A DNA stretch of 64,000 nucleotides. Origin: Leisingera daeponensis. GTDB lineage: Bacteria > Pseudomonadota > Alphaproteobacteria > Rhodobacterales > Rhodobacteraceae. Of the stretch, positions 1 to 64,000 are shown piece by piece. The position numbers and the translations under genes were made by a program. The number at the start of each line of letters is the position of its first letter. Position 1 is the stretch's first letter. A model generated the notes under the pieces. That model searched no databases, was not told the DNA's origin, and worked only from the letters and a program-made list of their open reading frames with translations. Location: positions 124,001-188,000 of the forward strand of contig NZ_JAHVJA010000006.1 of NCBI RefSeq assembly GCF_019801465.1, in the 5' to 3' direction.

Positions 1-453
1 GAGGAGCGCACCACCGAGGGCGGGCTGGAAGTGGCGCGCGAGGAGAACCGCCTGGCCCATTTCATCGCGCCGCTGCGGGATTCGGGCTGCCGGGTGTCGA
101 TCTTCATCGCCGCCGACAGGAAGCAAATCGACGCCGCCCACCGTATCGGAGCCGAGGTGATCGAGCTGCATACCGGTGCCTATTGCGATTATCACGCTGA
201 GGGCAAGTTTGCGGAGCGCGACCGCGAGCTGGAGGCGCTGCGGGAAATGTCCGCCTATGCCCATACATTGGGGCTGGAGGTGCATGCGGGCCACGGCCTG
301 ACCTATGACACCGTGCAGCCGGTCGCGGCCTTCCCGGAGGTGAAGGAGCTCAACATCGGTCATTTCCTGATCGGGGAGGCGATCTTCCGCGGCCTGACCC
401 CTGCAGTGCACGAAATGCGCCGCCTGATGGACGCGGCACGGGGGCACGAGTGA
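1..453 (+). CDS. pdxJ: Pyridoxine 5'-phosphate synthase PdxJ, C-terminal part (5' truncated by window edge)
   Basis: The reading frame is open from base 1 and begins inside the protein (residues [18 protein letters not shown]), so the true start lies upstream of the window. PdxJ condenses 1-deoxy-D-xylulose 5-phosphate with 3-amino-2-oxopropyl phosphate in the DXP-dependent vitamin B6 pathway, in the cytosol. The C-terminal family signature [15 protein letters not shown] is present, as are HTGAYCDY and [11 protein letters not shown], which line the phosphate and active site of the TIM barrel. The pdxJ-acpS order is common in proteobacteria. The stop overlaps the next start by one base (TGATG), which suggests translational coupling. 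Confidence 0.95.
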
Positions 454-872
454 TGCAGGTCAATCTGATCCGGTACGCTCTCTGGTGGATGGGTGCCTCC
501 GTCGCAATGCTGTTGGCTGGTCTCCTGCTGGCGCAGTTCGGTCTGGGCATGCCGGCCGGTCTCGCCACGGTGCTGCCGCCAATGGTCGCATCTGTTGCGG
601 AAGGCATGCGGATTGCCCAAGTTACCCGCGCGCCCTTGCCCGGCAGGGACGCCTGGACATGTGCAGCGGCCATGACCGGGGTGGTGGCGGTGCTGACCGT
701 CATCCAGCTGCCGTTTTACTGGAACAGCCCGATGGTGATCGAAGCGCGGCAGACAATTCCCTTTGTCTACCTCGCCGGGATTTTCCTTCTGCTGCTGTCG
801 GTCATCCTCATGGTCAACCGGCTGTTTCTCGGCCATGGCATCAAACTGGGGCTGAAGCGGCTGGAAGAATGA
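453..872 (+). CDS. Small integral membrane protein (ABZJ_00895-like)
   Basis: A 139-residue protein starting at the ATG that overlaps the pdxJ stop. An in-frame GTG one codon earlier is possible but less likely. It has about four hydrophobic segments: residues 5-25, 28-45, 70-90 and 105-130 (for example [19 protein letters not shown]). No catalytic motif is visible. The composition and pattern resemble the ABZJ_00895 family of four-helix membrane proteins of unknown function; this is a recollection from sequence, not a search result. It overlaps acpS by four bases (ATGA), so it is probably co-translated in a pdxJ-acpS-lepB-rnc operon. Function is unknown. Confidence 0.75.
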
Positions 873-1300
873 TCCTGGGCATCGGAACCGATCTCGCCAA
901 TATCGAGCGAATCCAGCGCACGCTGGACCGCTTCGGCGACCGCTTCCGCAACCGGGTGTTCACCGAGGTGGAGCAGCGCAAGGCCGAACACCGCCGTGAT
1001 GCGGCCGGCACCTATGCCAAGCGCTGGGCCGCCAAGGAAGCCTGCTCCAAGGCGCTGGGCACCGGCCTGCGCATGGGCATCGCCTGGAAGGACATGGCGG
1101 TTTCCAACCTGCGCACCGGCCAGCCGGTGATGCATGTGACCGGCTGGGCCGCCGAGCGGCTGCGCAAGATGACCCCGCCCGGACACGAAGCGGTGATTCA
1201 TGTCACTCTCACCGACGACCACCCCTGGGCGCAGGCCTTTGTGCTGATCGAGGCGCGTCCCGTGGCGGCGAACCCGGCGGATTTACCCGCCGGAACTTGA
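869..1300 (+). CDS. acpS: Holo-[acyl-carrier-protein] synthase
   Basis: A 143-residue 4'-phosphopantetheinyl transferase of the AcpS type, which moves phosphopantetheine from CoA to the serine of apo-ACP and so activates fatty-acid synthesis. The start [15 protein letters not shown] carries the metal-binding Asp of the G-x-D motif. The second signature, [17 protein letters not shown], carries the Glu and Lys of the W-x-x-K-E-A motif. It is slightly longer than the usual ~125 residues because of a Pro/Ala-rich tail. The ATG overlaps the preceding stop (ATGA), and lepB follows after a 58-base gap. The pdxJ-acpS-lepB-rnc-era-recO order is a classic proteobacterial arrangement. Confidence 0.95.
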
Positions 1301-1358
1301 CTTGCCCCCTTCAGGCCCGCATGTAGCCCCGGACCCTGTTTCCAAACCGGAGAGCCTG

Positions 1359-2195
1359 ATGACGGCCAAAGCAAAGACCAGCAGTTCGATCATCGAGACG
1401 ATCAAGACGGTCGTCTACGCGCTGCTGATCGCCGGTGTCTTCCGCACCCTGTTCTTCCAGCCCTTCTGGATTCCGTCCGGATCGATGAAAGAGACCCTGC
1501 TGATCGGGGATTTCCTGTTCGTGAACAAGATGGCCTACGGCTATTCCTATGCGTCCTGCCCCAGCATCCGCTTCCCGGCGATCGGCGTGAACATCGACGC
1601 CAAGAAGATCTGCGGCTTTCTGGACGGCGACAACACCCGTCTGATCGGCAGCGAGCCTGAGCGCGGCGACGTGGCGGTGTTCCGCCACCCCGTGAACGGC
1701 AGTGACTTTATCAAGCGTCTGGTCGGCCTGCCGGGCGACAAGATCCAGATGAAGAACGGCGTGCTGTTCATCAACGGTGAGCCGGTCAAGCTGCAGGACG
1801 CGGGCGAGTTCGAGGAAGTGATGGAACGCCAGGGGCCGCAAGGCTCCATGCCGCGCTGCGAGAACGCGCCGGTGGGCCAAGGGGCCATCTGCAAGAAGTC
1901 GCGCCAGATTGAAACCCTGCCGGGCGGCACCGAGCACGTTGTGCTCAACATCACCAATCAGGGCGTCGACCACACCCGCGTCTACCATGTGCCCGAAGGC
2001 CACTACTTCTTCATGGGCGACAACCGCGACAACTCCTCGGACAGCCGCCTGCCGCAGACCGCAGGCGGGGTTGGTTTCGTGCCGTATGAAAACCTGATCG
2101 GCCGCGCCGACCGGATCATGTTCTCCTCCGCCGGGCGCTCCATGCTCTATTTCTGGACCTGGCGCGGCGACCGTTTCTTCAAGGGGATCCAGTGA
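1359..2195 (+). CDS. lepB: Signal peptidase I
   Basis: A 278-residue type I leader peptidase that cleaves Sec and Tat signal peptides at the periplasmic face of the inner membrane. One N-terminal membrane segment (about residues 10-32, [14 protein letters not shown]) is followed by the catalytic serine in [15 protein letters not shown] and the general-base lysine in [12 protein letters not shown]. The C-terminal [11 protein letters not shown] motif is also typical. The ATG at 1359 was preferred over an in-frame TTG at 1302 because the protein then begins shortly before the membrane anchor. The stop overlaps the GTG start of rnc, so the two are coupled. Confidence 0.96.
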
Positions 2196-2869
2196 AGCTG
2201 TCAAAGGAATTGCGCGCGTTCGAGGAACGGATCGGGCATAGATTCGCCCGCCCCGACCTGCTGCAGCGCGCCGTGACCCATGCCTCCGTGTCGTCCTCCA
2301 CGCGCAAGGATAACCAGCGGCTGGAGTTCCTGGGCGACCGGGTGCTGGGGCTGGTGATGGCCACCGCGCTGCTGGAGCATGACAAGACCGCCACCGAGGG
2401 CCAGCTGGCGCCGCGTTTCAACGCGCTGGTGCGCAAGGAGGCCTGCGCCGATGTCGCCAAGGAGATTGACCTCGGCGCGGTGCTGAAGCTGGGCCGTTCC
2501 GAAATGATGTCGGGCGGCCGCCGCAAGCAGGCGCTTCTCGGCGACGCGATGGAAGCGGTGATTGCGGCCGTCTACAAGGACGCGGGCTTTGACGCCGCGG
2601 CGGATGTGATCCTGCGCCTGTGGGGCAGCCGTATCCACCAGGTGGAAACCGACGCGCGCGACGCCAAGACCTCCCTGCAGGAATGGGCGCAGGCCCGCGG
2701 GCAGAAACCGCCGTCCTATGTCGAGGTCTCCCGCAGCGGTCCGGACCACGCGCCGGTCTTCACCATCGCCGCGCGGCTGCAGGACGGCTCCGAGGCGCAG
2801 GCCACCGCAGGCTCCAAGCGACAGGCCGAACAGGCCGCCGCCAAGGCGCTGCTGGAACAGCTCGGCTGA
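2192..2869 (+). CDS. rnc: Ribonuclease III
   Basis: A 225-residue double-strand-specific endoribonuclease that processes rRNA precursors and structured mRNAs. The signature [16 protein letters not shown] lies near residues 40-55; the canonical form has S instead of R after GD. The second acidic cluster, [14 protein letters not shown], supplies the metal-binding Asp and Glu. The C-terminal ~70 residues ([15 protein letters not shown] onward) are a double-stranded-RNA-binding domain. It starts with GTG overlapping the lepB stop (GTGA). In most relatives era follows directly; here a decayed gene on the opposite strand separates them. Confidence 0.96.
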
Positions 2870-2873
2870 CCCG

Positions 2874-4183
2874 TCAGACCACCCGGATAAAACCGGCAAG
2901 CCCGGTCTTCTGGTGCTCGATCACATGGCAGTGGACCGCTCAGTCGCCCAGGTTGTCAGCGACCAGGGCAATCTCGGCCACCTCATCCTTCAAAAGCAGC
3001 ATGGTATCCGTCACCAGCGGCGGCAGCTTGCGCAGGTTGGAGCGGATCGGAACAAATGCCAGCCCGTGCAGGTGGATCGGATGCAGGTTCGGCGTTTCAT
3101 TCCTGAGCCGCAGCACATTGCTCTTGCCGCGCTCCAGCGTGACCAGCGGCCCAGTGCCGCTGGCCGCGTCGCCCGCCCTCAGGGGTCCAGCCCAAGACGA
3201 AGTCATGCACCTCGGCGTTTGCCAAATCAGGCCGGGAAACCGGATTAGTAGGCAGCGGCTTCAGCTCCCGCAAATCCCGCGCCAAGTCCGCCCCAACGGA
3301 GCGCAGTGGTTCCATTGTGCGGGTTGGCTGGCCCGGAAGCTCTGCCAGCAGATCCGCTGTTTGCTCCTCGCCCGCAGGCATCCGCACCGCGAAATCCACC
3401 CTCTGGCCGGGGCCCACCAGCAAAGGCACCCCAGCGGAGAGCAGGGGCAGCTCCAACTCCACCGGATGCCCGTCCCAGGCAATGATCCGCGCCTGATCCG
3501 TACTCAGGTGCAGCTTGTAGATCCGCGAGGTGTCGGTGTTCACCATCCGCAGCCGAAACAAGCCGCCCGCAGGGGGATCATAAACCGGCGCCTGCAGCCA
3601 GTTCGCGGTCAGCACATTGCAATGCGTTCCGCCGAGGGCCGCGCTCCGCGCGGTATATTAGGGCAGGAAGGTGCCGTCATCATTCAGCCGGAAATCCCGC
3701 AAGTTGACCGCCTGGTCGCCGTCGAACCCTGGATTCTCCGCCTCCCGGATCACCATCACCCCGGTCAGCTCATGCACCATCTGCGCCATGGTCATGCAGT
3801 GCGGGTGATACCAAAAGGTGCCGGCATCCGGAGGGGGAACGTGTAGTCAAAGCTTTCGCCGCCTGCGATCGGCATCTGGGTCAGATAGGGTACCCCGTCC
3901 ATCGCATTGGCAATCCGCAGCCCGTGCCAATGCATCGCGGTATAATCTTCGGTGCCATTCTCTGCCCGCAAGTGCATGGGCTTGCCCTGAGTGCCCAACA
4001 GAACCGGCGGCAGCGCATCCGGCGACAGGCTCACCAGCCCCGGGTCGGAGTGTCACGAAAGGCAAAGCTGGCAGGCTGAATGGTCAACCGCTGCGCCCGG
4101 GCGGCACTTGCCGAGCCCCAGCCGCCTGCGCCAAGCGCCCCGGCAGATGCAGCAGTTCCCAGCAGAATATCACGGCGGTTCAT
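2874..4183 (-). pseudogene. Multicopper oxidase, decayed (several frameshifts and stops)
   Basis: Read on the minus strand from the ATG at 4183, the gene starts with a Tat-like signal peptide (MNRRDILLGTAASAGALGAG). It then matches a periplasmic multicopper oxidase of about 435 residues: MHWHGLR, a shifted FWYHPHC, HPIHLHGLAF and the C-terminal HCHVIEHQKTGLAGF copper ligands. It cannot be translated whole. Frame changes occur near 4045, 3826 and 3180, there is an in-frame TAA at 3658-3660, and a TGA at 2940-2942 replaces the Trp expected before AVHCHV. All four copper-site blocks are still readable, so the decay is recent. It ends four bases from the rnc stop, convergently. Confidence 0.88.
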
Positions 4184-4384
4184 CAGGCATGCCTCCTGTT
4201 GTGCTCTCAAAGAAAGGCCTGGCTGTCAGATTGGCTCGGCGCCGCGGTTCTTGCACCGGGTCTGCCACAGGTCGTTGACATAGGGCAAGCTTGCGGAATG
4301 GTGGCACATGCCCGAAAAAAACGCCTCTGGCCCCTGTGGGTAAATTCCTGTAGAGGCACTGATCTGCAAACAGGACCAGTTGAG

Positions 4385-5290
4385 ATGACAACACGCGCCG
4401 GATTCGTTGCCCTGATCGGAGAGCCCAACGCGGGCAAATCGACCCTTCTGAACCGCATGGTCGGGGCCAAGGTCTCGATCGTGACCCACAAGGTGCAGAC
4501 CACCCGCGCCCGCATCCGCGGCGTGGCGATGGAGGGCGACGCGCAGCTGGTGTTTGTTGACACCCCCGGCCTGTTCAAGCCCCGCCGCCGCCTGGACCGG
4601 GCGATGGTGGCCGCCGCCTGGGGCGGCGCTGCCGACGCTGATGTTGTCGTGCTGATGGTCGAGGCCCACCGCGGCATCACCGAAGGTGTCGAGACCATCC
4701 TGGAAGGTCTGGCGGAAATCGGCGAGGGCCGCACCGTGGCGCTCGCGATCAACAAGATCGACAAGGTGCCGGCCGAGAAACTGCTGGGCCTCACCCAGGA
4801 CTTGAACAGCCGCTACACATTTGCCGAAACCTTCATGATCTCGGCAGAGCGCGGCCATGGCGTCGACGACCTGCGCCAGTGGCTGGCGGGCAAGCTGCCG
4901 GAAAGCCCCTGGCTCTACCCCGAGGACCAGATCGCCGATCTGCCGATGCGGATGATCGCGGCGGAAATGACCCGCGAAAAGCTGACCCTGCGCCTGCACC
5001 AGGAGCTGCCCTACCAGCTGACCGTCGAGACCGAGAAATGGGAAGAGCGCAAGGACGGCTCCGCCCGGGTCGACCAGATCATCTACGTGGTCCGCGACGG
5101 CCATAAGGGCATCGTTCTGGGCAAGCGCGGCGAGACCATCAAGTCCGTCTCCCAGGCCGCGCGCACCGAGCTGGAGGAATTCCTGGGCCGCAAGGTGCAC
5201 CTTTTCCTGCAGGTGAAGGTGCGCCCGAACTGGCTGGAAGAGGCCGAGCGCTACTCGGAAATGGGCCTCGACTTCAAGGACGGCAACTGA
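4385..5290 (+). CDS. era: GTPase Era
   Basis: A 301-residue Ras-like GTPase that binds the 3' end of 16S rRNA and assists 30S maturation. The G1 P-loop GEPNAGKST is near residues 12-20, G3 is DTPGLF and G4 is NKIDK. The C-terminal KH domain carries GKRGETIKSVSQAAR. The ATG at 4385 gives the standard N-terminus (MTTRAGFVALIGEPN); the frame is open further upstream but without coding character. About 200 non-coding bases lie between it and the start of the divergent pseudogene, so era now needs its own promoter rather than read-through from rnc. Confidence 0.97.
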   Translation: MTTRAGFVALIGEPNAGKSTLLNRMVGAKVSIVTHKVQTTRARIRGVAMEGDAQLVFVDTPGLFKPRRRLDRAMVAAAWGGAADADVVVLMVEAHRGITEGVETILEGLAEIGEGRTVALAINKIDKVPAEKLLGLTQDLNSRYTFAETFMISAERGHGVDDLRQWLAGKLPESPWLYPEDQIADLPMRMIAAEMTREKLTLRLHQELPYQLTVETEKWEERKDGSARVDQIIYVVRDGHKGIVLGKRGETIKSVSQAARTELEEFLGRKVHLFLQVKVRPNWLEEAERYSEMGLDFKDGN

Positions 5291-5378
5291 AGAGCCCCAT
5301 GCTGTTCACTTTTGTGAAAATACTCCCGCCGGAGGCTCCGGCACTAACAGCAGGCGCTGTTACAGGCAGGGGCGCGGC

Positions 5379-5708
5379 ATGACCCGCCTCACCGCCCGGT
5401 TCTGGATCGACGCCTACCTGGCCCGCCTGCGGTTTCAGGACATCCCGGCCTTCATCACTTCTCATGGCGATGACACCGCGGGCGCGGTGCTTGTGAAGCT
5501 CAACTCGCTTGACGGCAAGGCCCGCGCCTTTCACCGCACCTATGACCTGATGAGCGGCGCCCGCAAATGGGATGAGCTGGCCGCCGGGGCCGAGGCCGAG
5601 GTCGATGCCTTCATCCGCCGCCAGCGCGACTTCGACCCGGATCTCTGGGTGATCGAGGTCGAAGACCGGCAGGGACGCCATCTGCTGGACGAACCCGGCC
5701 TGGAATGA
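5379..5708 (+). CDS. DUF1491 family protein
   Basis: A 109-residue protein with no signal peptide or membrane segment. It has the pattern of the alphaproteobacterial DUF1491 family (LTARFWIDAYLARLR at the start, then a block around VLVKLNSLDGKARAF and a C-terminal DFDPDLWVIEVED). Members are recurrently found between era and recO, as here. No catalytic residues are evident and its biochemical role is unknown. It starts at an ATG 88 bases after era, and recO follows after 69 bases, so it is probably co-transcribed with both. Confidence 0.85.
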   Translation: MTRLTARFWIDAYLARLRFQDIPAFITSHGDDTAGAVLVKLNSLDGKARAFHRTYDLMSGARKWDELAAGAEAEVDAFIRRQRDFDPDLWVIEVEDRQGRHLLDEPGLE

Positions 5709-5777
5709 CCCTGCCGCTTGCAGCCCGTCCTGCAATGCGCTCTGGTGGGGCGGACCGCAGGACAGGGAGGCCCGCCA

Positions 5778-6503
5778 TTGGAATGGCGTGATCAGGGCAT
5801 ATTGCTTTCAGTGCGCCGCCACGGCGAAAGCTCGGCTATCATCGATGTCTTCACCGAAGAGCACGGCCGCCACGCGGGTGTGGTGCGCGGCGGGGCCGGC
5901 CGCCGGATGGCGCCCGTCCTGCAGCCCGGCGCACAGCTGGACGTGACCTGGCGGGCGCGGCTGGAGGACCACCTCGGCAGCTACCAGGCCGAACCGCTGC
6001 GCAGCCGGGCCGCCGCAGCGCTCTCCGGGCGGCTGGCGCTGGCAGGGCTCAATACGGTTACGGCGCTGCTGTCCTTCTGCCTGCCCGAGCGCGAGCCGCA
6101 TCCGGACCTTTACACCCGTAGCGAGCGGCTGCTGGACCTGCTGGGCAACGAAGAGCTTTGGCCGCTCGCCTACCTGCGCTGGGAACTGGCGCTGTTGGAG
6201 GAGATGGGCTTTGGTCTCGACCTCTCCGCCTGTGCCGTGACCGGCAGCCGTTTCGCGCTGGCATATGTATCGCCGAAAACGGGCCGGGCTGTTTCACGTG
6301 AAGGGGCCGGGGACTGGGCGGAGCGCCTCCTGCCGCTGCCGCCGGTGATGCTGGGGCAGGGTGATGCGGGGGACGCAGAAATCGTGCAGGCCCTGTGCAC
6401 AACCGGTTATTTCCTGGAGGCGCATCTGGCGCCATCGCTGGGCAACCACCCGCCGCCGGAGGCGCGGGGGCGGCTGCTGGATCTGCTCAGCCGCCGCCTT
6501 TGA
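5778..6503 (+). CDS. recO: DNA repair protein RecO
   Basis: A 241-residue recombination mediator that helps RecR load RecA on SSB-coated single-stranded DNA. The N-terminal OB-fold begins [17 protein letters not shown] and continues through a Gly/Arg-rich loop ([16 protein letters not shown]). A helical domain follows ([31 protein letters not shown]). The likely start is the TTG at 5778, because homologues begin with M-E-W-x-D-x-G; the frame is open 60 bases further up. The final 17 bases overlap the end of the convergent META-domain gene. Confidence 0.93.
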
Positions 6504-6879
6504 ACAGCATCTCGCGGCCCGCTTCGTTGCTCAGGATCAGCACATCGCCTGAGACTTCGGCCAGCGTCATCTCCTGCAGTGCCTTCAGGAATGCGTCCTC
6601 AGCCTCCAGTTCCGGGCAGGCCATGCGCGTCACCGCCAGCGGCCCGGTTTCAAACCAGGGATAGGGCGCGGTCTGGCGGCCCAGGAAATTGTTGCAAGGT
6701 CCCCGCCCGGCGATCTTGCCCGGCTCCGGAAAGGTCAGGGTGGCAGCGGCGGCAAAGGCAGCACCGTCAATGCTCTGCAACTTCCACTCCTTGCCCGCGG
6801 CGCCGTAGGCCGACAGGCTCTCATCCCCGGTGCAGGCGGTTGGCAGCAGCAGGGAGGTGATCAGGGCAGCACGCAGCAT
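6487..6879 (-). CDS. META-domain lipoprotein (HslJ-like)
   Basis: A 130-residue protein with a lipoprotein signal ([16 protein letters not shown]; the Cys is the lipidation site), followed by a META/HslJ-type domain: [10 protein letters not shown], the [10 protein letters not shown] core and the closing [25 protein letters not shown] domains occur in heat-induced or outer-membrane lipoproteins such as E. coli HslJ, linked to novobiocin tolerance; the role here is not known. The ATG at 6879 was chosen over a TTG one codon upstream. The 3' end overlaps recO by 17 bases tail-to-tail. Confidence 0.82.
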
Positions 6880-6988
6880 CAAGACCTCCGGTGGCAGGTT
6901 CTAATTCCAAACTGAAGGGGTGCAGCGGTCAGCGCAAGGCCGCAGGCGCAAGCGGGCGGGAGAACCGCGCGTTCGGCCCGGGGCTCCC

Positions 6989-7672
6989 TCAGTTCGTGCG
7001 GATAATCTCGGCCACCTTGCGGCCGATTTCGCTGCTGGCCTTGACGGACGGGTGGATCATGTCCAGCGCGTGGTAGGACCGGTCGCCGTAGGGCACCATG
7101 TCCTTGTTCGACAGGAAGAAGATGCCCTCATCCATATCTGCCAGCCGGTCGATGCGGGCTTCCAGCTCATTGCCCTCGTCACGGCAGTGCTCGATCATCG
7201 ATCCCACGCCCGGGCTGCGCAGATAACCGACATAGATCACCCGGGCACCGGTCGCGCGCAGCTCCGCCAGCATGCCGGGAATGGCGCCAGTGCGCCCGTC
7301 AGAGGAGATCAGCCTGTCCATCTTGCGGTTGCAGGCGAAGCAGCCGCAGCCCAGCCACAGGTCATTGCCACCGCCGTTGACGATCACCCAGTCCCATTTG
7401 CCGGGGGTGTACTGTTTGCGGATGTTCATCCCTGCGGCACCGGAAATGGGCAGCTTATAGATGATCCGCGCGGCGGAAACCGAGCGGTCCACCACCGGTT
7501 CCTGCAACTCCCGCGCCACCGTGTCCGATATCGATTTGCCCGCCAGGCTGTGCCAGGCCAGAAGTGAATCCCCCATCGCCAGAATGCGCGGGGATTGACC
7601 TGCAGGCACGGTGTCGCCGCAGGCGGAAAGCAATAGCAGGGCGGGCAGAAGAAGGCAGCGGAATAATGTCAT
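6989..7672 (-). CDS. SGNH/GDSL hydrolase-family lipoprotein
   Basis: A 227-residue exported protein. The signal ends in a lipobox (LLLLSACGD, Cys near residue 18), so it is probably anchored in the outer or inner membrane facing the periplasm. The block I GDSL-type motif is AMGDSLLAW (nucleophile Ser), the GGGND block III supplies the oxyanion Asn, and a late D-x-x-H (ALDMIHPS) gives the Asp-His pair. These make it an SGNH esterase, substrate unknown. The frame runs upstream to 7930 without a stop, but the signal peptide fixes the start at 7672. It is a single gene. Confidence 0.85.
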   Translation of the reverse strand: MTLFRCLLLPALLLLSACGDTVPAGQSPRILAMGDSLLAWHSLAGKSISDTVARELQEPVVDRSVSAARIIYKLPISGAAGMNIRKQYTPGKWDWVIVNGGGNDLWLGCGCFACNRKMDRLISSDGRTGAIPGMLAELRATGARVIYVGYLRSPGVGSMIEHCRDEGNELEARIDRLADMDEGIFFLSNKDMVPYGDRSYHALDMIHPSVKASSEIGRKVAEIIRTN

Positions 7673-7782
7673 GCCCCTTGTTAACCACGAATCGTTAAGG
7701 ATCGAATAACCTGGATTGGAAACAGACTTATTCCGCGCCGTGGTTGCAGTCCGGCCGCAGAGCCCGCAGTGCGCAGCCGCAC

Positions 7783-7808
7783 AAAAAAGCCCGGCGCGAA
7801 CGCCGGGC
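7783..7808 (-). terminator. Rho-independent terminator of the acyl-CoA dehydrogenase gene
   Basis: An eight-pair GC stem (GCCCGGCG at 7789-7796 with its complement at 7801-7808, loop CGAA). On the minus strand it is followed by six T residues (7788-7783). It sits about 40 bases beyond the stop at 7849. Confidence 0.85.
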
Positions 7809-7848
7809 AAGGAGGGGATTGCTCCCCTGCGGTGGTAACTGGCGGGGC

Positions 7849-9534
7849 TCAGCCCAGCAGTCGGCGGGCGATGACCTGCGCCTGGATTTCCGCGGCACCC
7901 TCGAAGATGTTGAGGATGCGGGCGTCGCACAGCACGCGGGAGATCTTGTACTCCATCGCAAAGCCGTTGCCGCCGTGGATCTGCAAGCCATTGTCGGCCG
8001 CCGCCCAGGCAACCCGCGCGCCCAGGAGCTTGGCCATGCCGGCCTCCAGGTCGCAGCGGTGGCCGTGGTCCTTTTCCCAGGCCGAAAAATAAGTCAGCTG
8101 GCGGGCGATCATGATCTCCACCGCCATCATCGCCAGTTTGCCGGACACCCGCGGGAAGTTGATCAGCGATTTGCCGAACTGCTTGCGCTCCTGCGCGTAC
8201 TGCATGGCGATGTCCAGCGCCGACTGGGCCACGCCGATGGCGCGGGCCGCGGTCTGGATGCGGGCCGATTCAAAGGTCTCCATCAGCTGCTTGAAGCCCT
8301 TGTTCTCCTCGCCGCCCAGCAGGTTCTCCTGTTTCACATGGAAATTGTCGAAGCCCAGCTCGTATTCCTTCATGCCGCGGTAGCCCAGCACCTCGATCTC
8401 GCCGCCGGTCATTCCGGGGGTGGGGAAAGGGGCTTCGTCGGTACCTGGGGTCTTCTCCGCCAGGAACATCGACAATCCGCGGTGGTCGGTGGTGTCCGGA
8501 TCGGTGCGCGCCAGCAGGGTCATCACATGGGTGCGGGCGGCGTGGGTGATCCAGGTCTTGTTGCCGGTGATTTTGTAATCGCCGTTCTCGTCCTTCACCG
8601 CACGGGTGCGCAGGGAGCCGAGGTCGGAGCCGGTGTTCGGCTCGGTGAACACGGCCGTCGGCAGTATCTCCGCGCTGGACAGCTTCGGCAGCCAGTTGGC
8701 CTTCTGCTCCTCTGTGCCGCCGCACAGGATCAGCTCCGCCGCAATCTCGGACCGGGTGCCCAGCGAGCCGACACCGATATAGCCGCGCGACAGTTCTTCG
8801 GAAACCACCACCATGGAGGCCTTCGAGAGGCCGAAGCCGCCGTATTCCTCCGGGATGGTCAGGCCGAAGACGCCCATCTCCGCCAGTTCCTCGATGACTT
8901 CCATCGGGATCAGTTCATCCCTCAGGTGCCACTCGTGGGCATTCGGCTCGACCTTCTCCACCGCATAGCGGCGGAACTGGTCGCGGATCATTTCCAGCTC
9001 TTCCTCCAGGCCGGAGGCGCCGAACATGGTGGAACCGGCCTGTTCCTCCATCAGCTCCACCAGACGGGAGCGGGCGGCCTGGCTGTTGCCCTGCTCGCAG
9101 AGCGTCATCACTGCAGGCACCATCAAAGCACGCTGGGCGTCCTGGCTCAGGCCCAGATCCTGCAGGCGGATGATTTCGCCCTGGTTCATCTGGATGCCGC
9201 CGTAGACCTGCCACAGGTATTCGCCAAAGCCGATCTGGTGGATCAGCTGCTCCATCTCGCCGAACTTGCCCTCAGCCTGCAGCTTCTCGGCCCATTTCTG
9301 CATCTGGCGCAGCGAGTAAACATAAGTGGCAAGCCAGGACAGACCGTGCGCAGCCACCTGGTTTTCCTCGATCAGCTTGCCGGACACACGGCCGTCGCTG
9401 CTCACCATTTCCTTGACGGAGGCGCGCGCGGCCTCAAGCAGCTGGTCCAGCGGTTCCAGCGCGGCGCCGGTCAGCGCCAGCAAGTCGGGAATGAGAGTCG
9501 GTTTCATATGCAAGTCCTGTCCGTCGTGGGCCAT
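7849..9534 (-). CDS. mcd: (2S)-methylsuccinyl-CoA dehydrogenase (long acyl-CoA dehydrogenase)
   Basis: A 561-residue flavoprotein. The C-terminal ~385 residues are a standard acyl-CoA dehydrogenase: IPEEYGGFGLS, FTEPNTGSDLGSLRTRA, ITHAARTHV, QERKQFGKSLINF, GGNGFAMEY and the catalytic Glu in NIFEGAAEIQAQ. An additional N-terminal helical domain of about 170 residues is typical of methylsuccinyl-CoA dehydrogenase of the ethylmalonyl-CoA pathway, which oxidises methylsuccinyl-CoA to mesaconyl-CoA during acetyl-CoA assimilation. The long N-terminus is the main ground for this assignment over an unspecified dehydrogenase. The likely electron acceptor, ETF, is encoded at 22982-24669. It starts at the ATG at 9534; an ATG at 9504 is a less likely alternative. 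Confidence 0.82.
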   Translation of the reverse strand: MAHDGQDLHMKPTLIPDLLALTGAALEPLDQLLEAARASVKEMVSSDGRVSGKLIEENQVAAHGLSWLATYVYSLRQMQKWAEKLQAEGKFGEMEQLIHQIGFGEYLWQVYGGIQMNQGEIIRLQDLGLSQDAQRALMVPAVMTLCEQGNSQAARSRLVELMEEQAGSTMFGASGLEEELEMIRDQFRRYAVEKVEPNAHEWHLRDELIPMEVIEELAEMGVFGLTIPEEYGGFGLSKASMVVVSEELSRGYIGVGSLGTRSEIAAELILCGGTEEQKANWLPKLSSAEILPTAVFTEPNTGSDLGSLRTRAVKDENGDYKITGNKTWITHAARTHVMTLLARTDPDTTDHRGLSMFLAEKTPGTDEAPFPTPGMTGGEIEVLGYRGMKEYELGFDNFHVKQENLLGGEENKGFKQLMETFESARIQTAARAIGVAQSALDIAMQYAQERKQFGKSLINFPRVSGKLAMMAVEIMIARQLTYFSAWEKDHGHRCDLEAGMAKLLGARVAWAAADNGLQIHGGNGFAMEYKISRVLCDARILNIFEGAAEIQAQVIARRLLG

Positions 9535-9679
9535 GAATCAGATCCTTCTTCGGTCGCCCGGTGGTAAATCATTTTGCAGGCGCAGCGCAACAAAAATACT
9601 CACTGGTGCGTCATTTGGATCAAATCTTGCGTGTTGATTTTGCCCGTGCAGCACGCTGAGGATGTGATAGAGCGGGGGC

Positions 9680-10447
9680 ATGACTGAATTGTTTGCGCTT
9701 CTTTCCCCGGCTGAGCTGGCAGCGGCCTTTGGCATCGCGCTGCTGGCCGGCACGGTCAAGGGCCTGGTGGGGTTCGCCATGCCGATGATCTTCATCTCCG
9801 GCCTCAGCATGTTCCTGGCGCCGGACCTGGCGCTGGCCGGGCTGATTCTGCCCACCTTGGTGACAAACGGCATGCAGGCGCTGCGGCAGGGGCCGGGCGC
9901 GGCGCTGGCCTCGATCCGCAAATTCCGGGTGTTCCTGCTGGTCGGGCTGGTCTGCCTGCTTCTCAGCGCCCAGATGGTGCGGCTGCTGCCGCAGCAGGCG
10001 CTGCTCCTGGTGATCGGCCTGCCGGTCACGGTCTTTGCCTGCATCCAGTTGATGGGCAAGGTGTTTGCGATCTCCAATCCCTCTCCGCGCAGCGAGGCCA
10101 TGGTGGGCGGTATTGCGGGCCTGATCGGCGGTGTCTCCGGCGTCTGGGGGCCGCCGACCGTGGCCTATCTCACCGCTTTGAATACCGAGAAGACAGAGCA
10201 GATCCGGGTGCAGGGCGTGATCTACGGCCTCGGCGCGGTGGCGCTGCTGGTTGCGCATGTGGGGTCGGGTGTGATCCGGGCCGAGACAGCACCGTTTTCG
10301 CTGGCGCTGATCGTGCCGGCCGTGGCGGGCATGTGGATCGGCGGCCAGTTGCACGACCGGATCGACCAGGTTCTGTTCCGCCGCGCGACCCTGGTAGTTC
10401 TGCTGATCGCCGGGCTGAACCTGCTGCGCCGCGGCTTGCTGATGTAG
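9680..10447 (+). CDS. TSUP-family (TauE/SafE) membrane transporter
   Basis: A 255-residue integral membrane protein with about eight hydrophobic segments. The duplicated TSUP pattern is visible as GTVKGLVGFAMPM in the first half and GGIAGLIGGVSGVWGPP in the second. Family members export sulfite, sulfoacetate or other organosulfur anions, but the substrate cannot be read from sequence. The neighbouring CDF gene follows after 19 bases in the same direction, so the two are probably one unit. The start ATG follows a GGGGG run suited to ribosome binding. Confidence 0.85.
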   Translation: MTELFALLSPAELAAAFGIALLAGTVKGLVGFAMPMIFISGLSMFLAPDLALAGLILPTLVTNGMQALRQGPGAALASIRKFRVFLLVGLVCLLLSAQMVRLLPQQALLLVIGLPVTVFACIQLMGKVFAISNPSPRSEAMVGGIAGLIGGVSGVWGPPTVAYLTALNTEKTEQIRVQGVIYGLGAVALLVAHVGSGVIRAETAPFSLALIVPAVAGMWIGGQLHDRIDQVLFRRATLVVLLIAGLNLLRRGLLM

Positions 10448-10466
10448 CGGGGAGGACCAGGGCAGC

Positions 10467-11363
10467 ATGCATCAACGGCTCAACGCATCGCAGCTGGCAA
10501 CCGGCTCCATCCTGATCGCGCTTGCGGTCATGGCGCTGAAGGTTGCGGCCTGGAAGATGACCGGCTCCGTGGCGCTGCTGTCGGATGCGCTGGAATCGCT
10601 GGTCAACATCGGCGGCGCGGTGATGGCCTGGATCGCGGTGCGTTACGCCCAGCGGCCTCCGGACGCCGGCCACCCCTACGGCCACCACAAGGCGGAGTAT
10701 TTCTCGGCGGTGATCGAAGGCATCCTGATCGTGATCGCCGCGCTGGTGATCCTGCATGAGGCCATCGGCGCGCTGACCCGGCCTGCGGCTGCAAACTGGG
10801 GCGCCGCGGGCATGGCGGTGAACGGGCTGGCAATGGCGGTGAACCTCGCTTGGGCGCGGGTGCTGCTGCGCGCGGGCGGGCGGCTGAAATCCCCGGCCCT
10901 GTCCGCCGGCGGGCGCCACCTGATGAGCGACGTCTGGACCTCTGCCGGCGTGCTGGCCGGGCTGGGTCTGGCGCTTGCCACCGGCTGGGCGGTGCTCGAC
11001 CCGCTCTTGGCGCTGCTGGTCGGCGTCAACATCCTGCGCGAGGGCTGGCTGGTGATCGCCGCCTCGGTGAACGGCCTGATGGACACCGCCGCCCCGGAGG
11101 AGGACCGCGCCCGGGTGGAAGAGATCATCCACCGCACCGCCAATGGCGCGATGCAGGTTCACGGGCTGAAAACCCGCCGCGCCGGCCGGGCCCTGTTTGT
11201 CGAATTCCACATGGTGGTTGACGGCGCCATGACGGTCCGCGCCGCGCATGACATCTGCGACCGGGTGGAGTCCGCCCTGCGCGCCGCCATTCCCGACGTG
11301 CAGCCGGTGATTCACGTGGAGCCGGAGCACAAGCTGGAGCCCGCGGGAATCGAGCCGCGCTGA
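10467..11363 (+). CDS. Cation diffusion facilitator (CDF) metal exporter
   Basis: A 298-residue metal/proton antiporter of the inner membrane. Metal-site motifs are SDALESLVN in helix 2 and HLMSD (H-x-x-x-D) in helix 5, with HPYGHHKAEYFS between helices 2 and 3, a conserved CDF signature. A cytoplasmic C-terminal ferredoxin-like domain (from about residue 205) ends with VQPVIHVEPEHK. FieF-like exporters carry Zn, Fe, Mn or Cd; the specificity is undetermined. It follows the TSUP gene by 19 bases. Confidence 0.9.
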   Translation: MHQRLNASQLATGSILIALAVMALKVAAWKMTGSVALLSDALESLVNIGGAVMAWIAVRYAQRPPDAGHPYGHHKAEYFSAVIEGILIVIAALVILHEAIGALTRPAAANWGAAGMAVNGLAMAVNLAWARVLLRAGGRLKSPALSAGGRHLMSDVWTSAGVLAGLGLALATGWAVLDPLLALLVGVNILREGWLVIAASVNGLMDTAAPEEDRARVEEIIHRTANGAMQVHGLKTRRAGRALFVEFHMVVDGAMTVRAAHDICDRVESALRAAIPDVQPVIHVEPEHKLEPAGIEPR

Positions 11364-11427
11364 ACCGTTTGCATTTCCCCGCCGCCTCCCGTTTAACCGC
11401 GCTTGAATCTGGCAAAGGAGCAGGCAC

Positions 11428-12789
11428 ATGGCGATGGAGTGGAACAGGCTGCTGAACGCAGGAAGGCTGTGCCGGCCGGAGTTCCCCGAGGCACCGGGGC
11501 GCGAGGCATACCTGCAGGACTATGACCGCATCCTGTTCTCCGAGCCGTTCCGGCGGCTGGCGCAGAAGACCCAGGTGCATCCGCTCTACAGCCACGACCA
11601 TGTGCACCACCGGATGATCCACAGCATGGAGACCTGCAGTGTCGGCCGCTCGCTGGGCGCGGGCGTGGGCCAGGCGCTGCTGGCCGCGGGCCGCATCAGC
11701 CCCGGCCAGGTCCTGCGCATCGCCGGCCATGTGCAGGCTGCCTGCCTGCTGCATGACATCGGCAACCCGCCCTTCGGCCATTCCGGCGAGGACAGCATCG
11801 GCGGCTGGTTCGCTGCGCAGTTCAAGGCAGGCAGGGGGCTGGCTGCACACGTCCCGGCGGACCGGCAGGCGGAGTTCGCCCATTTCGAGGGCAACGCCCA
11901 GGGCCTGCGCATCGCCGGGCGGCTGGAAATGGCGCGGCGCGAGGGCGGCATGCGGCTCAGCTATGCAACGCTGGGCGCCTTCCTGAAATATCCTTGCACC
12001 CGGCAGGTGCGCGATGCCGTCTGCAGCGGCGGTCCTGCCCCCTATGCGGGTCTCAAGAAATTCGGCGTCTTCGCCGCTGATACCGCGCTGCTCGACGAAA
12101 TCTGTGCCGCCACCGGCATGATCCGCGAAGACGCAGGCTGGTACCGCCGCCATCCGCTGGCCTTCCTGGTCGAGGCGGCCGACGACATTTGCTACCGCAT
12201 CATGGACATCGAGGACGCGGGCGCGGTGGGCGATCTGGACCGGGCAGATGTCGCTGCGGTGCTGGAAGACATCACCGGCAAGCCCAACCGCGAGGATGAC
12301 GCCGCGATGCCGCTCAGCGAGCGTGTATCCCTGCTGCGGGCGCTGGCCATCGGCGCAGCCACCAGCGCCGCGGTGCAGGCGTTCATGGACAATTACGACG
12401 CCATCATGAGCGGCGAGTTCGACGGCGACCTGATCGGCGCCTCCGCCAAGGCGGACGCCTTTGCCGAACTGCAGCGGCTGTCGGTGGAACGGATCTTCGC
12501 CGCCCGCCGCAAGACCGAGCTGGAGGTGGCCGGCCGCCAGGTCCTGCACCGCATTCTCGACCATTTCCACGGGCTCTACACCGATCTGGCCGCCTGCGGC
12601 TGGGATCCGGCCGGGCTGGCCAAGGAGCATTCCCACTGGGCGCAGCTGATCCGTGCCGTGGACCTCGACCTGCGCGGGGTAGAGGACGCCTGCACCGCCA
12701 TGCATTCTCTGGCGGATTTCGTCTCCGGCATGACCGACCGCTATGCTGTCAAGGTCCGCGACATGGTCAGCGGTTCCCTTCAGGTCTGA
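11428..12789 (+). CDS. dgt: Deoxyguanosinetriphosphate triphosphohydrolase (dNTPase)
   Basis: A 453-residue HD-superfamily enzyme that hydrolyses dGTP (and often other dNTPs) to the nucleoside and triphosphate. HD metal ligands are visible as VHHRMIHSMET and CLLHDIGNPPFGHSGED. RILFSEPFRRLAQKTQV near the start and FLVEAADDICYRIMDIED in the middle are family blocks. The preceding AAAGGAG is a good ribosome-binding site; an ATG two codons later is an alternative. The last 10 bases overlap the stop of the convergent PAS gene. Confidence 0.93.
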   Translation: MAMEWNRLLNAGRLCRPEFPEAPGREAYLQDYDRILFSEPFRRLAQKTQVHPLYSHDHVHHRMIHSMETCSVGRSLGAGVGQALLAAGRISPGQVLRIAGHVQAACLLHDIGNPPFGHSGEDSIGGWFAAQFKAGRGLAAHVPADRQAEFAHFEGNAQGLRIAGRLEMARREGGMRLSYATLGAFLKYPCTRQVRDAVCSGGPAPYAGLKKFGVFAADTALLDEICAATGMIREDAGWYRRHPLAFLVEAADDICYRIMDIEDAGAVGDLDRADVAAVLEDITGKPNREDDAAMPLSERVSLLRALAIGAATSAAVQAFMDNYDAIMSGEFDGDLIGASAKADAFAELQRLSVERIFAARRKTELEVAGRQVLHRILDHFHGLYTDLAACGWDPAGLAKEHSHWAQLIRAVDLDLRGVEDACTAMHSLADFVSGMTDRYAVKVRDMVSGSLQV

Positions 12790-13463
12790 TCGGTCTCCCG
12801 CGCGCGCATGATCTTTTCGCGGGCTCTGCTGTCGCGGCCTGCCATCTGGTCGGTGATCCGGTTGGCCCAGGCGTTGTTTTCGTCCGCCAGCGCCTTGATC
12901 TCCCGCGCCAGAAAGGCAAAGCCCTGGCCGGCTTTGCCTGCCCGTGCGGCCTCGATGCCCGCGTTGATGGCCAGGATGGACAGCTTCTGCACCGAGCGCA
13001 GGATGTTCTCCGCCAGCTTGAGGATCTCGGCATTATCCGCTTCGGTCTTCTTCAGCGTGCCTTCCAGTTCATTGCGCAGGCTGACTTCGGCCGATGCATC
13101 CACCACCAGCCCTTCCAGAAAGACCATCTCGCCGCTGTCGTCGTAAACTGCATTGCCGCGCTCGCGGACCCATGCGGCGGTGCCGTCGGGCCGGCGCAGC
13201 CGGTAGGCCACGTCCCAGTTTTCCCCGGCTGCAATGGCTGCATCCACATCCGCAAAGACACGGTCAATGTCATCGGCATGGGTCAAGCCGACATAGGATA
13301 CCTTGGCATTGCCAAGGATGTCCGATGTCGGGCAGCCGCATAGTTTCTCAACCTGGCCGGCCATGAATTTCATCGTGAAATTCTCGTCATTGGCACAGCG
13401 GTACACGAAGGCGCTGCCAGAACTGAAAATACTGTTGAAAACGGTCAATGCCTGTTGGTCCAT
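12780..13463 (-). CDS. Short soluble PAS / chemoreceptor-tip protein
   Basis: A 227-residue protein with no membrane segment. Residues ~15-125 form a PAS domain with the PAC-like end (YRLRRPDGTAAWVRERG, FLEGLVVDAS). After a coiled-coil linker, residues ~160-205 match the conserved hairpin tip of methyl-accepting chemotaxis proteins (LSILAINAGIEAARAGKAG, then GFAFLAREIKALAD), which contacts CheA and CheW. The flanking methylation helices of a full receptor are largely missing. It could be a cytoplasmic energy- or ligand-sensing adaptor. No che genes lie in the window. Confidence 0.8.
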   Translation of the reverse strand: MDQQALTVFNSIFSSGSAFVYRCANDENFTMKFMAGQVEKLCGCPTSDILGNAKVSYVGLTHADDIDRVFADVDAAIAAGENWDVAYRLRRPDGTAAWVRERGNAVYDDSGEMVFLEGLVVDASAEVSLRNELEGTLKKTEADNAEILKLAENILRSVQKLSILAINAGIEAARAGKAGQGFAFLAREIKALADENNAWANRITDQMAGRDSRAREKIMRARETDQT

Positions 13464-13583
13464 CCCGCCCCTCCCTGGGTGTGGCGCAAAACTCAGTAAA
13501 ACAGCCGTAAAGCTGCGCTTGCGGAAGATTTGCGGTGGAATGGTTAAGGAAGCGTTTACCGGAAAATTTATTTCCTGAAATGA

Positions 13584-13613
13584 AAAACCCCGGTGCGGAA
13601 CCGGGGTTTTCTT
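13584..13613. terminator. Bidirectional terminator near pckA
   Basis: Stem AAAACCCCGGT (13584-13594) pairs with its complement at 13600-13610 around a five-base loop. It has an A-run on one side and a T-rich run (TTTTCTTT) on the other, so it can act in both directions. It lies 24 bases past the pckA stop. Confidence 0.85.
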
Positions 13614-13636
13614 TACCTGCAGGAATTGAAAGCGCG

Positions 13637-15235
<1,599 letters not shown>

Positions 15236-15577
15236 GCGTTTTTTCTCCTGTGGCGGCGCGGGCGGCACGCTGGCTGCGCGGCTGCGCCATTGGGGCAATA
15301 GAAAACGGCATCGCTGCCGGTGGCGCGGTCTTAACATGGCGTTTTGGGCGGTGAACAGGCCGGTTTCAACTAGTTAGCGCCATCAAGGCGATGTTTAGCG
15401 CAACCATTGTTCTGCACCGCGGCAAGTGCCTCCCTGTTCAGCAGATGCTAAGGTATTTTTGCCCCAATTGAGTCCAAAGATCGCCCCGTTTCCTCAAATG
15501 GGATTGATTCGGGGCCCTATAACGGCGATGAAAGTGGTAAAAACAAACCAGAACAGAGCAGATTAGGGGCAATTCCG
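15236..15577. promoter_or_regulatory. pckA / chvI divergent intergenic region
   Basis: 342 bases without a gene separate the divergent starts of pckA and chvI, and must hold both promoters. The chvI-proximal part is clearly AT-richer (around 15440-15560). I could not identify individual promoter elements or a ChvI-binding site with confidence. GGGGCAATTCC directly before the chvI ATG contains the probable ribosome-binding site. Confidence 0.5.
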
Positions 15578-16282
15578 ATGTCAAAGATTGCTTTGGTTGA
15601 CGATGACAGGAACATCCTGACATCGGTTTCCATGACTCTTGAGGCCGAGGGCTTCGAGGTCGAAACATATAATGACGGGCAGGCCGCGCTGGACGCCTTC
15701 AACAAGAAACTGCCTGACATGGCCGTGCTCGACATCAAGATGCCGCGCATGGACGGCATGGACCTGCTGCAGCGGCTGCGCCAGAAGTCCCAGATGCCGG
15801 TGATCTTCCTCACCTCCAAGGATGACGAGATCGACGAGGTGCTTGGCCTGCGCATGGGCGCCGATGATTACGTCAAGAAACCGTTTTCGCAGCGTCTGCT
15901 GGTCGAACGCATCCGGGCGCTGCTGCGCCGCCAGGAGGCGATCAGCAGCGATAGCGAAGGCAGCGCCTCGCCCGAGGCCAAGGTGATGGAGCGCGGCAAC
16001 CTGCGGATGGACCCGCTGCGCCACGCGGTCAGCTGGAAGGGCAAGGACGTGTCGCTGACGGTGACCGAGTTCCTGCTGCTGCAGGCGCTGGCCCAGCGGC
16101 CGGGCTTCGTCAAAAGCCGCGACCAGCTGATGGACGTGGCCTATGACGATCAGGTCTATGTGGACGACCGCACCATCGACAGCCACATCAAGCGGCTGCG
16201 CAAGAAGATGCGCAGCGCGGATTCGGATTTCGCGGCAATCGAGACCCTGTACGGGATCGGTTACCGTTATAATGAAGAATAA
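15578..16282 (+). CDS. chvI: Two-component response regulator ChvI
   Basis: A 234-residue OmpR-type regulator. The receiver domain has the acidic pocket DDD at residues 8-10, the phosphoacceptor D52 ([11 protein letters not shown]), a Thr (FLTSKDD) and Lys ([11 protein letters not shown]). The C-terminal winged-helix domain (from about residue 135) ends with [13 protein letters not shown]. In alphaproteobacteria ChvI, phosphorylated by ChvG, controls envelope, acid-response and central-carbon genes. The kinase gene follows after 23 bases and pckA is divergent, both as in rhizobia and Rhodobacterales. Confidence 0.94.
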
Positions 16283-16305
16283 GCGGCACATCTAAGCGGG
16301 GCGTC

Positions 16306-18039
16306 ATGCCCCCGGCCAAGGGAGCGGCGCGGATGCGCGATACCAGCATTATGCAACGCCAGCAGGACGGCGACGTGGTTCTGGGGGAGGACTGGGTCAC
16401 CCCCGACCAGTCGGTCGCGCGGGAAATGCAGGTCAAGCGCGCCCGCCGCGGTTTCCTGCCCCTCAAGGGCTCGCCGCTGACCCGCAGGATCATCACCTTC
16501 AACCTGATCGCTCTGATCATCCTTGTCACCGGCATCCTTTACCTGAACTCCTCGCGCCAGAGCCTGGTGCAGCAGCGGGCCGGCGCGCTGGTCTCCGAGG
16601 CGATGCTGGCCGCTGACGTGTTCGAGGCCGAGATGCCTACGGCCGGCGCTGTCAGTTTCGCGGCCGGCGACGGCATCAGGGTGGAGGACACGCTGGCCCG
16701 GCTCAGCCTGCGCGGCGGCGTCGAGGCCTTTGTGTTCGACACCACCGGCAACCTGATTTCCAGCATCAAGGGCGTGGACCGCAGCGACGCGCTGAACGTG
16801 CTCAATGACAGCGGCCGCAGCCGCACCCTGATCAGCGATGCGCTGGCCGGCCTCTGGGGGCTGGCAGATGGTGGCGGCACGCCTGCCGCGGCCTCCGGCC
16901 GGTCGCTGGAGGAGCGGCTCAGCGGGCTGGTGGACCAGGCCATGAACGGCGGCACCGGGGTGGAAACCGTGGTGGACACCGGCGGCCACCGGGTGATTTC
17001 CGCGGCCACCCCGATCATGCACAACGGCACCGCGGTGGGGGTGATCGCGCTGGCCTCTCCAACCGGAGAGGTGGATGCGCTGGTCCGCGGCGAGAAGGAG
17101 CGGGTGCTGCAGATGTTCGTGGTGGCGCTGCTGGTCTCCGTCGGGCTCAGCCTGGTGCTGGCCTCGACCATTGCCAACCCGCTGGCCGACCTGGCCGAGG
17201 CGGCGGAACTGGGCCGCGACCGCGGCAGCCGCAAATCCAACCCGGGCCGGATCCGCATCCCGGACCTGTCGGCGCGCCCCGATGAAATCGGCCGCCTCAG
17301 CCGCGCCCTGCGCGGCATGGTCAAGGCGCTCTATTCCCGTATCGACAGCAACGAGCAGTTCGCCGCGGACGTCGCGCATGAGATCAAGAACCCGCTCGCC
17401 AGCCTGCAGTCCGCGGTCGGCACGCTGCGCATGGTCAAGCGCGACGACCAGCGGCAGAAGCTGATGGATGTGATCGAACATGACGTGCGCCGCCTCGACC
17501 GTTTGGTCAGCGACATCTCCAACGCCTCGCGGCTGGATGCCGAACTGGTCAAGGAGGAAGAGGAAGAATTCAACCTCCTGACCATGCTGGGCAACCTGAA
17601 CCAGTATCTGGGCGAGGACGCCCGCGCCAAGGGCATCGACTATATCACTGACCTTCCCGCCCAGCCGATCCTGCTGCAGGGGCTGGAGGCGCGGCTGGCG
17701 CAGGTCTTCGTCAACCTGATCACCAACGCGATCTCATTCTGCGAGGAGGGCGACGCCATCCGCGTCTGGGCACGGCGCCGGGCCAACCGGGTGCTGGTGG
17801 TGGTCGAGGACACCGGTCCCGGCATCCCGGATCAGGCGCTCTCCAAGATCTTCAAGCGCTTTTACTCGCAGCGCCCGGTGGAGCATTTCGGCAATAACTC
17901 CGGCCTTGGACTGGCGATCTCCAAACAGATTGTCGAGGCGCACGGCGGCGTGATCTGGGCCGAAAACATCCGCCCGACCGAAGCCGATGTCACTTCTGAG
18001 CCGCTTGGCGCGCGTTTTGTGGTAGGCTTGCCTGTCTGA
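16306..18039 (+). CDS. chvG: Sensor histidine kinase ChvG
   Basis: A 577-residue membrane kinase, partner of ChvI. A long cytoplasmic N-terminus precedes transmembrane helix 1 (FNLIALIILVTGILYL, near residue 65). A periplasmic sensor domain of ~200 residues follows, then transmembrane helix 2 (MFVVALLVSVGLSLVLA), HAMP, the phosphoacceptor His in DVAHEIKNPLASLQSA, and the ATPase boxes (LITNAISFCEEG, VEDTGPGIP, GNNSGLGLAISKQIVEAHGG). An internal ATG at 16333 could be the true start. hprK begins 15 bases later, so sensor and PTS genes probably share a transcript. Confidence 0.94.
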   Translation: MPPAKGAARMRDTSIMQRQQDGDVVLGEDWVTPDQSVAREMQVKRARRGFLPLKGSPLTRRIITFNLIALIILVTGILYLNSSRQSLVQQRAGALVSEAMLAADVFEAEMPTAGAVSFAAGDGIRVEDTLARLSLRGGVEAFVFDTTGNLISSIKGVDRSDALNVLNDSGRSRTLISDALAGLWGLADGGGTPAAASGRSLEERLSGLVDQAMNGGTGVETVVDTGGHRVISAATPIMHNGTAVGVIALASPTGEVDALVRGEKERVLQMFVVALLVSVGLSLVLASTIANPLADLAEAAELGRDRGSRKSNPGRIRIPDLSARPDEIGRLSRALRGMVKALYSRIDSNEQFAADVAHEIKNPLASLQSAVGTLRMVKRDDQRQKLMDVIEHDVRRLDRLVSDISNASRLDAELVKEEEEEFNLLTMLGNLNQYLGEDARAKGIDYITDLPAQPILLQGLEARLAQVFVNLITNAISFCEEGDAIRVWARRRANRVLVVVEDTGPGIPDQALSKIFKRFYSQRPVEHFGNNSGLGLAISKQIVEAHGGVIWAENIRPTEADVTSEPLGARFVVGLPV

Positions 18040-18053
18040 AGCCGGTGCAGCCC

Positions 18054-18491
18054 ATGTCTGAAACCCAAAGCCTGATCCTGCATGCCTCCTGCGTCGCGCT
18101 GGAGGGGCGGGGACTGTTGATCACCGGCGTCTCCGGCCAGGGCAAGTCGGCACTGGCGCTGCAGCTGATGGCTTTCGGCGCCCAGCTGGTGGCGGACGAC
18201 CGGGTGCTGCTGCAGCTGCTGCACGGGCAGGTGGTCGCCAGCGCGCCGGAGCCGATCCGCGGTTTGATCGAGGCGCGCTTCATGGGTCTCCTGCGGGCGC
18301 AGATCCGCAGCCCGGTGCCGGTGGCGGCGCTGGTGGACCTTGACGAGGCCGAAACCGAACGGCTGCCGGTGCGCCACACCACCCGGCTGCTGGACCAGGA
18401 GGTGGCTCTGGTCAAACGAGTCGACGGCGCGCATTTCGCTCCGGCGCTGATGCAATACCTCAGATGCGGGGCGCTGGACCCCGATGCCTGA
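18054..18491 (+). CDS. hprK: HPr kinase/phosphorylase, short alphaproteobacterial form
   Basis: A 145-residue protein corresponding only to the catalytic C-terminal domain of HprK. The P-loop is [14 protein letters not shown] (near residues 25-38), followed by [10 protein letters not shown] and [13 protein letters not shown]. It phosphorylates a serine of HPr. Gram-positive HprK is about 310 residues; the N-terminal domain is normally absent in alphaproteobacteria. The ATG at 18054 is preferred over a GTG three codons earlier. It overlaps rapZ by eight bases. Confidence 0.9.
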
Positions 18492-19362
18492 GCAGGTGAA
18501 TCAGGCGGTGCCGGCGGTTCTGGTCACCGGCCCCTCGGGCGCCGGGCGGACCACCGCGATCAACGTGCTGGAGGATCTCGGCTTCGAGGCGATCGACAAT
18601 CTGCCCTTGCGCCTCTTGCCCGGGCTGTTCGATGCCGCCGCCCTGCCGCGGCCGATGGCGCTCGGGCTGGACAGCCGCAACCGGGACTTCTCCCCGCGGG
18701 CGCTGCTCGATGTGATCGACATGCTGTCCGGCCGCCGCGGCGTCGAGCTGACCGTGCTTTACCTCGACTCGCAGTCCGACGTGCTGCTGCGCCGTTATTC
18801 GGAAACCCGCCGCCGCCACCCGCTGGCACCGGCGGAATCCCCGGGGGAGGGCGTGCGCCGCGAGCTGGATCTGATGGCGCCGATCCGCGACCGGGCCGAC
18901 ATCCTGCTCGATACCTCGGAGATGAACGTCCACCAGCTCAAGGCCGAGATCGAACGCTGGTTCGCGCCCGGCGGCCGCACCCTGGCGCTGTCGGTTCAAA
19001 GCTTCTCCTACAAACGCGGCATGCCGCATGGCATCGACATGGTGTTCGACTGCCGCTTCCTGGCCAATCCCTACTGGGAGCCGGGCCTGCGCGCGCTCGA
19101 CGGCCGGGACGCCGCAGTGCAGGACTACGTCCGCGCCGACGCCCGGTTTCAGCCGTTCTTTTCCCGGGTCCTGGACCTCACCCGGCTTCTGCTGCCGGCC
19201 TACCGGGAGGAGGGGAAGTCGCATCTTTCCATCGCCTTCGGCTGCACCGGCGGCCAGCACCGCTCGGTCACAATGGCGGAAACCCTGGCGAATGCCCTTG
19301 CGGAGGACGGGCTGCAGGTGTCAATTAGACACCGCGAGCTGCAAGGCCAGCAAAAGAAGTGA
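18484..19362 (+). CDS. rapZ: RNase adapter protein RapZ
   Basis: A 292-residue nucleotide-binding protein. In E. coli RapZ delivers the GlmZ sRNA to RNase E and so controls GlmS; the alphaproteobacterial role is less clear. The N-terminal P-loop region reads [18 protein letters not shown] and the C-terminal domain has [24 protein letters not shown] and [13 protein letters not shown]. The invariant Walker A lysine is replaced by Arg (GAGRTT). It sits in a hprK-rapZ-EIIA-HPr row, typical of the regulatory PTS in this class. It starts inside the end of hprK. Confidence 0.93.
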
Positions 19363-19371
19363 GAGGCCGGG

Positions 19372-19779
19372 TTGATCGGGATTGTGATCGTAGCGCATGG
19401 CGGACTGGCAAGGGAATACCTTGCCGCTGTGGAACACGTTGTGGGTCCGCAGCCCAGCCTCATGGCCATCGCCATCGGCCCGGATGACGACCGGGGCGCC
19501 AAGCAGGATGAGATCTGCATCGCCGCCAACAAGGTCGACAGCGGCGGCGGCGTTGTTGTGGTGACCGACCTCTTCGGCGGTTCGCCCTCCAACCTCAGCC
19601 TCAAGGCCTGCGCGCCCGCGGACCGCCGCATTCTTTATGGCGCGAACCTGCCGATGCTGATCAAACTGGCGAAATCCCGCCACTTGCCGGTCGCCGATGC
19701 GGTCCGGCAGGCGATGGAGGCCGGGCGCAAGTATATCAACGCGCAAAACATAAACCCTGACGGGGAGCAGGCACATTAA
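19372..19779 (+). CDS. PTS EIIA component, mannose family
   Basis: A 135-residue EIIA(Man)-type phosphocarrier with the phospho-accepting His9 in IVIVAHGGLA. Other family blocks are VVVVTDLFGGSPSN and LYGANLPMLIKLA. It starts with TTG (a GTG/ATG alternative is not available) about nine bases after rapZ. No EIIB or EIIC sugar permease is present, so it very likely works in a regulatory, non-transporting phosphotransfer chain with the adjacent HPr. Its stop is immediately followed by the HPr start. Confidence 0.9.
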   Translation: MIGIVIVAHGGLAREYLAAVEHVVGPQPSLMAIAIGPDDDRGAKQDEICIAANKVDSGGGVVVVTDLFGGSPSNLSLKACAPADRRILYGANLPMLIKLAKSRHLPVADAVRQAMEAGRKYINAQNINPDGEQAH

Positions 19780-20049
19780 ATGGCTCTGAAGACGCTGAAA
19801 ATCATCAACGAAAAAGGGCTGCACGCCCGCGCCTCTGCCAAACTGGTCGAGGTGGTCGAAGCGTTTGACGCCACGGCAGAGGTGCTGAAGGACGGCATGT
19901 CCGCCTCCGGCGACAGTATTATGGGCCTTTTGATGTTGGCAGCCTCGAAAGGAACGACTATTGACGTCGAAACTTCGGGGCCCGATGCTGATGCGCTGGC
20001 GCATGCGCTGGAGGCCCTGGTGGCCGACAAGTTCGGCGAGGGCTACTAG
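19780..20049 (+). CDS. ptsH: Phosphocarrier protein HPr
   Basis: An 89-residue HPr. His15 in KGLHARASAKL is the site phosphorylated by EI, and Ser46 in SGDSIMGLLML is the site phosphorylated by HprK, so both regulatory residues are kept. The presence of hprK two genes upstream agrees with Ser46 phosphorylation. It starts on the base after the EIIA stop codon (TAAATG). EI itself is not in the window. Confidence 0.95.
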   Translation: MALKTLKIINEKGLHARASAKLVEVVEAFDATAEVLKDGMSASGDSIMGLLMLAASKGTTIDVETSGPDADALAHALEALVADKFGEGY

Positions 20050-20082
20050 CCCCGCGCCGGCGACGGGACGGGAAAAGGCACA

Positions 20083-20979
20083 TTGGCGGATACCGCACAC
20101 GACAGGAATACCGGCATCGCGCCGGACACCGCTGAGCAGACTACGGGCGAGGTCTATGACCGCCGCACGCTGACCTATGCCAATTCCTTTGATGACCGCT
20201 GGACCGCTCTGGCGATCAAGACCATCGAATGGCTGACCGGCAAGCTGACGATTCTGCGCATGGTCAGCAAGTTCGAGAAGCAGAATGCCGAATACCGCGG
20301 CCAGAAATTCTGGCGCGGCGCGCTCAACACCATGGGGATCGATCTGCAGACGCCCGAGGAGCAGATCAACAACATTCCCGCCGACGGCCCGGTGGTGATC
20401 GTCGCCAACCATCCGCATGGCATGGTTGACGGCATGATCTTTGCCGACCTGATCGGCCGCCGCCGCCTCGATTACCGCATCCTGACCCGTTCGGTGCTGA
20501 CCGGCCTGGACGAGGCCGCAACCTCCTTCATGATCCCGGTGCCCTTCCCGCATGACCCGGAAGCGCAGCGCAAGATGGTGGACATGCGCGCCAAGACCAT
20601 GGCCTTCCTCAAGGACGGCGGCGCCGTGGCGCTGTTTCCGTCGGGCGTGGTGATGTCGTCGGACAGCTGGTTCGGCCCCGCGGTCGAGCGCGAGTGGAAC
20701 GTCTTCACCGCCCAGTTGATCCGCCGCTCCGGCGCCCGGGTGGTGCCGATCTATTTCCCCGGCGCGAACTCGCGCTGGTACCAGATCGCCTGCCAGATCT
20801 CGCCGATCCTGCGCCAGGGGCTGCTGCTGCATGAAATCGTGCGGTCCTGCAACAAGCCGCAGGCGCCGGTGGTCGGCAAGCCGCTGACCGATGCGCAGAT
20901 GGAGAAGCTGCACACCGATCCGCGCGGCTTCATGGCCTGGCTGCGCGAGCACACGCTCGGCCTCGGCAAACAGGGCTGA
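20083..20979 (+). CDS. PlsC-type acyltransferase (1-acyl-glycerol-phosphate acyltransferase family)
   Basis: A 298-residue protein with an acyltransferase core: IVANHPHGMVDGMIF (His and Asp of the catalytic motif, with one more spacer residue than the classical H-x4-D), ALFPSGVVMSSDSWFG, and VVPIYFPGANSRWY. It is related to putative hemolysin/ornithine-lipid acyltransferases. There is no clear membrane helix beyond an amphipathic N-terminal region. It starts with TTG, preceded by GGGAAAAGG. It lies 33 bases after HPr and probably ends the chvI-to-HPr transcript. Confidence 0.82.
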   Translation: MADTAHDRNTGIAPDTAEQTTGEVYDRRTLTYANSFDDRWTALAIKTIEWLTGKLTILRMVSKFEKQNAEYRGQKFWRGALNTMGIDLQTPEEQINNIPADGPVVIVANHPHGMVDGMIFADLIGRRRLDYRILTRSVLTGLDEAATSFMIPVPFPHDPEAQRKMVDMRAKTMAFLKDGGAVALFPSGVVMSSDSWFGPAVEREWNVFTAQLIRRSGARVVPIYFPGANSRWYQIACQISPILRQGLLLHEIVRSCNKPQAPVVGKPLTDAQMEKLHTDPRGFMAWLREHTLGLGKQG

Positions 20980-21005
20980 GCCGGCCTGAACACTCTGCTG
21001 GAAAC

Positions 21006-21033
21006 GAAAAAGCGCCCCGCGGGGCGCTTTCTT
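21006..21033. terminator. Bidirectional terminator between acyltransferase and hbdA
   Basis: A perfect 18-base palindrome (21011-21028, AGCGCCCCG then its complement) flanked by five A residues on the left and TT-C-TT on the right. It can terminate both convergent transcripts. Confidence 0.88.
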
Positions 21034-21049
21034 GTTCTGTCCCGGTTGT

Positions 21050-21925
21050 CTACCGGGTCGGCACCGGTACCTCGCCGCGGTAGTCATAGAATCCGCGCTG
21101 GGTCTTGCGGCCCAGCCAGCCGGCCTCGACGTATTTGGTCAGCAGCGGGCAGGGGCGGTACTTGGTGTCGGCCAGCCCGTCGTGCAGCACGTTCATGATC
21201 GCCAGGCAGGTGTCCAGCCCGATGAAATCCGCCAGCTCCAGCGGACCCATCGGATGGTTGGCGCCCAGCTTCATCGACTCGTCGATCGATTTCACCGACC
21301 CGACGCCCTCGTACAGGGTATAGACCGCCTCATTGATCATCGGCATCAGGATGCGGTTGACGATGAAGGCCGGGAAATCCTCGGCGCTGGCCGAGGTCTT
21401 GCCCAGCCGCGCCACCACTTCCTGGCAGGCGCTGAAGGTGGGCTCGTCGGTGGCGATGCCGCGGATCAGCTCCACCAGCTGCATTACCGGCACCGGATTC
21501 ATGAAGTGGAAGCCCATGAACCGCTCGGGTCGGTCGGTGCGGCTGGCCAGCCGGGTGATCGAGATCGAGGAGGTGTTGGAGGTCAGGATCGTGTGCGGCT
21601 GCAGATGCGGCTGCAGATCCTCGAAAATCGCCTGTTTCACGGTTTCGCGCTCGGTGGCGGCCTCGATCACCAGATCGGTCGCCCCGACGTCCGCCAGCGT
21701 CAGCGAGGGCTTGATGCGGGCCAGGGCCGCCTTCACGTCCGCTTCGGAGATCTTCCCCTTGCTGGCTTGGCGCTCCATGTTCTTGTGGATCTGGCTCAGC
21801 GCGCCATCCAGCGCCTGCTGGCTGACGTCGTTCAGCACGACCTCGTATCCGGCCAGCGCCATGACATGGGCAATGCCATTGCCCATCTGACCCGCGCCGA
21901 TCACACCAACCTTCTGAATTTCCAT
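21050..21925 (-). CDS. hbdA: 3-hydroxybutyryl-CoA dehydrogenase
   Basis: A 291-residue NAD(P)-dependent dehydrogenase interconverting 3-hydroxybutyryl-CoA and acetoacetyl-CoA. The Rossmann motif is GVIGAGQMGNGIAHV. The catalytic region includes SNTSSISITRLA, MGFHFMNPVPVMQLVE (catalytic His) and NRILMPMINEA. The C-terminal domain ends in GFYDYRG. It could serve polyhydroxybutyrate, fatty-acid or ethylmalonyl-CoA metabolism. The ATG at 21925 fits the family; the frame runs on upstream without coding character. Confidence 0.93.
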   Translation of the reverse strand: MEIQKVGVIGAGQMGNGIAHVMALAGYEVVLNDVSQQALDGALSQIHKNMERQASKGKISEADVKAALARIKPSLTLADVGATDLVIEAATERETVKQAIFEDLQPHLQPHTILTSNTSSISITRLASRTDRPERFMGFHFMNPVPVMQLVELIRGIATDEPTFSACQEVVARLGKTSASAEDFPAFIVNRILMPMINEAVYTLYEGVGSVKSIDESMKLGANHPMGPLELADFIGLDTCLAIMNVLHDGLADTKYRPCPLLTKYVEAGWLGRKTQRGFYDYRGEVPVPTR

Positions 21926-22078
21926 GCCTCGGGCTCCTGAAATAGCTGCGGCAACCTTACTGGCCGGGCACGGGCAGGCACAAGGGCAGCTGCGGCGGAT
22001 TTGAGGCAAATTCGCACTTTAGGGAAATTGAAATGGTTGCCCGCCAAGGTGAGTCTCGGGTGAAAAATTGGTGGTATT

Positions 22079-22900
22079 ATGAGCTATGAACTCAAAAGCG
22101 CGGGGGCGCTTGCGGGGGAACCATGCAGGTATGGGCAATCCAGACTGCTGGTGCGGGGGCCGCAGAGGTCCCTGGACGACCCTTATGTTGCCTTTCTGGG
22201 CGGAACCGAAGTCTACGGCCGATTCGTTGAATTTCCGTTTGTCGACTCGCTGCAGGCGCGGCTGGGCGTGGATTGCGTCAACCTCGGCAGCGTGAATGCC
22301 GGGCTGGACAGTTTCGTGCAGGATGACAGCCTGATCGAGGTGGCCCGCAACGCCCGCGTGACCGTGGTGCAGATGCTCGGGGCGCAGAATATCTCAAATC
22401 CCTACTACCGGGTGCATCCGCGCCGCAACGACCGCTTCCTGCAGGCCCAGCCCGCGCTCAAGACTCTGTACCCCGAGGTCGACTTCACCGAATTCCACTT
22501 CAACAAGCACCTGCTGTGCACCTTGCGGGATATTTCGGACCAGCGGTTCGGGCAGGTGCGCGACCAGTTGCAGCGCAGCTGGGTGGAACGGATGAACAGG
22601 CTGATCGGCGCGCTCGACGGCCGTGTGCTGCTCCTGTGGCTGCGCTACGCGCTGGACGCCGGCGCCGGCTTCCCCGAAGAGCCGGTGCTGGTCGACCGCG
22701 CCATGGCGGATGCGCTTCGCCCCGGGGTGCAGGGCATCCTCGAGATCAGGGCTGCCTCGGCGGCCGCAGCGCAGGATATTTCCGGCATGATCTTCGGCCC
22801 GATGGAACTGCCGGCCGCCCGCCATATGATCGGCCCCAAGGAACACCTGAAGATCGCGGAAGCCCTCGCCTGCGATCTGGAGCCGCTGCTGCGCCCCTAG
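22079..22900 (+). CDS. DUF6473-like protein of unknown function
   Basis: A 273-residue soluble protein without signal peptide. Recognisable blocks are [14 protein letters not shown] near the start, [43 protein letters not shown] and a C-terminal [18 protein letters not shown]. This pattern is common in Roseobacter genomes (DUF6473 in my recollection). The GGT-E / NAG-D layout faintly resembles an SGNH-hydrolase fold, but that is only a suspicion. Monocistronic, with a terminator just downstream. Confidence 0.7.
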
Positions 22901-22929
22901 GGCCGGCGCCGCCCATGCCGCCGGAACGA

Positions 22930-22961
22930 AAAAGGCCCGCCAGTTGGCGGGCCTTCTTTTT
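22930..22961. terminator. Bidirectional terminator between DUF6473 gene and etfA
   Basis: A ten-pair stem AAGGCCCGCC (22932-22941) with its complement at 22946-22955 and loop AGTT. It has A residues on the left and CTTTTT on the right, and serves the two convergent genes. Confidence 0.87.
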
Positions 22962-22981
22962 GGTCGGCTGTCCGGCCGGGC

Positions 22982-23911
22982 TCAGCCCAGCTTCTCGGTC
23001 AGGGCCGGGACGGCTTCGAACAGGTCGGCAACCAGGCCGAAGTCGGCAACCTGGAAGATCGGTGCTTCTTCGTCTTTGTTGATCGCCACGATGACCTTGG
23101 AGTCCTTCATGCCGGCCAGGTGCTGGATCGCGCCGGAGATGCCGACAGCGATATACAGGTCCGGGGCAACAACCTTGCCGGTCTGGCCCACCTGCCAGTC
23201 GTTCGGGGCATAGCCCGAGTCGACGGCGGCGCGGGAAGCGCCAACAGCGGCGCCCAGCTTGTCGGCCAGGTTCTCGATCAGTTTGAAGTCTTCCTCGGAG
23301 CCGACGCCGCGGCCGCCGGAGACAACGATGCCGGCCGAGGTCAGCTCGGGACGGTCGCTTGCGGCAACCTTGTCCTCGACCCACTCGGACAGGCCCGGGT
23401 TGTCAGCGGCAGAGATGGTTTCCACGGATGCGGAACCGCCTTCGCCGGCCGCGTCGAAGGACGCGGTGCGGAAGGAGACGACTTTCTTGGCGTCGTTCGA
23501 CTTCACGGTCTGGATCGCGTTGCCGGCATAGATCGGGCGCTCGAAGGTGTTGCCGTCGACAACGCCGGAGACGTCCGAGATCACCATCACGTCCAGCAGC
23601 GCGGCAACGCGCGGCAGAACGTTCTTGGCGTCGGTGGTGGCCGGAGCAACGATGTGCTCGAAGTCGGATGCCAGGCCTGCGATCAGCGCCGCGGTCGGCT
23701 CCGCCAGGCGGTGGCCCAGCGAAGCGTCTTCGGCGACCAGCACCTTGGACACGCCTGCGATCTTGGCGGCTTCTTCGCCGGCCGCCGCAGCGGAGGCGCC
23801 GGCGGCCAGAACGGTCACGTCGCCCAGCTTGGAGGCAGCGGCAACAGCTTTTGCGGTCGCGTCCAGCGCCAGCGCGCCGTCGGTCACTTCAGCAAGGAGA
23901 AGAACAGCCAT
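22982..23911 (-). CDS. etfA: Electron transfer flavoprotein, alpha subunit
   Basis: A 309-residue FAD-binding subunit that takes electrons from acyl-CoA dehydrogenases and passes them to ETF-ubiquinone oxidoreductase. The C-terminal FAD domain shows [52 protein letters not shown] and [16 protein letters not shown]. Its ATG overlaps the last base of the etfB stop (TAATG on the minus strand), indicating coupled synthesis of the heterodimer. The methylsuccinyl-CoA dehydrogenase at 7849-9534 is a plausible donor. Confidence 0.97.
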
Positions 23912-24669
23912 TACACAGCCCCCGCTTCTTTGAGTTTCTCAACCAGCTCGTCAACCGAACCGACCACGATGCCTGCGGCGCGCGCCGGCGGCTCTTCGGT
24001 CTTGACGATTTCCAGACGCGGCGTGACGTCGACGCCGTAGTCGGCGGCGGTTTTCTCGTCCAGCGGCTTCTTCTTCGCCTTCATGATGTTCGGCAGCGAC
24101 GCATAGCGCGGCTCGTTCAGGCGCAGGTCCACGGTGATGATGGCGGGCATCTTCACGGAAATGGTCTGCAGGCCGCCGTCAACCTCACGGGTCACCTTGG
24201 CACTGTCGCCTTCGATGTCCAGTTCGGAGGCGAAGGTGCCCTGGGACCAGCCCAGCAGTGCCGACAGCATCTGGCCGGTTGCGTTCATGTCGTTGTCGAT
24301 CGCCTGCTTGCCGCAGAGCACGACGCCGGGCTGCTCTTCCTCGACCACTTTGGCCAGGATTTTCGCAACGGCCAGCGGCTCGATGTCGGTGTGCACGTCG
24401 TCGGCAGCAACCACCAGGATGGCGCGGTCCGCACCCATGGCCAGCGCGGTGCGCAGGGTTTCCTGGGCCTGCTTCACGCCGATCGACACCGCAACCACCT
24501 CATCAGCCTTGCCGGCTTCCTTCAGGCGGATGGCTTCTTCGACGGCGATTTCGTCGAAGGGGTTCATCGACATTTTCACGTTGGCGAGATCGACACCGCT
24601 GCCGTCCGCTTTGACGCGGACCTTCACGTTGTAGTCAATCACGCGTTTGACAGGCACGAGTACCTTCAT
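23911..24669 (-). CDS. etfB: Electron transfer flavoprotein, beta subunit
   Basis: A 252-residue AMP-binding ETF subunit. It begins [19 protein letters not shown] and has the family signature [21 protein letters not shown] (first residue read as DL in VDLRLNEP). Other blocks are [11 protein letters not shown] and [10 protein letters not shown]. The ribosome-binding site AAGGAGAG lies ahead of the ATG. It is first in the etfB-etfA operon; its promoter must lie in the 295 bases between it and the adenosyltransferase gene, where I see no clear element. Confidence 0.97.
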
Positions 24670-24964
24670 TTTGCGTTCTCTCCTTAACAAACGGCAAGCC
24701 GCCCAGGGCGACTCCCCCTCTATGCTCTCGCAGCGTTGATACCGGCTGGTGCGGGCTCGCAACAGGGCAAAATCGTCACGTTAGCGCACGGCGACGTCGC
24801 GTTTGCGCATTTGGAACATCATTTCCGCAAGAATGTTTCCAGTGGGAAATCCGCCTTCCGCAACGGCAGCGCCCAGGCGGCCCGCATGACGCGATTGGCA
24901 CCGGATTCGCCAGAATCCGGCGCCAAAGGGCGAATCGGTCAGGAAAAAGGGGCGCGCGGGGCGC

Positions 24965-25537
24965 TCAGCGGTTGGCGCCGGGCACCCACAGAACGTCGTC
25001 CTTGCCGCCGTTGTTGGCGGTGCGGGCGGCAACAAAGAACCAGTCGCTCAGGCGGTTCAGGTATTTCACTGCCGCCGGGTTCACATCTTCCGTTGTGCTG
25101 AGGTCGGTGGCAAGCCGTTCGGCGCGGCGCGCCACGGTGCGGCAGACATGCAGATGCGCCGCCAGTTTCGAACCGCCCGGCAGAATGAAGCTGCGCAGCG
25201 CCTCCAGATCCTTGTTCATCACGTCGATCTCGGCTTCCAGCCGCTCGACCTGCGCCACGGCCACCCGCAGCGGCGGGTATTCGGCCTCGGCGTCCTTTTC
25301 CATCTCCGGCCGGCACAGGTCGGCGCCCAGATCGAACAGGTCGTTCTGAATGCGCGCCAGCGCCGCGTCCATCTCGCCGTCCGCTTCCAGCCGGGCGACG
25401 CCGACAAAGGAGTTCAGCTCATCCGAGGTGCCGTAGGCATTGACCCGCGCCGAATGCTTGGCCACCCGCTCGCCGTTGCCGAGCGCGGTTTCGCCCTTGT
25501 CGCCGGTGCGGGTGTAAATCTTGTTGAGAACGACCAT
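24965..25537 (-). CDS. Cob(I)alamin adenosyltransferase, PduO type
   Basis: A 190-residue ATP:cob(I)alamin adenosyltransferase that makes adenosylcobalamin. ATP-binding residues are in YTRTGDKGETALGNGER near the N-terminus. The helical bundle includes VNAYGTSDELNSFVG and the C-terminal signature AAVKYLNRLSDWFFVAAR with RRAERLA before it. It would feed B12-dependent mutases such as methylmalonyl- or ethylmalonyl-CoA mutase, which fits the acyl-CoA genes around it. It starts six bases after the small membrane protein gene, so they are co-transcribed. Confidence 0.93.
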   Translation of the reverse strand: MVVLNKIYTRTGDKGETALGNGERVAKHSARVNAYGTSDELNSFVGVARLEADGEMDAALARIQNDLFDLGADLCRPEMEKDAEAEYPPLRVAVAQVERLEAEIDVMNKDLEALRSFILPGGSKLAAHLHVCRTVARRAERLATDLSTTEDVNPAAVKYLNRLSDWFFVAARTANNGGKDDVLWVPGANR

Positions 25538-25543
25538 TGCCGC

Positions 25544-25747
25544 TTATCCTCCCTGGCTTTGCAGGTAGATGTAGGCCAGCAGCAGAACCACAGCAATGAA
25601 TTGAAACAGAATGCGCAGACGCATCATCCTGTTGGCATTGCGGCGGTTGAACGCGCCGCCCTTGCCGAAACCGCCGATGCCGATAACCAGCGCTACAACC
25701 ACGGCGGCCATGGCGGCCAAGCCCAAATAATACAGCGGTTCGCTCAT
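25544..25747 (-). CDS. Small twin-transmembrane protein (HIG1-like)
   Basis: A 67-residue protein with two hydrophobic helices (LYYLGLAAMAAVVVALVIGI and ILFQFIAVVLLLAYIYL) separated by a short basic loop, GAFNRRNANRMMRLR. The N-R-R-N-x-x-M-R-x-R loop is typical of the HIG1 / twin-TM small protein family found beside the PduO-type gene in Rhodobacterales and proposed to associate with respiratory complexes. The ATG at 25747 is chosen over an upstream in-frame GTG at 25765. Confidence 0.8.
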   Translation of the reverse strand: MSEPLYYLGLAAMAAVVVALVIGIGGFGKGGAFNRRNANRMMRLRILFQFIAVVLLLAYIYLQSQGG

Positions 25748-25814
25748 CCTGTCCCCCAAGACCATCCGTTCTCTGTTGGCATTCCTCTACCCTGCGCAGC
25801 CGCCGATGGCGACC

Positions 25815-26645
25815 CTATCCAAGCTTCACAAGGATGCGGTCAATTGCCCGGGTCGGCAGGATGCGGCGCAGGAAGCCCGCGATATGGGTCGGGGTGGTCA
25901 CGTAATAACGCGGATGCGGGCGGCGCGATTCGCAGGCATGGGCCAGCTTGGCGGTAACGGCTGAGGCCGGCAGCTCGAACCGGTCCGGCCCGTTCGCCTC
26001 ATACAGCCGCTTCAGCAGCCGGGATTCATAAAGCTCGCGCAGCGGCGAGGCTTTCCAGTCGATGAAGCGCTCGAAATGCGGGATCGATTTTTCGCGGATC
26101 TTGGAGGTCACCGGTCCCGGCTCGATAAGCACCATGTGGATGCCGGTGCCGCGCAGCTCCACCCGCAGCGTGTCGGTCAGCCCCTCCAGCGCGTATTTCG
26201 TCGCCACATAGGCGCCGCGCCAGGGGAAGGTCACGAACCCCAGGATCGAGGAATTCTGCACGATGCGCCCGTGCCCCTGACTGCGCATCACCGGAATCAC
26301 CTGCCGCGTCAGCTCGTGCCAGCCAAAGAAATTGGCCTCGAAGATCGCGCGCAGGCCTTCAGTCGGCAGGTCCTCCACTGCGCCGGGCAGCCCGTGGGCG
26401 CCATTGTTGAACAGCGCATCCAGGGTGCCGCCGGTGGCCTCCAGCACTTCCGCCAGGCCTGCGGTGATGCTCTCCGGGTCGGTGTAGTCGATGCGCGGGC
26501 TTTCAAACCCTTCGGCCCGCATCCGGTCGCAGTCGCGCTGCTGCCGGCAGGAGGCGAACACCCGCCAGCCGCGCGCGCGCATGCCGCGGGCCGCATCCAG
26601 GCCGATTCCGGAGGAGCAGCCTGTGATCAGAATGGATTTTTTCAA
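25815..26645 (-). CDS. Short-chain dehydrogenase/reductase
   Basis: A 276-residue classical SDR. The cofactor motif TGCSSGIG is at residues ~8-15, then NNGAHG, the catalytic Ser in QNSSILG, and YVATK (Tyr and Lys). The N-terminal R-residues after beta 2 (ASCRQQRDCDRM) suggest NADP(H) preference. The C-terminal extension has a substrate-lid region (FERFIDWKASPLRELYESR). Substrate unknown. It starts with TTG at 26645. The frame order with the SH3b gene upstream suggests co-transcription. Confidence 0.88.
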   Translation of the reverse strand: MKKSILITGCSSGIGLDAARGMRARGWRVFASCRQQRDCDRMRAEGFESPRIDYTDPESITAGLAEVLEATGGTLDALFNNGAHGLPGAVEDLPTEGLRAIFEANFFGWHELTRQVIPVMRSQGHGRIVQNSSILGFVTFPWRGAYVATKYALEGLTDTLRVELRGTGIHMVLIEPGPVTSKIREKSIPHFERFIDWKASPLRELYESRLLKRLYEANGPDRFELPASAVTAKLAHACESRRPHPRYYVTTPTHIAGFLRRILPTRAIDRILVKLG

Positions 26646-26660
26646 AGTCGTGCCCTCTAG

Positions 26661-26676
26661 CCCGGGAATTCCCGGG
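26661..26676. repeat. Perfect 16-base palindrome between SH3b and SDR genes
   Basis: CCCGGGAATTCCCGGG lies in the 36 bases separating the two genes. It can form a six-pair hairpin with an AATT loop. There is no T-run, so an operator or mRNA-processing hairpin is as likely as a terminator. Confidence 0.6.
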
Positions 26677-26681
26677 ACCCG

Positions 26682-27380
26682 TTATGGGCGTTTCTTGCTC
26701 ACCAGGGAAGCGGCAATCCAGCCGACCTTGCCCTTGCCTGGCGCGCGCAGATGCAGCCAGCCGGTGCCGCTGTCCTCGAACACGATCACCTCGTCACCGC
26801 CGAGAAGGCGGGCAATCACCGGGTAATTGGTGCCCGGCCCCTGGCGCATATTCACGCGCGACGCCCTGATTCGGCGGACGTCTTTCTCCGGTTCAGGCTG
26901 CGGCTCGGCGAGCGCTTCGCCGGCCGGTTCGGCCGCGTCGCTCTGCGTCTCAAGCCCGGCAGAGGCGGTCTGGATGCCGGAAATGCCGCCCTCCAGCGAT
27001 GCCAGCTGCAGCTGCGCACTCTGGTCTGCCACCGCCGGGAACACATTGCCGCTGTCGCCGATGGCCAGCCGCGCTTGTGTGATCTGGCGCAGCGCCACCC
27101 GCGAGCGGAGCTGCGGGTCTGCGGCGGGGCGCACCGGCCGTTCCGCCTGTTGTGTGCTGTCAGCAGGGCGGAAAGTCACGTTGCGGATCAGGGATTTGGC
27201 ATCTTCGCTGGCGCGGCTGCTGCGGCTGCCTTGCCGGGCTTCATCCGGCGCGGCAAACGCAGCCTTGGCAATTTCCAGAGTGTCCGGGCGCTCTTTGCGC
27301 GGCTCGAAATCAGCCCCGCCGCTCAGCTCGTAAAAGCCCCAGCCCAGAAAAGCGAAAGAGACAAAAATAAAACGCGACAT
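26682..27380 (-). CDS. SH3b-domain protein with N-terminal membrane anchor
   Basis: A 232-residue protein. A short hydrophobic N-terminus (FIFVSFAFLGWGFYEL) is probably an uncleaved anchor or signal. A long low-complexity Ala/Glu/Pro-rich stretch follows. A bacterial SH3 domain of ~60 residues ends the protein (ASRVNMRQGPGTNYPVIARL, then GWLHLRAPGKGKVGWIAASL). SH3b domains bind cell-wall peptides or act as periplasmic scaffolds. The specific role is unknown. Confidence 0.8.
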   Translation of the reverse strand: MSRFIFVSFAFLGWGFYELSGGADFEPRKERPDTLEIAKAAFAAPDEARQGSRSSRASEDAKSLIRNVTFRPADSTQQAERPVRPAADPQLRSRVALRQITQARLAIGDSGNVFPAVADQSAQLQLASLEGGISGIQTASAGLETQSDAAEPAGEALAEPQPEPEKDVRRIRASRVNMRQGPGTNYPVIARLLGGDEVIVFEDSGTGWLHLRAPGKGKVGWIAASLVSKKRP

Positions 27381-27612
27381 AACCGGTCCCCCCTAGTACC
27401 ACCACACGGGCAGCTGCACTGAATTGCATTGGTTTGGAAATAAACGCGCGGCGCGGCTGCCTGGTTCCATTTAAACTAGGGCAAGTTAACAGCGGGGAAA
27501 CAGGGGAGAGTCCGCCGACTTCTCCCCGAAACCCGTTGGCGCGGCGCTGCACTGCGCGAAATTCGCGCGCGCCCCGCTTTACCAATTCCGGCGGCGGCAG
27601 TATCACGATTTC

Positions 27613-29961
<2,349 letters not shown>

Positions 29962-29988
29962 GGCCGCAGAAAGCTGCTGCCTGTCTGT

Positions 29989-30017
29989 GCCCCCCGCGCC
30001 ACCCGCGCGGGGGGGGC
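29989..30017 (+). terminator. GC-rich hairpin after parC
   Basis: GCCCCCCGCGC (29989-29999) can pair with GCGCGGGGGG-type sequence at 30005-30017. The stem is very GC-rich, but no T-run follows, so a terminator role is uncertain. Confidence 0.4.
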
Positions 30018-30090
30018 TGTAGCGGGGCCTTTACCCTGCGGGCCGTCCCCGGCTATCAGGTCAGGACCGAATTTCTCTTGGGGGACTTCC

Positions 30091-30690
30091 ATGATCCGCA
30101 CCCTTTCCATGCTGGCTGCTCTGGCCCTGCTTGCCGCCTGCGGCGAAACCCGCCTGGACGAAGCGCCGGAGGATCTGGGCGCCTTCCAGGCCCGCGTGAC
30201 CCATGTCTACACCGAAAAGGCGCTGCAATGGCCGCTGTCGCGCAATGCTGACCACAGCGAATGGACCGCGCCGATCGAGAACGCCCTCAACACCCGCCTG
30301 CGCCGCTACCGGGGCGCCCAGGAATACGACGTCGCGGTGACCCTCGAGGGCTTCATGCTGGCGCCCCCCGGCGTGCCGGTGCTGTTCTCGCCGAAAAGCG
30401 CGGTGGTGGTGAACGTCTTCGTCTATGACGTGGCGCAGAAGAAATTTCTGGCCAAGAAGCACCAGATGGAGATCTTCGAAAGCACCACCGGCGAAAGCGC
30501 CCTCCTGGGCTCCGGCCATGCCCGCACCAAGGAAGAGCAGATCCAGGGCCTGGCCATCAATATCGCCGACAAGGTCGAGGAGTGGATGGCCGAGCAGCAC
30601 GAGGCGGAAGGCTGGTTTGCCCCGCGCGCGGAGGCGGACGCCACGGGCGGCACGGACGCTGCTGCGGACGCAGCGGCACCGGCCGGCTGA
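30091..30690 (+). CDS. Lipoprotein of unknown function
   Basis: A 199-residue protein with a clear lipoprotein signal (MIRTLSMLAALALLAACGE, lipidated Cys near residue 17). The body contains YTEKALQWPLSRNADHSEW and VAVTLEGFMLAPPGVPVLF, with an Ala/Thr-rich disordered tail from about residue 178. The beta-rich central part suggests a small periplasmic domain, but I do not recognise the family. It sits between parC and tuf, and may be transcribed alone. Confidence 0.75.
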   Translation: MIRTLSMLAALALLAACGETRLDEAPEDLGAFQARVTHVYTEKALQWPLSRNADHSEWTAPIENALNTRLRRYRGAQEYDVAVTLEGFMLAPPGVPVLFSPKSAVVVNVFVYDVAQKKFLAKKHQMEIFESTTGESALLGSGHARTKEEQIQGLAINIADKVEEWMAEQHEAEGWFAPRAEADATGGTDAAADAAAPAG

Positions 30691-30726
30691 GCCTTGTGAA
30701 AACCGCCCCTGTCAAGCAGGAACGGG

Positions 30727-30755
30727 TTGATTTTTGCCGGCAAACCAAATAATCC
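30727..30755 (+). promoter_or_regulatory. Candidate sigma-70 promoter of tuf copy 1
   Basis: TTGATT (30727-30732), a 17-base spacer, then TAATCC (30750-30755) followed by a GC-rich discriminator. The arrangement equals that seen ahead of the other translation genes in this window. Position and spacing are read by eye. Confidence 0.5.
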
Positions 30756-30815
30756 GCCGGCGCAGAGGAAACCGGGTCAGCAAGAGACCCCTCATTTCAA
30801 AAGGGCGCCTAAGCA

Positions 30816-31991
<1,176 letters not shown>

Positions 31992-32015
31992 TCAGGTCTC
32001 CTGAATGGTCGACGG

Positions 32016-32045
32016 AAGGGCCGCCCCAAGGGCGGCCCTTTTTTT
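32016..32045 (+). terminator. Terminator of tuf copy 1
   Basis: An eleven-pair stem (AAGGGCCGCCC at 32016-32026 with its complement at 32030-32040, loop CAA) running into seven T residues, 25 bases after the stop. Confidence 0.92.
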
Positions 32046-32184
32046 GTGCTGAGCGGAGCTGACCGAAAGGCGGCAGGTAGCGGTCGCGCAAATCTGTAAA
32101 CGGCTGAACCGGCCGGCATCTGCCGCCGCCATTGGCCAGAGCCGCACCTTGCAAAGACAAAGCGGCTCCGCGAGTATTCGCCTC

Positions 32185-32682
32185 ATGCTTGAGTCTTTCC
32201 TCTTCTTCTTCTTTTTATTCGCCGGCCTGCTGTATATTCTGCTTCGGCTGCGAAACCGGAGGAGAAGTAGCCGTCCCGCCGTCATAGACGGTTCCAACCT
32301 GCTCTATTGGAGGGACAATTCTCTCTCGCTCGATCCGGTTCGGGAAGCGGTGCAACTGCTGAAGGCTGCCGGCTACAGGCCATATGTGATCTTTGACGCC
32401 AATGCAGGCTACCTTGTCGAGAACCGGTATCTCAATGGATGGAACTTCGCGAAGCGCCTGGGTCTCTCCGTAAGCCAGACCCTAGTTGCCCCACGGGGCC
32501 AGCCTGCGGATCCTTTGATCCTCGCGTTTGCGCGGGACAGCGGGGGCATCGTGATCTCACGCGACAGGTTCCGGGACTGGGCCGAAGCCTTTCCGGCTGA
32601 AACTGCGCCCGGCAGGGTTGTCAGTGGCGGATACAGAGGCGGCAGGTTTCAGCTGAACCTGGAGCGCCTTTCAAAAACCTGA
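32185..32682 (+). CDS. Membrane-anchored NYN-domain (Zc3h12a-type) putative ribonuclease
   Basis: A 165-residue protein. Residues 4-20 are a hydrophobic anchor (FLFFFFLFAGLLYILL) followed by a basic stretch RLRNRRRSSR, so the rest faces the cytosol. The domain then shows AVIDGSNLLYW (D35), YVIFDAN (D71), ADPLILAFARDSGGIVISRD (D109, D127) and RFRDW (D131). This D-G-S-N ... D-x-x-I ... S-x-D-x-x-R-D order is that of NYN/Zc3h12a-type metal-dependent RNases. RNase activity is inferred. The ATG at 32185 is preferred to an upstream TTG at 32149. It is a single gene between tuf and a convergent acyltransferase. Confidence 0.72.
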   Translation: MLESFLFFFFLFAGLLYILLRLRNRRRSSRPAVIDGSNLLYWRDNSLSLDPVREAVQLLKAAGYRPYVIFDANAGYLVENRYLNGWNFAKRLGLSVSQTLVAPRGQPADPLILAFARDSGGIVISRDRFRDWAEAFPAETAPGRVVSGGYRGGRFQLNLERLSKT

Positions 32683-32723
32683 ATGAGGAAGGCGGCAGTC
32701 CGATCGCGAAGGCGAAGTGCAAT

Positions 32724-33449
32724 TCAGCCCGCCCGGTTCTCCGCAACCTCACTGCCGCGCCCGGCTGCCGCATCTGCCGCGTCCGTAATGGCATCCAGCG
32801 ACGCTTCCAGGCTCAGCCGGAGCGTTTCCACCTGCTCGTCGCTCGGCTTTTTCGGCACCTCATCGGTCCATTCCCGGCACATCAGCACACCGCGCGAGAA
32901 CGGCAGCGGCAGCATCTGCCGGTCCCAGGTCGGCAGCTTGATCACCTTCTTTTCGGCAAAGGCCACGGTGAACACCCGGCAGCCGGTCATCCGGGCCCAG
33001 ACCACCGGCACCGTCGAGGACACCCGCGCGGGTCCGCGCGGGCCGTCGGCGGCGATGCCGATGGAGCAGCCGTCTTTGGTGCGGCGCAGCACCTCGCGCG
33101 ACAGGGCGACGTGGCGCTTATGGCTCGACATCGGGATGGTCTCGAACCCCAGGCGCACCAGGATCTGCCCCGCCAGACGCCCGGCGCGGGCGGCGGAGGT
33201 CAGGGCGCAGATGCGGCCCAGCGAGGTGTCGAACAGATAGGGCGCCATGATCAGCCGCTGGTGCCACAGCACGAAGATCACCGGCTCGCCGCGGCGCACG
33301 CAGGCGTCCATCTCCTCGAATCCGCTGCGGGTCCAGCGCGAGGTGCGGAAGGCGAATCGCACATAGGCGGCAAACAGCCCCTCCACGGCGCGGTTGACCC
33401 TTGGGCTGTCGGCGATTTTCTTTCTCAGGCTCACGGGGCTTGGGCTCAT
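32724..33449 (-). CDS. DUF374 lysophospholipid acyltransferase-family protein
   Basis: A 241-residue protein of the DUF374/LpxL-like acyltransferase group. Conserved blocks are VIFVLWHQRLIMAPYLF (catalytic His), LTSAARAGRLAGQIL, GIAADGPRGPARV and VFTVAFAEKK. Members transfer acyl groups to lipid A-like or ornithine lipids; the substrate is unassigned. Start is the ATG at 33449. The frame stays open upstream through the tRNA region, but that part has no coding character. It is convergent with the NYN gene (42-base gap). Confidence 0.85.
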   Translation of the reverse strand: MSPSPVSLRKKIADSPRVNRAVEGLFAAYVRFAFRTSRWTRSGFEEMDACVRRGEPVIFVLWHQRLIMAPYLFDTSLGRICALTSAARAGRLAGQILVRLGFETIPMSSHKRHVALSREVLRRTKDGCSIGIAADGPRGPARVSSTVPVVWARMTGCRVFTVAFAEKKVIKLPTWDRQMLPLPFSRGVLMCREWTDEVPKKPSDEQVETLRLSLEASLDAITDAADAAAGRGSEVAENRAG

Positions 33450-33570
33450 TCCTGCTGGGGGACAGGGCCTCGGCCCCGGTATTTGCCCCGTCATACTGCA
33501 TGGCTGCGCCGGGGCAAAGCCCGCCGCCCGCAAACCGCGCGGGCAGCGCAAGAAAATCCGCTTTTCCCTC

Positions 33571-33599
33571 TTGCCTCCGCAGCCCGGCTGCCGTAGGAC
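33571..33599 (+). promoter_or_regulatory. Candidate promoter of tRNA-Trp
   Basis: TTGCCT (33571-33576), a 17-base spacer, then TAGGAC (33594-33599). The predicted start site falls six to seven bases before the mature tRNA 5' end at 33612. Confidence 0.55.
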
Positions 33600-33611
33600 A
33601 TGCCGCACCAC

Positions 33612-33687
33612 AGGGGTATAGCTCAGTTGGTAGAGCGACGGTCTCCAAAACCGTAGGTCGCGGGTTCGAACCCTGCTGCCCCTGCCA
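33612..33687 (+). tRNA. tRNA-Trp (anticodon CCA)
   Basis: A 76-base cloverleaf. The acceptor AGGGGTA pairs with TGCCCCT, the D arm is GCTC...GAGC, the anticodon stem ACGGT/ACCGT encloses loop CTCCAAA (anticodon CCA), the T arm is GCGGG-TTCGAAC-CCTGC, and the discriminator G is followed by an encoded CCA. A tRNA-Trp upstream of secE is a common bacterial arrangement; here a 2.1-kb gene on the other strand separates the two. Confidence 0.97.
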
Positions 33688-33747
33688 TTTTCCCGAACAC
33701 CGCCAGTCCAGCGCTGCCCTTCCGGGCAGGCCGTTTGGCGTGTCTCC

Positions 33748-35877
33748 TCACTCCAGATCGATGTGGCCCGGCGCCAGCCCCTGCAGCTGCCGCTCGCAGG
33801 CGGCGTCAAAGGCGCGCTCCACCTGGCGGGCCAGCCGTTCCGGGCTGAACAGCGCGGCGGTCTGCTGCCGGCTGCGGAGCTTGCCGCGCAGCGCGGTGCG
33901 GGCGTTACTGTCCGGGGCCAGAGCTGCGGCCTTGGCTTCGTAGTCCCGGGTGTTTTCGGCAATCAGCTCCGGCAGTCCGGCCGAGTGCAGCAGGCTGGCC
34001 GAGGTGCGGGCGGCGAATTGCCGGCCCGGCAGCGTCAGCACCGGAACCCCCGCGGCCAAAGCGTCGCGTGCATCGGCGGTGGCGTTCACGGTGAAGCTGT
34101 CCAGGAACAGGTCCGCCAGCGGCAGCCGGACCCGGTGGTCCGCGCGGCTGGCAGCCGGGGCAAAGATCAGGCGGTCCGGGTCTGTCCCGCGGGCGGCGGC
34201 GGCGCGGCGCAGGTTGGATACGGCGTGCTCGCCGTTGTCCCGCAGCCACAGCACGCTGTCCGGGGCGCCTTGCAGCAGCCGCATCCAGATATCGAATTCC
34301 AGCGGCGTGATCCGGCTGCCGCTGGCAAAGCTGCAGAAGACGAAGCTTGCTTCGGGCAGGCCGCAGGCTGCCCGGTCCGGGGCGGCGGACGGCGCGGCCG
34401 GAGCGGCGGCCTGGAAACCGCCGGCCAGGCGCAGGAGGTGTTCGCTGTGATAGCGTTCGCTGCCGGGCGGGCAGGCGGCGGCGTCGCTGATCAGGTAGTC
34501 GTAGGCCGCGGTGCCCAGGGTGCCGGGGTAGCCGGGGAAGGCGATGTGCAGCGGCGCCAGGCGGGCGGCAAACAGCTGCAGCGCGCCGCCGCCGGAATAT
34601 CCGGAGAGGTCCACCGCGGCATCCAGCCGGTCCGCCTTCACGGTGCCGGCCATCTGGCCGGCGCCGCCGCTGTCCAGAACCGTGATCCCGCAATTCAGTC
34701 CGGCAAACGCCTGTGCAGCGGTGTCCGGCAGGCCGGCCCCGATGGCATAGGCGCGGATGTCGAACCGGGTCCGGTCGTGGGCAGCGAGCATGGCGCCGTG
34801 CTGCTCCAGCACCGAAGCGGCATCGCCGGCAGCAAAGAAGTAGCCGATCCGCAGCCGGTCCGGCCGCTGCCCGGCGGGCGGGGTGCTGTTCAGCTCCGCA
34901 GCACCGAACAGGTCGCCGGCATTGGCCTGTGCGCGGGCGCGCAGCAGATCGGGGTTGTCCTCCATCAGCATCAGCGCGCTGGGGTCGCAGCCGCTGCCGC
35001 GCAGGCCCAGCTGGCGGCGGTGGTCTGAATATTCCGGCAGCCATTTCCAGTCGCACAGCTCCGCCAGCACATGCAGCCGCTGGGTGCGGGCGCGGTCATC
35101 GGCGGGGTTGGCTTTCAGCACCTTGTCGAAACAGGGCAGGGCAGCGGCGAAGGCGCCTTCCGCCTTCAGCAGCAGGCCGAGCTGGTACTGCGCCTCTGTC
35201 AGGGCGGGGTTCAGCCTGACGGCCCGGCTGTAATGCTCCTTGGCCTCCGCCGCGGCGCCCTGCCGGTTCAGCAGGCCCGCCAGCGTGAAGTGCAGCCCGG
35301 CGTTATCCGGTGCCTGGGCCACCGCCTTGCGCAGCATGACCGCGGCCTTCCGGCTGCGGCCCTGCTGGATCAGCACCTCTGCCTTGCCGTGCACCGCCTG
35401 CAGGCAGCCCGCGCTGAGCGACAGCGCCTTGTCGAACAGCGCCATGGCGTTGTCCAGTTCGCCGCGGGCGGTCTTCACCCGGCCCATCGCGGCATAGGTG
35501 CCTGCGGCGCGCGGGTTGAGGCCCGCCGCCTTGTTCAGGCAGGTGGCGGCATTGTCCAGATGGCCGGCGGACAGATGGCAACGGCCCAGGAAATCCCACA
35601 GGAAATGCGATTCGCGGAAGGTCTTGAGCAGCGCGCCGCAGCTTTCCGCGGCCTCGAAATGGCGGCCCTCCGCCAGCGCGGCCTCCAGCCCGGCCTGATG
35701 CACGGGGGACGGGTCCGTCTGGGTGTCGAGCCGTTTTCGCAAGCCTTCCAGCGCGCTTTGGGCGCGGGTGTTCCTGGGATTGCGCGACAGGATGCCGGCG
35801 TAGGCCATGGCGGCATCCTCCAACTGGGCATCGCGTTCGAACTGTTCGGCCTGGGACAAGGAATATGCGGGCGTCAT
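33748..35877 (-). CDS. TPR protein with O-GlcNAc-transferase-like (SPINDLY/OGT) C-terminus
   Basis: A 709-residue protein. Residues ~1-260 are tandem tetratricopeptide repeats (for example NAATCLNKAAGLNPRAAGTY, then HYSRAVRLNPALTEAQYQLG). The C-terminal half has the split GT41 fold: LRIGYFFAAGD, LDAAVDLSGYSGGG, the LAPLHIAFPGYPGTLGTAAYDYLI block, FVFCSFASGSRITP, and DLFLDSFTVNATADARDALAAGVPVLTL near the end. OGT-like enzymes glycosylate proteins from UDP-sugars, in bacteria often adhesins or flagellins. Acceptor and donor are unknown. It lies between tRNA-Trp and secE in antisense orientation. Confidence 0.82.
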   Translation of the reverse strand: MTPAYSLSQAEQFERDAQLEDAAMAYAGILSRNPRNTRAQSALEGLRKRLDTQTDPSPVHQAGLEAALAEGRHFEAAESCGALLKTFRESHFLWDFLGRCHLSAGHLDNAATCLNKAAGLNPRAAGTYAAMGRVKTARGELDNAMALFDKALSLSAGCLQAVHGKAEVLIQQGRSRKAAVMLRKAVAQAPDNAGLHFTLAGLLNRQGAAAEAKEHYSRAVRLNPALTEAQYQLGLLLKAEGAFAAALPCFDKVLKANPADDRARTQRLHVLAELCDWKWLPEYSDHRRQLGLRGSGCDPSALMLMEDNPDLLRARAQANAGDLFGAAELNSTPPAGQRPDRLRIGYFFAAGDAASVLEQHGAMLAAHDRTRFDIRAYAIGAGLPDTAAQAFAGLNCGITVLDSGGAGQMAGTVKADRLDAAVDLSGYSGGGALQLFAARLAPLHIAFPGYPGTLGTAAYDYLISDAAACPPGSERYHSEHLLRLAGGFQAAAPAAPSAAPDRAACGLPEASFVFCSFASGSRITPLEFDIWMRLLQGAPDSVLWLRDNGEHAVSNLRRAAAARGTDPDRLIFAPAASRADHRVRLPLADLFLDSFTVNATADARDALAAGVPVLTLPGRQFAARTSASLLHSAGLPELIAENTRDYEAKAAALAPDSNARTALRGKLRSRQQTAALFSPERLARQVERAFDAACERQLQGLAPGHIDLE

Positions 35878-36049
35878 GGCATCCTATCTCGATAATTCAC
35901 GCAGTCCGGCCCCCGAAGCGGCGCGATCGGCCGCAGGGAACCGCTGGAGTCATTTTTGCCAGTAGTGGATTAAAATTGGATTGACCCAGCGTCCGCTGCC
36001 CGCGCAACGGCGCGGGAGGGGGAGGAGGGCCGGGCAGGCGGTGCGGGGC

Positions 36050-36078
36050 TTGAATTCAGGCCCGCCACCGGTTACATC
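36050..36078 (+). promoter_or_regulatory. Candidate promoter of secE-nusG
   Basis: TTGAAT (36050-36055), a 17-base spacer, then TACATC (36073-36078). It lies 33 bases before the secE ATG, so the leader would be short. A promoter here is required because the upstream neighbour is on the other strand. Confidence 0.5.
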
Positions 36079-36110
36079 GCCCTGACTGCTAGCAGAGAGA
36101 CACCCCCAGT

Positions 36111-36308
36111 ATGGCGACTATCAACCCCGTTCAGTTCATCCAGCAGGTTCGCGCCGAAGTATCCAAGGTCGTCTGGCCGACCCGCCGCGAAGTGCTGCTG
36201 ACCACGGTCATGGTGTTCATCATGGCGGCGCTGACGGCGCTGTTCTTTGCGCTGGTCGATCTGCTGATCCGCTTTGGCCTGCAAGGGCTTCTGGGGATGT
36301 TCGGGTAA
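36111..36308 (+). CDS. secE: Preprotein translocase subunit SecE
   Basis: A 65-residue single-span form of SecE, which clamps SecY in the SecYEG channel of the inner membrane. The amphipathic segment FIQQVRAEVSKVVWPTRRE carries the conserved VxWP-(T/S)-R motif. The membrane helix is LLTTVMVFIMAALTALFFAL. The length is normal for bacteria with the short form. nusG follows after 224 bases, longer than usual. Confidence 0.95.
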   Translation: MATINPVQFIQQVRAEVSKVVWPTRREVLLTTVMVFIMAALTALFFALVDLLIRFGLQGLLGMFG

Positions 36309-36532
36309 GCCCGCAGCGGTTTTCAGGCGTCCCCTGCCGCGCAGGCCTTTATCTTGGCGGCCCTTGATCTTGGCAGCAATGGGCGGTAGGTGATCCGGAA
36401 CTATTGAGGCGGGCGTGCAGCGATTCGGTTTGCACGCCGCTTTTTGTTGGAGAGCGCAGCGTTTCGGCTGCAGCGGGATGATCAGGCAGCGGCGCGGCAA
36501 AGGCCCGCCCGGCAGAACAAGGACAACGGTTC

Positions 36533-37066
36533 ATGGCGAAACGGTGGTATTCGGTCAGCGTTCTTTCGAACTTCGAAAAGAAAATCGCAGAGCAGATCCG
36601 CACCTCGGTCGCAGAACAGGGCCTTGAGGACGAGATCGACGAGGTTCTGGTCCCCACCGAAGAGGTGATCGAGATCCGCCGCGGCAAGAAGGTCTCGACC
36701 GAACGCCGCTTCATGCCCGGCTACGTGCTGGTGCACATGGAAATGTCGGACCGCGGCTATCACCTGATCTCCTCGATCAACCGGGTCACCGGCTTCCTCG
36801 GCCCGCAGGGGCGCCCGATGCCGATGCGCGACGCCGAGGTGCAGGGCATCCTGGGCCGCGTCGAGGAAGGCGTCGAGGCACCGCGCACCCTGATCACCTT
36901 CGAGGTGGGCGAGAAGGTCAAAGTGAACGACGGCCCGTTCGAGGATTTCGACGGCATGGTCGAAGAAGTCGACGACGACAACCAGAAGCTCAAGGTCACC
37001 GTGTCGATCTTCGGCCGCGAGACCCCGGTGGAGCTGGACTTCACCCAGGTCACCAAGCAGGGGTGA
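36533..37066 (+). CDS. nusG: Transcription termination/antitermination factor NusG
   Basis: A 177-residue factor that binds RNA polymerase, suppresses pausing and couples to Rho and S10. The NGN domain begins [20 protein letters not shown] and includes [11 protein letters not shown] and [13 protein letters not shown]. The C-terminal KOW domain has [20 protein letters not shown] strong terminator follows 24 bases after the stop, so secE-nusG is a separate unit from rplK. Confidence 0.97.
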
Positions 37067-37090
37067 TTGATCCCACAGTGGAATTTGAGG

Positions 37091-37120
37091 CGCCGCGTTG
37101 GGTTCAACGCGGCGTTTTTT
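37091..37120 (+). terminator. Strong terminator after nusG
   Basis: Ten-pair stem CGCCGCGTTG (37091-37100) with its complement at 37105-37114, loop GGTT, then six T residues. It separates nusG from the AT-richer inserted gene and from rplK. Confidence 0.93.
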
Positions 37121-37189
37121 GTTTGGGTTCGTAAAAAGTTATCTGTGCTACTCATGCTCTGGCAGCATTTTTGACGTTTCATTCCGGGG

Positions 37190-38347
37190 GTGACAATTTT
37201 GAAAGATTTTTCTTTGGAACAGCTCCGCGAGAGCGTTACGCGTGCAATGGCTCCCCTGAGAGTACCTCGATCTGGCCCGCATCTCCCGCGAGAGTGGCGC
37301 GTGCATAGGGGGTTGCCGCACAGTGACTACTATAGAGTGTTTATGCTGTTGGTGGACCTGCTGGAATTTGAGTACTCAGGTCCCTTCGAGAAGCTCGCTT
37401 ACTCCATACCTGTGGAGTACAAAGGGCAGATTTACAGGGTAAACTACGAAAAATTCGGAATGCGGATCATTGTTCCAGAAAATGGGGACCCGCAAGGCCT
37501 TTATCGACAGCTCGAAAAAGGAATGAAAGCTGCTAAGCGGTACTTTTTGTGGAGGGCTGACCAGGCAGCAGGCACAGACAATCTCAATCTAGTCTCAAAG
37601 TGTCATTCGCTCTGGGAGAAATACCTCTTCCTTAGGGGGCGATCCGAAAATCTCCGCGATCAAGCTGAAGCTTCGAAGGGCGAGGTTCATCACGAAAAAG
37701 GCAGTGGTGATCATGAGGGGAGTATATGGGCCACATTTAGCTTTCCCAGCTTTGAATACAAACAGCAAGCTGACTGGCTCCACGAGGCAGCGGTGGATGC
37801 ATTTTTTGCTTGGTGTGAGCAGGCTTTGGTTCATGTGGCCGTGCTGCTGGGGAAGCTGAAGAATGGTCGGGAAATTACAGACCTCCTCAATGGGAACTTT
37901 GGGGACAAATGCCGATTGGTTTTTAACTATGCTGATCCCGCGGACAAGCGTGCTTGCGACGACATACTCGCTTTACGCACCGAGATAAGAAACTATGTTG
38001 CTCATGGCTCGTTTGGAAAGGATGGCTCCACTTTCCAGTTTCATTCCAAAGTCGGCGCGGTTCCACTAAAGATTTTGGACGCTCCAAAATCTGGTAGCTT
38101 CGCATTTGTAACCGAAAGTGATTACGATCAGCGGCGTGATTTTGAAAGGATCGAACGTTTTTTGAGTCAGCTTTGGTCCGGGAAGAGAGAGCCAGCGAAG
38201 CTATACATTGAAACCAACCTTCCGTGCATCCTGACGTACGTGACTAACGGCAAGTACCAACGTGCCATGCGTACCGTAGAAGATATGAAGGCTTTTCTAG
38301 AGGGTCTGACGCGAATGTGGGATGATGCAGCGAACATGGATTGGTGA
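37190..38347 (+). CDS. HEPN-motif protein of unknown function, AT-richer insert between nusG and rplK
   Basis: A 385-residue soluble protein starting with GTG at 37190; a TTG three codons later is an alternative. I do not recognise a named family. Residues ~215-285 form helices ending in LRTEIRNYVAHGSFG. R267-x4-H272 matches the R-x(4-6)-H catalytic motif of HEPN RNases and the common R-N-x-x-x-H-G context. An upstream amphipathic helix (HEAAVDAFFAWCEQALVHVA) fits the first HEPN helix. The base composition is visibly AT-richer than all neighbours and codons are atypical, suggesting transfer. It is inserted between the nusG terminator and the rplK promoter, without disturbing either. Confidence 0.7.
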   Translation: MTILKDFSLEQLRESVTRAMAPLRVPRSGPHLPREWRVHRGLPHSDYYRVFMLLVDLLEFEYSGPFEKLAYSIPVEYKGQIYRVNYEKFGMRIIVPENGDPQGLYRQLEKGMKAAKRYFLWRADQAAGTDNLNLVSKCHSLWEKYLFLRGRSENLRDQAEASKGEVHHEKGSGDHEGSIWATFSFPSFEYKQQADWLHEAAVDAFFAWCEQALVHVAVLLGKLKNGREITDLLNGNFGDKCRLVFNYADPADKRACDDILALRTEIRNYVAHGSFGKDGSTFQFHSKVGAVPLKILDAPKSGSFAFVTESDYDQRRDFERIERFLSQLWSGKREPAKLYIETNLPCILTYVTNGKYQRAMRTVEDMKAFLEGLTRMWDDAANMDW

Positions 38348-38373
38348 CTGATCGTGCGTAGCTCAGCTACCAC

Positions 38374-38402
38374 TTGCCAACTCCCGCATTCCCCTGTAAA
38401 CG
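38374..38402 (+). promoter_or_regulatory. Candidate promoter of rplK-rplA
   Basis: TTGCCA (38374-38379), a 17-base spacer, then TAAACG (38397-38402) followed by CGCCC. The -10 and GC-rich discriminator strongly resemble those of the rpsL promoter (TATACG-CGCGCC). The leader is about 115 bases. Confidence 0.6.
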
Positions 38403-38522
38403 CGCCCAATCGTCTTCGGGCGAGATTCTCTCGTGGGAGATCAAGGGATCGCGATCCTGAAATCCGACCACGCAACACTCTCCGGGCGGAACGCGTTCCG
38501 TCCTCGTTGAAAGGAAAACCAA

Positions 38523-38948
38523 ATGGCTAAGAAGCTTGTTGGTTCGATGAAGCTGCAGGTTCCTGCAGGTCAGGCAAACCCCTCTCCGCCCGTCGGCCCG
38601 GCCCTGGGTCAGCGCGGCATCAACATCATGGAATTCTGCAAGGCGTTCAACGCCAAGACCGCAGACATGGAACCCGGTGCGCCGTGCCCGACCGTGATCA
38701 CCTACTATCAGGACAAGTCCTTCACCATGGACATCAAGACGCCACCCGCGTCTTACTACCTGAAGAAGGCGGCCAAGGTGAAATCCGGCGCGAACAACCC
38801 GTCGCGCGAAACCGTCGGCACCGTGACCGTGGCCCAGGTGAAAGAGATCGCCGAAGCCAAGATGAAAGATCTGAACGCCAACGACATCGACGCGGCAATG
38901 CAGATCATCCTGGGCTCTGCCCGCTCCATGGGCATCGAGGTGAAGTAA
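38523..38948 (+). CDS. rplK: 50S ribosomal protein L11
   Basis: A 141-residue component of the GTPase-associated centre of the 50S subunit, which also mediates RelA activation. The N-terminal domain has [20 protein letters not shown] and the C-terminal RNA-binding domain has [20 protein letters not shown] and ARSMGIEVK. It is separated from rplA by a single base, so the two are co-translated. L11 is followed by L1 as usual. Confidence 0.98.
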
Positions 38949-38949
38949 G

Positions 38950-39648
38950 ATGGCAAAGCTCGGTAAACGCACCCGCGCCGCGCGCGAAGCTTTCGCTGGC
39001 AAGGAAAACCTGTCCGTGGAAGAAGCTGTTGCCCTGATCAAGGCCAACGCCAACGCCAAGTTCGACGAGACCGTCGAGATCGCCATGAACCTGGGCGTCG
39101 ACACCCGCCACGCTGACCAGATGGTCCGCGGCGTGGTCGGCCTGCCGAACGGTACCGGCAAGGACATGCGCGTAGCCGTCTTCGCCCGCGGCCCGAAAGC
39201 GGACGAAGCCACCGCGGCTGGCGCAGACATCGTCGGCGCCGAAGACCTGATGGAAGCGATCCAGGGCGGCAAGATCGACTTTGACCGCTGCATCGCAACC
39301 CCGGACATGATGCCGGTCGTCGGCCGTCTGGGCAAAATCCTGGGCCCGCGCAACCTGATGCCGAACCCGAAAGTCGGCACCGTGACCATGGACGTGAAAG
39401 CGGCCGTGGAAGCAGCCAAGGGCGGCGAAGTGCAGTTCAAGGCGGAAAAAGGCGGCGTTGTGCATGCCGGCGTCGGCAAAGCGTCCTTCGACGAAGCCAA
39501 GCTGGTCGAAAACGTCCGTGCCTTCGTGTCGGCCGTGGCCAAAGCCAAGCCGGCCGGCGCAAAAGGCGCCTACATGAAAAAGATCAACCTGTCCTCGACC
39601 ATGGGTCCGGGCATCACGGTTGATGTGGACAACGCTGTCACCGAGTAA
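38950..39648 (+). CDS. rplA: 50S ribosomal protein L1
   Basis: A 232-residue protein of the L1 stalk that helps tRNA leave the E site; L1 commonly represses its own rplK-rplA mRNA. Blocks are [40 protein letters not shown] (the family signature) and [12 protein letters not shown] at the end. It starts one base after the rplK stop. A terminator follows, separating it from rplJ. Confidence 0.98.
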
Positions 39649-39670
39649 TCGGAAGCGCAGCTGATGCCAG

Positions 39671-39707
39671 AAGGCCCGGCGGATCTGATCCGGCCGGGCC
39701 TTTTCCT
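39671..39707 (+). terminator. Terminator after rplA
   Basis: A ten-pair stem AAGGCCCGGC (39671-39680) with its complement at 39693-39702 and a loop that can itself pair, followed by TTTTCCTT. It is about 23 bases past the rplA stop. Confidence 0.88.
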
Positions 39708-39731
39708 TGTCGGGCGCCGGCATGCGGGCGC

Positions 39732-40448
39732 TCAGCGCAACCCGCGGCGGCAGGGGCCGTAGTGCTGCTCCAGCAGCAGCCGCAGCAGCCGGGGCTTGCC
39801 TGCGGCGGCCAGCTGCACGGTGCGGGCCAGCAGCCCCTGCGCCTTCAGCCCGGCGACCAGATTGTGGCCGGTGCCCTCCAGAATGTAATGGTGGATGCTG
39901 CGGCCGGCCGGGAAGCGGCGCCAATGGATCTCCTCCTCCGGCGCATCTCCGTGAAAGATGAAGTGCCCGCATCGCTCCGGGTCGAGGGAGCCAACCGTCT
40001 CGAACCGGTAGGGCGGGAAGCGGCGGCGCCAGTACTGCCAGCGGGTTTCCTCCGGCACGTGCTCCGGGTGCATGGAGAATTGCGGCGAGAAGGCGATGGC
40101 GCGGTCGATCCGGGTGAGCTGCGGCAGCACCAGTGCCATGAAGCCGCCCATGCTGTTGCCCAGGGTGACCGTCTCGGTGATCGAGAACTGCACCCGGATG
40201 CGTTCGATCTCCTGGACGATGAGGGCGGTGAGGTCCGGGTCGTTCATCCAGCTGCGGCGCTTTTCCGCGACCATCAGGATGTGGTTGCGTCCGCCGTCCG
40301 AGGCGGTGCCGGGGAACTCGAAGGGCGGCATCTCATGCCGCTTGGTGCCGACGCCGCTGAGGCAGACGAACAGCCTGCTGCCGCTGCCGTGCTGATGGGC
40401 AATGCTGTGATCCCCGTTGCGGGCGATGAGGTCGGTGGTAAGCTGCAT
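39732..40448 (-). CDS. Alpha/beta hydrolase-like protein inside the ribosomal region
   Basis: A 238-residue soluble protein. The nucleophile elbow TLGNSMGGFMALVL (Ser in G-N-S-M-G) and a late His in EGTGHNLVAG fit the serine-hydrolase fold; LFVCLSGVGTKRHEMPPFEF is at the N-terminus. The acid residue is uncertain (an Asp in HGDAPEEE is possible). Substrate unknown. It is on the strand opposite to rplA and rplJ, which are usually adjacent, so it interrupts the beta operon. GC content is like its neighbours. Confidence 0.78.
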   Translation of the reverse strand: MQLTTDLIARNGDHSIAHQHGSGSRLFVCLSGVGTKRHEMPPFEFPGTASDGGRNHILMVAEKRRSWMNDPDLTALIVQEIERIRVQFSITETVTLGNSMGGFMALVLPQLTRIDRAIAFSPQFSMHPEHVPEETRWQYWRRRFPPYRFETVGSLDPERCGHFIFHGDAPEEEIHWRRFPAGRSIHHYILEGTGHNLVAGLKAQGLLARTVQLAAAGKPRLLRLLLEQHYGPCRRGLR

Positions 40449-40631
40449 GCGGGAGACACGGGGCGCTGCGGGTCAATGGTTCCGGTATGGAGCGGGCGGC
40501 GGCGGCTTGTCGAGGCGGCGGCGGAAACCCTGCGGAAGCTGTGCCTTGCCCGGCACACCGCAGTGGCGGCGCGGCCGGGGCCTGCCGCGGCGGTGTGCCG
40601 GGCAAACTTGGCCTGCGGGGCGGATTTGCCC

Positions 40632-40660
40632 TTGGAAATCCCCGCAAATGGGACTAACTA
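40632..40660 (+). promoter_or_regulatory. Candidate promoter of rplJ-rplL-rpoB-rpoC
   Basis: TTGGAA (40632-40637), a 17-base spacer, then TAACTA (40655-40660) followed by CGGC. Transcription would begin just before the leader hairpin at 40671. Confidence 0.5.
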
Positions 40661-40670
40661 CGGCTACGAG

Positions 40671-40700
40671 ATAAAGCGTGCGATTCGTCGTGCGCTTTAT
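40671..40700 (+). promoter_or_regulatory. Leader hairpin of the rplJ transcript
   Basis: ATAAAGCGTGCGA (40671-40683) pairs with 40688-40700, including two G-T wobble pairs, around a TTCG tetraloop. The 13-pair stem lies at the very start of the predicted leader. A T-rich but interrupted run follows (TTCATTTCG), so it may be a protective or attenuating element rather than a full terminator. Confidence 0.55.
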
Positions 40701-40900
40701 TTCATTTCGTCCAAGATGGTGGGTGGCCTCCGATCGGGCCTTAATTTCCCTCCTGAGACGGGTACAGACCAAGAAGATCGGGGGTTTTCAATCCCTCGGG
40801 CGGATTTGGCTCATCCCGTAAAACGGACCTGAACGCCGGTTCTTCCTGAGCCGGCAAATATGAGCCGGGATGCGCAAGCATCCCTAACTTGGAGAGAACT

Positions 40901-41419
40901 GTGGATAGAGCCCAGAAAGAGAAAGTGGTCGAGGAACTCGGCCAGATCTTCGAAAGCTCTGGCGTCGTGGTGGTAGCTCACTACGCCGGTCTGACAGTTG
41001 CCGAGATGCAGGACCTGCGCGCACGTGCCCGTGACGCGAACAGCTCCGTGCGTGTTGCCAAGAACAGGCTCGCCAAAATCGCCCTCGAGGGTAAGCCGTG
41101 TGCAAGCATGGCCGGCCTGCTGACAGGGATGACCGTTCTGACCTACTCCGAAGATCCCGTGTCCGCTGCGAAAGTGGCCGAGGATTTCGCCAAGGAAAAC
41201 AAAAAGTTTGAGATCCTTGGCGGTGCGATGGGTGAGAACGCTCTGGACCGTGCCGGTGTCGAAGCCGTGTCGAAAATGCCGTCCCGCGACGAGCTCATTG
41301 CTCAGATCGCAAGCTGCATTGGCGCACCCGCTTCCAACATCGCCGGCGCGATTGGCGCACCTGCAAGCAACATCGCAAGCATCCTTTCGACCATCGAAGA
41401 GAAGGCGGAAGCTGCGTAA
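40901..41419 (+). CDS. rplJ: 50S ribosomal protein L10
   Basis: A 172-residue stalk-base protein that holds the L7/L12 dimers and, with them, represses its own mRNA. The start [20 protein letters not shown] is at GTG 40901, preceded by GGAGAG (40891-40896); a TTG at 40889 is in frame but would overlap this ribosome-binding site. The C-terminal helix has repeated IGAPASNIA segments that bind L7/L12. The L12 gene follows after 81 bases. Confidence 0.97.
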
Positions 41420-41500
41420 GCGGTTGGCACTGAATGGCTGGCGTGGGGCTGAAGCCCGCACGTTGGAACACACATACTGTAAACGGAAAGAGCTGATACA

Positions 41501-41875
41501 ATGGCTGATCTGAAAGCACTCGCAGAAAGCATCGTGGGTCTGACCCTGCTGGAAGCACAAGAACTGAAAACCATCCTGAAAGACGAATACGGCATCGAGC
41601 CCGCAGCAGGCGGCGCGGTTGTCATGGCAGCTGGCGGCGACGCCGGCGGTGCAGCCGAAGAAGAGAAGACCGAATTCGACGTCGTTCTGAAGAACGCCGG
41701 CGCGTCCAAGATCAACGTGATCAAGGAAGTCCGCGGCATCACCGGCCTGGGCCTGAAAGAAGCCAAAGAGCTGGTCGAAGCTGGCGGCAAGATCAAAGAA
41801 GGCGTGTCCAAGGACGAAGCGGAAGACATCAAAGGCAAGCTGGAAGCAGCTGGCGCCGAAGTCGAGCTGGCCTAA
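41501..41875 (+). CDS. rplL: 50S ribosomal protein L7/L12
   Basis: A 124-residue stalk protein that recruits elongation-factor GTPases. The N-terminal dimerisation domain ([20 protein letters not shown]) is followed by an Ala/Gly-rich hinge (residues ~40-55) and the C-terminal domain ([20 protein letters not shown]). Codon use is strongly biased, as in highly expressed genes. 246 bases separate it from rpoB, holding an attenuator-like hairpin. Confidence 0.98.
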
Positions 41876-41953
41876 GCACTGTCTCTGGTGCATTTCTGAT
41901 GCATCAGGAATTTGGCTGGGTCCGGATTTTCCGGGCCCAGCCGAACCTGTCTT

Positions 41954-41982
41954 AAAAAGGGCCTTCTGACAGGGCGCTTTTT
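41954..41982 (+). terminator. Attenuator-like hairpin between rplL and rpoB
   Basis: AAAAAGGGCC (41954-41963) pairs with GGCGCTTTTT (41973-41982) with one internal mismatch, ending in five T residues. The imperfect stem suggests partial termination, which would give more L12 than RNA polymerase, as known at the E. coli rplL-rpoB junction. Confidence 0.6.
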
Positions 41983-42121
41983 CAGGCGGGGTTCAAGGGA
42001 TCGGGAGGCTGCCTTCGGGACGGTGGCCATGAATTGATCCGAACACGCTGTCTCGTATGGGCAAGGAGCCGGGGCCCGGCGGCATCCTTGACCGGTGAGA
42101 ACTCGAAAGGTGACATCTGAC

Positions 42122-46258
<4,137 letters not shown>

Positions 46259-46311
46259 GGGCCCCGCGCCCTTCTCCCGTTCCCCCCTTCCGCAAGATTT
46301 GAGGTATCAAA

Positions 46312-50553
<4,242 letters not shown>

Positions 50554-50576
50554 GCTCCGGCACACGGCAAACGGAA

Positions 50577-50609
50577 AAGCCCCCGCATGGATGCATGCGG
50601 GGGCTTTTT
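50577..50609 (+). terminator. Terminator after rpoC
   Basis: Stem AAGCCCCCGCAT (50577-50588) with its complement at about 50595-50606 and a six-base loop, continuing into five T residues. Confidence 0.92.
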
Positions 50610-50698
50610 CACATCTGCGGCCGGGGCTATCTGTTGCGGGGCAGGGAGGACACAGGGATGAAAGACGGTCTGCGGATGATCACAACGGCGGTGCGGCG

Positions 50699-51583
50699 AT
50701 GACAGCAAACCAGACCGGCGCGCTGCTGATGATGGGGGCGATGGCGGCCTATACCTTCAATGACGTTCTGATCAAGATGATCGGCGGCACGCTGCCGCTG
50801 CCGCAGATCCTGACCGTCCGCGGGCTGGCGGCCAGCGCCCTGATCTACCTGCTGGTGCGGCGGATGGGCGGTCTGCAGCTGCGGCTGCCGCGCCGGGCCT
50901 GGGGCATGATCGCCCTGCGCTGCGGCGGCGAGGTCGCGGCCACCTACCTGTTCCTGACGGCGCTGATGCTGATGCCGCTTGCCAATGTCACCGCGGTGCT
51001 GCAGGTGCTGCCGCTGGCGGTGACGCTGAGCGCGGCCCTGTTTCTGCGTGAACCCGTGGGCTGGCGCCGGCTGGCGGCGATTGCCGCGGGTTTCTGCGGC
51101 ATGCTGCTGATCGTGCGGCCGGGGCCGGAGGGGTTCAGCGACGGCGCGCTTTACGCGCTGGCGGCGGTGGCCTGCATCACCGCCCGCGACCTGGCGACCC
51201 GCCGGATGCCGCCGGAGGTGCCCTCGACAACGGTGACGCTGATGTCCTCGCTGTCGGTGCTGGCCTTCGGCGTCGCCAGTTCCGCTGCGGTCGAGTGGCA
51301 GCCGATGGGCGCAGCGGAGCTGCTGATCCTGGGCGGTGCCGCCCTGTTCATCTTCGCGGGCTACCTGTGTTCGGTGATGACCATGCGGGTGGGCGAGATC
51401 GCGGTGATTGCGCCGCTGCGCTACAGCGGATTGCTGTGGGCGCTGCTGCTGGGCTGGCTGGTGTTCGGCGAATGGCCGGATGCGCTGACCCTTCTGGGCG
51501 CGGCCGTTGTGGCCGGGGCCGGGGTGTTCACCTTCTACCGGGAGCGCCAGGCGGGCCGCCGGCGCCGTCCTGTCCTGCGCTGA
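50699..51583 (+). CDS. EamA-family (DMT) transporter
   Basis: A 294-residue membrane protein with about ten hydrophobic helices in two homologous EamA halves (first half from LLMMGAMAAYTFNDVLIKM, second from ALYALAAVACITARDLATR). VTAVLQVLPLAVTLSAALF and LRYSGLLWALLLGWLVFGEW are the matching helix-4/5 positions of each half. It is probably a metabolite or amino-acid exporter; the substrate is unknown. The last 56 bases overlap the end of the convergent glycosyltransferase gene. Confidence 0.87.
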   Translation: MTANQTGALLMMGAMAAYTFNDVLIKMIGGTLPLPQILTVRGLAASALIYLLVRRMGGLQLRLPRRAWGMIALRCGGEVAATYLFLTALMLMPLANVTAVLQVLPLAVTLSAALFLREPVGWRRLAAIAAGFCGMLLIVRPGPEGFSDGALYALAAVACITARDLATRRMPPEVPSTTVTLMSSLSVLAFGVASSAAVEWQPMGAAELLILGGAALFIFAGYLCSVMTMRVGEIAVIAPLRYSGLLWALLLGWLVFGEWPDALTLLGAAVVAGAGVFTFYRERQAGRRRRPVLR

Positions 51584-52379
51584 AGACCGCGCGCACCCGG
51601 GCAGCGTCGATGCCGAACACCGTTGCGAATTCGCGTTCCTGCTTCGGAGTCAGAGGCGCCACCGCCGCCGGTCTGGCGCGCTCCTGGCGGGAGTCGTTGA
51701 ACCGGTTGTGGCTGCGTACCCACATCGGCACGTCGGTCACCGTCACCGTGGGCATATGGTGGTGGATGCGGTGGTGGGCGAAGTTCATGACAGACTTGCG
51801 GCAGCCGCCGGCCGCATACATCGCCAGCGCCGCGGTGAAGTAAGGGTGCACCGCGGGGTCTGTGGCGGCGATCCCGGCGGCGCTGAACTCGGCGATGTAG
51901 CCGCGGTTGAAATCGATCGCCGCGGTGTCCGTCTTGGCCAGCAGCGGCGCGCAGTCGGCCGCGGTTTCGCGCAGCCGCTCGACGAATTCGCCCGCCACCG
52001 CGTCATCGTCGTCGAAGCGGAACTGCAGGCAGGGCCGGTCCGGGTCGCGGCGGGCGCGGTTCAGCAGTTCCTTCATCACCTCGCGGTGGCGGCGCGGCGG
52101 CTCTGCCGCAATCCGCACCTGCGGCAGGCCGGCGGTCAGGTCGCACAGCCGGTCGCGGTGCTGCCGGGGCAGGCTGTCGCCGGTCACGATGACCAGATCG
52201 AAATCGGGATCGCTCTGCGCCCGGAGCGAGGGCAGGGCGACGGTCTCGAACAGCCGGAACCGCTCCTCCATCCGCGCGTCCGAGTAGAGATAGGCGATGC
52301 GCTCCGCCATCGTTCCGTGCTCGACCTGGAACCCGCCGATGGCCGGGTAGGAGAACCGGCACAGCCCGATGACCTGCAT
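51528..52379 (-). CDS. Putative rhamnosyl-/glycosyltransferase
   Basis: A 283-residue protein that resembles the putative rhamnosyltransferase family. It opens IGLCRFSYPAIGGFQVEHG, continues with PDFDLVIVTGDSLP, and has an acidic nucleotide-sugar motif FRFDDDDAVAGEFV (D-x-D type). VPMWVRSHNRFNDSR near the end is also typical. It has no membrane segment. The acceptor is unknown; surface polysaccharide is likely. It ends inside the 3' end of the EamA gene and starts 351 bases from rpsL. Confidence 0.78.
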   Translation of the reverse strand: MQVIGLCRFSYPAIGGFQVEHGTMAERIAYLYSDARMEERFRLFETVALPSLRAQSDPDFDLVIVTGDSLPRQHRDRLCDLTAGLPQVRIAAEPPRRHREVMKELLNRARRDPDRPCLQFRFDDDDAVAGEFVERLRETAADCAPLLAKTDTAAIDFNRGYIAEFSAAGIAATDPAVHPYFTAALAMYAAGGCRKSVMNFAHHRIHHHMPTVTVTDVPMWVRSHNRFNDSRQERARPAAVAPLTPKQEREFATVFGIDAARVRAVFSAGQDGAGGPPGAPGRR

Positions 52380-52730
52380 AGTGAAATCCGCTTGTTGCCA
52401 ATGCCTGCGCCGGCGACTATGGCGGTGCGGAGGCCCGCTGGCAACCGCCGCGCCGGGCCGCGGCGCCCGGCTGCTGTTGACAACCCCCGCGACTCCCCAT
52501 ATACGCGCGCCTATCCGGCACCCGGAGTGTATTCTTCGTCAGCCGAATTCAAAATTGCAGTGGCTCAAGGTCCGGGCACTTTTACCACCCGGATCCTCTG
52601 TAAACACACCGCGTCGTCTCACCTCGGAATGGGAGCGATTGCGGTTTTTGCGCTTGTGGACGCACAGGTGCAGCGAAATCACCCGCACGCGCCGGCGTGC
52701 ATGACAAGTTGCTAAACGGGGAATACCTGA
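52380..52730. promoter_or_regulatory. Region between glycosyltransferase gene and rpsL
   Basis: 351 bases without a gene. It contains the strong rpsL promoter (described separately) and a leader of about 220 bases before rpsL, plus the glycosyltransferase promoter on the other strand. I saw no convincing terminator, riboswitch or open frame in the leader. Confidence 0.55.
52477..52505 (+). promoter_or_regulatory. Strong sigma-70 promoter of the str operon
   Basis: A full-consensus -35 TTGACA (52477-52482), a 17-base spacer and -10 TATACG (52500-52505), followed by a GC-rich discriminator CGCGCC. It is the best promoter match in the window and drives rpsL-rpsG-fusA-tuf. GC-rich discriminators are typical of stringently controlled promoters. 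Confidence 0.8.
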
Positions 52731-53102
52731 ATGCCAACGATCCAGCAGCTGATCCGCAAGCCGCGTCAGCCGAAACGCAAAGTTTCGAAGTCCCAGCACC
52801 TCGAGCAGTGCCCGCAGAAGCGCGGCGTCTGCACCCGCGTGTACACCACCACTCCGAAGAAGCCGAACTCCGCTATGCGGAAAGTCGCGAAGGTCCGCCT
52901 GACCAACGGTTTCGAAGTGATCTCCTACATCCCCGGTGAAAGCCACAACCTTCAGGAACACTCCGTGGTTCTGATCCGCGGCGGCCGTGTAAAAGACCTT
53001 CCGGGTGTCCGTTACCACATCCTGCGCGGTGTTCTGGATACCCAGGGCGTCAAAGACCGTAAGCAGCGCCGCTCGAAGTACGGCGCGAAGCGTCCTAAGT
53101 AA
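52731..53102 (+). CDS. rpsL: 30S ribosomal protein S12
   Basis: A 123-residue decoding-centre protein. The region [18 protein letters not shown] keeps the Lys of the streptomycin site, and [18 protein letters not shown] keeps the second hot-spot Lys nearby, so the allele looks streptomycin-sensitive. The basic C-terminus ends [10 protein letters not shown]. First gene of the str operon; rpsG follows after 15 bases. Confidence 0.98.
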
Positions 53103-53588
<486 letters not shown>

Positions 53589-53606
53589 GCTAGAGGACCT
53601 AGACCT

Positions 53607-55724
53607 ATGGCACGCGAATATCCCCTCGAACTGTACCGTAACTTCGGTATCATGGCGCACATCGATGCAGGCAAGACCACCTGCTCCGAGCGCATCCTGT
53701 TCTACACCGGCAAATCCCACAACATCGGTGAGGTGCACGACGGTGCAGCCACCATGGACTGGATGGAGCAGGAGCAGGAACGCGGCATCACCATCACCTC
53801 GGCTGCGACCACCACCTTCTGGGAGCGCACCGAGGACGGCAAGACCGCTGACACCCCGAAGCACCGCCTGAACATCATCGACACCCCCGGCCACGTCGAC
53901 TTCACCATCGAAGTCGAGCGTTCGCTGGCGGTTCTCGACGGTGCTGTCTGCGTTCTCGACGCCAACGCCGGTGTTGAGCCCCAGACCGAAACCGTGTGGC
54001 GCCAGGCTGACCGCTACAAGGTTCCGCGCATGGTGTTCGTCAACAAGATGGACAAGATCGGCGCCGACTTCTTCAACTGCGTCCGCATGATCGAAGACCG
54101 CACCGGCGCCCGTGCGGTTCCGGTCGGCATTCCGATCGGCGCAGAGAACGAGCTGGAAGGCCTGATCGACCTGGTCACCATGAAAGAGTGGCTGTGGCAG
54201 GGTGAAGACCTGGGCGCCTCCTGGGTCCACGCCGAGATCCGCGACGAGCTCAAGGACATGGCCGAAGAGTGGCGCGGCAAGATGATCGAGGCCGCCGTCG
54301 AAGAAGACGACGACGCCATGGAAGCCTACCTGGAAGGCGAAGAGCCCGACGTGCCGACCCTGCGCAAACTGCTGCGCAAGGGCACCCTGGCGCTGCACTT
54401 CGTTCCGGTCCTGGGCGGTTCCGCGTTCAAGAACAAAGGCGTTCAGCCGCTGCTCAACGCCGTGATCGACTACCTGCCCAGCCCGCTGGACGTTGTCGAC
54501 TACATGGGCTTCAAGCCGGGCGACGAGAACGAAGAGCGTAACATCGCCCGCCGCGCGGACGACAACATGGCCTTCGCGGGCCTGGCGTTCAAAATCATGA
54601 ACGACCCGTTCGTCGGCTCCCTGACCTTCACCCGGATCTACTCCGGCGTGATGAACAAGGGCGACACCCTGCTGAACTCGACCAAAGGCAAGAAAGAGCG
54701 CGTTGGCCGGATGATGATGATGCACTCGAACAACCGTGAGGAAATCACGGAAGCGTTCGCAGGCGACATCATCGCGCTGGCAGGCCTGAAGGACACCACC
54801 ACCGGTGACACCCTCTGCGCCGTCAACGACCCGGTCGTTCTGGAAACCATGACCTTCCCCGATCCGGTGATCGAGATCGCGGTCGAGCCGAAAACCAAGG
54901 CCGACCAGGAGAAGATGTCCCAGGGTCTGGCTCGTCTGGCCGCCGAAGACCCGTCCTTCCGCGTCGAGACCGACATCGAGTCCGGTCAGACCATCATGAA
55001 GGGCATGGGCGAACTTCACCTGGACATCCTGGTGGACCGCCTCAAGCGCGAGTTCAAGGTCGAGGCGAACATCGGTGCGCCGCAGGTGGCCTACCGCGAG
55101 ACCATCTCCAAAGAGGTCGAGCACACCTACACCCACAAGAAACAGTCGGGTGGTTCGGGCCAGTTCGCCGAGGTGAAGCTGATCATCTCCCCGACCGAAG
55201 CCGGCGAAGGCTACTCCTTCGAATCCCGCATCGTCGGCGGTGCGGTTCCGAAGGAATACATCCCGGGCGTCGAGAAGGGCATCCAGTCGGTCATGGACTC
55301 CGGTCCGCTGGCAGGCTTCCCGGTGATCGACTTCAAGGTTGCCCTGATCGACGGTAAGTTCCACGACGTGGACTCCTCGGTTCTGGCCTTTGAAATCGCA
55401 TCCCGCATGTGCATGCGCGAAGGCATGCGCAAAGCTGGCGCGAAACTGCTCGAGCCGGTGATGAAGGTCGAAGTGATCACCCCGGAAGAATACACCGGCG
55501 GCATCATCGGCGACCTGACCTCCCGCCGCGGCCAGGTGTCCGGCCAGGAGAACCGCGGCAACGCCATCGCCATCGACGCCTTCGTGCCGCTGGCCAACAT
55601 GTTCGGCTACATCAACACCCTGCGTTCGATGAGCTCGGGCCGCGCCCAGTTCACCATGCAGTTCGATCACTACGATCCGGTGCCGCAGAACATCTCGGAA
55701 GAGATCCAGGCGAAATACGCGTAA
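53607..55724 (+). CDS. fusA: Elongation factor G
   Basis: A 705-residue translocase GTPase. G motifs are [40 protein letters not shown] and [10 protein letters not shown]. Domain III has [17 protein letters not shown], domain [15 protein letters not shown] and domain [18 protein letters not shown]. It is the normal long bacterial form. It is separated from tuf copy 2 by 63 bases holding a nine-pair hairpin. Confidence 0.98.
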
Positions 55725-55741
55725 GCGTCAGCAAATCAGGG

Positions 55742-55762
55742 GGTCCGCAACCGTTGCGGACC
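55742..55762 (+). promoter_or_regulatory. Intergenic hairpin between fusA and tuf
   Basis: GGTCCGCAA (55742-55750) pairs with TTGCGGACC (55754-55762) around a CCG loop. No T-run follows, so it is more likely an mRNA-processing or stability element than a terminator. The AAAGGAGG ribosome-binding site of tuf lies just beyond it. Confidence 0.55.
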
Positions 55763-55787
55763 TCCCTCGAAACAAAAGGAGGCCATC

Positions 55788-56963
<1,176 letters not shown>

Positions 56964-57036
56964 TGATTTTGAAACGGTGGGCGGCAGTCGGTTTTCGCTA
57001 GAAAATCGCCGAGAGCCCACACGGTTCTGATTACAG

Positions 57037-57066
57037 AAAGGGCCTCCCTCGGGAGGCCCTTTTTCT
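57037..57066 (+). terminator. Terminator of the str operon
   Basis: AAAGGGCCTCCC (57037-57048) is directly followed after two bases by its complement (57051-57062), running into five T residues. Confidence 0.92.
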
Positions 57067-57121
57067 ATGCGCCAACCTCAGAACAGGGCAGGGACCGGCC
57101 TGGGGCCGGAGGCCGTCCTGC

Positions 57122-57142
57122 AAAAGCTCCGGTGGAGCTTTT
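57122..57142. repeat. Palindromic hairpin within the tuf-PIN intergenic stretch
   Basis: AAAAGCTCC (57122-57130), loop GGT, GGAGCTTTT (57134-57142). The surrounding bases (GGCCG...CCTGC and GGCCGCAGGG) are partly complementary, so the element looks like a short interspersed palindrome. The rest of the 353-base gap 56964-57316 holds only the str terminator and GC-rich sequence with no gene. Confidence 0.5.
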
Positions 57143-57316
57143 GAGGCCGCAGGGAGCGCCAGCTCCGGGTGCGATGCAATCGCGCCCGCCCTCCGGGCAG
57201 GCCGGGCGCGGCCCGAACGCGGGGCGTCCGGGCATGGTCGTGTTTGCAACTGGGTACTAACTCTCAGAAAGACGAAGCAGAGTCCTTCCAATTGATTGCC
57301 ATGTGAGGGTTGGGGT

Positions 57317-57883
57317 TTGAAATTTACGTTTGATACTAATTGCTTAATAGACTTGGATCTTGGTCGTCCAAACGCGGCGAAGGTTCAGGAATTAATCTCG
57401 GCTCACAGAGCTGGAAAGGCGGAAGTAGCCTTTGTTGCGGTTTCTGCATCCGAACGCCAGCCAGGAGACAGATACCTGGATAGCTTTTGCGAGTTCGCAG
57501 CTCGCTTGAAGAAGCTGAACGTAGATGACATTCCTCTGCTGCTAGGAATAGCCTATTTTGACATCAGCTATTGGGATCATGCTGTCTTTGCGGACGAAGA
57601 GTGTGACCTCGAGGAACGAATTCACAATGTTCTATTTCCGACTGTAGCCTTCAACTACTCGGACTTCAAAAGGCGGACTCCAGAAGCAACCGGCGATATT
57701 TTGGTAGACAAGAAATGGCGTAATCGCTGGTGCGACCGGCAGATGATGTGAGCGCATATCTCTAATGAAAGAGACATTTTTGTAACCAGCGTCTCAAACT
57801 TCAAGAAGATCGACGGAGCGGCAGGTTTTGGGTCGGTCAGTGTTAGAACACCGGAGGAAGCCGTCAATTGTTTGGAGGCTTAA
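57317..57883 (+). pseudogene. PIN-domain-like gene interrupted by an in-frame TGA
   Basis: Read from TTG 57317 (MKFTFDTNCLIDLDLGR), the N-terminus shows the D-T-N start of PIN nucleases. Translation stops at TGA 57749-57751 (after WRNRWCDRQMM). The same frame then continues for 43 codons to a TAA at 57881 with a clear PIN-like C-terminus: AHISNERDIFVTSVSNFKK and RTPEEAVNCLEA. A Trp codon (TGG) probably became TGA. The catalytic Asp expected in FVTSD is Val. The gene is AT-richer than all surrounding genes, suggesting transfer followed by decay. No antitoxin is seen. The family identity is inferred from these motifs only. Confidence 0.68.
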
Positions 57884-57961
57884 ATTCTTGGGTGGGAAGA
57901 GGGTAAGCAAACCGCTAACCCGCCGTGCGCCGCAAACGCAACTGTTTCGCGGCGAAACCCC

Positions 57962-57990
57962 TTGCCTCATGGGGCCATAGGGCGTATAGG
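57962..57990 (+). promoter_or_regulatory. Candidate promoter of the S10 operon
   Basis: TTGCCT (57962-57967), a 17-base spacer, then TATAGG (57985-57990) with GC-rich discriminator GCGCGGG. It lies about 120 bases before rpsJ. Confidence 0.6.
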
Positions 57991-58016
57991 GCGCGGGTTC
58001 GCCGCGTGCGAACAGG

Positions 58017-58038
58017 GGCGGGATGATTCCCGCCTTTT
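58017..58038 (+). promoter_or_regulatory. Terminator-like hairpin in the S10 leader
   Basis: GGCGGGA (58017-58023), loop TGAT, TCCCGCC (58028-58034), then four T residues. It lies downstream of the candidate promoter and before rpsJ, so it could be a leader attenuator. L4-controlled attenuation of the S10 leader is known in E. coli; whether it exists here is unknown. Confidence 0.55.
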
Positions 58039-58109
58039 GGGTTCGATGAGGGGTTGCGGTGGTCGCAGGCCCTCCTCTCAACCCCAACGCCTGAATAAAA
58101 GGCTGTACG

Positions 58110-58424
58110 ATGCAAAGCCAAAACATCCGTATCCGGCTGAAGGCATTTGACTATCGCGTGCTGGATGCGTCCACGCAAGAGATCGTCAACACTGCCAAGC
58201 GGACCGGCGCGCAAGTGCGCGGCCCGATCCCGATGCCGAACAAGATCGAGAAATTCACTGTTCTGCGTGGCCCCCACGTTGACAAGAAATCCCGCGACCA
58301 GTTCGAGATCCGCACCCACAAGCGCCTTCTCGACATCGTCGACCCGACCCCGCAGACCGTGGACGCGCTGATGAAGCTCGACCTGGCCGCCGGCGTTGAC
58401 GTCGAAATCAAGCTGCAGTCGTAA
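58110..58424 (+). CDS. rpsJ: 30S ribosomal protein S10
   Basis: A 104-residue 30S head protein that also pairs with NusB in antitermination. It begins [19 protein letters not shown]; conserved blocks are [19 protein letters not shown] and [19 protein letters not shown]. First gene of the S10 unit, as usual. rplC follows after 18 bases. Confidence 0.98.
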
Positions 58425-58442
58425 GTTCGGAGGGTATTGATT

Positions 58443-59147
58443 ATGCGTTCCGGAATTATCGCTAAGAAAGTGGGCATGACCCGCCTGTTCATGGAAGACG
58501 GCAAGCAGATCCCTGTGACCGTTCTGTCCCTGGACGGCCTGCAGGTCGTTGCTCAGCGCACCGAGGAAAAAGACGGCTACACCGCCGTTCAGCTGGGTGC
58601 TGGCTCCGCCAAGGCAAAGCGCACCTCGCAAGCCATGCGCGGCGTCTTTGCAGCTGCCAAGGTCGAACCCAAGCGCAAGCTGGTCGAATTCCGCGTTCCC
58701 GCGGACGGCCTGATCGAAGTCGGCGCCGAAATCTCGGCCGAACACTTCCTGGCTGGCCAGAAAGTGGACGTCACCGGCACCTCGATCGGTAAAGGTTTCG
58801 CCGGTGCCATGAAGCGGCACAACTTCGGCGGCCTGCGCGCCTCGCACGGTGTGTCGATCTCGCACCGTTCGCACGGTTCGACCGGTCAGTGTCAGGACCC
58901 GGGCAAGGTCTTCAAAGGCAAGAAAATGGCCGGCCACATGGGCGCAGCCCGCGTGACCACCCAGAACCTGGAAGTGGTGAAAACCGACGCCGAGCGTGGC
59001 CTGGTCTTCATCAAGGGCGCCGTACCGGGCCCGAAATCCGGCTGGGTCACCGTCAAGGACGCCGTGAAGAAGAAAGCTCCCGAGGGTCTGCCGTTCCCGG
59101 CCGCTCTGAAAACTGCGGAAGCTCCCGCGGAAGGTGGTGAAGCATGA
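58443..59147 (+). CDS. rplC: 50S ribosomal protein L3
   Basis: A 234-residue early-assembly protein of the 50S subunit near the peptidyl-transferase centre. It begins [16 protein letters not shown]. The central signature [20 protein letters not shown] is followed by [20 protein letters not shown]. It is slightly longer than E. coli L3 through a C-terminal Ala/Glu extension. The TTG two codons before the ATG is less likely as start. Its end overlaps the rplD start (ATGA). Confidence 0.98.
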
Positions 59148-59761
59148 AACTTGACGTGATCAAACTCGACGGCGGCAAGGCTGGCGACATCGAGCTGTCC
59201 GAAGACCTGTTCGGCCTGGAGCCGCGTGCGGACATCCTGCACCGCGTGGTCCGCTGGCAGCGCAACAACGCGCAGCAGGGCACCCACAAGGTGAAGACCC
59301 GCTCCGAGACTTCCTACTCGACCAAGAAGATCTACCGCCAGAAGGGCACCGGCGGCGCTCGCCACGGTGACCGCAACGCGCCGATCTTCCGCAAGGGTGG
59401 TATCTACAAGGGTCCGACCCCGCGTTCGCACGGCCACGAGCTGACCAAGAAGTTCCGCAAGCTGGGCCTGCGCCATGCGCTGTCCGCCAAAGCCAAAGCG
59501 GGCGAACTGGTCATCATCGAGGACGCTGCTGCCGAAGGCAAGACCGCAGCTCTGGCCAAGCAGGTGAAAAACCTGGGCTGGAAGCGCGCGCTGATCATCG
59601 ACGGCGCATCGGTCAACGAAGGCTTCCTGCAAGCGTCGCGCAACATCGAAGGTCTGGACATCCTGCCGACCATCGGTGCCAACGTCTATGACATCCTGAA
59701 GCGTGACACCCTGGTGATCACCAAGGCGGGTGTCGAAGCACTGGAGGCTCGTCTGAAATGA
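59144..59761 (+). CDS. rplD: 50S ribosomal protein L4
   Basis: A 205-residue exit-tunnel protein; in E. coli L4 represses the S10 operon. Signature regions are [40 protein letters not shown] and [16 protein letters not shown] at the end. It overlaps both neighbours by four bases (ATGA), showing tight coupling. Confidence 0.98.
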
Positions 59762-60054
59762 GCGTGAAGGCAGAACACTACGACGTGATCCGCAAGCCGA
59801 TCATCACCGAGAAGTCCACCATGGCGTCCGAGAACGGCGCAGTGGTTTTCGAGGTGGCAATCGACTCCAACAAGCCGATGATCAAGGAAGCCGTCGAGGC
59901 TCTCTTTGGCGTCAAGGTGAAAGCGGTCAACACCACCGTCACCAAGGGTAAGGTCAAGCGTTTCCGCGGCCAGATGGGCAAGCGTAAAGACGTGAAAAAA
60001 GCCTATGTCACCCTGGAAGAAGGCAACACCATCGACGTGTCCACCGGACTCTGA
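59758..60054 (+). CDS. rplW: 50S ribosomal protein L23
   Basis: A 98-residue protein at the tunnel exit that docks SRP and trigger factor. It has [18 protein letters not shown] at the N-terminus, and [19 protein letters not shown]. It starts within the end of rplD. rplB would normally follow at once, but here a terminator follows 22 bases after the stop. Confidence 0.98.
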
Positions 60055-60076
60055 GATTTGCCTCTCTGACTATTGG

Positions 60077-60106
60077 AAGGCCCTCGCGCAAGCGGGGGCC
60101 TTTTTC
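60077..60106 (+). terminator. Terminator directly after rplW
   Basis: An eleven-pair stem (AAGGCCCTCGC 60077-60087 with its partner at 60092-60102, one G-T pair, loop GCAA), running into five T residues. It closes the S10-L3-L4-L23 transcript and separates it from the genes that follow. Confidence 0.92.
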
Positions 60107-60246
60107 GTTGTGGTGGCGGAAGCAGGGCGGCTGCAGCGAGGGGGTTCGGAACAGGGCCGCTGGCGGTTTCGGGGCTGTTGCCGCCCGGAGCGGGAACCTG
60201 GCCTAACGCCCAAGCGTTCTGGTTCTGCCATCACAGGAGAATTGCC

Positions 60247-60429
60247 ATGCCAGCCAAATCGAAAGCGCAACAGAAAGCCGCCGGGGCTGCACTCTCGGCG
60301 AAACGGGGCGAGACCAAAAAATCGGAGCTGTATGGGGCTTCGAAGGAAATGTACGAGACCATGACCGAGGAGGAACTGGAAGAGATCGCCTCGACCGATC
60401 ATGACGGTCTTCCCGAAAAGAAGGACTAA
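60247..60429 (+). CDS. DUF3008 small protein
   Basis: A 60-residue, highly charged protein (MPAKSKAQQKAAGAALSAKR at the N-terminus, acidic EEELEEIASTD at the C-terminus). This MPAKSKAQ start is characteristic of the DUF3008 family found in many alphaproteobacteria. It has no membrane segment, and the function is unknown. The frame is open upstream, but the AGGAG-preceded ATG at 60247 gives the family N-terminus. It has its own terminator downstream. Confidence 0.88.
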   Translation: MPAKSKAQQKAAGAALSAKRGETKKSELYGASKEMYETMTEEELEEIASTDHDGLPEKKD

Positions 60430-60545
60430 CCGAACCAGACGGGGAAACTGTCCGCGCCAGCCTTCTGCGGAAAGCTTGGCTCCTGCAGGCTGCGCCAGGA
60501 AAGGGCCGGCGCGCGGCCTGTTCCGGTCAAACGCTCAGTGCGTCA

Positions 60546-60578
60546 GGAGCCACCCGATTAGGTGGCTCCCTTTCTTTC
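60546..60578 (+). terminator. Terminator after the DUF3008 gene
   Basis: GGAGCCACC (60546-60554), loop CGATTA, GGTGGCTCC (60561-60569), then CTTTCTTTC. Its orientation fits the plus-strand gene. Confidence 0.8.
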
Positions 60579-60586
60579 GTTCCGGG

Positions 60587-62104
60587 TTACCCCTGCCGCA
60601 GGTCCTCCGGCAGCAGGGCGGCGGGGATGTTCTGGTAGCAGACCGGGCGCAGGAAGCGGCGGATGGACAGGGTGCCCACCGAGGTCGCGCCAAAGTTGGT
60701 GGAGGCCGGGTAGGGGCCGCCGTGGACCATGGTGTCGGAGACCTCAACCCCGGTGGGGAAGCCGTTGGCCAGCACCCGTCCCGCCTTGCGCGCCAGCACC
60801 GGCAGCAGGGCCTGGCCCTGGGCGGTGTCGCCGTCGTCCAGATGCAGGGTGCAGGTCAGCTGGCCCTGCAGCGCGCGGGCGATTTCCAGCATCTCGGCGT
60901 CGCTGTCGGCGGTGATCACCAGACCCAGCGGGCCAAAGACCTCCTCGGCCAGGATCTCGTTGTCCAGCCAGGTGCGCGCCTCGGTGACATAGAGGTAGGG
61001 CGCGGCGGTGCGGGTGTTGCAGCTGGTGGTCAGCAGTTCGCGCACGCCGGCGGTGGCGGCGACGCGGCGCTGGCCGTCCTGGTAGGCGCTGGCGATGCCC
61101 TCGGTCAGCATGGTCTGGGGGGCGACCGCTGACAGGGCGGCGGTGGCGGTGTCGATGAAGCGGTCCGCCTCTGCGCCTGCGCGCAGCACGGCGATGCCGG
61201 GGTTGGTGCAGAACTGGCCCGCGCCCATAGTCAGCGAGGCGGCCCAGCCGGTGGCGATTTCCGTACCGCGATTGGCGAGGGCGGCGTCGAGGATGAACAT
61301 CGGGTTCACGGACCCCAGCTCGCCAAAGAAGGGGATCGGCTCTGGCCGTGCGGCGCAAAGGTCGAACAGGGCGCGCCCGCCTGCCAGGGAGCCGGTGAAG
61401 CCCACCGCCTTGATCAGCGGGTGCTGCACCAGCGCCGCGCCGACCTCGCGGTTGCCGCCCTGGATCAGGCTGAAGACGCCGGGGTGGATCCCGCATCTGG
61501 TAATCGCGGCAAGGATGGCTTCGGCGACGATCTCGCCGGTGCCGGGGTGGGCGCTGTGGCCCTTGACCACCACCGGGCAGCCGGCCGCCAGAGCTGCGGC
61601 GGTGTCGCCGCCGGCGGTGGAGAAGGCGAGCGGGAAGTTTGAGGCGCCGAAGACCGCAACCGGCCCCAGCGGGCGCTGCATCATGCGCAGGTCGGGGCGG
61701 GGCAGCGGGGCGCGGTCCGGCAGGGCGGCGTCATAGCGGCGGTCGAGGTAATCGCCCTTCAGGATGTGGTCGGCAAAGAGGCGCAGCTGGCCCGTGGTGC
61801 GGCCGTGCTCGCCCTGCAGGCGGGCTTCGGGAAGGCCGGTCTCCTGGGTGCCGATGGCGGTGATGTCCTCGGCGCGGGCTTCGATCTCGTCAGCGATGGC
61901 GTTGAGGAAGGCGGCGCGCTCCGCCCGGCTGGTGCTGCCGTAGCTGGCAAAGGCGTCCTCGGCCGCCTCTGCCGCAGCTGTCACGTCGCTGACGCGGCCA
62001 ACGGAGAACTGATGGCTGGGGCCGCTGGCGGGGGCGGAGTGGAAGCGGGTGTCGCCGGGCGCCCAGGCGCCTGCGATCAGGTGGTTTCCGTGCGGTGTGA
62101 ACAT
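60587..62104 (-). CDS. NADP-dependent aldehyde dehydrogenase, 2,5-dioxovalerate (2-oxoglutarate semialdehyde) type
   Basis: A 505-residue aldehyde dehydrogenase. Motifs are VFGASNFPLAFSTAGGDTAA (Asn of the oxyanion hole), VGFTGSLAGGRALFD (cofactor loop), FFGELGSVNPMFILD (general-base Glu), MGAGQFCTNPG (nucleophile Cys) and NEILAEEVFGPLGLVI. The G-A-S-N-F-P-L-A-F-S-T-A-G-G-D signature and short length are typical of 2-oxoglutarate-semialdehyde dehydrogenases that finish hydroxyproline or pentose/uronate degradation. The neighbouring racemase-family gene and GntR regulator point to hydroxyproline. Confidence 0.88.
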   Translation of the reverse strand: MFTPHGNHLIAGAWAPGDTRFHSAPASGPSHQFSVGRVSDVTAAAEAAEDAFASYGSTSRAERAAFLNAIADEIEARAEDITAIGTQETGLPEARLQGEHGRTTGQLRLFADHILKGDYLDRRYDAALPDRAPLPRPDLRMMQRPLGPVAVFGASNFPLAFSTAGGDTAAALAAGCPVVVKGHSAHPGTGEIVAEAILAAITRCGIHPGVFSLIQGGNREVGAALVQHPLIKAVGFTGSLAGGRALFDLCAARPEPIPFFGELGSVNPMFILDAALANRGTEIATGWAASLTMGAGQFCTNPGIAVLRAGAEADRFIDTATAALSAVAPQTMLTEGIASAYQDGQRRVAATAGVRELLTTSCNTRTAAPYLYVTEARTWLDNEILAEEVFGPLGLVITADSDAEMLEIARALQGQLTCTLHLDDGDTAQGQALLPVLARKAGRVLANGFPTGVEVSDTMVHGGPYPASTNFGATSVGTLSIRRFLRPVCYQNIPAALLPEDLRQG

Positions 62105-62158
62105 GGGCGGGCCTCTGTCTGGTGCTGCCGGGCGGCAGGGTGAATCTGATATGGGATA

Positions 62159-62170
62159 ATGGATACAAAA
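62159..62170. promoter_or_regulatory. Candidate GntR operator ahead of the aldehyde dehydrogenase gene
   Basis: ATGGATACAAAA at 62159-62170, about 55 bases upstream of the dehydrogenase ATG (minus strand). It shares TGGATACAA with the two sites upstream of the regulator gene. Confidence 0.5.
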
Positions 62171-62238
62171 TGCGATTACTGCAAGGGGCCTGCCGGAGAA
62201 ATCCGGGCGGGAGGAGGCGCAGAAGGGGAAACGGCGGC

Positions 62239-62919
62239 CTAGCCGCCGGTGGTGGCGCGGTGCTCGGCAACCAGGGACAGCAGGGCCTCCTTGGTGCGGG
62301 AGATATGCAGGGTCAGCGCGGCGCAGGCGCCTTCCACATCGCGGGCCTGGGCCAGGTCCAGCAGGTCGCGGTGCTCCTTCTTGGCCGGTTCGCGCTGCTG
62401 CATCACGCTGAGGTGCATCCGGATGAACCGGTCGCAATGCAGGCTGATGCCCTGCAGCACTTCGTTGGTCAGCTTGCGGTCCGCGGCGGCATAAAGCGCC
62501 GAGTGGTACTTGTGGTTGAGGGCGCCCCATTTGGCGACGTCATTGGCATCGTAGGAGGCGTCCATGTCGTCGAGGATCCGGGTGCAGCGGGTGAAATCCT
62601 CCGCCGTCATCGCCGGGATCGCACGGCGGAACAGGTCGACCTCCAGCAGGATGCGCAGGTCGAAGATCTCGGCGATTTCGCGCAGGGAATGCTTGGTGAC
62701 GGAGGCGCCGCGGTTGTTGGTGAACTGCACCAGCCCCTCCGCATCCAGCCGCTTCAGCGCTTCGCGGATCGGCATCCGGGAGACATCGTATTCCTCTGCC
62801 AGCGCCTCCTGCCGGATGGTTTCGCCCTCGGCCAGCTCGCCGCTCAGGATGCGCTCGCGCAGGTCGCTGGCAATCACTTCCGGAAGGGAGCTGCGGGTAA
62901 CGGCGCGTTTGCCTGCCAT
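62239..62919 (-). CDS. GntR-family (FadR/FCD subgroup) transcriptional regulator
   Basis: A 226-residue regulator. The N-terminal winged helix-turn-helix shows IASDLRERILSGELAEGETI and EYDVSRMPIREALKRLDAEG. The C-terminal all-helical FCD ligand domain has EIFDLRILLEVDLFRRAIP, NHKYHSALYAAA and a final HISRTKEALL. FCD members sense small organic acids and often control an adjacent catabolic operon. Located between the dehydrogenase and racemase-family genes on the same strand, it most likely controls them and itself. Confidence 0.93.
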   Translation of the reverse strand: MAGKRAVTRSSLPEVIASDLRERILSGELAEGETIRQEALAEEYDVSRMPIREALKRLDAEGLVQFTNNRGASVTKHSLREIAEIFDLRILLEVDLFRRAIPAMTAEDFTRCTRILDDMDASYDANDVAKWGALNHKYHSALYAAADRKLTNEVLQGISLHCDRFIRMHLSVMQQREPAKKEHRDLLDLAQARDVEGACAALTLHISRTKEALLSLVAEHRATTGG

Positions 62920-62944
62920 GGGGGCCTCATGAAATTTGCTGTTC

Positions 62945-62957
62945 GTATTTTGGATAC
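62945..62957. promoter_or_regulatory. Candidate GntR operator ahead of the regulator gene
   Basis: GTATTTTGGATAC at 62945-62957, 26 bases from the regulator ATG. It contains TTGGATAC, shared with the sites at 62159 and 63037. Confidence 0.5.
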
Positions 62958-63036
62958 GCTAGTAGGTCCGTCCCGTTTCTTCAAGCAATTGGCCGGGTTT
63001 CGCGCGGGCGGCGGGTTCTGCCGCCCGGGCGCCGGT

Positions 63037-63050
63037 TTTTGTATCCAAAA
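63037..63050. promoter_or_regulatory. Second candidate GntR operator upstream of the regulator gene
   Basis: TTTTGTATCCAAAA at 63037-63050, a perfect inverted repeat (TTTTG and CAAAA arms around TATC). It lies between the racemase-family stop and the regulator start. Confidence 0.55.
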
Positions 63051-63059
63051 ACCGGGTTC

Positions 63060-64000
63060 TCAGGCGCCCCAGGTGTCGCTGAGGCGGTAGCCGCCCGGCC
63101 AGGGATCGTCCGGGTCCAGCATGTGCTGGTGGATGCCGGTGATCCAGCCGCGGCCGCTGAGTTCCGGAACGATCGCCGCGCGCCCGCCCACTGCGGTCTG
63201 CTCCACGATGCGCCCGGTGAAGCGGGAGCCGATGATTGATACGGCCTCGAACGTCTGATCCGGAGTCATCTGCCCCTTGGCCAGCATCAGCGCCATGCGG
63301 GCGGAGACCGCGGTCCCGGTGGGGGAGCGGTCGACCTTGCCCGGCTGGATGGCGACCGCGGAGCGGCTGCTTAGGCCGGTTTCCGTCTGTTCCAGCGGGC
63401 CGCAGAAGGCGCAGAAGGAGATGTGGTTCCAGTCCGGGTTCTCCGGGTGGGAAAAGCCCAGCTGCGCGTTGGCGGCCTCGAGGATGCGGGTGCCGAGCTG
63501 CGCGATTTGCTTGGCGTTTCCTTCAGTGATCTCCACCCCCAGATCGGCAGCCTGCACCACGACGAAGCTGTCGCCGCCATAGGCGGTGTCGACGGTCAGC
63601 GTGCCAATGCCCGGCACCTCCAGCGCCACGCCGATCTCACCGGCAAAGCTCGGCACGTTCTGCACGAAGATCCGCTCTGCCTTGCCGTTCCGGCATTCGG
63701 CGCGCACCCGCACCAGCCCGCCGGGGGCCTCCAGCACCAGACGGGTTTCCGGCTCCTGCATCGGCAGGATGCCCCCGTCCAACAGGACGGTGGAGACGCA
63801 GATCGAATTCGAGCCGGACATCGGCGGGGTGTATTCCGGCTCCATGATGATGAAGCCCATGTCGGCCTCCGGGTGCTTGGGCGGCACCAGCAGGTTCACA
63901 TGGCGGAACACGCCGCCGCGCGGCTCGTTCAGGACGAAGTTCCGCAGGGTCTGGTCGCGGTCGATGAAGGCGCGCTGTTCCCACAGGGTTTCGCCTGGCG
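63060..64000 (-). CDS. Proline-racemase-family protein, hydroxyproline type (5' end outside window)
   Basis: The frame is open to the window edge, so the N-terminus is missing; about 313 residues remain. Family blocks are [49 protein letters not shown] and [18 protein letters not shown]. The two catalytic Cys of proline racemase are replaced by Ser (M-S-G-S) and Thr (S-P-T-G). A Thr at the second position is known in trans-3-hydroxy-L-proline dehydratases, so a dehydratase-like or otherwise altered activity is more likely than racemisation. It is followed by its probable regulator and a semialdehyde dehydrogenase. Confidence 0.85.

Follow-up and report, generated by a model that had tools for sequence, protein, structure and literature searches.

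A putative stand-alone HEPN ribonuclease gene in an accessory slot between nusG and rplK of Leisingera daeponensis

Between nusG and rplK of Leisingera daeponensis lies an open reading frame of low G+C content, and the question addressed here is what its product might do and how it came to occupy this position. The DNA analyzed, hereafter referred to as the window, is a stretch of 64,000 nucleotides. The reading frame was confirmed in it and ends with a TGA codon at 38345-38347. Its start codon is ambiguous, either GTG 37190 or TTG 37199. We think the latter more likely: the closest relative, L002 from Pseudorhodobacter, starts at the corresponding position, and the spacing to a GGGGG sequence is better. 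The G+C content of the gene is 0.498 with a GC3 of 0.534; the GC3 values of the flanking nusG and rplK are 0.876 and 0.810, respectively. When the 64 kb were scanned in 1158-bp segments with a step of 50, only 0.24% reached a G+C content as low as that of the gene, and the minimum, 0.496 from position 37101, overlaps it. An earlier note on this DNA had described the gene as AT-rich relative to its surroundings, and it is indeed the AT-richest gene-sized stretch of the window, for which the overall G+C content is 0.642. The R267-x4-H272 motif that the note had pointed to is likewise present, with LRTEIRNYVAHG found at those residues (codons 37988-37990 and 38003-38005). The gene occurs as a single copy in its own genome. 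In the neighboring DNA, a 1.7-kb segment is 94.2% identical to a plasmid of Leisingera thetidis, which alone among 329 records reached 90%, in keeping with the genus Leisingera or close kin.

Listed in Table 1 are the features of the region. The distance from the nusG terminator to the GTG codon is 71 bases, and that from the stop codon to the rplK promoter-like sequence is 26 bases. The gene thus sits between terminator and promoter as had been claimed, and both of these flanks are intact. A search for RNA elements in 36500-39000 gave none at an E-value of 0.5.

Table 1. Coordinates of the features in and around the HEPN-motif gene.
Feature	Position	Strand	Remarks
nusG, left flank of the slot	36533..37066	+	177-aa ORF; match in 94 of 101 genomes searched
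Intrinsic terminator after nusG	37087..37118	+	14-pair stem, T tail; -23.3 kcal/mol; same or similar stem in same-genus relatives
HEPN-motif protein	37190..38347	+	ORF; 385 codons
N-terminal part, ~residues 1-184; putative sensor/regulator	37190..37741	+	conserved G64-x2-E67-K68 and K88-x-G90; without family match
Predicted HEPN core, ~residues 185-300	37742..38089	+	F206, E210, K240, R267-N-x3-H272-G, F284-H285, G289; weak profile alignment to HEPN_RiboL-PSP over R-N-x-x-A-H
E210 codon	37817..37819	+	at least 90% conserved
R267-N-Y-V-A-H272-G, putative catalytic motif	37988..38008	+	no variation at R267, N268, H272, G273 among the 12 members
rplK promoter-like sequence TTGCCA-N17-TAAACG, right edge of the slot	38374..38402	+	motif also in 11 of 14 long-interval same-genus relatives
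rplK leader	38403..38522	+	conserved string in all 14 relatives with a long interval, in none of the 3 with a short one
rplK, right flank of the slot	38523..38948	+	141-aa ORF

The surroundings of nusG were compared in 20 genomes of the same genus and in as many again from elsewhere in the family. Both nusG and rplK lie within the stretch in 17 of the 20 same-genus relatives, and 14 of these 17 carry extra DNA between them. The presence/absence comparison suggested in the earlier note thus reveals a recurrent accessory slot in the genus. The interval is 134 bp in three relatives, in which neither a terminator nor a separate rplK leader was found, and 619-4391 bp in the other 14. The long intervals contain, in addition to the leader and promoter motif counted in Table 1, a terminator that was located by script in 13 cases and by eye in the last. 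Their G+C contents range from 0.49 to 0.60 versus the 0.642 of the window. In L069 the contig edge is reached with cargo and the conserved promoter visible. The stretches of L055 and L060 contain different genes and lack rplK; among those of L060 are a recombinase-like and a transposase-like ORF. In the other genera, 15 of the 20 intervals measure 82-252 bp and five measure 753-4246 bp.

The cargo is diverse. When 14 cargo ORFs and the window protein were all compared, only two related pairs emerged, L056/L065 (84% identity) and L064/L067 (73%), and no convincing gene was seen in the intervals of L059 and L072. Ten cargo ORFs were scanned against Pfam, which returned an EamA transporter, an alpha/beta hydrolase, an SH3 protein, an AbiU2-type HEPN protein (HEPN_AbiU2; L058:6749-7378, E-value 3.7e-9), and six ORFs without a match over the cut-off. 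Five of the ten, that of L058 included, were checked against PADLOC and gave no match. Nine of the ten are thus not recognizable defense genes, and since the cargo is mostly of this kind, the nusG-rplK slot is a general accessory space rather than a dedicated defense island, one that has taken in HEPN genes at least twice. A search of the literature on nusG, rplK, and insertion yielded, as judged by titles, no report of such a slot.

Several observations on these loci were made in passing. The ORFs at L056:3285-4664 and L065:5982-7313 represent a cargo family in common of 443-459 residues, and searches of Pfam and PADLOC with the L056 protein gave nothing. In the L064 interval a diverged second nusG C-terminal fragment (48% identity over 60 residues) adjoins an unnamed 212-residue cargo common to L067; this fragment is possibly a trace of the route by which cargo entered. 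A second accessory slot is seen in the rplA-rplJ gap, which was measurable in 16 of the 20 same-genus relatives and ranges in them from 359 to 1705 bp. In the window this gap contains an ORF of 238 residues at 39732-40448 on the minus strand, hydrolase-like by eye (GNSMGG), that is absent from the stretches of 40 relatives, some of which stop short of the gap.

The window protein has no match in Pfam, PADLOC, NCBIfam, PHROGs, or the PDB, in each case up to an E-value of 10, and six other members of its family gave none in PADLOC (version 2.0.0, dating from 2023). The solved structures hold nothing convincing for the family. Whether the gene is universal had been set beforehand as a test, and it is not: no match was found in 147 relatives (one of 148, the window's own genome), and a profile search at the level of the taxonomic family gave none in 247 other genomes (one of 248), which rules out a universal core or ribosomal-operon gene. 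Neither was there a match in 384 other genomes of the class; note that genomes partly recur between the relative, class, and family samples. In the phylum sample two of 397 other genomes match, G561 with one intact copy and two partial copies with stops, and G594 with one copy containing a stop. A wider class search around G561 gave no further genome (one of 78, G561 itself).

The closest relative found, from Pseudorhodobacter aquimaris, is 55% identical and has lost its 3' end at an insertion sequence. Plasmids of Variovorax, an Erythrobacteraceae strain, Mesorhizobium, Rhizobium, and Sinorhizobium carry relatives, the Mesorhizobium copy having a broken N-terminal frame, and a member is also present on a plasmid of the actinobacterium Nocardia. 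A Pseudoalteromonas plasmid gave a short, weak match only (E-value 0.1). In E. coli the gene is carried by 11 of 5426 genomes. Members are present on five viral contigs, although four of six viral-contig scans gave no relative, and three queries of the phage collection gave no match. Several copies are truncated or contain stops, and decay is thus common in the family. The window gene, for its part, is an accessory insertion.

An alignment of 12 members was constructed that includes the Nocardia protein and omits the fragmentary Mesorhizobium sequence, those copies that contain stops, and the near-identical viral-contig copies L015 and L016. Pairwise identities fall as low as 14%, with some pairs at 14-20%. 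The only invariant residues are Lys 68, Arg 267, Asn 268, His 272, Gly 273, and Gly 289, and conserved in at least 90% of the members are Leu 49, Gly 64, Glu 67, Lys 88, Gly 90, Phe 206, Glu 210, Gly 221, Lys 240, Phe 284, His 285, and Pro 292. The earlier note had asked that the arginine and the histidine be conserved in homologues, and both are invariant in all 12 aligned proteins, that of Nocardia included. Among members from plasmids, prophages, and integrated elements alike, R-N-x3-H-G is the most conserved feature. That four of the six invariant positions fall within one RN-x3-HG motif at identities down to 14% strongly indicates that the protein works through this motif. The plain R-x4-H pattern was dropped as evidence, since it occurs in 179 of 320 ORFs (those of at least 150 residues from the window and a portion of the loci retrieved); RN-x3-HG occurs in nine of the 320, seven of which belong to this family.

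A second RN-x3-HG protein, of 343 residues, is encoded at L004:3388-4419 and has a DUF4145 match under the cut-off (E-value 0.0017). Its ORF shares a plasmid region with a HEPN-motif relative and Gabija.

In HEPN RNases, the catalytic arginine is followed by a polar residue (asparagine, aspartate, or histidine) and the histidine by a small residue. All 12 members display the R-x4-6-H arrangement of HEPN superfamily RNases with Arg 267 and His 272, and in all 12 the adjoining positions are Asn 268 and Gly 273. A HEPN_RiboL-PSP profile was built from 13 of 26 matches and compared with the core of the family. The score was 24.1 with the R-N-x-x-A-H motifs in register; none of 100 column shuffles reached this value (maximum 18.1), and the reversed profile scored 13.3. 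The match is weak, with a probability of 9.8% over 34 columns (2.9% when the full-length profile is used), and most of it comes from the motif; the shuffles and the reversed profile served as its controls. An AbiU2 profile of five sequences gave no significant match to the family (score 12.5, E-value 0.39), and a HEPN_Apea comparison set was abandoned because a match in one of 120 genomes was too few for a profile. When the 12 members were scanned in Pfam, only the P2 copy matched a HEPN model, Csx1_HEPN, and did so weakly around the motif (E-value 0.05, 14.4 bits against a curated cut-off of 23 bits); the other 11 matched none up to an E-value of 10, under HMMER filters that drop most weak matches. 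The HEPN assignment is nonetheless very probable, and the family is best read as a new one of a known kind, namely a HEPN RNase. In the literature on HEPN proteins in P2 or prophage defense, as far as the text of the sources was covered, there is no description of the family and none of six member accessions is named; the supplementary tables of the hotspot papers or a 2025 E. coli prophage-defense study cited in PMC13092281 may hold an unnamed entry.

The surroundings of the relatives point to defense. All 11 E. coli copies were examined, and ten are located in P2-like prophages, with the replication endonuclease gene on one side and the portal gene on the other. This is the A-Q site, which is described as an anti-phage defense hotspot (PMC9122126; PMC9519451). 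The second cargo in these ten prophages is a TIR protein in three, a weakly HATPase-like plus STAS-like cassette in five, a DitB-like protein in one, and three unnamed genes in one. A fixed two-gene system with TIR in P2 is ruled out by this variation, and the gene, which stays while its partner changes, is read as one gene, one system. The eleventh copy is not in a P2 prophage but is surrounded by insertion sequences and adjoins type VI secretion genes. Three IMG/VR viral contigs display the P2 layout (its genes in L015 and L016 having been recognized by eye) with TIR, PIN-like, and AAA-like cargo, the last two just under Pfam cut-offs. A fourth viral-contig copy adjoins an integrase gene, and the fifth, L093, is downstream of an AAA_15/AAA_21 ATPase gene with phage-tail-like genes noted by eye. 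On the Erythrobacteraceae plasmid pWH01K the member follows methyltransferase and helicase genes and precedes GajA (E-value 8.8e-238) and GajB (5.3e-207) of Gabija, and in Variovorax an Old-family gene (5.6e-63) comes before the member. In the rhizobia the copies are preceded by a DUF1612/HTH_13 gene close to repABC, a setting that is not known from defense loci, and the Nocardia neighbors that were scanned gave no Pfam match. Such recurrent siting in defense loci, together with the conservation of the motif, lends support to the interpretation in the earlier note of a HEPN protein acting in defense.

Two neighboring ORFs were recorded separately. The DitB-like P2 cargo, L020:7491-9164, encodes 557 residues with a stretch matching at an E-value of 2.5e-10 and has no Pfam match, and L093:3571-4488, just upstream of the member on that contig, has a weak Cthe_2314-like HEPN match (E-value 3.2e-5, under the cut-off).

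On the basis of these comparisons, the window gene probably encodes a stand-alone HEPN ribonuclease whose N-terminal part is of an undescribed type and which serves, as a one-gene effector, to counter phages by abortive infection; we place the probability of this reading at roughly 0.7. The C-terminal half would fold as a dimeric HEPN bundle with Arg 267 and His 272 in the cleft, and the N-terminal part of ~185 residues would hold the RNase off and sense a phage product. Once triggered, the protein would cut RNA, and the ensuing growth arrest or death would stop the phage. This sense-then-cut mechanism is proposed by analogy with Tha. The gene presumably arrived as cargo at its present site between nusG and rplK, where insertions would be tolerated because transcription of nusG stops at a dedicated terminator and that of rplK begins at a separate promoter. 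Counting against a role in defense are the non-defense cargo that hotspots and plasmids also carry, the nine of ten scanned nusG-rplK cargo ORFs that are not recognizable as defense genes, the frequent decay of copies, and the E. coli copy located away from P2.

A HEPN RNase might instead be restrained by a partner, as the toxin of a toxin-antitoxin pair that maintains the element rather than sensing phage directly. HEPN toxins of HEPN-MNT pairs exist (PMC4621449), and the start of the pWH01K member shares 4 bp with a gene whose product has Xre-like HTH and MbcA/ParS-type domains. No partner is kept across the family, however: the bases before and after the window gene leave no room for one, the second cargo in P2 changes while the HEPN-motif gene stays, and the subset of neighbors scanned in Pfam gave no MNT match. 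The 62-residue ORF that precedes ten P2 copies was rejected as an E. coli antitoxin, since it is present in 1088 of 5426 genomes versus the 11 with the HEPN-motif gene. A toxin-antitoxin role is, on balance, unlikely.

We regard as quite unlikely the notion that the gene is foreign DNA carried passively in a permissive slot, functionless in its host and conserved for its function elsewhere. It draws on the unrelated DNA in the slot of 14 of the 17 measurable same-genus relatives, on the truncations or stops in the Pseudorhodobacter, Mesorhizobium, G561, and G594 copies, and on the lack of a plus-strand promoter-like site before the gene in a scan for sigma-70-type sites, whereas the copy in the window is complete, retains all the invariant residues, and lies between intact terminator and promoter flanks. 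HEPN domains without RNase activity are known, and the near-equal conservation of Phe 284, His 285, Gly 289, and Pro 292 after the motif suggests that it may serve another chemistry. Yet a non-catalytic helical protein, such as an RNA- or nucleotide-binding regulator with a structural RN-x3-HG, is very unlikely given the relatives in defense loci and the R-N-x3-H form of the active site in Tha-1 (RNSIMH), where His 270 is required for protection (PMC11087260).

Returning to the one-gene effector, a more speculative extension, possible but in our estimation rather doubtful, is that members of the family are one-protein innate immune sensors in which the N-terminal domain (GxxEK...KFG) would directly recognize a conserved phage product and release the HEPN RNase. 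As part of the same proposal, the nusG-rplK and rplA-rplJ boundaries would be integrase-free docking slots in the genus, their genes swapped by recombination through the near-identical flanking genes. The libraries used miss the family, yet its members are found in Rhodobacterales-like bacteria, in E. coli prophages, and on a plasmid of an actinobacterium, which makes it a candidate one-gene immune system that is ready for testing. The P2 copies in E. coli are accessible, in laboratory strains, to an ordinary plaque assay. The slot itself suggests a search rule, namely to inspect terminator-promoter boundaries between essential genes, where cargo spares the host operon and no integrase betrays it.

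The closest known systems are HEPN proteins of several kinds. With HEPN_RiboL-PSP (PF18735) it has in common the R-N-x-x-A-H motif in register and, by eye, an upstream A-x-x-E helix, but it differs in having no hmmscan match and the low profile probability given above. The Csx1 HEPN domain (PF09455) resembles the motif region of the P2 copy, although under the cut-off and in one of the 12 members, and the family has no CARF-type match in the scans. AbiU2 (PF18734, HEPN) fills the same nusG-rplK slot in L058; it is, however, a separate family, the L058 protein having no BLASTP match to the window protein at an E-value of 0.001. DS-11 of DefensePredictor, a CBS plus HEPN protein compared here by description rather than by sequence, is similarly described as a one-protein HEPN defense with a regulatory part (PMC13092281), but a CBS match is found in none of the 12 members. 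Tha from S. aureus prophages is a HEPN RNase that is switched on by phage tail proteins (PMC11087260). Homology to it was rejected on a best BLASTP E-value of 6.0 against Tha-1 and a profile comparison of 0.11%, and the window family has ~85 further residues past the predicted HEPN core; the family is for this reason filed as Tha-like in layout only, not as Tha. The layout is nevertheless alike: a single prophage-borne protein, an N-terminal part without a named domain, and an R-N-x3-H motif at nearly the same position, Arg 265 and His 270 of 301 residues in Tha (PMC11087260) and Arg 267 and His 272 of 385 in the window protein.
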